Source of the DNA: Alcaligenaceae bacterium 429
GTDB lineage: Bacteria; Pseudomonadota; Gammaproteobacteria; Burkholderiales; Burkholderiaceae_B
Direction of reading: 5' to 3'
DNA length: 37,722 bases
NCBI GenBank assembly: GCA_004791645.1
Contig: SRSN01000006.1
Span: 1 to 37,722 of the forward strand
Part shown: piece after piece, positions 1-37,722 of the stretch
Layout of the letters: every line of letters begins with the position of its first letter
Numbering within the stretch: the first letter of the stretch is position 1
Translations under genes and position numbers: made by a program
The notes under the pieces: model-generated
Databases searched by the model: none
Seen by the model: the letters and a program-made list of their open reading frames with translations, nothing else
What the model was told of the DNA's origin: nothing

Positions 1-17
1 GATATTTAGTATGTGGA

Positions 18-63
18 GTTATGCGGGCTATCGGTAAACCGCATAACATATGGTTAGATAACC
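18..63. repeat. Nested inverted repeats at the window edge
   Basis: GTTATGCGG (18-26) and CCGCATAAC (39-47) form a perfect 9-bp inverted repeat with a 12-base loop. A second small dyad, GGTTA-GA-TAACC, lies at 52-63. No T-run follows on the plus strand, so this is not a clear intrinsic terminator. It could be an operator or mRNA hairpin upstream of the DUF1176 gene, or the tail of a gene outside the window. Confidence 0.4.
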
Positions 64-98
64 GAAGTTAAAATAACGGCAAGAGCTAGAGCACAAAT

Positions 99-1157
99 AT
101 GGGCCAACAAAAAAAATCGTACGCTGCATTTTTCGCAGCCCCAGCAGTCTTGATGGCACTGTCCCTTTGTACTGGAAGTGCAGTCGCAGAGAGCGCAGCA
201 GTGAGCTTCTCTCATAAAGACTGGGATTTGACCTGTGATAACACGCTAACCTGCAGGGCGGCAGGTTATGCAGAATACGATGCCGAGGATGGTGCAACGG
301 TGTTACTGACGCGACAGGCGGGTAGGGGAGCGCCAGTTACGAATAGAGTCATGCTGGCGCATTTCTACGATGAGCCTTGGCAAGCAAACCCACCAGTTGA
401 GCTCATCATTGCCGGTCGCGCAGTGGGCACCTTAAGCGTGGCCGAAGACGAATCATGGCAAATGAGTGATGCTCAGTTGGCATTGTTTCTTGACGCACTG
501 AAAAAAGATAAGCCTATTACTTTTCGTGAGCAGGGCAGTGATTATGTGCTGTCAGGGGCAGGCTCAAGTGCCGTGCTGCTCAAGATGGATGATGCTCAAG
601 GGCGTGTGAATACAGCCAGCGCTATTCTTCGCAAAGGAAAAGCAAATGAGGCATCCGTTAAGTCGCCCATTGCAGCCCCCGTTATTGTTCGTGCGCCTGT
701 GGTAGATCAACGCTTGCGCCCTATGACTGCGCAAGAAGAAGCACTCATAAAGCCAGAGCTATTGCGAATATTAGCGGCGGACTCAGATAACTTTTGCAGT
801 GATGACAGATTAGATGAACCGTGGACTATCGCACAGCTTAATCAGCATTCATCAGTAGTGAGTGCACCGTGCTGGATGGCAGCCTACAACGGGGGGGAAG
901 CTTACTTTGTTATCAGTAACGATATGCAGTCAGCACCGGAGTGGGTGAGTGACAGCGGAAATTACTACGAAAATGGCGTAATTTCTTCAGGTATGAAAGG
1001 GCGTGGCGTAGGAGATTGCTGGAGTTATCAGGAATGGGTCTGGGACGGCAAAGAGTTTATGGAAAGCTCACGAGGCGACACTGGGCGCTGTAGAGCCATC
1101 CGAGTAGGCGGTGCATGGGATATTCCTGAAGTTGTTAGCCAGGTTGTAGAGCCGTAA
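99..1157 (+). CDS. Secreted DUF1176 domain protein
   Basis: A 352-residue protein of the DUF1176 family, recognised from the N-terminal pattern FSHKDWDLTCDNTLTCRAAG and overall length. The biochemical function of the family is not known. Residues 1-30 look like a Sec signal peptide (charged QQKK, hydrophobic core, AVA-ES cleavage), so the mature protein should be periplasmic. Paired cysteines (CDNTLTC near the mature N-terminus, further Cys in the C-terminal half) could form disulfides there. It stands alone with its own terminator at 1167-1196. A run of seven G lies at 891-897 inside the gene and the frame is intact. The ribosome binding site is weak (GAG within GCTAGAGC). Family call fairly sure, role unknown. 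Confidence 0.85.
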   Translation: MGQQKKSYAAFFAAPAVLMALSLCTGSAVAESAAVSFSHKDWDLTCDNTLTCRAAGYAEYDAEDGATVLLTRQAGRGAPVTNRVMLAHFYDEPWQANPPVELIIAGRAVGTLSVAEDESWQMSDAQLALFLDALKKDKPITFREQGSDYVLSGAGSSAVLLKMDDAQGRVNTASAILRKGKANEASVKSPIAAPVIVRAPVVDQRLRPMTAQEEALIKPELLRILAADSDNFCSDDRLDEPWTIAQLNQHSSVVSAPCWMAAYNGGEAYFVISNDMQSAPEWVSDSGNYYENGVISSGMKGRGVGDCWSYQEWVWDGKEFMESSRGDTGRCRAIRVGGAWDIPEVVSQVVEP

Positions 1158-1166
1158 TGGGACAAG

Positions 1167-1196
1167 AAAACAGACCATCGTGGGTGGCCTGTTTTT
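1167..1196 (+). terminator. Intrinsic terminator after the DUF1176 gene
   Basis: The arms CAGACCA (1171-1177) and TGGCCTG (1185-1191) pair with one mismatch. They are flanked by AAAA on the left and TTTTT at 1192-1196, so the stem can extend and a U-run follows. It lies 10 bases after the stop codon. Confidence 0.6.
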
Positions 1197-1281
1197 CTAT
1201 GCTGAATACTAAGATTGCAGTTGAATAAGCATAGGTATGAGGTGTGAAGTAAGATGAAGGTTGTGAGCTCTATCTCTACTG

Positions 1282-2031
1282 TTATTTCACAGCGGCATTG
1301 CCACCATCAGCAAAAAGAGCTGATCCTGTCACGAAACTAGACATAGGGCTAGCAAGAAATAGTGTGGCAGATGCAATTTCTTCAGGCAATGCAATGCGCT
1401 TCATTGCGTGTAATCCAGCAGCCCACTCCTTAGTCTCCTGGTCTCCCGCTATGTCGGTATCAGTTCCGCCCGGTAGCAGAGCATTTGCACGTATGCCTTG
1501 GCTGGAATATTCCGCAGTGATGCCCTTTACCAGACCCATTAGTGCTGCTTTAGAAGCACCATAGGCCGTCATGTTGGGTAGACCTACGCTAGTGCCTACG
1601 AAACTCGAGGTGAAAACAATAGACCCGCCACCACGTTGAAGCATGGCAGGTATCTGACTACGAGCACCAAGAAAAGCTGCGGTGAGATTAGTGTCCAGTG
1701 TCTCTTGCCATTCCTCTAGCGTTAATTCAGTCAAAGGTTTAACAGCACCTACAATACCTGCGTTGTTGATTGCAATATCTAGTCCGCCAAACTTACTGAG
1801 AGCGGTTTCGATTAGCTGATCGTGCGTGTGGGTACAAGAAATATCTCCCGCCACAACTTCGGCGCGGCCGCCACTATCGTGGATTGAATGGGCCACCTCG
1901 TTGAGCAAGGTTTTGCGTCTTGCGGTGAGAACTACCGCGGCCCCGTGTGCAGCAAACATTATTGCTATAGCGCGGCCTATCCCCGAGGATGCTCCTGTAA
2001 TAATGGCAACCTTTCCATCAAGCAAAGCCAT
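1282..2031 (-). CDS. SDR family NAD(P)-dependent oxidoreductase
   Basis: A classical short-chain dehydrogenase/reductase of about 249 residues. It has the glycine-rich cofactor motif TGASSGIG near the N-terminus, the NNAG motif mid-protein, the catalytic Ser (TSSFVG) and Tyr-x-x-x-Lys (YGASK), and the C-terminal VTGSALFADGG segment. The substrate cannot be told from sequence. I place the start at the ATG at 2031 because AAGGAG (2046-2041) sits 9 bases upstream of it. The in-frame ATG at 2040 directly abuts that site. The gene is monocistronic as far as visible. A perfect 13-base palindrome, CTAGCTAAGCTAG (2080-2092), about 50 bases upstream is a possible operator. Confidence 0.85.
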   Translation of the reverse strand: MALLDGKVAIITGASSGIGRAIAIMFAAHGAAVVLTARRKTLLNEVAHSIHDSGGRAEVVAGDISCTHTHDQLIETALSKFGGLDIAINNAGIVGAVKPLTELTLEEWQETLDTNLTAAFLGARSQIPAMLQRGGGSIVFTSSFVGTSVGLPNMTAYGASKAALMGLVKGITAEYSSQGIRANALLPGGTDTDIAGDQETKEWAAGLHAMKRIALPEEIASATLFLASPMSSFVTGSALFADGGNAAVK

Positions 2032-2079
2032 ATGTGACATCTCCTTTGTTTTCTATCGAGAACTCACATCGTATGTGCG

Positions 2080-2092
2080 CTAGCTAAGCTAG
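2080..2092. promoter_or_regulatory. Palindrome upstream of the SDR gene
   Basis: CTAGCT-A-AGCTAG is a perfect dyad about 50 bases before the SDR start, where an operator would be expected. No regulator gene is adjacent. The rest of 2041-2224 shows nothing I can name. Confidence 0.3.
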
Positions 2093-2224
2093 GAACTCTG
2101 TTTCTTGCTGCAAAGTCTGTCTCAGAGCATTGAAGAGTATCTCGAAACAAAGTATCTGCCATTACACCTGTTGAGGGAAAGAAGAGGCCGCTTGCATCTT
2201 TAGAGTTACTAAATAATCTACAGA

Positions 2225-2638
2225 TTAGGATTTGATATAAAGCAGAACGGCTATTTCAATGAGATAGAAAAAAAGAATGCATGTAAGGGATAGGCATGAG
2301 GCGTAGAATGCGGTCCTTTTACCTGAGTGCTCACCCTCCAGTCGTATACTGAAAACGATGATGCCAACAATAAAAAAGCAAAGATAATAGGGTGGCACTA
2401 CATTGATAGAGGTTGAAACGACAGATGATACGGCTATTTGTGGTGCAGCAAAAAATAGCCGCACAACCAGAGCCAGCCCTGCGATTAGGTACACACTCAA
2501 GAAAGGGCGGTGTATTTTGATGGTGGGGGAGCGTTTCCCCAGCCAAGAAAGGCCTAGTCCTATGATAAAAGTAATCACAATAAATGCTACAGCAAATATC
2601 ACACCGACTAAAAAGAGCGGGGGGGGGGCTGCTGTCAT
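2225..2638 (-). CDS. Small membrane protein with poly-C tract at its start
   Basis: I do not recognise this family. The 137-residue product has about four hydrophobic helices (roughly residues 9-30, 45-66, 80-96 and 112-134), joined by basic loops such as GKRSPTIKIHR, so it should be an inner-membrane protein. I choose the ATG at 2638 because AAAGG lies 7 bases upstream; a TTG start one codon earlier is also open. Codons 4-7 (Ala-Pro-Pro-Pro) are encoded by an uninterrupted run of ten C (plus-strand G at 2619-2628). Gain or loss of one base would shift the frame and abolish the protein. The gene lies directly downstream of yicC on the same strand, separated by a strong terminator, leaving under 40 bases for a promoter. 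Confidence 0.6.
   Translation of the reverse strand: MTAAPPPLFLVGVIFAVAFIVITFIIGLGLSWLGKRSPTIKIHRPFLSVYLIAGLALVVRLFFAAPQIAVSSVVSTSINVVPPYYLCFFIVGIIVFSIRLEGEHSGKRTAFYASCLSLTCILFFYLIEIAVLLYIKS
2619..2628. repeat. Homopolymeric (C)10/(G)10 tract in a reading frame
   Basis: Ten consecutive G on the plus strand are ten C in codons 4-7 of the minus-strand membrane-protein gene. It is the longest mononucleotide G/C run I noticed in the window. Such tracts near a start codon are typical of slipped-strand phase-variable genes. Confidence 0.85.
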
Positions 2639-2676
2639 CAATACGCCTTTAACATCAGGTGTGCGACTAAGTACAC

Positions 2677-2712
2677 AAAAAAATACCCACCAAAATTATA
2701 GTGGTGGGTATT
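2677..2712 (-). terminator. Strong intrinsic terminator after yicC
   Basis: Read on the minus strand, AATACCCACCA and TGGTGGGTATT form a perfect 11-bp stem (plus-strand 2682-2692 with 2702-2712) and a 9-base loop. A run of T follows (A7 at 2677-2683 on the plus strand). It begins about 29 bases past the yicC stop. Confidence 0.9.
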
Positions 2713-2740
2713 CGTTGAGCTTATTGTTCTTTAGTTAGTG

Positions 2741-3664
2741 TTACTCGATATTCTGCGCCTGTTCACGCATCTGCTCAATCAGAAGCTTCAAATCAATCGC
2801 TGCTTCAGTCACCGTCAACGAACCTGCTTTAGAACCCAGAGTATTAGCTTCACGGTTCATTTCTTGGAACAGAAAGTCCAGGCGCTTGCCGCTACTGCCC
2901 TTACGCTGGCGTTTATTGCCAGTGTCTTTGCCTTGCAGAATGTGTTGCAGTTCTTTTAGGTGAGAGCGCAGGCGAGTCAATTCTTCAGCAACGTCAGAAC
3001 GCAAGGAGAACAATGAGGCTTCTTGCGCAATACGTGCTGACAACTCTTCGCCAGAGATATGGCTAAAGCCTTCTGGATTAGCAAGGTTCAAGCTCTCGCG
3101 CAAACGGTCACTGATTTTGTTTTGCTGGTCTTGCAGCATTTGCGGAATGTGCTGTTCTACGTCAGCCACGATGCGCTGAATGTCTTCTGCAATGGTGAGC
3201 ATATCAGCGGCCAAGCGCTCACCTTCGCGCAAACGCGCTGCTTGGAAGTCTTGAAGGGCTTGCCCCAAGGCTTCTAAACAAGTCGCTTGCCACTGTTCCG
3301 CTTTTTCTTGAGTTTGCTCTTGCTGTTGCGATTGCATTAACTCTTGTAGTTTTGGGGCAGGGGTATCCGGAATAAAACTGCGAGCCAAGGCCAGTTCAGC
3401 GGCGAGCTTTTCTAGGTACGCCGGGTCTAAGCGGCTTTTCTGCACCAGCAGGTTTTTATGGAAAGAAAGACGCAGCTCGATTTTCCCACGCTGCAATGAC
3501 TCGCTTAAGCGCTCACGAACTTGGGCCTCAAGAAAGCGTAATTCTTCAGGAATGCGTAGATTCAGGTCTAGGTAGCGATTGTTGACGCTGCGCAGATCAA
3601 TGGTGATACTGCCTAGTTCTGACTCGGCGCGCGCGCTACCGAAAGCGGTCATACTGCTGATCAT
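2741..3664 (-). CDS. yicC: YicC/YloC family endoribonuclease
   Basis: A 307-residue YicC-family protein, near the usual length of about 290. The N-terminus MISSMTAFGSARAE matches the family opening, and the C-terminal DUF1732-type half contains LDFLFQEMNREANTLGSKAG. Members of this family cleave RNA; E. coli YicC is linked to small-RNA turnover. The middle (about residues 110-190) is rich in Gln/Glu and looks helical. The gene is divergent from rph, with 96 bases between the starts, and is followed by a strong terminator. No good ribosome binding site is visible, but the start agrees with the conserved N-terminus. Confidence 0.92.
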   Translation of the reverse strand: MISSMTAFGSARAESELGSITIDLRSVNNRYLDLNLRIPEELRFLEAQVRERLSESLQRGKIELRLSFHKNLLVQKSRLDPAYLEKLAAELALARSFIPDTPAPKLQELMQSQQQEQTQEKAEQWQATCLEALGQALQDFQAARLREGERLAADMLTIAEDIQRIVADVEQHIPQMLQDQQNKISDRLRESLNLANPEGFSHISGEELSARIAQEASLFSLRSDVAEELTRLRSHLKELQHILQGKDTGNKRQRKGSSGKRLDFLFQEMNREANTLGSKAGSLTVTEAAIDLKLLIEQMREQAQNIE

Positions 3665-3719
3665 AGGATAAGGTACCGTGTGTATGCTTGAATTAGAGTA
3701 TTGTAGCCTGTTCTAATAG

Positions 3720-3737
3720 CGACTTCGGGCGAAGTCG
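3720..3737. promoter_or_regulatory. Perfect hairpin in the rph leader
   Basis: CGACTTC-GGGC-GAAGTCG is a 7-bp perfect stem with a 4-base loop. It lies in the divergent yicC/rph region, 8 bases before the rph ribosome binding site (3746-3753). It could be an operator or an mRNA hairpin that affects translation or 5' stability. Confidence 0.5.
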
Positions 3738-3760
3738 TCTAAATCAGTAGGAGAAACAAG

Positions 3761-4486
3761 TTGTCAGGTTTGCAGAATTACGAACGTCATGCCGCGCGTG
3801 CGCATGATGCATTGCGCAGCATAGAGTTTGAAGTGAATTTCAGCAAACACGCTGAGGGTTCAGTACTGATTAAAGCGGGCGATACCCATGTGCTGTGTAC
3901 AGCCAGTGTAGTGGATAAAGTGCCTGGTTTCTTGAAAGGTAAAGAGCAAGGCTGGGTAACGGCCGAATACGGTATGTTGCCACGCTCTACGCATACACGT
4001 ATGGATAGAGAGGCCGCCCGAGGCAAACAAAGTGGCCGTACTCAAGAAATTCAACGTTTGATTGGCCGCAGCTTGCGTGCTGTGGTGGATCTTAAGGCGT
4101 TAGGCGAGCGTTCCGTGCATTTGGATTGCGACGTACTGCAAGCGGATGGCGGCACACGTTGTGCGAGCATCACTGGTGCGTGGGTGGCGTTGGCGATTGC
4201 CTTGAAGCGTGTGGGTCTAGAGCAAGCGTTAACTGGTCAAGTGGCGGCTGTCTCAGTAGGTAAATTGGGCGATAGCTTACTGTTGGATTTGGATTACGAC
4301 GAAGATTCCGGCTGCGATGCTGACGTGAACGTCGTGATGACGGATGCTGATCAACTGGTAGAGATTCAAGGCACGGCGGAAGGCAACACCTTTAGTCGTC
4401 AAGAATTGAATGCGCTATTAGATAACGCACAAGCTGGTATTCAACAATTGCACTGTGCACAACGTGCAGCGGTAGAGCGTGCTTAA
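3761..4486 (+). CDS. rph: Ribonuclease PH
   Basis: RNase PH trims tRNA 3' ends by phosphorolysis. The 241-residue length is typical. Visible family signatures are [18 protein letters not shown], the [20 protein letters not shown] segment with its phosphate-site arginines, and the acidic [18 protein letters not shown] active-site strand. Translation starts at a TTG (3761) encoding [10 protein letters not shown], supported by AGTAGGAG 7 bases upstream; no ATG gives the conserved N-terminus. It is first in an rph-rdgB-hemW run (15-base gap to rdgB). The pairing fits: RNase PH releases nucleoside diphosphates and RdgB cleans the nucleotide pool. Confidence 0.96.
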
Positions 4487-4501
4487 GCAGGTGAGATAAT
4501 T

Positions 4502-5116
4502 ATGGCACTACATAAAGTCGTACTGGCATCGAACAACGCCGGTAAGTTGCGTGAGTTTTCTGCGATGCTGGAGCCCGTTGGGCTGCAGATGATTGCGCAG
4601 GGCGAGTTAGGTGTCCCAGAAGCGGCTGAGCCGTTTCATACCTTTGTGGAAAATGCCTTGGCTAAAGCTAGGCACGCGAGTGCGATCACGGGTTTGCCTG
4701 CTTTGGCGGATGATTCAGGCTTATCAGTGCGTGCTTTGGATGGTGCTCCGGGTGTGTATTCGGCTCGTTTTGCCAGTATGGCTGGCGGTGAGAAGTCCGA
4801 TGCGGCGAACAACGCGCATTTGGTTTCCAAGCTACAGGGCGTAAGCCAGCGTGAAGCCCGTTACGTGGCCTTGTTGGTGTTCGTGCGTCATGCGGAAGAC
4901 CCCTGTCCCATTATTTGTGAAGGGTTCTGGGAAGGTGAGATTGTGGATCAGCCTCAGGGCGAAAACGGTTTTGGCTACGACCCGCACTTCTTCCTGCCTG
5001 ATCTGGGCAAAACTGCGGCGCAATTAAGTTCTGCAGAAAAAAACAGTTTGAGCCACCGTGCTATTGCTTTGAAGCAGTTGCTACAGCGCTTGCAGCATGA
5101 AGGATGGACGAGTTAA
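4502..5116 (+). CDS. rdgB: RdgB/HAM1 family XTP/dITP pyrophosphatase
   Basis: Hydrolyses non-canonical purine nucleoside triphosphates (dITP, XTP) to monophosphates, keeping them out of DNA. The 204-residue product shows the family motifs in order: LASNNAGKLREF at the N-terminus, LADDSGLSVRALDGAPGVYSAR around residues 68-89, GFGYDPHFFLP near 155-165, and SLSHRAIALKQL near the C-terminus. The start has GGTGAG at 4491-4496 upstream. It overlaps the next gene: the TAA stop shares its last A with the proposed hemW ATG, suggesting translational coupling. Confidence 0.96.
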   Translation: MALHKVVLASNNAGKLREFSAMLEPVGLQMIAQGELGVPEAAEPFHTFVENALAKARHASAITGLPALADDSGLSVRALDGAPGVYSARFASMAGGEKSDAANNAHLVSKLQGVSQREARYVALLVFVRHAEDPCPIICEGFWEGEIVDQPQGENGFGYDPHFFLPDLGKTAAQLSSAEKNSLSHRAIALKQLLQRLQHEGWTS

Positions 5117-6324
5117 TGATCTCCATTCAGCCTTTGCAACGCGTACAACCACGCAAAGCGGATGAATTCAGATTTAGCACGCTGCCGCCACTTGCACTGT
5201 ATATACATGTGCCGTGGTGCGTGCGCAAATGCCCGTACTGTGATTTTAATTCCCACAAAGCGCCGCAAACATTGCCTGAAGAGCAGTATTTGTCAGCACT
5301 GAGAGCCGATTTAGAGCAATCTTTGCCCTTGATCTGGGGACGTCAGCTGATTTCCGTGTTTATTGGGGGTGGTACGCCCAGTTTGTTATCTGAGCAAACG
5401 GTAGACGCCATGCTCTCTATGATCCGGGCCTATTTGCCTCTGCTGCCGGATGCAGAAATTACGCTTGAAGCTAACCCCGGTACGGCTGAGGCTTCTCGCT
5501 TTAAGGCGTATGCGCAAAGCGGTGTAAACCGTATTTCGTTAGGTATACAAAGTTTTGACGACAATGCGTTGAAAGCTTTGGGCCGTATTCACGATGGTCA
5601 GCAAGCCCGCTTAGCCATTGAGATGGCGCAGCAAGCCGTAGAGCGTGTGAACTTGGATGTGATGTTTGCGTTGCCAGGTCAAACGCCAGAGCTAGCGATT
5701 AAGGATGTACAACAAGCGCTTAGTTTTGGTACTGAACACTTATCGCTGTATCACCTGACGTTAGAGCCCAATACGGTATTTGCGAAGTATCCGCCGGTGC
5801 TGCCAGATGAAGATCAAAGCGCTGTGATGCAAGATGCGATGATACAAACGGTGCAAGAGCACGGTTTCGAGCAATATGAAATCTCCGCCTACAGCAAACC
5901 GGGCCGACGCAGTAGGCACAATATGAACTATTGGGAGTTCGGTGACTACTTGGGTATAGGCCCGGGGGCGCACAGCAAATTATCGTTTCCCGATAGAGTC
6001 GTACGTCGCGCGGTATTGCGAAACCCGCAGTCGTGGATGGAAGCTGCAGAAAAACGTGATGGTAGTCACTTAGCTGAAGATGTAAGCGTTGCGTTTCACG
6101 ACGTGCCGTTTGAGTTTATGTTGAATGCATTGCGTTTGAAACAGGGTGTGCCGGTAGGGCTCTACGAAGAGCACACAGGCCAGCCACTAAGTTATGTACT
6201 GTCAGCGTTGCGTCGCTGCCGTGATAAAGGCTTATTGGCTGACGACCCACTGCGTATTCGTGCATCAGAAATGGGCTGGCGTTTCCTAAATGATCTGCAA
6301 GCGGAATTTTTACACGATCAGTAG
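5116..6324 (+). CDS. hemW: HemW, radical SAM haem chaperone
   Basis: A radical SAM protein of the HemN-like family. The cluster motif CVRKCPYCDFNSH supplies CxxxCxxC, followed by GGGTPSLL. The HNMNYWEFGDYLGIGPGAHS segment and the lack of the HemN N-terminal extension point to HemW (haem trafficking) rather than coproporphyrinogen dehydrogenase. The C-terminal HemN domain (FEFMLNALRL) is present. I favour the ATG at 5116, giving 402 residues, because it forms a TAATG overlap with rdgB and AAGGA lies about 12 bases upstream. The ATG at 5104 would abut that site. A weak terminator follows. Confidence 0.93.
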   Translation: MISIQPLQRVQPRKADEFRFSTLPPLALYIHVPWCVRKCPYCDFNSHKAPQTLPEEQYLSALRADLEQSLPLIWGRQLISVFIGGGTPSLLSEQTVDAMLSMIRAYLPLLPDAEITLEANPGTAEASRFKAYAQSGVNRISLGIQSFDDNALKALGRIHDGQQARLAIEMAQQAVERVNLDVMFALPGQTPELAIKDVQQALSFGTEHLSLYHLTLEPNTVFAKYPPVLPDEDQSAVMQDAMIQTVQEHGFEQYEISAYSKPGRRSRHNMNYWEFGDYLGIGPGAHSKLSFPDRVVRRAVLRNPQSWMEAAEKRDGSHLAEDVSVAFHDVPFEFMLNALRLKQGVPVGLYEEHTGQPLSYVLSALRRCRDKGLLADDPLRIRASEMGWRFLNDLQAEFLHDQ

Positions 6325-6331
6325 TTGTTTT

Positions 6332-6355
6332 CCTGTTGTTGTTGCAGGTTTTTTT
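6332..6355 (+). terminator. Weak intrinsic terminator after hemW
   Basis: CCTGT (6332-6336) pairs with GCAGG (6344-6348) around a 7-base loop, followed by seven T (6349-6355). The stem is only five pairs including one G-U, so the assignment is tentative. Confidence 0.4.
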
Positions 6356-6388
6356 AACGGCTGCCTAGCCCTTGAATTACAATAAAAC

Positions 6389-6425
6389 AGGCCCTTTGCA
6401 GCACGGGCGTGCTGTAAGGTGGCCT
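6389..6425 (+). promoter_or_regulatory. Structured glnA leader
   Basis: An outer AGGCC/GGCCT pair (6389-6393 with 6421-6425) encloses a perfect hairpin, CAGCAC-GGGC-GTGCTG (6400-6415). It ends 35 bases before the glnA ATG. A -10-like TACAAT lies at 6378-6383 without a convincing -35. I do not see a good sigma-54 GG-N10-GC promoter. The structure may act in the glnA 5' untranslated region. Confidence 0.4.
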
Positions 6426-6460
6426 TTATCTCTGCTTTTTAGCCTTATTCTGGAGTCATA

Positions 6461-7873
6461 ATGTCTACCCCCGAAGAGCTGGTCAAACTCATTGCGGAAC
6501 GTAATGTTGCCTTCGTCGACTGCCGTTTCACGGATACGCTGGGCCGTGAACACCACCTGACTGTGCCAGCGCACAGCTTTGATGAAGAGCGCATAGAAGG
6601 GGGGGTAGCGTTCGATGCATCGTCTTTGCCTGGATGGAAAGGAGTGGAATGCTCCGACATGCTATTGCTGCCAGACGCTAGCTCTGCCCGCTTAGATCCA
6701 TTCCGCGAAGAAAGCACGCTTATTGTGACGTGCGATGTAGCAGAACCTACCGATTTGAATGGTTACGATCGTGATCCACGCTCGTTGGCCAAACGTGCTG
6801 AAATTTACCTGCAAGCCAGCGGCTTGGGCGACACCGCCTATTTTGGTCCTGAGCCTGAGTTTTTCGTTTTCGACAATATTCGTTGGAACGATCAAATGAA
6901 TGGCTGTATGGTTGAAATTGGTGCTGAGCATGCCCCTTGGTCTACCGCTGCTGCGTTGAATGGTCATAACTTGGGCCACCGTCTACGTGTTAAAGGCGGC
7001 TACGCACCTGTACCACCCGTTGATAGCTTCCACGATCTGCGCTCAGAAATGTGCGTACTGATGGAACAGCAGGGCGTGCCAGTTGAAGTGCACCACCACG
7101 AAGTGGGCGGTGGCGGTCAGTTGGAAATCGGTACACGTTTTTCCACGTTGGTGCAGCGCGCCGACTGGAACCAGATCATGAAATACACCATCATGAACGT
7201 GGCTCACGTGTACGGTAAAACAGCGACCTTCATGCCTAAACCCATCTTGGGCGATAACGGCTCTGGTATGCACGTGCACCAATCCATCTGGAAAGACGGT
7301 CAGAACTTGTTTGCCGGTAATGGTTACGGTGGTTTGTCTGATATGGCTTTGTTCTACATCGGCGGTATCATCAAGCACGCTCGTGCACTGAACGCCATTA
7401 CGAACCCAACCACTAACTCCTACAAACGCTTGGTACCTCACTACGAAGCGCCTGTGAAGTTGGCGTACTCGGCTCGTAACCGTTCAGCGTCTATTCGTAT
7501 TCCTTACGTGAGCAGCCCTAAAGCACGCCGTGTAGAGGTACGTTTCCCAGATCCAATGGCTAACCCATACTTGGCATTCTCAGCCATGTTGATGGCTGGT
7601 CTAGACGGTATTCAGAACCGCATCCACCCTGGTGATGCTGCTGACAAAAACTTGTACGACTTGCCACCGGAAGAGGATGCAAAAATCCCAACCGTGTGTA
7701 GCTCGCTGGAACAAGCGTTGGAAGCACTGGATAACGACAGAGAATTCTTAACTCGTGGCGGTGTATTTAGCAACGACATGCTGGATGCCTACATCGAGTT
7801 GAAACAAGCCGAAGTGAATAGGTTGCGTATGACGCCACACCCGGTTGAATTCGACATGTACTACAGCCTATAA
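6461..7873 (+). CDS. glnA: Type I glutamine synthetase
   Basis: ATP-dependent synthesis of glutamine from glutamate and ammonium; a cytoplasmic dodecamer. The 470-residue length matches the bacterial GSI-beta type. Visible signatures: the N-terminal [17 protein letters not shown] loop, the metal-binding region [11 protein letters not shown], the [19 protein letters not shown]-binding region, NRSASIRIP, and NLYDLPPEE with Tyr399 as the predicted adenylylation site (Tyr397 in the classical enzyme). This predicts regulation by GlnE-type adenylylation. GGAG precedes the ATG by about 6 bases. The gene is monocistronic, with a strong terminator at 7893-7923. A G7 run at 6599-6605 does not disturb the frame. 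Confidence 0.98.
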
Positions 7874-7892
7874 GCGTAGCTAAGGCTGTACC

Positions 7893-7923
7893 GCCCCTGT
7901 CTGCATGGCAGGGGCTTTTTTTT
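7893..7923 (+). terminator. Intrinsic terminator after glnA
   Basis: GCCCCTG (7893-7899) pairs perfectly with CAGGGGC (7909-7915), followed by eight T (7916-7923). It starts 19 bases after the glnA stop. Its loop contains the spurious upstream ATG (7905) of the next reading frame. Confidence 0.92.
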
Positions 7924-7946
7924 CTTTGTTGGTAGGAGTGGGATCT

Positions 7947-8846
7947 ATGTTTTCTGGGCTGGTTTCATTTCCCTTAACCCCATTGCTCAAGGATAGTGCC
8001 ATTGATGTTCATACCTTTGAGCGCCTGATTCAGCGTCAAGTGCAGGCTCAGGTGAATATGATTACGGTGTTGGGTTCTACGGGAAGTTACGCCTACCTGA
8101 ACCGAGAAGAGCGGGCAATGGTTGTGACGCTAGCTGTGGCTCAAGCTTCTTCTGTTCCTGTTATGGCGGGTATTGGTTCGGTACGCACTCGTGATGTGTT
8201 GAAGCTTGCGGAAGATGCTCAGCGTGCTGGAGCAAAAGCCGTGTTGATGGCTCCAGTGTCGTATCAGAAGCTGCAGCCTGATGAAGTGTATGGCTTGTTT
8301 GAAATGGTCACGCGTGAGTTGTCGGTACCATTGTGTGTGTACGATAACCCGGCCACCACACAGTTCCATTTCAGTGATGAGTTGCTGGTGGCATTAGCAG
8401 CATTGCCGCACGTGGCATCCATCAAAATCCCCGCTTTGACTGGTAGTCTGGGTGAGGCTACAGCACGTGTGAGTGCGCTGAAGGCGCGTTTGCCTGCACA
8501 GTGCAGTTTGGGTGTGAGTGGTGACCATGCGGCAAGTTTGGGGCTGCAAGCGGGCTGTGATGGCTGGTATTCAGTATTAGGTGGTTTGCTGCCGCAATTG
8601 TGCATGCGTTTGCTAGCAGAAGCTAAGCAGCCTAGTGCTGACGGCGAGTCATTATCTGCTGCGATGCAACCATTGTGGGCATTATTTAAGCAGCACGGTA
8701 GTGTGCGTGTGGTGGCGGCTGTTGCAGAGTTGCTCGGCCTAGTGCAAACACCGTGCCTACCCCTACCGTTGCATAGCTTGCAAGGCGAAGAGCGTGCCAA
8801 AGTGGCCGCATGGTTAGCATCGCTACCAGAAGGCTGTGCTTGCTGA
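7947..8846 (+). CDS. DapA superfamily lyase/aldolase
   Basis: A (beta/alpha)8-barrel protein of the dihydrodipicolinate synthase / N-acetylneuraminate lyase superfamily, about 299 residues. It retains the Schiff-base lysine (SIKIPA) and the catalytic tyrosine (CVYDNP). The pyruvate-binding loop reads GSTGSY where true DapA has GTTGE, and the C-terminal half is divergent. It is therefore probably not the housekeeping lysine-biosynthesis enzyme; the substrate is unknown. I set the start at the ATG at 7947, preceded by GGTAGGAG. The upstream ATG at 7905 lies inside the glnA terminator. Confidence 0.85.
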   Translation: MFSGLVSFPLTPLLKDSAIDVHTFERLIQRQVQAQVNMITVLGSTGSYAYLNREERAMVVTLAVAQASSVPVMAGIGSVRTRDVLKLAEDAQRAGAKAVLMAPVSYQKLQPDEVYGLFEMVTRELSVPLCVYDNPATTQFHFSDELLVALAALPHVASIKIPALTGSLGEATARVSALKARLPAQCSLGVSGDHAASLGLQAGCDGWYSVLGGLLPQLCMRLLAEAKQPSADGESLSAAMQPLWALFKQHGSVRVVAAVAELLGLVQTPCLPLPLHSLQGEERAKVAAWLASLPEGCAC

Positions 8847-8859
8847 TAGCGGCTGCTAC

Positions 8860-9648
8860 TTAGTCGTCCGAAGGGCTGCCACGCAAAAACGCTTGCGCGC
8901 GTTGGTGTAGCAGTGCTTCGCGGCGAATAAATTCCGACACGAAGTTATTGGCAGGGTTGTGATGCAGGTTGTAGGCAGTATCCCATTGGGCAATGCGGCC
9001 TTCGTGCATGACACCGATGCGATCAGCAATCGCAAACGCTTCGGCTTGGTTGTGCGTGACTAGTAAGGCCGTTAAGCCAGCAGTTTTTAGAATATCGCGT
9101 ACTTCAAAGGCTAAGCGTTCACGCGTATCTATATCTAGATTGGAAAAAGGTTCGTCCAGCAACAGTAAAGCAGGCTCAGGAGCCAGTGCGCGTGCTAAGG
9201 CTACTCGCTGTTGTTGGCCACCTGAAAGCTCGTGAGGGTAACGTTTAGCATGACCTGCCAAATCCACCAGTTCTAGCATTTCCTCTACGCGTTGGCGTCG
9301 GTAGGCTTTTTCAGATTTACGTAGGCCAAAGGCGATGTTCTGGGCGACAGTTAGATGAGGGAATAGGGCGTAATCCTGAAACATCATGCCCACATTACGG
9401 TTCTCAGGCAGTACTACGTGCTCAGGTGTAGATAGGGTGACGGAGCCCAACTGTATGCTGCCAGCTTGCAAGGGTTCAAAGCCAGCAATGCTACGCAAAA
9501 CTGTGGTTTTACCACAGCCAGAAGAACCCAATAAGCAGCCAATATGGCCCTGATTTAGCGACAGGCTTAAATCGTCTACTACTGTTTTTCTACCCTCGGG
9601 TGCGGGGTAACTAATGGACAGGTGTTCTAAACGCAGAAAAGCAGTCAT
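8860..9648 (-). CDS. fbpC: Ferric iron ABC transporter ATP-binding protein
   Basis: An ABC ATPase of 262 residues: Walker A GSSGCGKTT (residues 41-49), Q-loop MMFQDYALFPH, signature LSGGQQQRVALARAL, Walker B LLLLDEPFSNLD, and H-loop VTHNQAEA. It is the motor of the importer encoded with the two genes upstream on the minus strand and acts at the inner-membrane face. Six bases separate it from the permease stop. No strong ribosome binding site is visible, so coupled translation is likely. The sequence resembles FbpC/PotA-like importers; iron as substrate is inferred from FbpA and the Fur-like site. Confidence 0.88.
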   Translation of the reverse strand: MTAFLRLEHLSISYPAPEGRKTVVDDLSLSLNQGHIGCLLGSSGCGKTTVLRSIAGFEPLQAGSIQLGSVTLSTPEHVVLPENRNVGMMFQDYALFPHLTVAQNIAFGLRKSEKAYRRQRVEEMLELVDLAGHAKRYPHELSGGQQQRVALARALAPEPALLLLDEPFSNLDIDTRERLAFEVRDILKTAGLTALLVTHNQAEAFAIADRIGVMHEGRIAQWDTAYNLHHNPANNFVSEFIRREALLHQRAQAFLRGSPSDD

Positions 9649-9654
9649 GTTGAT

Positions 9655-11391
9655 TTAATGATTTTTGAATTGGGTGCGTGCAAGCAAAATGACGGGCAGC
9701 AAACCTGCTACCACAATGGCTAGTGCTGCAATCGCACCTTCTTCATAAGTGCCGCGAGCCGCTTCGGCATAAAGCCAGGTAGCCAGCGTGTCAAAATTCA
9801 TGGGGCGCAGCAATAGGGTGGCAGGCAGCTCTTTCATGGCATCAACAAATACCAGCAACGCAGCTGCGCCTATGGCAGGGCGTAATAATGGTAGATGTAC
9901 ACGTCGCAATGTGCCGCTTGCGCTTTCACCTAGCAGTCTAGACGCTTGTTCTAGTGAGGGAGGAATACGCGATAAGCCGGCTTGCAAACTGCCCGATGAA
10001 ATCGCTAAAAACCGTATGCTGTACGCAATAATAAGAGCACCCATGGAACCCATCAGAATGAGTTGCTGCGGTGCGCCCCATAACTGGCCAATACGATTCA
10101 GCAAGCCATCTACAAAGACCAAGGGGCCAAGTAAACCGATGGCTAGCACAGTACCTGGGATGGCATAACCAATAGAAGCTATGCCGGCTAGCATATTAGG
10201 CAATGCACGACTGCCATGCTGATGATGATTGCCGCGAGCGGACCACGCTAAGATTAGCCCTGCGACTAAAGTGACGATGGTTGCAATCAGCGCTAAGCTC
10301 AAGGTGTTCCAAGCACTGCTCAGCAACTGAGCAGACACAGTGCCATTCAAATTCAAATATTTAACGCTGGCATTGATCAGATATAACGCTGGTGCTACAA
10401 AGCCAATCACAATAGGAGCCCAACCTAAAGCACACGCAATCAGTGCTGGCACGCCTTTAAGGGCTTGGGGTCGTACAGGGTGTGAGCGTTGATTGCTGCT
10501 ATAACGTTGATGACGGCGGCCTAAGCGTTCAATCCAAATTAGGCTTACCACCATAACCAACATAGTCAGAGCGATTTGTGCTGCGCCAGCTAAGTTAGAG
10601 CGTGTGACCCATGTGGAGTAAATGGAAACCGTCAGCGTTTGTATGCCTAGGAATTCAGATGCGCCTATGTCGTTTAAGGTTTCTAGCAGCGTTAGGCTCA
10701 AGCCTACTGCAATAGCCGGTCTGGCCATAGGCAGGGCAACGCGGAAAAATACCGATCTACGGCTTTCACCCAAAATGCGAGCTGCTTCGATCAAGCTAGC
10801 GGCTTGGGTGGCAAACATGGCGCGGGTGCTCAAATACACATAAGGGTAGAGCACAAAGCCTAGCAAGAAGATGGCACCGGGCAAAGACCGCAAATCGGGC
10901 AGACGGAATTGTCTGGGGCTGGTATAGCCAAGAATGTCGCGGATAACGCCCTGGACAGGGCCTATAGGATGCAGCAAGTCCAGATACGCAAAGGCCACTA
11001 TATAGGTGGGAACAGCTAAAGGCAGCAACAGTGCCCATGACACAATACGTCGTCCGGGGAATTCATAGGCGGTAATCAGCCATGCAGCCCCTACACCTAA
11101 GCAACCAGCTAGCACGGCCACGCCGGCTAACAGCAATACAGTATTCAGAAACGCGCCAGGCAACACATAGTCAATCAGGTGTACCCAGTGATCAACGGCA
11201 CCAAAGGATTCCCAGAACAGCATGCCTACGGGGGCCAGCACAATCAGGGCGATCACAAAGGAAACCAGCAGCCAGCCGTTCTTTTGGAAAAACACACGAA
11301 TAGGGGAGCGAGACGCGACAACAGGCCATTGCCCTGCAGCAATGGCCTGTTGTGTGTGCTTGCGGTTTGTCGTTTTAGTTGTTGAATCCAA
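9655..11391 (-). CDS. fbpB: Ferric iron ABC transporter permease (fused FbpB type)
   Basis: A 578-residue permease with two concatenated permease domains and about 12 membrane helices. Each half carries an EAA loop: EAARILGESRRSVFFRVALP in the first, and EQASRLLGESASGTLRR in the second. This fused layout is typical of FbpB-type iron permeases. The start is uncertain: the longest frame begins at a TTG (11391) that overlaps the last codons of fbpA with no clear ribosome binding site. A GTG at the Val of IRVFF is an alternative. The first helix begins only near residue 40, so either start leaves it intact. A perfect 14-bp inverted repeat covers about codons 13-25. Confidence 0.87.
   Translation of the reverse strand: MDSTTKTTNRKHTQQAIAAGQWPVVASRSPIRVFFQKNGWLLVSFVIALIVLAPVGMLFWESFGAVDHWVHLIDYVLPGAFLNTVLLLAGVAVLAGCLGVGAAWLITAYEFPGRRIVSWALLLPLAVPTYIVAFAYLDLLHPIGPVQGVIRDILGYTSPRQFRLPDLRSLPGAIFLLGFVLYPYVYLSTRAMFATQAASLIEAARILGESRRSVFFRVALPMARPAIAVGLSLTLLETLNDIGASEFLGIQTLTVSIYSTWVTRSNLAGAAQIALTMLVMVVSLIWIERLGRRHQRYSSNQRSHPVRPQALKGVPALIACALGWAPIVIGFVAPALYLINASVKYLNLNGTVSAQLLSSAWNTLSLALIATIVTLVAGLILAWSARGNHHQHGSRALPNMLAGIASIGYAIPGTVLAIGLLGPLVFVDGLLNRIGQLWGAPQQLILMGSMGALIIAYSIRFLAISSGSLQAGLSRIPPSLEQASRLLGESASGTLRRVHLPLLRPAIGAAALLVFVDAMKELPATLLLRPMNFDTLATWLYAEAARGTYEEGAIAALAIVVAGLLPVILLARTQFKNH
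11318..11353 (-). promoter_or_regulatory. Perfect 14-bp hairpin at the fbpA/fbpB junction
   Basis: ACAACAGGCCATTG (11318-11331) and CAATGGCCTGTTGT (11340-11353) are exact reverse complements around an 8-base loop. The repeat begins 21 bases past the fbpA stop and lies within the N-terminal codons of the permease reading frame. No T-run follows in either direction, so it is more likely an mRNA 3'-end stabiliser or translational barrier than a terminator. Confidence 0.75.
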
Positions 11392-12412
11392 CTTTATCTA
11401 CCAGTTCACTTGCCTCTTTACGGTGCTTAGCGATTTCGGTCAGAGGCAGAGGATCAATCACCAACTCACCAAAACTGGCGACTACTGGATCAAGTTCTAC
11501 ACCCGCTTTAACTGGGTATTCGTAATTCGCTTTCGCATACAGGCTTTGTGCGGAATCAGACACCAAGTATTCCAACAATTTGACAGCGTTATCTTTGTTA
11601 GGAGCATGCTTGGCTACTGCTGCGCCAGAGATATTAACATGAGTACCATTGCTATCAGAGTTTGCAAAGGTAGGACGAATTACCTTGATGGCTTCACCCC
11701 ATGCGTAATCATCGGTGCCAGGAGCGGCATTTTTCATGCGGCCTACATAGTACGCGTTGGCAATACCTACATCGCAAATGCCGCCCAAGATATCGCGGGC
11801 AACGTCACGATCACCGCCAGCAGCTTTACGTGCTAGGTTGTCTTTCACGCCTTTCAGCCATGTTTCAGTAGCTTCCAAGCCATCGTGTGCGATTTTGGCG
11901 GCGATCAGTGCTGTGTTGTAAGGGTGTTGGCCAGAGCGGATGCACACTTTGCCTTTGAACTCTGGGTTAGCAAAGTCTTCATAGGTTAGGGTGGTGATTT
12001 CTTCCATGTCTTTGGCTACATACGCCACGCGATCACGCAAAGACAGCGTAAACCACTGGTTATCTGTACCACGCAGGTTGGCAGGAATAGCGGTTTGCAA
12101 TGTGGAGGATTCCACAGGCTGAGTCACGCCAGCTTCTACCAGATCCAGCAAGTTGCCGATATCAACAGTCATCAGCAAATCAGCAGGGGATTTGTCGCCT
12201 TCCGTGCGTACACGCTCAATCAATCCGTCCTTCACAAAAACCGTGTTCACCTTGATATTGCTTTCATTGGTGAAGGCTTCAAGGATGGGCAGTATTAACT
12301 GTGGTTCACGGGTGGTGTAAAGATTAACCTCTTCGGCTGCATAGGCGTTGAATGCCATGGTGCCAAAAACTAGACCTGCCAAAATAGAAAGACGATTACG
12401 TGCAAAACGCAT
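11375..12412 (-). CDS. fbpA: Periplasmic ferric iron-binding protein
   Basis: A 345-residue periplasmic solute-binding protein of the FbpA/IdiA type. Residues 1-25 form a signal peptide (RFARNR, hydrophobic core, NAYA-AEE). The mature protein opens with VNLYTTREPQLILPILEAF. It contains the adjacent tyrosines Tyr221-Tyr222 (IANAYYVGRM), which correspond to the iron-ligating Tyr pair of FbpA proteins. Other binding-protein families (thiamine, spermidine) lack this pair. It is first in the fbpABC operon. A Fur-box-like site lies 32-50 bases upstream of the ATG, predicting repression by iron. A perfect hairpin follows its stop codon. Confidence 0.92.
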   Translation of the reverse strand: MRFARNRLSILAGLVFGTMAFNAYAAEEVNLYTTREPQLILPILEAFTNESNIKVNTVFVKDGLIERVRTEGDKSPADLLMTVDIGNLLDLVEAGVTQPVESSTLQTAIPANLRGTDNQWFTLSLRDRVAYVAKDMEEITTLTYEDFANPEFKGKVCIRSGQHPYNTALIAAKIAHDGLEATETWLKGVKDNLARKAAGGDRDVARDILGGICDVGIANAYYVGRMKNAAPGTDDYAWGEAIKVIRPTFANSDSNGTHVNISGAAVAKHAPNKDNAVKLLEYLVSDSAQSLYAKANYEYPVKAGVELDPVVASFGELVIDPLPLTEIAKHRKEASELVDKVGFNN

Positions 12413-12443
12413 AGTGAAGCTCCTACTAGTTAGGAATTTTCAT

Positions 12444-12462
12444 CAGAATGACAATCATTATT
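12444..12462 (-). promoter_or_regulatory. Fur-box-like site upstream of fbpA
   Basis: Read on the minus strand, AATAATGATTGTCATTCTG matches the 19-bp Fur consensus GATAATGATAATCATTATC at 14 positions by my count. Its place 32-50 bases before an iron-transport operon is what iron repression would need. Confidence 0.7.
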
Positions 12463-12478
12463 GATAGCCGCGAGAGCG

Positions 12479-12507
12479 ACCATAGCAGACTACGACAAGC
12501 CTAACAA
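12479..12507 (-). promoter_or_regulatory. Candidate sigma-70 promoter for fbpABC
   Basis: On the minus strand, TTGTTA (12507-12502) and TATGGT (12484-12479) are separated by 17 bases. The start point would fall near 12472, just upstream of the Fur-like site, so bound Fur would block early elongation or clearance. Both hexamers are imperfect. Confidence 0.4.
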
Positions 12508-12585
12508 TAGTGCAGTGAAAGAGGGTTACAGATTTGACGAAAACTTGATGGGTCGGACATATTTTGAAGGACAAATGTCATCATC

Positions 12586-12599
12586 TTGATACAGATCAG
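12586..12599. promoter_or_regulatory. FNR/Anr-box-like site upstream of fpr
   Basis: TTGATACAGATCAG matches TTGAT-N4-ATCAA at nine of ten fixed positions. It is 155 bases before the fpr ATG. A regulator of the FNR/Anr/CRP fold could act here on fpr, but the -10 spacing is not convincing. Confidence 0.45.
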
Positions 12600-12754
12600 G
12601 GGGAGATAAGCTTATTTCTGTGATGATAAGTAAACCCAGTTTTGCATAAGGATATCAGGATTTACACTATAAAACGCGCTAAACTGGTGCGGTAAATCTC
12701 TTTTTCCTGTCCTGCTGAGGCTGGCAGATTCCTTACATACTCTGAAACTGATAC

Positions 12755-13531
12755 ATGGCTGCTTTTAATACTGAAAAAGTCCTGAGCGTGCATCACTGGA
12801 ATGACACGCTTTTTTCATTCACTACAACGCGCGATCAGGCTCTACGTTTTACCAACGGACACTTTGTCATGATTGGTTTGGAAGTAGAAGGTAAGCCACT
12901 GATGCGTGCTTACAGTATCGCTAGCGCGAACTACGAAGAAAACCTCGAGTTTCTGAGCATTAAAGTGCAAGATGGTCCGTTGACCTCTAAGTTGCAGCAC
13001 TTGCAAGTGGGCGATTCTATTCTGGTCAGCCGCAAACCGGTGGGTACACTGGTGGTAGATGACTTGCGTGATGGGCGCAACTTGTATTTGCTGGGTACAG
13101 GCACAGGTTTGGCTCCGTTTATGAGCATTATCAAAGACCCAGAAACATACGAGCGTTTCGAGAAAGTGATCTTGGTACACGGTGTGCGTTTCGTCAGTGA
13201 GTTGGCGTACGCTGACTTCATTGAAAATGAACTGCCAAATAACGAGTTCTTCGGTGACATCGTGCGTGAAAAACTGTTGTACTACCCAACCGTAACTCGT
13301 GAAGCTTACCGTAACGAAGGCCGTATTACATCGGTGATCGAATCCGGCAAGATCTTTGCTGATTTGGGTATAGATGCTTTAGACCCCGAGAAAGATCGTG
13401 TCATGTTGTGCGGTAGTCCAGCCATGCTGGAAGACCTGAGCAGTATGTTGGATGCTCGTGGTTTCAAAGTTTCTCCAGGAGTGGGTCAACCTGGCGATTA
13501 CGTGATTGAACGTGCGTTTGTAGAGAAATAA
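12755..13531 (+). CDS. fpr: Ferredoxin--NADP(+) reductase
   Basis: An FAD enzyme of 258 residues that passes electrons between NADPH and ferredoxin or flavodoxin in the cytoplasm. It has the FAD-binding motif RAYSIAS, the NADPH-binding GTGTGLAPF, the CGSPAML strand, and a C-terminus ending VIERAFVEK, characteristic of the bacterial (subclass I) Fpr enzymes. Such enzymes support Fe-S assembly, haem oxygenase and redox-stress defence, which fits nearby oxyR, dps and the iron operon. No convincing Shine-Dalgarno sequence precedes the ATG. The divergent regulatory region upstream holds FNR-like and other dyads. A hairpin without a U-run follows. Confidence 0.95.
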   Translation: MAAFNTEKVLSVHHWNDTLFSFTTTRDQALRFTNGHFVMIGLEVEGKPLMRAYSIASANYEENLEFLSIKVQDGPLTSKLQHLQVGDSILVSRKPVGTLVVDDLRDGRNLYLLGTGTGLAPFMSIIKDPETYERFEKVILVHGVRFVSELAYADFIENELPNNEFFGDIVREKLLYYPTVTREAYRNEGRITSVIESGKIFADLGIDALDPEKDRVMLCGSPAMLEDLSSMLDARGFKVSPGVGQPGDYVIERAFVEK

Positions 13532-13546
13532 CAGACTACGTTTGTG

Positions 13547-13573
13547 CGCAAAGGGCTTGTGTAGCCTTTTGCG
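13547..13573 (+). other. Hairpin between fpr and ridA
   Basis: CGCAAAGGGCT (13547-13557) pairs with AGCCTTTTGCG (13563-13573), 11 pairs with one G-U, around a 5-base loop. No U-run follows (GCACGATT). It may end or stabilise the fpr message but is not a canonical intrinsic terminator. Confidence 0.5.
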
Positions 13574-13618
13574 GCACGATTAGAATGGTGCGGTTTTCAG
13601 CATTTATATAACGTACCC

Positions 13619-14005
13619 ATGATTAAAGATATTATCCAGACAAGTGCAGCTCCTGCAGCTGTAGGCCCTTATTCTCAAGCCGTAGCGGTACAAGGTAGCA
13701 AGACAGTCTATCTGTCTGGCCAAATTGGCCTGAGCCCAACGACTGGTGACTTGGTCTCTGACAACTTCGAAGCGCAAGCACGTCAGTGTTTTGCCAACAT
13801 GGAAGCTGTGATTACAGAAGCGGGCGGTACGCTGGAAAATATTGCAAAACTGACGCTATACCTGACAGACCTGAGCAAGTTCGCGACGGTGAACGCTATT
13901 ATGGCTGATGTGATTCCTCAGCCATTTCCAGCACGTTCTACACTGGGCGTGGCAAGTTTGCCTAAAGGTGCTCAGGTTGAAGTAGAGGCCATTCTGGTTC
14001 TCTAA
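13619..14005 (+). CDS. ridA: RidA family imine/enamine deaminase
   Basis: A YjgF/YER057c/UK114 family protein of 128 residues that hydrolyses reactive enamines and imines made by PLP enzymes such as threonine dehydratase. The signature is clear: QIGLSPTTGDLV early, the substrate-binding Arg in PARSTLGVASLP, and the acidic VEVEAILVL C-terminus. The start has no visible Shine-Dalgarno sequence. A TATATA (13605-13610) ends only 8 bases before the ATG, which would suit a nearly leaderless transcript. recG begins 5 bases after its stop, so the two are probably cotranscribed. Confidence 0.95.
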   Translation: MIKDIIQTSAAPAAVGPYSQAVAVQGSKTVYLSGQIGLSPTTGDLVSDNFEAQARQCFANMEAVITEAGGTLENIAKLTLYLTDLSKFATVNAIMADVIPQPFPARSTLGVASLPKGAQVEVEAILVL

Positions 14006-14010
14006 TCGCT

Positions 14011-16089
14011 ATGGCATCTGCATCATCCTCACGGCCCAGCAAGGGCCGCGCAGATGCCGCGGCAACTACTCTGGCACGAAAATTCAGCCAATTAGGCTTG
14101 GAAACTGATGCCGATTTCGTGGTGCATTTACCCTTACGCTACGAAGACGAAACCGCTGTTCACGCCATTGCGGATGCCCGATCGGGCTTATCTCAGCAAT
14201 TCGAAGGTGAAGTGGTTGAGCAAATCATTACTCAACGCCCGCGCAAGCAACTGCAAGTGATTTTGCAAGATGAGAGCGGCAGAATTACGCTGCGTTGGCT
14301 GCATTTCTATCCCTCACAACTCAAACAATTGGCAGAAGGCCAGCGCGTGCGTGTGCGTGGCGAGGTGCGCCGTGGTTTTCATGGTTTAGAGCTAGTACAC
14401 CCTAAGGTTACGAAGCCTGATCAGGGATTATCGGATACGTTAACACCGGTGTATCCGGCGAGTGACGGATTGCGTCAACAGCAAATACTGAATCGTATTA
14501 ACCAAGCCTTAGAGCGCTTGCCTTTAAAAGATACGTTGCCAGAAGCCCTGCGTGAACAGTTTGAGTTACCTGATTTTGCGCAGTCCTTACGCTTGCTTCA
14601 TCATCCTCCTAGAGATGTAGATGCTTATGCGTTGATGCAGAAAACGCATCCTGCGTGGCAGCGTATTAAATTTGATGAACTGTTGGCTCAGCAGTTGAGT
14701 TTGGCGGCAGCAAGAGCGGCACGACGCAAACAGAAATCATGGCCATTGAAAAAGAAAAAGGGCCAATTAGAACAACGTTTGCGTGAGCGTTTGGGTTTTA
14801 GCTTAACCAATGCTCAAGAGCGTGTAGTAGCTGAAATCGCTGAAGACCTGACCTTGTCACACCCTATGCATCGTCTATTACAGGGGGATGTGGGGAGCGG
14901 TAAAACTGTGGTGGCGGCTATGGCGGCAGCACAGGCCATAGAAAGTGGTTACCAAGTCGCCCTGATGGCACCAACTGAATTATTGGCCGAGCAGCATTAC
15001 CAGAAAATGCAGCAGTGGTTTGATCCTTTGGGTATTGCGGTGGGGTGGTTAAGTGGTAGCCAGACAGCGAAGCAACGAGCACCAGTTTTAGAGGGTGTGC
15101 AGAACGGCAATTGTGCGCTGGTTGTGGGCACACAAGCCTTAATTCAAGAGGGTGTAGAGTTCCACAAACTGGGGCTGGTGATCTTGGATGAGCAGCACAG
15201 ATTTGGTGTGGGACAACGATTAAGCCTAAGCCGTAAGGGTGAGCAAGGCGAAAAGCAGGCTCGTACTATTCCTCATCAACTGAATATGAGTGCCACGCCT
15301 ATCCCCCGTACTTTGGCGATGAGCTTTCTTGCTGATCTAGATGTGTCAGTGATTGATGAACTACCAGCAGGACGTACACCCGTCATCACGAAATTGTTGT
15401 CTGAGCATAGACGCGAAGAGGTGATCGCCCATATTTATGCGCAAATCCAAGAAGGTAGGCAGGTGTATTGGGTGTGTCCTCTGGTAGAGGAAAGTGAAGC
15501 CCTACAATTGCAAACCGCTGTAGACACATATCAGCATTTGGCTGAGCAATTGCCTGGCGTCAAAGTAGGCTTGTTGCATGGCAAATTGCCTACGCAAGAA
15601 AAGGCCCACATTATGGAAGCATTTCGGGCTGGTGAAGTGCAGGTGTTGGTGGCTACTACAGTGATTGAGGTAGGGGTGGATGTGCCTAACGCCAACTTGA
15701 TGGTGATTGAGCACGCTGAGCGCTTTGGGTTAGCGCAATTACATCAGTTGCGCGGTCGAGTAGGGCGCGGATCGCACCAAGCTGTATGTGTACTGTTGTA
15801 CCAACAACCATTGTCAGCCATTGCGCGTGAGCGCTTAAAGGCAATGTACGAAACCACAGATGGTTTTGAGATTGCACGTCGCGACTTGTCACTGCGAGGT
15901 CCAGGCGAGTTTTTGGGCGTACGGCAATCTGGACAGGCATTATTGCGTTTTGCCAGTTTGGATAGTGATGAGTATATGATTGAGAAAGCACAAGAATGTG
16001 CTGTCTTGTTGCGAGAACACTATCCTGAGCATGCCCATGCGCATGTGCAGCGCTGGCTCAAAGGACGTGAAGAATTTTTGCGTACCTGA
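14011..16089 (+). CDS. recG: ATP-dependent DNA helicase RecG
   Basis: A 692-residue superfamily 2 helicase that remodels stalled replication forks and Holliday junctions. An N-terminal wedge/OB domain (about residues 50-150, LPLRYEDETAVHAI) precedes the helicase core: Walker A GDVGSGKTV, motif II DEQH (VILDEQHRFGVGQR), motif III MSATPIPRT, motif V EVGVDVPNA, and motif VI QLRGRVGRG. The C-terminal RecG motif GPGEFLGVRQSG is also present. Length is normal. It follows ridA by 5 bases and precedes oxyR by 35, an order I associate with Burkholderiales. The ATG has no strong ribosome binding site, consistent with coupling to ridA. Confidence 0.97.
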   Translation: MASASSSRPSKGRADAAATTLARKFSQLGLETDADFVVHLPLRYEDETAVHAIADARSGLSQQFEGEVVEQIITQRPRKQLQVILQDESGRITLRWLHFYPSQLKQLAEGQRVRVRGEVRRGFHGLELVHPKVTKPDQGLSDTLTPVYPASDGLRQQQILNRINQALERLPLKDTLPEALREQFELPDFAQSLRLLHHPPRDVDAYALMQKTHPAWQRIKFDELLAQQLSLAAARAARRKQKSWPLKKKKGQLEQRLRERLGFSLTNAQERVVAEIAEDLTLSHPMHRLLQGDVGSGKTVVAAMAAAQAIESGYQVALMAPTELLAEQHYQKMQQWFDPLGIAVGWLSGSQTAKQRAPVLEGVQNGNCALVVGTQALIQEGVEFHKLGLVILDEQHRFGVGQRLSLSRKGEQGEKQARTIPHQLNMSATPIPRTLAMSFLADLDVSVIDELPAGRTPVITKLLSEHRREEVIAHIYAQIQEGRQVYWVCPLVEESEALQLQTAVDTYQHLAEQLPGVKVGLLHGKLPTQEKAHIMEAFRAGEVQVLVATTVIEVGVDVPNANLMVIEHAERFGLAQLHQLRGRVGRGSHQAVCVLLYQQPLSAIARERLKAMYETTDGFEIARRDLSLRGPGEFLGVRQSGQALLRFASLDSDEYMIEKAQECAVLLREHYPEHAHAHVQRWLKGREEFLRT

Positions 16090-16124
16090 TATAACTGTCA
16101 GGACACGCTATCTAAGGGCTGAAC

Positions 16125-17090
16125 ATGACACTGACTGAGTTGAAATACATTGTGGCGGTTGCGCGAGAACGTCACTTTGGCCGGGCCGCAGAAGCTTGTT
16201 TTGTAAGCCAGCCTACCTTATCGGTAGCTATTAAAAAGCTGGAAGAAGAGCTGGGTATCGTGATCTTCGAGCGTGGCGGTCCTGAAATAGGTATCACCCC
16301 CATAGGGCTGCGTATTATTGAACAGGCGCAGCGCGTATTGGAAGAGGGTGCCAAGGTGCAAGAAATTGCGCGCCAAGGTAATGATCCGTTAGCAGGGCCA
16401 TTACGCGTGGGTATTATCTATACGGTAGCACCGTATCTACTGCCTAAACTGGTGCCTGAACAAATACGCCAAACTCCGCAAATGCCACTGTTGCTGCAAG
16501 AAAATTTCACCGTGAAATTAATTGAGTTGCTTAAACAAGGTGAAGTGGATTGCGCTATTGTGGCCTTACCCATTCCTGACACAGGTTTCATGGTGCGTGA
16601 TCTGTACGATGAACCTTTTGTGGTGGCAGTGCCCAGCATGCATGCTTGGGCAGATAAAGAAGCGATTGACCCTGAGGCTTTAAAATCAGAAACCATGCTG
16701 CTTTTAGGAGCAGGGCATTGCTTTAGGGATCAGGTGTTAGGTGTATGTCCAGAGTTATCACGCTTTTCAGCCAGTAGTGAAGGCATACAGCGCACTTTTG
16801 AAGGCTCATCGTTAGAGACTATCCGCCATATGGTGGCTACAGGTATAGGTGTAACGGTTATGCCATCTAGCGCGCTCGCTGCTCCCGGTCAAGAAGGTGC
16901 TTTGCTGCGCTATATTCCTTTTACTAAACCGGCACCCGATAGACGCATAGCTTTAATCTGGCGTAAAAGCTTTCCCCGTATTGAAGCCATTAATGCATTA
17001 ACCAAAGCCATCATGAATTGCGGCTTGGAAAATGTTAATTTTTTGTTAGATAAAAGCGTTATTTACAGTAATCTTGATGGATTACAGTAA
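16125..17090 (+). CDS. oxyR: Hydrogen peroxide sensor OxyR (LysR family)
   Basis: A LysR-type regulator of 321 residues. The winged helix-turn-helix occupies about residues 1-60 (HFGRAAEACFVSQPTLSVAI). The regulatory domain carries Cys199 and Cys208 (GAGHCFRDQVLGVC), the pair that forms the peroxide-induced disulfide in OxyR, at the same numbering as in E. coli. It should activate defence genes under peroxide, and dps directly downstream is a classical target. AAGGG lies about 6 bases before the ATG. The last codons overlap two TTACAGTAA palindromes that may belong to the dps control region. Confidence 0.95.
   Translation: MTLTELKYIVAVARERHFGRAAEACFVSQPTLSVAIKKLEEELGIVIFERGGPEIGITPIGLRIIEQAQRVLEEGAKVQEIARQGNDPLAGPLRVGIIYTVAPYLLPKLVPEQIRQTPQMPLLLQENFTVKLIELLKQGEVDCAIVALPIPDTGFMVRDLYDEPFVVAVPSMHAWADKEAIDPEALKSETMLLLGAGHCFRDQVLGVCPELSRFSASSEGIQRTFEGSSLETIRHMVATGIGVTVMPSSALAAPGQEGALLRYIPFTKPAPDRRIALIWRKSFPRIEAINALTKAIMNCGLENVNFLLDKSVIYSNLDGLQ
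17063..17090. promoter_or_regulatory. Tandem TTACAGTAA palindromes before dps
   Basis: TTACAGTAA occurs at 17063-17071 and again at 17082-17090; each copy is itself a dyad (TTAC-A-GTAA). The copies are spaced 19 bases apart, roughly two helical turns, and lie about 62-90 bases before the dps ATG, overlapping the oxyR 3' end. A candidate operator pair; the binding protein is unknown. Confidence 0.4.
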
Positions 17091-17152
17091 ACTGTTTGAC
17101 TTGAAATACAAGGTTCGTAGGTTTTATTTAGTCCAACCTCAAGGAGCGATGT

Positions 17153-17746
17153 ATGGCTAAAGCGGTAAAAGCTGTGAAAAAAGTGGCAAGCAAAAAAGTT
17201 GCAACCAAAAAGGCTGCACCTAAAACGGTAGCCCCAAAAGCAGTAGCACCAAAAACAGTCAAGGCAGCACCAGGTATTCTGGCTGTAAACATCGGTATTA
17301 GTGATGCTGACCGTGCCCGTATTGCCGAAGAGCTATCTAAGGTATTGGCTGATTCCTACACGGTGTACCTGATGACGCACAATTTCCATTGGAACGTCAC
17401 TGGTCCGATGTTCAATACCTTGCATGACATGTTTATGGGTCAATACACCGAAACATGGCAAGCGCTGGACGCTATTGCTGAACGTATGCGTGCATTGGGG
17501 CACTATGCTCCAGGTACCTACGCTCAGTTTGCAGCGTTGAGCTCTATCCAAGAACCTAAAGGCGTGCCAGATGCACAGCAAATGATTGCTATGCTATTGT
17601 CTGCCAATGAGGCGTTGTCTCGCACAGCAAGACAAGCATTTGATTGTGCCGATGCCGCAGACGATCAGCCTACTGCTGACTTGTTAACGCAGCGTTTGGA
17701 TGTACACGAGAAAAATGCGTGGATGCTGCGTAGCCTCTTACAATAA
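17153..17746 (+). CDS. dps: Dps family ferritin-like protein with basic tail
   Basis: A DNA-protecting, iron-storing Dps protein of 197 residues. Residues 44-197 are the ferritin-like core, with the ferroxidase-site segment THNFHWNVTGPMF followed by LHDMFMGQYTE, where His and acidic residues bind iron across the dimer interface. Residues 1-42 are an added tail of Lys, Ala, Pro and Val built from repeated VAPKAV/APKTV-like units, resembling histone H1-like or AlgP-type tails. Such a tail probably binds DNA or aids compaction. AAGGAG precedes the ATG. Its position after oxyR suggests peroxide induction. Confidence 0.95.
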   Translation: MAKAVKAVKKVASKKVATKKAAPKTVAPKAVAPKTVKAAPGILAVNIGISDADRARIAEELSKVLADSYTVYLMTHNFHWNVTGPMFNTLHDMFMGQYTETWQALDAIAERMRALGHYAPGTYAQFAALSSIQEPKGVPDAQQMIAMLLSANEALSRTARQAFDCADAADDQPTADLLTQRLDVHEKNAWMLRSLLQ

Positions 17747-17790
17747 GTACTATGAGGTAAGGGCTTGAGCTATCAAGTTCTTATAGTGGG

Positions 17791-17822
17791 TGACTGCCTG
17801 CGCCGGGTAGGGTAGGCAGTCA
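17791..17822 (+). promoter_or_regulatory. Hairpin in the livK1 leader
   Basis: TGACTGCCT (17791-17799) and AGGCAGTCA (17814-17822) form a perfect 9-bp stem with a 14-base G-rich loop, ending 25 bases before the livK1 ATG. There is no U-run. It may terminate or process dps readthrough, or protect the livK1 mRNA 5' end. Confidence 0.45.
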
Positions 17823-17847
17823 TGTCATTTATCAGGAGATCACATTT

Positions 17848-18972
17848 ATGAAAATCCGTTTTACCCCTGTTGCCAGTGCTCTGGCCTTGGCTACCGGCAT
17901 GATGATGGCTACAGCCGCTCATGCGGATAACATCAAAATTGCCGTAGCAGGTCCAACCACTGGTCCCGTAACACAGTATGGCGATATGGTTCGTGAAGGG
18001 GTGTATACCGCTATCGAACAAATCAATGCTAGTGGTGGCGTATTGGGTAAGCAGCTGGAACTGGTAGTCATCGATGATGGCTGTGAACCTAAACAAGGTC
18101 CAGTTGTAGCGAACCGTGTGATCAATGATGGTATTAACTACGTTGTTGGCCACGTATGTTCCGGTGCAACCATTGCTGCTACCGACATCTACAACAGCGA
18201 AGGTATCGTGATGGTGAGCCCATCCGCTACAGCTCCTGCTGTAACTGATGGCAAAGGCTACGACAGCATTTTCCGTACTATTGGCCGTGATGACCAACAA
18301 GGTCCTGCTGCTGCCGCATTTATCGCTGCTAACATCAAGCCAACTAAAGTGGCTGTGCTGCACGACAAACAATCCTACGGCCAAGGTATTGCAACAGCCG
18401 TTCGTGACGGTTTGAAAGATGCTGGCTACGAAATCGTGATGTTTGAAGGTATTAATGCCGGCGACACCGATTACTCGGCTGTGATCACTAAACTGAAATC
18501 TACAGGTGCTGATTTCATTTACTACGGTGGTTACCACCCAGAAATGGGTTTGTTGTTGCGTCAAGGCGCAGAGCAAGGCCTGAAAGTTACTATGATGGGC
18601 CCTGAAGGTTCTGGTAACCCTGACATCAACGCCATCGCTGGTGAGGCAGTTGAAGGCATGCTGCTGACATTGCCAGCTGACTTTACACAAGATGCAGAAA
18701 ACGCTGAAATCGTTAAAGCCTTCCAAGCTAAAGGCCGTGACGCAGCAGGCGCATTCCAGATGACATCTTACGCAGCGACTAAAGCCATTGCTGATGGTAT
18801 CGTTGGTGCTGGTGTAGACGATCCAGTCAAAGTGGCTGAGTACTTGCACGCTAACGAAGTGAAAACACCTATTGGTGTGATCTCTTGGAACGAGCAAGGC
18901 GATTTGAATGAGTTCAAATTTGACGTGTACGTATGGCACAAAGATGGTTCCAAAACACTGTACGGTAAATAA
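17848..18972 (+). CDS. livK: Branched-chain amino acid ABC transporter binding protein (copy 1)
   Basis: A 374-residue periplasmic binding protein of the LivJ/LivK family. The signal peptide ends near AAHA-DN. The mature protein begins IKIAVAGPTTGPVTQYGD and keeps family landmarks: ELVVIDDGCEPKQG, SPSATAPAVTD, FRTIGRDDQQGP, VLHDKQSYG, DTDYSAVITKLK, and MGPEGSGNPD. AGGAG precedes the ATG by about 9 bases. It is closely similar to the second copy at 20659-21774. This copy has its own terminator and no adjacent permease, so it presumably feeds the LivHMGF complex encoded 3 kb downstream. The exact ligand is not determinable. Confidence 0.93.
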   Translation: MKIRFTPVASALALATGMMMATAAHADNIKIAVAGPTTGPVTQYGDMVREGVYTAIEQINASGGVLGKQLELVVIDDGCEPKQGPVVANRVINDGINYVVGHVCSGATIAATDIYNSEGIVMVSPSATAPAVTDGKGYDSIFRTIGRDDQQGPAAAAFIAANIKPTKVAVLHDKQSYGQGIATAVRDGLKDAGYEIVMFEGINAGDTDYSAVITKLKSTGADFIYYGGYHPEMGLLLRQGAEQGLKVTMMGPEGSGNPDINAIAGEAVEGMLLTLPADFTQDAENAEIVKAFQAKGRDAAGAFQMTSYAATKAIADGIVGAGVDDPVKVAEYLHANEVKTPIGVISWNEQGDLNEFKFDVYVWHKDGSKTLYGK

Positions 18973-18991
18973 TTAACGTATAGATGGTTCC

Positions 18992-19022
18992 AAAAGAGGG
19001 CGGCGATAAGCCGCCTTCTTTT
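18992..19022 (+). terminator. Intrinsic terminator after livK1
   Basis: GGCGGC-GATAA-GCCGCC (18999-19015) is a perfect GC stem extended by AAAAGAG/TTCTTTT pairing on both sides, giving a U-rich 3' end. It separates livK1 from proC. Confidence 0.9.
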
Positions 19023-19103
19023 ATGTGGGCAAGGGCTCTGCTACAGTGTTGAATGCGCATCTTGGAGCGCAGTAATAAGAAAGAAATTCTAGGAGTTAAA
19101 TAG

Positions 19104-19940
19104 ATGGTGAACGAGGCTTACCAAATGACGCTGGCATTTATCGGTGGGGGCAACATGGCTTCCGCTTTGTCGGCAGGTTTAATCGGTAAACGATGTGCTG
19201 CATCGGATGTGCTGGTAGTAGAACCCCATGCAGAATTGCGTGATAAATGGGCAGAGCAAGGCGTATTGACGCAACCTCATGCACAAGAGCAACTGCGCCA
19301 CCATCGTGTGTGGGTGTTTGCCGTGAAGCCTCAGGTAATGAAAGAGGTAGTGCAACAGTGCAAGCCTTTCTTGCAAGCTGATACATTGATCATCAGTGTG
19401 GCGGCTGGCATTGCTGCTACTGATATTGCTCGCTGGTTGGGTGACGAGTCACCTTACGACCGTGTGATCCGCTGCATGCCTAACACGCCAGCTTTTATCG
19501 GTTGTGGTGCTACCGGCTTGTTGGCATTGCCAGCAGTGCCTGAGCGCGATAAAAATATCGCTAATCAGCTGCTGGGTACGGTAGGCGAAGTGGTATGGGT
19601 AGATAGCGATGACCAGTTAGATGCTGTAACAGCATTGTCTGGTAGTGGCCCTGCATACGTGTTCTTGTTCTTAGAGGCGTTGATTGCTGGCGGTACAGAG
19701 TTGGGGTTGTCGCCAGAACAAGCAAGAAAACTTGCTTTGGCAACCTTGAACGGCGCTACTCAGTTGGCTGGACTGTCACCAGAAACACCAGAAACTCTGC
19801 GTAAACGAGTGACCTCTCAGGGTGGTACAACAGCAGCAGCATTGGACGTACTGTTTGCTGAGAATTTTGAGAAAACGGTGAAAACGGCAATGGCTGCGGC
19901 CAAACGCCGAGCAGCTGAGTTGTCTGTGGAATTTGCATGA
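19104..19940 (+). CDS. proC: Pyrroline-5-carboxylate reductase
   Basis: Last step of proline synthesis: NAD(P)H-dependent reduction of pyrroline-5-carboxylate. The 278-residue protein has the N-terminal Rossmann motif FIGGGNMASAL, RCMPNTPAFIGCGATGL mid-protein, and the C-terminal signature GSGPAYVFLFLEAL with the SQGGTTAAALDVL segment. GGAG at 19091-19094 supports the ATG at 19104; an ATG seven codons later is possible. The stop codon overlaps the next gene start (ATGA), indicating coupling with the YhhQ-like transporter. Confidence 0.96.
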   Translation: MVNEAYQMTLAFIGGGNMASALSAGLIGKRCAASDVLVVEPHAELRDKWAEQGVLTQPHAQEQLRHHRVWVFAVKPQVMKEVVQQCKPFLQADTLIISVAAGIAATDIARWLGDESPYDRVIRCMPNTPAFIGCGATGLLALPAVPERDKNIANQLLGTVGEVVWVDSDDQLDAVTALSGSGPAYVFLFLEALIAGGTELGLSPEQARKLALATLNGATQLAGLSPETPETLRKRVTSQGGTTAAALDVLFAENFEKTVKTAMAAAKRRAAELSVEFA

Positions 19941-20497
19941 AAGCAGTAGGTGAAACGGGCCGCCTTGAGGCGGTCCGACCTATACATTATGGTGTGGCCA
20001 TTGTTGCGATGATTATCATCGTTGTGGCCTCTAATGTATTGGTGCAGTACCCCATTAACCCATGGCTGACATGGGGGGCGCTCACATATCCAGTCTCCTT
20101 CTTAGTGTCTGACCTACTGAATAGGCGGTTTGGGCCGCTCACAGCGCGTAAAGTGGCGCTGTGGGGGTTTATTGCAGCCTTGATCGTGTCGGCATGGCTG
20201 GCAACTCCCCGTATTGCAATTGCTTCAGGTTTGGCATTTCTCATTGCTCAACTCGCTGACATACATGTGTTTGATAGATTGCGTGATGGTAAATGGTGGC
20301 AAGCACCTTTTATAGGTGGTATTGCAGGTGCAGCAGTTGATACCTTTGTTTTCTTTTGCATTGCATTTGTGGGCACTGATATGCCATGGCACACATTAAT
20401 GCTTGGCGATTTCGCCATTAAGATTCTATTGAACACCTTTATGCTTGCACCCTTCAGGGCATTAATGTGGAATCTTGCTAGACCAAAGGATAAGTAA
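19937..20497 (+). CDS. yhhQ: Queuosine precursor transporter (YhhQ/VUT family)
   Basis: A 186-residue integral membrane protein with about six helices. The segment LTYPVSFLVSDLLNRRFGP is the family hallmark of the VUT/YhhQ transporters, which import the queuosine precursors preQ0/preQ1. The C-terminus (LGDFAIKILLNTFMLAPFRAL) also fits. The start ATG overlaps the proC stop by four bases (ATGA), so it is probably translated by coupling. There is no obvious metabolic link between proline synthesis and queuosine. Family assignment is good; the substrate is inferred from characterised relatives. Confidence 0.85.
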   Translation: MKAVGETGRLEAVRPIHYGVAIVAMIIIVVASNVLVQYPINPWLTWGALTYPVSFLVSDLLNRRFGPLTARKVALWGFIAALIVSAWLATPRIAIASGLAFLIAQLADIHVFDRLRDGKWWQAPFIGGIAGAAVDTFVFFCIAFVGTDMPWHTLMLGDFAIKILLNTFMLAPFRALMWNLARPKDK

Positions 20498-20556
20498 AAA
20501 AACAGTAAATTCACTCCTTCGCTAGGGCTTATACGTAGTGACACCTCATGGTTGGC

Positions 20557-20595
20557 TGTAGAAAATACATGAACTTTGTTCACTTTGTTTCTACA
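20557..20595. promoter_or_regulatory. Imperfect 39-bp palindrome upstream of livK2
   Basis: TGTAGAAA (20557-20564) and TTTCTACA (20588-20595) are exact inverted arms centred on an inner TGAAC-TTT-GTTCA dyad (20570-20582); both share the centre at 20576. It lies about 65-100 bases before the livK2 ATG in a 160-base gap. A candidate operator for the liv operon. Confidence 0.5.
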
Positions 20596-20658
20596 AATCA
20601 TGTCCGTAGCAATTAAGCGTATTTTCTGAAAGCAGCGGCTTCATAGGGGGTGGTAGCA

Positions 20659-21774
20659 ATGAAATTAACAGCTTTAGGGTTGAGTCTAGCAGTAGCAATG
20701 GGCGCGGGATGGGGTGTGGCTTACGCCGCTGATGACACTATCAAAATTGGTATTGTGCAGCCCATGACCGGGCCTTCTACGCAGTATGGCGATCAAATTC
20801 AAGCAGGGGCACTAACAGCCATTGATGCGATCAATGCCAAAGGTGGTGTGAACAACCGCCAATTAGAAGCTGTACTGATTGATGATGCTTGCGAACCTAA
20901 GCAGGCCGTTGCTTCCGCTAACCGAGTGATGACAGCCGGCGCAAACTTTGCGGTAGCGCACGCTTGCTCTGGCACTGCTGTGCCAGCTGTGAATATTTAC
21001 GAACAAGAGGGTATTGTGGCCATCACGCCGGGGGCTACATCGCCTGCTGTGACTGACACCATCAAGCCGCATTATTTCTTCCGTACCATTGGCAGAGATG
21101 ATCAGCAGGGGCCATTTGCAGCTGCCTACATCTTGGAGCAAATCAAACCAGCTAGTATTGCCATTCTGCATGACAAACAGACATATGGTTCGGGTGTGGC
21201 TAATCAGGTGCGTGATGCACTGACAAAAGGCGGTGCCAATATTATTTTCTACGAGGGTATTAACGTAGGCGACACGGACTACTCTGCTGTGATCACTAAA
21301 CTGCGCAGCATGAACCCAGACTTGATCTATTTTGGCGGCTATCACGCTGAATTAGGGCTATTACTGCGTCAAGCGCGTGAACAGGGCGTTACCACGCAGT
21401 TCATGGGGCCTGAGGGCGTAGCAAACCAAGATTTAGTGGCTATCGCAGGTGACGCAGTAGAGGGTTTGCTGGTAACCTTGCCGGCTGACTTCGCCAAGAT
21501 GGACAGCAATAAGCAGGTTATGGAAGAGTTTAAAACCTATGGACGTAGTCCTGACGGCGCCTTTACTTTCCCGGCCTACGCTGCTGTGCAGATCATTGCG
21601 GATACCTTAACAGCAGTGGGTGATGATGCCGCTAAAGGCGCAGATCACATGCATGGGAACAACTTCGAAACCGCCATTGGCAATGTTGCTTATGACGATA
21701 AAGGTGATCTCAAACATTTTGAGTTTTCAGTTTACAAATGGGACAAAGAGAAAGGTTTCTCTGAGGTCAATTAA
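20659..21774 (+). CDS. livK: Branched-chain amino acid ABC transporter binding protein (copy 2)
   Basis: A LivK-type binding protein of 371 residues from the ATG at 20659. That start is preferred because AGGGGG lies 8 bases upstream and it begins a standard signal peptide (MKLTALGLSLAV...AYA-AD); a GTG three codons earlier is also open. The mature sequence parallels livK1 segment by segment: IKIGIVQPMTGPSTQYGD, IDDACEPKQ, FRTIGRDDQQGP, ILHDKQTYG, and GDTDYSAVITKLR. It heads the livHMGF operon. A perfect 11-bp hairpin without a U-run follows the stop. Ligand-loop differences from copy 1 suggest a different amino-acid preference. Confidence 0.93.
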   Translation: MKLTALGLSLAVAMGAGWGVAYAADDTIKIGIVQPMTGPSTQYGDQIQAGALTAIDAINAKGGVNNRQLEAVLIDDACEPKQAVASANRVMTAGANFAVAHACSGTAVPAVNIYEQEGIVAITPGATSPAVTDTIKPHYFFRTIGRDDQQGPFAAAYILEQIKPASIAILHDKQTYGSGVANQVRDALTKGGANIIFYEGINVGDTDYSAVITKLRSMNPDLIYFGGYHAELGLLLRQAREQGVTTQFMGPEGVANQDLVAIAGDAVEGLLVTLPADFAKMDSNKQVMEEFKTYGRSPDGAFTFPAYAAVQIIADTLTAVGDDAAKGADHMHGNNFETAIGNVAYDDKGDLKHFEFSVYKWDKEKGFSEVN

Positions 21775-21785
21775 ACGTTAATTAG

Positions 21786-21817
21786 GTCTGGCGTCATGAA
21801 ATTTACTGACGCCAGAC
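21786..21817 (+). promoter_or_regulatory. Perfect 11-bp hairpin between livK2 and livH
   Basis: GTCTGGCGTCA (21786-21796) and TGACGCCAGAC (21807-21817) are exact complements around a 10-base loop. AGAATAAG follows instead of a U-run. This fits partial termination or an mRNA-stabilising 3' end for the abundant binding-protein message, as at fbpA/fbpB. Confidence 0.7.
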
Positions 21818-21880
21818 AGAATAAGCATCTAGCTACGGGTTACAATCCCTGCCAAAGCTTTATTCGGAATCCCAAATTCA

Positions 21881-22807
21881 ATGTCTGATTTATTACCACA
21901 ATTAATTCAGCAGCTGTTTAACGGGCTGTCGCTGGGTGCTATTTACGCGTTGATTGCCATTGGCTATACCATGGTTTACGGCATCATCGGAATGATCAAC
22001 TTTGCGCATGGCGAGATCTATATGATTGGTGCTTATGCAGGGTTGGTGACGTTATCTATTATCGGAATGAACTCTGGCTTACCAGTACTTTTGATCGTGC
22101 TGATCATGATCTTGGTTGCTGTGGCCATTACAGCCGCTTATGGCTTTGCCGTAGAAAAAGTGGCCTACGCGCCATTACGGGGTAGTCCTCGTTTAGTCCC
22201 GTTGATTTCTGCGATTGGTATGTCCATTTTCTTGCAGAACTGGGTAGCGTTGGGCCAAGGTGCACGCGATATGGCGGTGCCTGCGCTGGTAACGGGTGCT
22301 GTGCAGATCCCTATGGGGGACGATTTCACAGTAACAGCGGCGTATTCGCGTATTTTGATCATCGTGGTGACGGTGGTCTTGATGGTTGCGCTGAGCTTCT
22401 ACATCAAATATTCCCGCATGGGGCGTGCTTCACGAGCTTGTTCTCAAGATTTACGCATGGCAAACCTGCTGGGTATTGATACCAATAAGGTGATCTCTTT
22501 CACGTTTGTGATTGGTGCCATGCTTGCCGCTGTAGGTGGGGTCTTGATCGCATTGGCCATTGGTAAATTGAATCCTTATATTGGCTTCATCGCCGGTATC
22601 AAGGCGTTTACCGCTGCTGTGCTGGGTGGTATTGGCAGCATTCCTGGCGCAATGCTGGGTGGCGTTCTGCTAGGGTTAGCAGAGACCTTTGCCGCTGCTT
22701 ATATCTCATCGCAGTACAAGGACATCGTAGCGTTCAGCTTGCTAGTGCTGATTCTACTGTTCCGTCCTACAGGCCTGCTTGGTAAACCAGAAGTGGAAAA
22801 AGTTTAA
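21881..22807 (+). CDS. livH: Branched-chain amino acid ABC permease LivH
   Basis: An inner-membrane permease subunit of 308 residues and about eight helices. It opens [42 protein letters not shown], the typical LivH start, and contains the cytoplasmic coupling segment [16 protein letters not shown] and the C-terminal [17 protein letters not shown]. It pairs with LivM to form the channel. No clear ribosome binding site precedes the ATG, which may keep its translation low. The stop shares one base with the livM start. Confidence 0.95.
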
Positions 22808-24033
22808 TGGCAAGTCGAATTAAACAAGCATTATTCGCCGCATTTATTGCAGGCGTGATTGTCGCCCCAGTCTTTGGTTTTCAGATTCTACGCTCAGGGA
22901 TGAACACCACAGTTCAACCCGAGTGGCCATTGATTTTTTATGGCATGGCGGCTGTTTTCATTGTGCAACTGCTGCGCCCTGCATTGGCGGGAAAGCTCTC
23001 TAAAGGTGGGGCGTCGTTCAAAATCCCAGTAATGGGGGACCGTACACGACAAGTATTGATTGGTGCCTTAATCATTCTGGCCGTAGTATGGCCTTTCTTT
23101 TCCGGACGCTCGCAGATTGATATTGCGACCTTAGTGCTGATTTATGTGATGTTGGCATTGGGGTTGAATATTGTGGTGGGCTACGCTGGTCTGCTGGATT
23201 TAGGCTTTGTGGGCTTTTATGCTGTGGGTGCTTATACCTACGCATTGATGTACCACTGGCTAGGCCTAGGCTTCTGGTGGGCGCTGCCATTTTCTGGTGT
23301 GATGGCCGGTATCTTTGGTTATTTGCTGGGCTTCCCCGTTTTGCGTTTGCGCGGAGACTACCTAGCGATTGTGACCTTAGGTTTTGGTGAGATCATTCGC
23401 TTGCTGTTAATCAACCTGTACGACTTTACAGGTGGTCCAGACGGTATTTCCGGTATTCCTAAACCTACCGTATTTGGTTATCCCATGGTGCGTCGTGCGC
23501 CAGAAGGTGAGACTAGCTTCCACGAGCTGATGGGCTGGGCCTTTAATAACCAAGACATGACCACGTATTTGTATATTTTGGCGTTGGTGTTGGCGTTGAT
23601 TACCTTCTTCGTCTCTAACCGTCTGCTGCGTATGCCTATTGGTCGTGCTTGGGAGGCGCTGCGCGAAGATGAAATCGCGTGCCGTTCATTGGGCCTGAAT
23701 CCTACCGGTATCAAGCTGTCTGCCTTTACTATTGGTGCAACCTTTGCTGGTTTCGGCGGCGCGTTCTTTGCTGCACGACAAGGGATTGTTAACCCTGAGT
23801 CCTTTACCTTTATTGAGTCCGCGTTAATCCTAGCGATTGTTGTGCTGGGGGGTATGGGTTCACAGATAGGGGTGATCCTGGCGGCAATATTGTTAACCGT
23901 ATTGCCTGAGTTTGCTCGTCAGTTTGCAGAATATAGAATGCTGGTTTTTGGTTTGGTAATGGTGTTGATGATGATTTGGCGTCCACAAGGATTGTTGCCT
24001 GCTAAACGTCCACATGTGGAGCTAAAACCATGA
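22807..24033 (+). CDS. livM: Branched-chain amino acid ABC permease LivM
   Basis: The partner permease, 408 residues. An N-terminal extension of about 90 residues with two or three extra helices precedes the conserved LivM core ([26 protein letters not shown]). The coupling segment [16 protein letters not shown] and the C-terminal [16 protein letters not shown] region are intact. The TAATG overlap with livH and ATGA overlap with livG indicate tight translational coupling. The extension resembles that of proteobacterial LivM. Confidence 0.95.
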
Positions 24034-24803
24034 CACAAGCTAAGAAGATATTAGAAGTAGACGGCTTGCGCATGCGTTTTGGCGGTCTGTTGGCCGTAGA
24101 CGGTGTGAAGTTCGACTTAGAGCCTCAAGAAGTATTCGCTATTATTGGGCCTAATGGCGCGGGTAAAACCACTGTTTTTAACTGTATCAGTGGGTTCTAT
24201 AAGCCTAGCGAAGGTAATATCCGCCTAGACGGTGAATCCATTCAAGGGTTGCCTAGTCACATGGTGGCGCGCAAAGGTATTGTGCGTACTTTCCAAAACG
24301 TACGTTTGTTTAAAAACCTAACGGTATTGGAAAACTTGATGGTGGCGCAGCACACCCGTATTTATACAGGCTTGTTGGGTGGTTTACTCAAGCTGCCTAA
24401 ACATAGGCATTCTGAGGAGAAAGCCCTTGAGCGTGCGGCGCATTGGTTAGATTACTTAGATCTGCGCGAGTTTGCGAACCGCGAAGCAGGTAACTTAGCC
24501 TATGGTTTGCAACGACGTTTAGAGATCGCGCGTTGCATGATCACAGATCCACGTATTTTGTTGTTGGATGAGCCCGCTGCAGGCCTTAACCCGCAAGAAA
24601 AGCGTGATCTGCAAGTGCTGATCAACGATTTACGTAGTAAGTACAATGTGGCTGTACTGTTAATCGAGCATGATATGAGCCTAGTAATGGGTATTTCAGA
24701 CCGTGTGATGGTAATGGAGTACGGTAGACCTATTGCGTCAGGCTTGCCTACAGAAGTGCAGAGTGATCCGCGCGTGATTAAAGCGTATCTGGGAGAAGAA
24801 TAG
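24030..24803 (+). CDS. livG: Branched-chain amino acid ABC ATPase LivG
   Basis: ATP-binding subunit of 257 residues: Walker [10 protein letters not shown], LivG-type [10 protein letters not shown]-loop region, signature variant [15 protein letters not shown], Walker [14 protein letters not shown], and H-loop IEHDMSLVM. The LAYG signature is normal for LivG proteins. It works as a heterodimer with LivF on the inner face of the LivHM channel. Starts within the livM stop (ATGA) and ends one base before the livF start. Confidence 0.96.
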
Positions 24804-24804
24804 C

Positions 24805-25506
24805 GTGCTTAAGCTTGAGAATGTCAGTACATATTACGGTGCTATTCAGGCTCTGGATGAGGTAACACTGGAAGTTAATAAGGGCGAAATCGTTACGCTA
24901 ATCGGTGCGAACGGTGCTGGTAAAACCACGATGCTAATGACGGTATGTGGTTCGCCACGAGCTAAAAGCGGCCGTATTAGCTTTGAAGGGGATGACATCA
25001 CCAACTTGCCTACGCATGACATTATGCAGCGAGGCATTGCGATTTCCCCTGAGGGGCGTCGAGTATTTCCCGATTTAACGGTATCTGAAAACCTAAAAAT
25101 GGGCGGTTTCTTTCTAAGTAAGAGCCAAATCGCAGAAGGGGAGGAGCACGTATACGAACTGTTCCCTAGATTACGTGAACGAGCCTCTCAGCGTGCAGGA
25201 ACGATGTCTGGCGGTGAGCAGCAGATGCTTGCTATTGGACGCGCATTGATGAGTAAACCTAGACTGCTGTTGCTGGATGAGCCTACTTTGGGGTTGGCAC
25301 CGCTGATCATTGCGCAGATATTCGATATTATTCGCACAATCAGAGAAGAGGGCGTGACGGTGTTTCTGGTTGAACAGAATGCGAATAAGGCGCTACAAGT
25401 GGCAGATCGAGGTTACGTAATCGAAACAGGTAAAGTGGTTATGCAAGATACAGGCGCTAATCTTTTAGCGAATCCTGATGTGCGTAAAGCGTATCTAGGC
25501 GCGTAA
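24805..25506 (+). CDS. livF: Branched-chain amino acid ABC ATPase LivF
   Basis: Second ATPase subunit, 233 residues: Walker A GANGAGKTT, signature MSGGEQQMLAIGRAL, Walker B LLLLDEPTLGLAP, and H-loop LVEQNANKAL. The start is a GTG at 24805, supported by GGAGAAGAA 5-13 bases upstream and the conserved MLKLENVSTYYG opening. It is the last gene of the livK2-livHMGF operon, with a terminator at 25520-25549. Confidence 0.96.
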   Translation: MLKLENVSTYYGAIQALDEVTLEVNKGEIVTLIGANGAGKTTMLMTVCGSPRAKSGRISFEGDDITNLPTHDIMQRGIAISPEGRRVFPDLTVSENLKMGGFFLSKSQIAEGEEHVYELFPRLRERASQRAGTMSGGEQQMLAIGRALMSKPRLLLLDEPTLGLAPLIIAQIFDIIRTIREEGVTVFLVEQNANKALQVADRGYVIETGKVVMQDTGANLLANPDVRKAYLGA

Positions 25507-25519
25507 GCGAAAAGAAGAC

Positions 25520-25549
25520 AAAGATAGCCGGTTAAATACCGGCTTCTTT
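25520..25549 (+). terminator. Intrinsic terminator after livF
   Basis: AGCCGGT (25526-25532) pairs with ACCGGCT (25538-25544) around TAAAT. Flanking AAAGA/TCTTT pairs lengthen the stem past one bulged base. The U-run is short (TCTTT). A -10-like TATAAT (25553-25558) for the next gene begins 4 bases later. Confidence 0.75.
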
Positions 25550-25619
25550 AGGTATAATTAATGCAACTAACGGAAGATATAAGTTTCACTTAAACAAAAA
25601 AGTTAACAGTAGGTGAGAA

Positions 25620-26678
25620 GTGGCCGAATCTAAAACTTTACGTCACAAAGAAGCCATCAACCTTTTTGAGCGTTGGATGGATAGTCAGCATCCGCCTTTC
25701 AGGTTATCCAGTAAACGGATTTACCAAGTATTGTGGCGGCGTTTTCTAGATTGGCTGCCCACACAACGGCTGAATATTAATACGGTTAATGAAACCCATA
25801 TCAGCAATTTCTTAAGCAGTTTAGAAGATACCAATAGACAGCAGCGTGAGCGCTATCAATTAGTGATTTTACGTGCCTATGAAGCATTGCAAGCTCAAAT
25901 CCCAGAACTAATTAATCCTACAGCATCACAGCAACTACAAGATATGCATGCTACGTCCTGGCGTGACTCTAGCAGCAATCAAAGTAAGCAATTCCTAACC
26001 CCTGAGCAATGCGATGAAATGGTAGAGATGCTAGAGGCGGAACAGAAGCGTTTAGCGCTGGAACATCATAGTCTGACTGCTGCCGCGCTTTGGAAAGCGC
26101 ATAGAAATGCAGCAGTTGTAGCACTGCTATTAGGATGCGGGCTGAAAGCCTTAGAAGTACTGTCGCTACGTATAGATGCCGTGCACCCGAACGAAGATGG
26201 TGAGTATTGCCTAGATACTGGCTGCTTTATTAGTTTTTCATTGCAAGAGCAATTGGCGTTAAACCGTAGTAACCCCGAAGACTCTACTATTCATTCCTAT
26301 ATACAAGACTACGGTGGCAAACATAGAGTATTAGCTCTACCAGAATGGGCAGTAGAAATTGTGTTGAACTGGAAGCAGCGTTTAGAGCATGCTGTGGGCC
26401 ACCAACTGCTTTTTCCGTCCAATAGAGTGCCATCTGAGTTTAGAGCCAAAGAAACCATGAACCCAGCTACATTGGCCAGGATTGTTTCAGGATGGGGAAA
26501 TGAGCATGGGTTTGCGGGACTAACTGCGCAGAAGCTACGTAATAGCTATGGCGCAATGCTGCTAGAAGAGGGGGCAAGTTTGTCAGACTTAGATAGCCGT
26601 ATGGGCTTTGTAGCGGCGGCTGCCGGAAGTTCCAGACTAGCCGCCGAATGGCGTCACTTCAAAAGCTATAACTGTTAA
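25620..26678 (+). CDS. Tyrosine-recombinase-like protein with degenerate active site
   Basis: A 352-residue protein with the two-domain layout of XerC/XerD-type recombinases. An N-terminal helical core-binding domain (about residues 10-105) is followed by a catalytic-fold domain (about 130-352). The fold is visible in VVALLLGCGLKALEVLSLRI, GGKHRVLALPEW and LTAQKLRNSYGAMLLEEGAS. Key residues are altered: first catalytic Arg is Lys176, the His of HxxR is Gln304 (Arg307 kept), the second His/Trp is Phe330, and no Tyr lies at the nucleophile spacing (Arg339; the only later Tyr is Tyr350). It is probably inactive as a recombinase and may bind DNA. Start is GTG at 25620 after AGGTGAGA. There are no phage neighbours. 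Confidence 0.75.
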   Translation: MAESKTLRHKEAINLFERWMDSQHPPFRLSSKRIYQVLWRRFLDWLPTQRLNINTVNETHISNFLSSLEDTNRQQRERYQLVILRAYEALQAQIPELINPTASQQLQDMHATSWRDSSSNQSKQFLTPEQCDEMVEMLEAEQKRLALEHHSLTAAALWKAHRNAAVVALLLGCGLKALEVLSLRIDAVHPNEDGEYCLDTGCFISFSLQEQLALNRSNPEDSTIHSYIQDYGGKHRVLALPEWAVEIVLNWKQRLEHAVGHQLLFPSNRVPSEFRAKETMNPATLARIVSGWGNEHGFAGLTAQKLRNSYGAMLLEEGASLSDLDSRMGFVAAAAGSSRLAAEWRHFKSYNC

Positions 26679-26679
26679 A

Positions 26680-27288
26680 TTACGCCAAACCTTCCGCTTT
26701 CAGCGCGGCTTGAACACCAGCATCAGCTTCCATGTTTTTGAAGAAACGTTGCAGGTTAGGCAAGTCGCTCAAATCAATCTTCTGAATAGGTGCCCAACGC
26801 ATGACCACGTACAGGTATGGGTCAGCGATAGAGCGTGTGCCGGTCAGCCAGTCTTTGCCTTCTAACTGTTTATCCAGCAACTCAAAGTAGCCACGCAAAC
26901 GCTTAGCTGTGTTCTCTTTGACTTCTTTCTGGGCTTCTTCATTTTGTGTATAGCCCTGAATACCAAACATCACGCCAAAGTTTTTGTGTACGTCAGAATT
27001 CAAGAAAGCCAATGAACGACGAGTCTCAGCACGCTGTTGTGGTGTGGTTCCTAGCAAGTTTTGTTCTGGAGCACTTTCCGCCAAGTATTCCAAAATGGCC
27101 ATACTTTGTGTCAGCAACATATCGCCATCTACAAACGCAGGCACAGAGCCCAATGGGTTTAGGGCCAGAAAAGCTGGTTCTTTAAGTTCTTTGCGACTGA
27201 CGGCTTGAGCTTGGTAGGGTTTACCAATCCACTCCAGCACAATATGTGATACCAAAGCACAAGAACCAGCCATGTAATACAGTTTCAT
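26680..27288 (-). CDS. Glutathione S-transferase (beta-class-like)
   Basis: A 202-residue soluble GST. The thioredoxin-fold N-terminal domain begins MKLYYMAGSCALVSH and includes Cys10, the residue that forms a mixed disulfide with glutathione in beta-class enzymes. The glutathione-binding GSVPAFV and QSMAILEYL segments follow. The helical C-terminal domain contains DVHKNFGVMF with the class-typical His. AAGGGGC lies 4 bases before the ATG. It is divergent from the hprA-like gene with 171 bases between. The real substrate is unknown. Confidence 0.9.
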   Translation of the reverse strand: MKLYYMAGSCALVSHIVLEWIGKPYQAQAVSRKELKEPAFLALNPLGSVPAFVDGDMLLTQSMAILEYLAESAPEQNLLGTTPQQRAETRRSLAFLNSDVHKNFGVMFGIQGYTQNEEAQKEVKENTAKRLRGYFELLDKQLEGKDWLTGTRSIADPYLYVVMRWAPIQKIDLSDLPNLQRFFKNMEADAGVQAALKAEGLA

Positions 27289-27407
27289 AAGAGCCCCTTC
27301 ACGGAAAAAGACAAAAAACCTAGATGTTTATAGCATGCAATAACCCCGTTTTTCACACAGGGAACTGCAGTGTCACACATTACTACGGTAGACTAGATGA
27401 CTATGAT

Positions 27408-27425
27408 ACGCGTACTCATACGCGT
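27408..27425. promoter_or_regulatory. Inverted repeat in the gst/hprA divergent region
   Basis: ACGCGTA-CTCA-TACGCGT is a perfect 7-bp dyad. ACGCGT is itself self-complementary, so the site is both a direct and an inverted repeat. It lies 35 bases before the hprA-like ATG, a good place for an operator. The rest of the gap shows no gene. Confidence 0.45.
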
Positions 27426-27459
27426 CATGTGCCATGTTTGATCCTACTATGAGTGTCAT

Positions 27460-28428
27460 ATGTTAAATCAGCCTCTACGCATTGTTTTTCTCGATAGCGA
27501 GACACTAGGCCCGCATACGCAATTGCAGGCATTTTCTTTCCCGCATGAATTGGTTTGCTACGAAAAAAGCACCGAAGCACAAGCCATAGAGCGCTGTAAA
27601 ACAGCCGATATCATTATTAGCAATAAAGCGCCGGTCAGTCCAGCGGTGATAGAGGCAGCTACTTCATTGAAATTGGTGGCCATAGCCGCGACCGGCTATA
27701 ACAACGTGGCTCTGGATACCTGTAAGAATCGCAACATCGTCGTGTGCAACGTGCGTAATTACGCAGAACATACAGTGCCAGAACATACGTTAGCCCTGAT
27801 TTTCGCACTACGACGCAGTTTGCTTGCCTATCACCAATCCGTTGCTCGTGGGCGCTGGCAAGAATCACAGCAGTTTTGCTATTTTGACTACCCCATACGT
27901 GACTTAGCTGGTAGCACACTGGGTATTATTGGCTCAGGAGCGTTGGGGCAGTCAGTCGCGAAGTTGGCGCAAGGGCTAGGGATGACAGTGCAGTTTGCTG
28001 CTCGCAAAGGCAGTAATGATGTCAGCGATGGCAAAGTATCGTTTGAACACATGCTGCGTACCTCGGACATCATCAGTTTGCATTGCCCGTTAACGCCTGA
28101 AACCGCCAATTTGCTTACTGCCAAAGAATTTGCCATGATGAATAAGCGTCCTTTGGTGATTAATACCGCTAGAGGCGGGCTAATTTGTGAAGAAGATTTG
28201 GCTATTGCCTTACGTAGCGGGCAAATCAGTGGTGCTGGTATAGATGTGACCACGCCTGAACCGCCGCGCGATGATAATGTGCTCTTGAGCTTGATGGATT
28301 TACCTAACTTTATCTTCACGCCACACGTCGCGTGGGCAAGCCAAGAAGCGGTTCAAGCCTTAGCCGATCAGTTAGTGGGCAATATAGAAGCTTTTATCGC
28401 TGGTACGCCACGTAACGTGGTGATGTGA
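27460..28428 (+). CDS. hprA: D-2-hydroxyacid dehydrogenase (glycerate/hydroxypyruvate type)
   Basis: A 322-residue NAD(P)-dependent dehydrogenase of the D-isomer-specific 2-hydroxyacid family. The Rossmann motif LGIIGSGALGQSVAKLA sits mid-protein. The catalytic Arg is in NTARGGLICEEDL, the Glu in TTPEPPRDDN, and the His in FTPHVAWAS. Length and N-terminus fit glycerate dehydrogenase/hydroxypyruvate reductase (HprA) better than PdxB, which is longer. It heads a tight cluster with an SDR (13-base gap), epd and fumC. Because Epd feeds vitamin B6 synthesis and PdxB belongs to the same superfamily, a PdxB-like role is worth considering but not shown. No clear ribosome binding site. Confidence 0.85.
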   Translation: MLNQPLRIVFLDSETLGPHTQLQAFSFPHELVCYEKSTEAQAIERCKTADIIISNKAPVSPAVIEAATSLKLVAIAATGYNNVALDTCKNRNIVVCNVRNYAEHTVPEHTLALIFALRRSLLAYHQSVARGRWQESQQFCYFDYPIRDLAGSTLGIIGSGALGQSVAKLAQGLGMTVQFAARKGSNDVSDGKVSFEHMLRTSDIISLHCPLTPETANLLTAKEFAMMNKRPLVINTARGGLICEEDLAIALRSGQISGAGIDVTTPEPPRDDNVLLSLMDLPNFIFTPHVAWASQEAVQALADQLVGNIEAFIAGTPRNVVM

Positions 28429-28441
28429 GCTAGGTAGTAGC

Positions 28442-29215
28442 ATGCAAACTATAGAGTCATTTATTCCTTCGTTTGATCTGCATGGTCAAACGGCGTTGAT
28501 TACAGGATCCGCTCAAGGCTTAGGCTGGGCGATTGCCGCAGCGTATGCAGGGTTAGGTGCGCATGTAATCTTGAATGGTAGAAGCTTGGCGCCACTACAG
28601 GCCGCCCAAAAGCGCTTGCACGATGCTGGTTATCAGGCATCTATATGGTGCCAAGACATTTCTGATCTCAATACACTAGAAGCTTCCTATGCAACCCTAA
28701 GCGTACAGCCAGATATTTTGGTGAACACGGTAGGTGGTCGTTTGCGCCGCCCATTTAGTGAATTGAGCGCGCTCGAAATTGCGCAACACATACAAGATAA
28801 TCTGACGGCTACGGTGGTGTTATCTAAGCTTGCGGCAATGGGAATGGCAGCTAAAGGCTATGGTCGTATCATCACCTTTAGTTCTATCGCCGGCCGCATA
28901 GCCAGAGCAGGGGATGCGGTGTATCCTGTTGCTAAACAGGGCTTAGAAGCACTGGTGCGCTCCTTAGCGGTTGAATTTGGTTCTCAGGGCATTACCAGTA
29001 ATGGGATTGCGCCAGGCACCTTTGCTACTGAATCCAATCAAGCATTGGCTAGCGATCCTATTAAAGGCGCACATGTGATTGGCAGGAATCCGTTGGCGAG
29101 ATGGGCTCAGCCAGCTGAAATTACACCTGCTGCCGTGTTTTTAGCTTCAAAATCTGCCAGTTACATCAACGGCCATATCGTGGTGGTTGATGGTGGTTTT
29201 TCTATTACTTTTTAA
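28442..29215 (+). CDS. SDR family oxidoreductase (gluconate 5-dehydrogenase-like)
   Basis: A classical SDR of 257 residues: cofactor motif TGSAQGLG (residues about 21-28), catalytic Ser in TFSSIAGR, YPVAK for Tyr and Lys, and the C-terminal YINGHIVVVDGGFS. The opening FDLHGQTALITGSAQGLG recalls gluconate 5-dehydrogenases, but the substrate cannot be fixed by reading. The NTVGG motif replaces the usual NNAG. It lies between the hprA-like gene and epd with short gaps, so it is probably cotranscribed with them. Confidence 0.85.
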   Translation: MQTIESFIPSFDLHGQTALITGSAQGLGWAIAAAYAGLGAHVILNGRSLAPLQAAQKRLHDAGYQASIWCQDISDLNTLEASYATLSVQPDILVNTVGGRLRRPFSELSALEIAQHIQDNLTATVVLSKLAAMGMAAKGYGRIITFSSIAGRIARAGDAVYPVAKQGLEALVRSLAVEFGSQGITSNGIAPGTFATESNQALASDPIKGAHVIGRNPLARWAQPAEITPAAVFLASKSASYINGHIVVVDGGFSITF

Positions 29216-29227
29216 ACAAGGATGGGC

Positions 29228-30289
29228 ATGGGAACGCCTGTGACACGCATAGCAATCAATGGATACGGTCGCATAGGGCGATGTGTTTTACGTGCTATTT
29301 ATGAGCGCAAATTGCAGGATTCACTGCAAGTAGTTGCTATTAATGAGCCAGCGGATATGGAAAGCATGGCTTACCTAACACGTTTTGACTCCACGCACGG
29401 CCCGTTTCCTGCTGCCCAAATCAGTCACGATGAGCAGTCTCTGGTGATTGATGGCCATACTATTGCTGTCACCCACGCCCAGAACCCCGAAGACGTAGAC
29501 TGGAAAAGCCTAAATCTAGATTTGGTCATTGAGTGTTCCGGCGTCTATGGCAAACGTGAGCAGTTACAGCGCTTTATAGACAGCGGTTGCCCGCGTGTGC
29601 TGGTGTCTCATCCAGCCGATGGTGCAGCCGATGTAGACTACACAGCCGTGCTGGATATTAATGATGCCGGCTTAGCGGCACATCACCGTATTGTGTCTAA
29701 CGCATCTTGCACCACGAATGCCATTATTCCCGTGCTGGCGGTTCTAGATAAAGCATTTGGCATAGAACACTGCTTTCTGACTACCTTGCACTCGGTCATG
29801 AATGATCAGCCTATGATTGATGGCTACCACCACAAAGATTTGCGCCGCACCCGTTCAGCAATGCAATCTATAGTGCCGGTGGCCACAGGGTTAGCCCAAG
29901 GGGTAGAGCGCTTGTTACCGCAACTGCAGGGTAAAGTTCAGGCCAAAGCTATACGTGTTCCCATTTTGAACGTATCAGCCATCGATCTGATGGTGAATCT
30001 GCGCACTGAAACGACGCCTGAAGCGATCAATCAACTGTTTAAAGATGCCGCTGAAAAGTCCTGTACTACCATCGCCTTCACGAATCAGCCACATGCTTCC
30101 GTGGACTTCAATCATGATCCGCACTCTGTGATTGTAGATGGCAGTCAAACACGTACCAATAACGATGGCTTTGCCAACCTTTTTGTCTGGTTTGACAACG
30201 AGTGGGGCTTTGCCAATAGATTAGTAGATATTGCACAAGTCTGGGTGCAGCGCTTGGCAGAAGCCAATGAGCTGGCCTGTACTAAATAA
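29228..30289 (+). CDS. epd: D-erythrose-4-phosphate dehydrogenase
   Basis: A GAPDH-superfamily enzyme that oxidises erythrose 4-phosphate to 4-phosphoerythronate for pyridoxal phosphate synthesis. About 353 residues: NAD motif INGYGRIGR, catalytic Cys in SNASCTTNAI, catalytic His in TTLHSVMND, and the C-terminal VWFDNEWGFANR. Epd-type rather than glycolytic GAPDH features are HRIVSNASCTTN, ATGLAQGVERLLPQ and SVDFNHDPHSVIVDG. I prefer the ATG at 29228 (AAGGA 5 bases upstream); an ATG at 29222 is in frame. It could retain some GAPDH activity. Sits in the hprA-SDR-epd-fumC cluster. Confidence 0.88.
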   Translation: MGTPVTRIAINGYGRIGRCVLRAIYERKLQDSLQVVAINEPADMESMAYLTRFDSTHGPFPAAQISHDEQSLVIDGHTIAVTHAQNPEDVDWKSLNLDLVIECSGVYGKREQLQRFIDSGCPRVLVSHPADGAADVDYTAVLDINDAGLAAHHRIVSNASCTTNAIIPVLAVLDKAFGIEHCFLTTLHSVMNDQPMIDGYHHKDLRRTRSAMQSIVPVATGLAQGVERLLPQLQGKVQAKAIRVPILNVSAIDLMVNLRTETTPEAINQLFKDAAEKSCTTIAFTNQPHASVDFNHDPHSVIVDGSQTRTNNDGFANLFVWFDNEWGFANRLVDIAQVWVQRLAEANELACTK

Positions 30290-30311
30290 TTTTTCTCTGT
30301 AGGAGCAAAGC

Positions 30312-31712
30312 ATGTCTGATACACGTATAGAACAGGATTCGATGGGCGACATTGCTGTCCCAGCAAATCATTACTGGGGTGCGCAAACCCAGCGCTCTAT
30401 CATTAACTTCCCGATTGGAAGAGAGCGTTTCGTGTGGCAAGCACCCATGATTCAGGCATTGGGTTATCTGAAAAAAGCAGCAGCAATGGCCAACAAAGAG
30501 TTGGGCGAATTACCTGCTGAGATCGCAGACCCTATCGTGGCAGCCGCACAGTTAGTGGTTGAAAACAAATTAGATGCAGAATTCCCGTTGGTTGTGTTCC
30601 AGACTGGTTCTGGAACACAAAGCAACATGAATACGAACGAGGTAATCTCCAACAAAGCGATTGAGTTGGTAGGTGGTGTGATTGGTAGCAAAAGCCCCAT
30701 TCACCCTAATGATCACGTGAACCGTGGCCAGTCCTCAAACGACACCTTCCCAACAGCCATGCACATTGCTGTGGCTTTGCAGGTTAAAGAGCGTTTGTTA
30801 CCTAGCGTGGCACAACTGCGTGACACCTTTAAAGCACTGGCTGCTCGTTACGAAACACTGGTCAAAACTGGCCGTACCCACTTGCAAGATGCAACGCCCA
30901 TCACTTTGGGTCAAGAAATTGGTAGTTGGGCAGCACAGTTAGATTTCGCGTTGGAACACGTTGAAGCGCAATTACCCGGTATTTACGACTTGGCTATTGG
31001 TGGTACAGCTGTAGGTACGGGTTTGAATGCTCACCCTAAATTTGGTGATACGGTTGCGCGTCATTTGAAAGAATTGACTGGCTTGCCATTCCGCAGTGCT
31101 GAGAATAAATTCTTTGCCTTATCTGCTCACGACGCCTTGGTAAATATGTCTGCATCGTTGCGTACGCTAGCCGGTGCATTGATGAAAATTGCAAACGACG
31201 TGCGTTGGTTAGCCAGCGGCCCTCGTTGCGGTATTGGTGAGATCCAAATCCCAGAAAACGAGCCAGGTTCTTCCATCATGCCAGGCAAAGTAAACCCTAC
31301 GCAGTGTGAAGCCATGACAATGGTGTGTGTACAGGTGTTTGGTAACGATGCAGCGGTAGCGTTTGCTGGCTCACAAGGTAACTTCCAGTTGAATGTTTAC
31401 AAGCCAGTGATGGTGCACAACGTCATGGAAAGTATCGCGTTGATCAGCGATGCGTGTTTGTCTTTTGACGAACACTGCGCCGTCGGTATCTTGCCTCATG
31501 AAGAACGCATTCGTGAGAATCTAGAGAAAAACCTAATGCTGGTGACTGCTCTGAACAAACATATTGGCTACGACAAAGCAGCCAAAATTGCGAAAACAGC
31601 TCACCTGAAAGGACAAAGCCTGAAAGAAGCTGCGCTTGAATCAGGCTTTTTAACCGAAGCGGAATACGATAGCTGGATCAACCCATTGGCCATGACACAA
31701 CCATCGGTATAA
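30312..31712 (+). CDS. fumC: Class II fumarate hydratase
   Basis: The iron-independent, heat-stable fumarase of the TCA cycle (fumarate to malate), a homotetramer of 466-residue subunits. Signatures: [15 protein letters not shown] near residue 100, [16 protein letters not shown] around 190, and the fumarase/aspartase signature [16 protein letters not shown]. Being cluster-free, it is the form expected under oxidative or iron stress, consistent with the neighbourhood. TAGGAG precedes the ATG. It ends the four-gene cluster, with a strong terminator shared with the convergent usp gene. Confidence 0.97.
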
Positions 31713-31720
31713 CGCGATGA

Positions 31721-31756
31721 AATCCGGTAGGTGGTTTTATTTGCACCTACCGGATT
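31721..31756. terminator. Strong terminator between convergent fumC and usp
   Basis: AATCCGGTAGGTG (31721-31733) and CACCTACCGGATT (31744-31756) form a perfect 13-bp stem with a 10-base loop. The plus strand continues CTTTATTTG, U-rich for fumC. On the minus strand it is followed by TTCATCG, less ideal but still usable for usp. Confidence 0.88.
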
Positions 31757-31758
31757 CT

Positions 31759-32184
31759 TTATTTGATCAACGTTACTGGCACGCTTACTAAGCTCAGTAC
31801 TTTAGTGGTAACAGAACCCAGCACCAATCCTGGAATAGCACCCAAACCACGGCTACCCATAATGATGTGGTCACAGTGGTGCAGTTGTACGTATTCTTCA
31901 ATAGTCTCAGCAACCGAACCCGTCAGCACGCTTTTCTGAAACTTTACTCCCGACTGAGTAGCCAGTTCTACTGCTGGTGTGAGTGCAGCATTGCCTTCGT
32001 CCTGATAATATTCGTTCAGAACTTCAGGAGCAAAAAAGCGAGATACATTGCGCGACACGATAGGGGCCTGCACAGTCACAATGTGCAATTCGCCGTCCGG
32101 AATGGATTTCAGCATCGTAATTGCCATTTGCACCGCACGGGTAGAAGCGTCGGAACCATCAACTGGTACTAAAATTTTACGCAT
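31759..32184 (-). CDS. Universal stress protein, UspA family
   Basis: A small cytoplasmic protein of 141 residues with the UspA fold. The N-terminus MRKILVPVDGSDASTRAVQ and the C-terminal nucleotide-binding motif GSRGLGAIPGLVLGSVTTKV (G-x2-G-x9-G-S) are both intact, so it should be the ATP-binding subtype. GAGGA lies about 8 bases before the ATG. It is convergent with fumC and divergent from the small cytochrome gene, with 59 bases between starts. Its specific role is unknown. Confidence 0.93.
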   Translation of the reverse strand: MRKILVPVDGSDASTRAVQMAITMLKSIPDGELHIVTVQAPIVSRNVSRFFAPEVLNEYYQDEGNAALTPAVELATQSGVKFQKSVLTGSVAETIEEYVQLHHCDHIIMGSRGLGAIPGLVLGSVTTKVLSLVSVPVTLIK

Positions 32185-32243
32185 AATATATCCTCAGTGT
32201 AGGGGGAACATAATGACTATTGTAATGTGAGAATATCTACATA

Positions 32244-32582
32244 ATGTTAAGTCGATACAGCTTTATTGCTCTTTGTTTGATACTTGCCCCGCAGCAAGCT
32301 GTAGTAGCTCAAACCTCTGCACACGACGTTCTAGAACTACTCAAGAAAAACACCTGCCTTGCCTGCCACCGCGTCGATAAAAAACTGCTTGGGCCTTCTT
32401 TCCAAAGCATTTCTGAGGCAGCGCCTGCCAGTGCAGAACGTATAGCATTACTCAAAACGCATATACGCCGTGGTAGCCAAGGTGTATGGGGGCCTGTTGC
32501 CATGCCACCCAACACCAAAATAAGTGATGCTGATCTAGAGATTATCGTAGAGTGGATAGTATCTGGGGCCACAGAGCACTAA
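32244..32582 (+). CDS. Small periplasmic monohaem cytochrome c
   Basis: A 112-residue class I cytochrome c. Residues 1-22 look like a signal peptide (hydrophobic FIALCLILA, cleavage near VVA-QT). One CLACH motif binds haem, and GPVAMPPN supplies the axial Met, as in cytochrome c551-type electron carriers. It probably shuttles electrons in the periplasm. No redox partner lies directly beside it, although two larger cytochromes lie at 35-37.5 kb. The stop is only two bases from the convergent nadA stop, so the 3' ends abut with no room for a terminator. Confidence 0.88.
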   Translation: MLSRYSFIALCLILAPQQAVVAQTSAHDVLELLKKNTCLACHRVDKKLLGPSFQSISEAAPASAERIALLKTHIRRGSQGVWGPVAMPPNTKISDADLEIIVEWIVSGATEH

Positions 32583-32584
32583 TA

Positions 32585-33688
32585 TCAAGCGGCCTGTAAC
32601 ACCTGCTGTAGTTGCTTGCGTAATGCGGTATCCGCAGAGAAGTCCAGCATACGCTTTAAGCTTTTCTCTGCTGCAAACCGAATAGATTCCTCTACCTGAA
32701 TCTCGTTTTGATTGCCTGTTAGGCTACCTAGCAATGCGGGCAAATTATTGAGGCTCATCCACGGGCAAAACGCACAACTTTTACAGGTAGCTCCAACACC
32801 GCCCGTAGGCGCGGGCATAAATTTCTTATGCGGTAAGAGTTGCTTGAGCTTATGTTGTAGCCGCTGGTCGGTGGCTACAATAAATAACGTGTTTGGAAAC
32901 CTAGCGGCTGCTGCCAAAATCTGCGATGTAGAGCCAATAAAATCGGCATGCTCTAGTACATTGGCGGGTGCTTCTGGATGCGCCAATACACAAGCTTCTG
33001 GATAGCGTTTCTTCATCACCAAAAGCTCATCGGCTTGGAACTCATCGTGTACCAGACACGAACCTTGCCATAACACCATATCAGCGCCGGTTGTGTGCTG
33101 TATGTAGGAGCCCAAGTGTCTATCTGGGGCCCACAGTATCTTTTTGCCTTGCTGGTGCAAGTGTAGGACTATTTCTTGACCCACGGCTGAGGTGACCACC
33201 CAATCTGCGCGAGCTTTGACGGCTGCGCTGGTATTGGCATAGACCACAACTTCTCGGTCTGGGTGTTGATCACAAAAGGCCTCGAAAGCAGAGATCTCGC
33301 ACCCTAAGTCTAGTGAGCAAGTGGCCTGCATATCAGCCATCAACACGCGTTTTTGCGGGCTTAGGATTTTGGCGCTTTCACCCATAAACCGTACGCCAGC
33401 AACCAGAAGGGTAGAGCTGTCGCAATCACGGCCGAACCTCGCCATTTCTAAGGAATCAGCCACGCAGCCACCTGTTTCTTCTGCCAAATCTTGAATCACA
33501 GGGTCTACATAGTAATGGGCCACTAACGTGGCGTCTTGTGCCTTTAACTGTTCACGTATTTGGTTTTTGTAGGTTTCTACGTCGGTATCGGCAATAGGCT
33601 CTGGCACATTGGCCCATGCCGTGGCTAACCGCACCGAACCAGACGTGGCGTCGGGCAAGTCAAAATAGATTTCTTTTAGGCTCTCCAC
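32585..33688 (-). CDS. nadA: Quinolinate synthase A
   Basis: Condenses iminoaspartate with dihydroxyacetone phosphate to quinolinate for NAD synthesis, using a [4Fe-4S] cluster. The 367-residue protein shows [38 protein letters not shown], a [19 protein letters not shown] segment, and the C-terminal [10 protein letters not shown], which together supply the conserved cysteines. It starts at a GTG (33688) with AAGGAG 8 bases upstream. nadB and nadC are not in the window. A 19-base dyad (33704-33722) just upstream is a likely operator. It is divergent from purT. Confidence 0.95.
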
Positions 33689-33703
33689 CTGATGTTCTCC
33701 TTA

Positions 33704-33722
33704 TATGCTCAAATTGAGCTTA
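33704..33722. promoter_or_regulatory. Candidate nadA operator dyad
   Basis: TATGCTCAAATTGAGCTTA centres on GCTCAA-A-TTGAGC, with outer TA/TA also paired and one mismatch. It lies 16-34 bases upstream of the nadA start, overlapping where its promoter or leader should be. Its placement suggests a NAD-responsive repressor site; the regulator is not in the window. Confidence 0.5.
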
Positions 33723-33910
33723 ATTAATGTAGAACATAGGGCTAGAAAAAACAAGCCATAGCCTTAACATCGTTGCATTAACTGCTTTTACAGGCCGTAA
33801 TGCGACGGAAATAGCGTCTAAACCGAATATTGCCTACAGCTAACAAGGTTGCGTTTACAATGCTTCTTTGTGAATTTATTGTATTTGAGCCTGTTATACC
33901 GGAGTCACTC

Positions 33911-35116
33911 ATGAAGCCATTAGGTACACCGCTAAGTCCTGCTGCAACTCGCGTCATGCTTTTAGGCGCAGGAGAGTTGGGTAAGGAAGTCATTATTGCC
34001 TTGCAACGTCTAGGCGTAGAAACCATTGCGGTTGATCGCTATGAGAATGCTCCTGGTCACCAAGTAGCGCACCATGCTTTTGTCACGGATATGCGTGATG
34101 CCAACGCGCTAACTGCGCTGATTGAGCAGGTTAAACCGCACATTATTGTGCCTGAGATCGAAGCTATCGCTACCGATGCACTCGCTGCGGTAGAAGCTGC
34201 AGGTAAAGCGCGTGTTGTGCCTATGGCGCGTGCCACACAGCTCACGATGGACCGCGAGGGTATTCGTCGCTTAGCCGCTGAAACACTAGGTTTGCCAACC
34301 AGTCCCTACAAATTCTGCAACACCTTGGATGAGCTGAAAGCAGCGATTCAAGACCACATTGGTTACCCTTGTGTGATCAAACCGCTAATGAGTAGTTCTG
34401 GCAAAGGTCAAAGCAAGATCAGTGGCCCTGAAGACATAGAAAAAGCATGGAATTACGCGATGGAAGGCGGTCGTGTTAGCCAACAGCGCGTGATCGTAGA
34501 AGGCTTTATTGATTTCGATTATGAAATCACTCTGTTGACTGTACGTAGCCTAGACGCTCAAGGTGCTGTGCAAACCAGTTTCTGCGCACCAATCGGCCAC
34601 AAACAAGTGGATGGCGACTATGTAGAAAGCTGGCAACCACACCCAATGAGCAACACAGCGCTGGAATCTGCGCAGCATATTTCGGCGTCTATCACGCAAG
34701 ATTTGGGTGGCCAAGGCATTTTTGGCGTTGAGTTGTTCGTCAAAGGTGATCAAGTGTGGTTTAGCGAAGTGAGCCCACGTCCACACGATACTGGCATGGT
34801 CACTATGGTGACACAGCGTCAAAACGAATTTGAACTGCATGCGCGTGCCATTCTGGGCTTGCCTGTTTCTACAGCCTTGTTAGCACCTGGCGCTAGCGCT
34901 GTGATTTATGGTGGCGTAGACAGTAAAAACGTAACGTTTGATGGTGTGGCTGAGGCCTTGAGCATTCCGCAATCTGATCTGCGTTTGTTTGGTAAACCAG
35001 AAAGCTTCACTAAGCGTCGTATGGGTGTCGCTTTGGCGTACGACGAAACGGTAGAAGCAGCACGTGAACGTGCGAAGAAAATCGCCGCAACTGTACGCGT
35101 CAGTGCGGCTGAATAA
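33911..35116 (+). CDS. purT: Phosphoribosylglycinamide formyltransferase 2 (formate-dependent)
   Basis: An ATP-grasp enzyme that uses formate and ATP to formylate GAR in purine synthesis, a folate-independent alternative to PurN. From the ATG at 33911 the protein has 401 residues and opens [24 protein letters not shown], as PurT does. GGAG lies 6 bases upstream. The frame stays open 27 codons further but that extension is not family-like. Landmarks: [21 protein letters not shown] (ATP loop), [24 protein letters not shown], and [13 protein letters not shown] (metal and substrate residues). Confidence 0.96.
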
Positions 35117-35122
35117 GACAGA

Positions 35123-35154
35123 TAAAAAAAAGGCTGCCAGGGGAGGGCAGCCTT
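35123..35154 (-). terminator. Terminator between convergent purT and tsdA-like gene
   Basis: AAGGCTGCC (35130-35138) pairs with GGCAGCCTT (35146-35154). Read on the minus strand the stem is followed by a run of T (A-run 35124-35131 on the plus strand), so it best serves the cytochrome operon. It may also slow plus-strand transcription from purT. Confidence 0.85.
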
Positions 35155-35187
35155 AAATCTGGCTTGAAGGGAGATTAATTTCTTATA

Positions 35188-36099
35188 TTAGTAACGTGCA
35201 TCCTTTGGTTTTTTACCATTAGGCCAATCGTTCACTTTGCCGGCAAAGTCAGGTCTAGGCATATGGGTGAAGTATTCCGCAATATCTACTGCGTCCTGAT
35301 CATCCAACACACCACCTTGCCCCCATGCGCCATGATCTTCAACGCTCATGGGCATGTTGTACTTGATGAAAGCAGCGGCTTTGTAAGTACGTGCTAGACC
35401 CGCACCAATATTGAAAGACTCATCACCCCATAGTGGTGGGAACACAATATTGCCACGTTCATCTTTTAGGCCTTCGCCATTCGCACCATGACAGGTTGCA
35501 CATTGTGCGGCGTATAAGTCACGGCCACGTTCCGTGTTAGGTACTAAGCTTTCATCCACAGCACCAGCAATAGGCACTTGCGCTTTTTGGCCTGGCTCCA
35601 TACCTTGTGACAACCATTTCATGTAGTCCAGCATACCTACCATTTCTGCGGAATCTACTGGTAATGGCTTACCGTTCATCGAGCGCATAAAACACCCGTT
35701 AATACGGCCAGCCAAATCTACCATCTTGCCAGAACGCGGCATGACTTTAGGGTAGGTCACAAAACTGTTGATGTAGTGTGCGCCCAAAGGTGCTTTACCT
35801 TCAGCGATGTGGCAGCTACTACAGTTCATCATTGCGCCCACATTGTCAGGCAATAAACGACGTGTTTCATTCAACAAACGTTTGCCGTACAAAATGGATT
35901 CTGCGTTAGGTTCGTTTGCAATCAACAGATCGGACGGTATTTGGTACTGGCCAACCACCTGCTTGGTTTCTACGTCAATAATAGGGTAGCTAGTTTCTGT
36001 TGGGCCTGTCAGGGTAGGGCTTGCAAGGCTATACCAAGAAGCACCTGCAATACCAGCAATCGCCAAGGCTACTACAGAAAGGGTTTTGGCTTTACTCAT
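35188..36099 (-). CDS. tsdA: TsdA-like dihaem thiosulfate dehydrogenase
   Basis: A dihaem cytochrome c of about 303 residues resembling TsdA, which couples two thiosulfates to tetrathionate (or the reverse) in the periplasm. Two haem sites are visible, CSSCH (residues 93-97) and CATCH (200-204). Between them, Cys136 in GRINGCFMRSMNGKPL matches the TsdA motif in which Cys is the axial ligand of haem 1. The N-terminus is a signal peptide or anchor. I place the start at the ATG at 36099 (an ATG 14 codons upstream is in frame): it overlaps the trihaem cytochrome stop by a few bases and is followed directly by the signal sequence. Thiosulfate activity is inferred from family. Confidence 0.82.
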   Translation of the reverse strand: MSKAKTLSVVALAIAGIAGASWYSLASPTLTGPTETSYPIIDVETKQVVGQYQIPSDLLIANEPNAESILYGKRLLNETRRLLPDNVGAMMNCSSCHIAEGKAPLGAHYINSFVTYPKVMPRSGKMVDLAGRINGCFMRSMNGKPLPVDSAEMVGMLDYMKWLSQGMEPGQKAQVPIAGAVDESLVPNTERGRDLYAAQCATCHGANGEGLKDERGNIVFPPLWGDESFNIGAGLARTYKAAAFIKYNMPMSVEDHGAWGQGGVLDDQDAVDIAEYFTHMPRPDFAGKVNDWPNGKKPKDARY

Positions 36100-37450
36100 G
36101 GCTGGCTCCTTCAGGAAGGATGTTAGGCGATTTTTTCGCAACGAACTGACGAATATGAGCTACGTCTTCAGCGTTCACCGTAGGCGCTTCGTTAGTCCAG
36201 CTGGTGCGGATGAAATTCACCACATCAGCCACTTCCTGATCGCCTAAATGACGGAATGCAGGCATGGTGAATGTCATTGCATCTACTTCGTTTTCTGGCA
36301 TGCGGCCACCTTCCAAAGTCACTTGGATGACGGATTGCGCATTGTTAGCAAATACAGCGGAGTTACCATCCAACGCAGGGAATATACGTGGCACACCTTT
36401 ACCATCAGCACGGTGACAGGTTACGCAGTGTTCAGCGTACAGCCACGCGCCTGGAGTAGTGTATTGGCCATCCAATTGTGCTTGGGTAGTGGTATCAGCT
36501 TGATGTGGGATCTCTGGGTTACGGCCTTTTACTGGAGGCAATGCCTTCAAGTATTGCGCCATCGCACGTTGATCTTCTGGGGTCATGTACTGAGTACTGT
36601 GTTCCACTACATCAGCCATCGCACCAAATGCGGCTACTTTATCGGTTCTACCGGTGGCAAAGAAATCTACCAGCTCATCTTCTGTCCAACTCGCTAGACC
36701 ACGACCTTCACCACGCAAGCTTTTTGCACGCCAACCATCAATCACGGCACCAGACAAGAAGTCATCACCGTCATTCAGGCTCATGGCTAGTTCTTGGTAA
36801 GCCAAACCGCGAGGGGTGTGACAGGCTCCACAATGGCCAGGGCCTTGCACTAAGTAAGCGCCGCGGTTTTTGATGCTATCTACGGCATCATCAGCAATGA
36901 ATTTCTGATCTTTAGGTGCAAACATCCATTGCCACCACGCAATAGTCCAGCGCATCTGGAACAACTTGGGCAATGTAGGCTCTGCATTTTCTTGTTTAAC
37001 GGCAGGCACACCACGCATGAAATACGCATACAGCGCATTCATGTCGTCATCACTCATGATGGCGTAGGAAGGGTAAGGCATAGCAGGGTACAAGGCTGCA
37101 CCATCTTTACGCACGCCATGTTGTACTGCTGTCTTGAATTCGTCTAGGGTGTAGCTACCAATACCAGTATCTACATCGGGCGTGATGTTTGTTGAGTAAA
37201 TCGCCCCCAGCGGTGTTTGCATTGCCAGACCACCGGCATACTCTTTACCACCAGGAACGGTATGACAGGCCACGCAGTCACCGGTACGGGATACATAGGC
37301 TCCTTGCTTGATGAGTTTTTCATCATCCAAGTTCAAGTTGCTCGCAGAAGAGGACGTTATGCTACGTTGCGAAAGAATAAGCTGTGATCCGCCATAACCG
37401 ACCCCCAGCGCAACCAGTGCAACAATCAGGGTTTTAGACAAGGCTTTCAT
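36092..37450 (-). CDS. Membrane-anchored trihaem cytochrome c
   Basis: A 452-residue cytochrome with an N-terminal membrane anchor or signal (about residues 4-28) and three CxxCH sites: CVACH (59-63), CGACH (207-211) and CVTCH (342-346). The three-domain layout resembles the cytochrome subunit of membrane alcohol or gluconate dehydrogenases, but no flavin or quinoprotein dehydrogenase gene is next to it. It is cotranscribed with the TsdA-like gene, whose start lies within its 3' end, so it may carry electrons from TsdA to the respiratory chain. Start: ATG at 37450 after GGGTAG; a GTG two codons earlier is also open. Confidence 0.85.
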   Translation of the reverse strand: MKALSKTLIVALVALGVGYGGSQLILSQRSITSSSASNLNLDDEKLIKQGAYVSRTGDCVACHTVPGGKEYAGGLAMQTPLGAIYSTNITPDVDTGIGSYTLDEFKTAVQHGVRKDGAALYPAMPYPSYAIMSDDDMNALYAYFMRGVPAVKQENAEPTLPKLFQMRWTIAWWQWMFAPKDQKFIADDAVDSIKNRGAYLVQGPGHCGACHTPRGLAYQELAMSLNDGDDFLSGAVIDGWRAKSLRGEGRGLASWTEDELVDFFATGRTDKVAAFGAMADVVEHSTQYMTPEDQRAMAQYLKALPPVKGRNPEIPHQADTTTQAQLDGQYTTPGAWLYAEHCVTCHRADGKGVPRIFPALDGNSAVFANNAQSVIQVTLEGGRMPENEVDAMTFTMPAFRHLGDQEVADVVNFIRTSWTNEAPTVNAEDVAHIRQFVAKKSPNILPEGASHE

Positions 37451-37559
37451 AAACACTACCCATAATTAATAAAGAAATGTGTCAATTAACTTCAATGTCA
37501 CACTCAATACTCATGGTATAGAGAGCCTATATGGGTAGAAACCCTTATCGAATTCATGT

Positions 37560-37573
37560 TTGATCTAGCGCAA
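37560..37573. promoter_or_regulatory. Weak FNR/Anr-like site upstream of the cytochrome operon
   Basis: TTGATCTAGCGCAA matches TTGAT-N4-ATCAA at eight of ten positions. It is about 110 bases upstream of the trihaem cytochrome start. The 272 bases from 37451 to the window end hold no gene I can support. Confidence 0.3.
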
Positions 37574-37722
37574 GACCTATATAGATAAGGCTATAACGGC
37601 ATGAAAATCGTACGCTCAGGGCAACAAATACACTAAATGATCTATTGCTATAGCACTTTGCTAGACTAAACCATGTAACGAAAAATTCACGCCTAAAATA
37701 CGCATAACTATTTGATAATTAT

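Follow-up and report, generated by a model that had tools for sequence, protein, structure and literature searches.

A small membrane protein gene of the Alcaligenaceae bacterium studied here carries a run of ten cytosines in its first codons. The most probable reading, at about 0.62, is that this run is a lineage-specific, slippage-prone C10 tract in a captured, prophage-type membrane gene, and that any switching it causes is incidental rather than maintained. The gene lies in a window (the whole stretch of DNA analysed, 37,722 nucleotides) from a genome whose assembly is fragmented, with 391 contigs and 89% completeness. The features discussed below are as follows.

1282 to 2040, minus strand: short-chain dehydrogenase (Pfam and ORF evidence), neighbour in a variable interval; without a DNA match there in relatives G008 and G011
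2225 to 2638 (stop codon included), minus strand: membrane protein gene, 137 aa, four predicted helices, of a prophage-type family without a named match (ORF, homologs, hydropathy, low-confidence model)
2619 to 2628, minus strand: C10 mononucleotide tract, codons 4 to 7, GCC CCC CCC CCG, encoding Ala-Pro-Pro-Pro
2644 to 2650, minus strand: ribosome-binding site region, AAAGGCG in the window and AAAGGTG in three close homologs
2677 to 2704, minus strand: terminator-like hairpin with a T run, located after yicC and immediately before the membrane protein gene

The tract and its gene

An earlier note on this DNA had described a ten-base tract at codons 4 to 7 of a 137-residue, four-helix membrane protein with a good ribosome-binding site, and its description holds up. 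Read directly, the uninterrupted run sits exactly at 2619 to 2628, C10 on the minus strand and G10 on the plus, where the letters are GGGGGGGGGG between the flanks AGAGC and CTGCT; on its own strand the gene begins ATG ACA GCA GCC CCC CCC CCG CTC. The remaining G or C runs within the window reach at most seven bases, with two G7 and no C run of seven or more. The ribosome-binding site AAAGG (2646 to 2650) stands 7 bases ahead of the ATG and is common to the close homologs. The whole start region, AAAGG(C/T)GTATT(G/A)ATGACAG, is common to the window copy and the three close homologs. The list of open reading frames had placed the start one codon earlier, at TTG 2641, but the homologs favour the ATG at 2638.

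Hydropathy gives four peak regions, and an AlphaFold model built from four sequences has four helices (residues 7 to 36, 43 to 73, 83 to 101, and 106 to 135), at a mean pLDDT of 55 that is too low for a fold search. Residues 1 to 6 precede the first helix in the model, which puts the Ala-Pro-Pro-Pro stretch (residues 4 to 7) at the very start of that helix, a position that might accommodate one more residue.

Is this open reading frame a real gene? Its conservation as a protein, on which the earlier note had made its proposal depend, is borne out by four homologs. Against the three closest, dN/dS is 0.14, 0.16, and 0.13 with dS of 1.0 to 1.25, figures to be taken as rough, since synonymous sites are nearly saturated; some of this divergence may also have arisen before the gene reached its present location. 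Judged by these comparisons, the ORF is a real gene under purifying selection. Searches of Pfam and PHROGs with single members, and of NCBIfam, PADLOC, and PDB sequences with an alignment of members, gave no match to a protein family above the cut-off. A scan of the gene's strand from 2000 to 3000 gave no promoter-like site, so that selection alone speaks for its expression. An Rfam search of 1200 to 3000 returned no match, and the fold of the leader mRNA is ordinary (z of -0.06).

Distribution and genomic setting

The family is rare, is found in Alcaligenaceae, and occurs partly in prophage settings. The protein is present in 3 of 101 genomes searched and, by an alignment search, in 3 of 268 family genomes (four places, two of them in the window's own genome), both counts including the own genome; among 369 class genomes sampled it is in the own genome only. 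A scan of genome contigs gave two loci, in Alcaligenes endophyticus (71% identity) and Corticimicrobacter populi (about 26 to 27%), both hosts belonging to other genera of the Alcaligenaceae and both genes identical letter for letter to those of G053 and G040. A scan of viral contigs gave one, IMGVR_UViG_2630968627_000002 (L059; about 72 to 73%), while phage and plasmid collections had no match at an E value of 0.01. The DNA pattern of the start region occurs in eight stretches of viral contigs. The protein is encoded in one of these (L061, which shares its record with L059), and the other seven have no tblastn match at an E value of 1. There are therefore four distinct homologs: a second copy in the own genome (L002, contig C79), the A. 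endophyticus gene (L004/L057), the viral gene (L059), and the C. populi gene (L005/L058). Aligned over its full length, the window copy is 72, 71, and 72% identical to the three close ones.

In the viral contig, the gene is flanked by an RdgC-like exonuclease and a DNA methyltransferase; about 4 kb off is an integrase. The second copy of the own genome (C79, 1514 to 1924; 72% identical to the window copy and without the tract) aligns to this viral locus over 1.5 kb at 87%, which indicates a second copy, of prophage type, in the own genome. For the A. endophyticus gene, an ORF about 1 kb away is integrase-like on sub-threshold Pfam matches only. These neighbourhoods point to a prophage-type setting in two or three of the four homologs, the C. 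populi gene not being counted because it adjoins an apparent ABC-transporter operon (by eye). An ORF near the latter gene may resemble the end of a large secreted protein. An immunity-protein role was considered on this ground and dropped, the two small neighbours tested giving no Pfam match.

What about the window copy itself? It has no prophage-type neighbours and sits between yicC and a DUF1176 gene, and its DNA similarity to the three close copies covers the gene plus up to about 15 to 30 bases upstream of the ATG. The DUF1176-yicC interval (1158 to 2740) holds the short-chain dehydrogenase and the membrane protein gene here; of the two relatives compared, G011 has about 90 bases between the two matches and G008 about 1.3 kb with a dehydrogenase-like ORF (by eye). 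The variability of the interval in these two comparisons suggests that the membrane protein gene is an acquired passenger at a variable spot. Two terminator-like sites were found in 2000 to 3000 against a shuffle mean of 1.0; as shuffled sequences give about as many promoter-like and terminator-like sites, these calls are weak evidence. A CCCACC...GGTGGG inverted repeat similar to the hairpin follows yicC in G008 (by eye).

Origin of the tract and effect of its length

The tract occurs in none of the four homologs (the first 45 bases of each were read), whose longest C run is 4. At its site they have GCC CCT GCA (three of the four) or GCC CCG CCA (one of the four), and in the alignment the window copy has one proline codon more. 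Comparison of tract length across relatives, which the earlier note had put forward as a check, thus finds the ORF kept as a protein and the tract missing, so that the case for a switch is weakened but not refuted. The homologs are 26 to 72% identical to the window copy and thus not close orthologs; being at most 72% identical, they do not give the age of the tract within the species. As far as sampled, the tract appears specific to the lineage of the window copy.

How might it have arisen? CCC makes up 65 of the 465 proline codons (14%) in the long ORFs of the window, and the chance of reaching GCC CCC CCC CCG for Ala-Pro-Pro-Pro by codon choice alone is about 0.0007. This figure, together with the extra proline codon, suggests a slippage-like origin, and growth by slippage or by a gain of 3 bases is probably the simplest account. 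In the proposed course of events, a C4 of the kind seen in the homologs would have been lengthened by substitutions, and one in-frame proline codon would have been gained, probably through strand slippage or a 3-base duplication.

What would a further change of length do? In silico, with lengths of 4 to 15 tried, the full-length frame is kept only at 4, 7, 10, and 13. C10 is in frame for the 137-aa product and is therefore the ON state; C13 would give 138 aa, C11 102 aa, C9 9 aa, and C8 101 aa. By this in silico reading, slippage changes expression through frameshift to a truncated product. Single-base slips would truncate the protein (at C9 or C11) and put a minority of cells in an OFF state from which they could revert. 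C/G tracts of 9 to 11 vary within Bordetella cultures, according to the available part of a study of that genus (Gogol et al. 2007, PMC1891110). By analogy, present-day slippage of the C10 is likely, and so are occasional frameshifted cells. A transcriptional role was set aside because the tract lies inside the ORF.

G/C tracts across the genome and the genus

Chance expectations were taken from Markov models of order 1 to 4 fitted to the 37.7-kb window. They give 0.005 to 0.03 runs of at least ten G or C per window, which makes the C10 unusual for a single window. Scaled to the 3.54-Mb genome they give 0.4 to 3.1, and two are found, which makes it unexceptional for the genome. A search with G8 hit 26 overlapping places in the own genome, corresponding to 18 tracts, of which twelve have 8 bases, four have 9, and two have 10. 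The 18 tracts of at least 8 compare with 12 to 46 expected, and the six of at least 9 with 2.3 to 12, so there is no clear excess of G/C tracts in the genome. The order-2 model alone gives a mild excess of tracts of at least 9 (6 observed versus 2.3 expected), which would fit some role for them. Within the genus, a G9 search hits 8 places in the own genome and 0 to 16 in each of the ten other members searched; at least 6 of the 16 in G008 are within about 35 bases of contig starts. A separate oddity comes from the genome of a relative, where from G012:C1:2416526 onwards at least 105 consecutive bases are G, perhaps an assembly or sequencing artefact.

By a longest-ORF heuristic, with functions judged by eye, 13 of the 18 tracts lie inside long open frames and 5 apparently outside. 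Four of the 13, the window C10 included, fall within about the first 35 codons, and one further frame runs off its contig. The only other C10/G10 of the genome (L030, 1501 to 1510, contig C375) occupies codons 24 to 27 of an ORF whose N terminus resembles an FAD/NAD-binding oxidoreductase, with VVVVGGGVIG looking like a Rossmann motif (by eye). Such a motif is an ordinary place for GGG codons. A search by DNA similarity for this second tract in 12 relatives gave no match, leaving it in 1 of 13 genomes, the own only. Elsewhere, a C8 (L009, 1501 to 1508, contig C51) stands at codons 6 to 8 of an ORF that by eye resembles a regulator of the GntR type; directly behind the tract comes an in-frame ATG, and the tract may therefore instead precede the true start.

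Weighing the explanations

The earlier note's central proposal, that the tract switches the protein by changing length, survives in part. The tract is real and in frame, it sits at the 5' end of a gene whose protein is conserved, and kindred tracts vary in Bordetella, in the available part of the Gogol et al. report (PMC1891110); the lack of the tract in all four homologs and of a clear genome-wide excess tells against a maintained switch. Phase variation of the gene is plausible but unproven, its slippage-prone tract making it a switching candidate. Would such a switch be maintained? A true contingency locus, with selection keeping the C10 in order to toggle a membrane protein of, for example, phage-exclusion or surface-related function, is unlikely. 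The placement at codons 4 to 7 with truncating OFF states, the purifying selection on the gene, the polymorphic kindred tracts of Bordetella (in the same portion of PMC1891110), and the mild excess of tracts of at least 9 under one of the four models would suit it. A maintained switch sits poorly with a tract absent from every homolog, with a genome in which G/C tracts are in no clear excess and only 4 of 18 of at least 8 fall within about the first 35 codons (heuristic), with the only other C10/G10 of the genome falling in an apparently ordinary GGG motif of Rossmann type (by eye), and with a protein that matches no family above the cut-off in Pfam, PHROGs, NCBIfam, PADLOC, or PDB. More doubtful still is a variant in which a prophage-derived membrane protein, such as a phage-exclusion factor, was captured by the chromosome and then gained a C10 switch that its prophage relatives lack.

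At the opposite end, the tract would be a product of chance codon drift in a prophage gene left stranded and perhaps in decay, either stable enough or in so unimportant a gene that length changes are inconsequential. The genome-wide count of runs of at least ten (2 versus 0.4 to 3.1) agrees with drift, as do similarity to the prophage copies that is limited to the gene and a short leader, presence in just 3 of 268 family genomes, and the lack of a promoter-like site in 2000 to 3000. Yet the frame has no stop or frameshift and dN/dS is well below 1, although much of that divergence may be older than the gene's present position, and drift of this kind is quite unlikely. A tract length wrong in the assembly is highly improbable: there is a single assembly and homopolymers are error-prone, but at ten the frame stays open over all 137 aa of an ORF that, from its start codon on, matches homologs, and just 4, 7, 10, and 13 among lengths 4 to 15 would keep it. 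The preferred reading, an incidental slippage-prone tract in a captured gene, combines a slippage origin, present-day slippage, and switching that we infer to be incidental rather than that of a maintained contingency locus.

If the tract does switch, the birth of a contingency locus would be directly readable here, because the same genome and a viral contig both contain relatives of the gene without the tract. If it does not, it is an example of a 10-base G/C run arising in an ordinary gene, and tract length alone would be weak evidence for phase variation.

Comparison with known systems

Among the closest points of comparison are the viral gene (L059) and the A. endophyticus gene (L057), 72% and 71% identical to the window protein, respectively, and alike in the start region. 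They differ from it in being without the C10, and the viral gene is flanked by methyltransferase and RdgC-like genes, versus yicC and the short-chain dehydrogenase in the window.

For mononucleotide tracts more broadly, the available part of Orsi et al. (PMC2831843) describes poly(A) and poly(T) tracts as placed 5' and does not cover C/G. In Campylobacter jejuni, poly-G/poly-C phase-variable genes have tracts of G8 to G12 with ON lengths assigned for genes, and they are said to switch at about 1e-3 per division, in the portion of PMC4965091 available. Of the 29 loci in strain NCTC11168 whose tracts reach at least 7, 28 were assayed as phase-variable, according to that portion; the genome studied here, by contrast, has 18 tracts of at least 8 in 3.5 Mb, a number within the range of chance.

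Closer to home is Bordetella, for which the available part of Gogol et al. (2007, PMC1891110) describes a screen that took C/G tracts longer than 8 as putatively phase-variable and left prophage tracts out. The Bordetella tracts vary among strains and within cultures and lie in genes listed under the cell envelope, whereas the window product is a small predicted membrane protein of a family without a named match. Alleles of tcfA (G9 and G10) and bapC (G11) were mixed within single cultures, and eight of eight Escherichia coli clones made from the DNA of a strain with mostly the G10 allele of tcfA carried allele mixtures, as reported in the same portion (PMC1891110). The tcfA G9 and bapC G11 genes resemble the window gene in belonging to Alcaligenaceae, in having a C/G tract of 9 to 11 within the ORF, and in frame shifts that are predicted to truncate the product, as far as that portion of the study describes them (PMC1891110).
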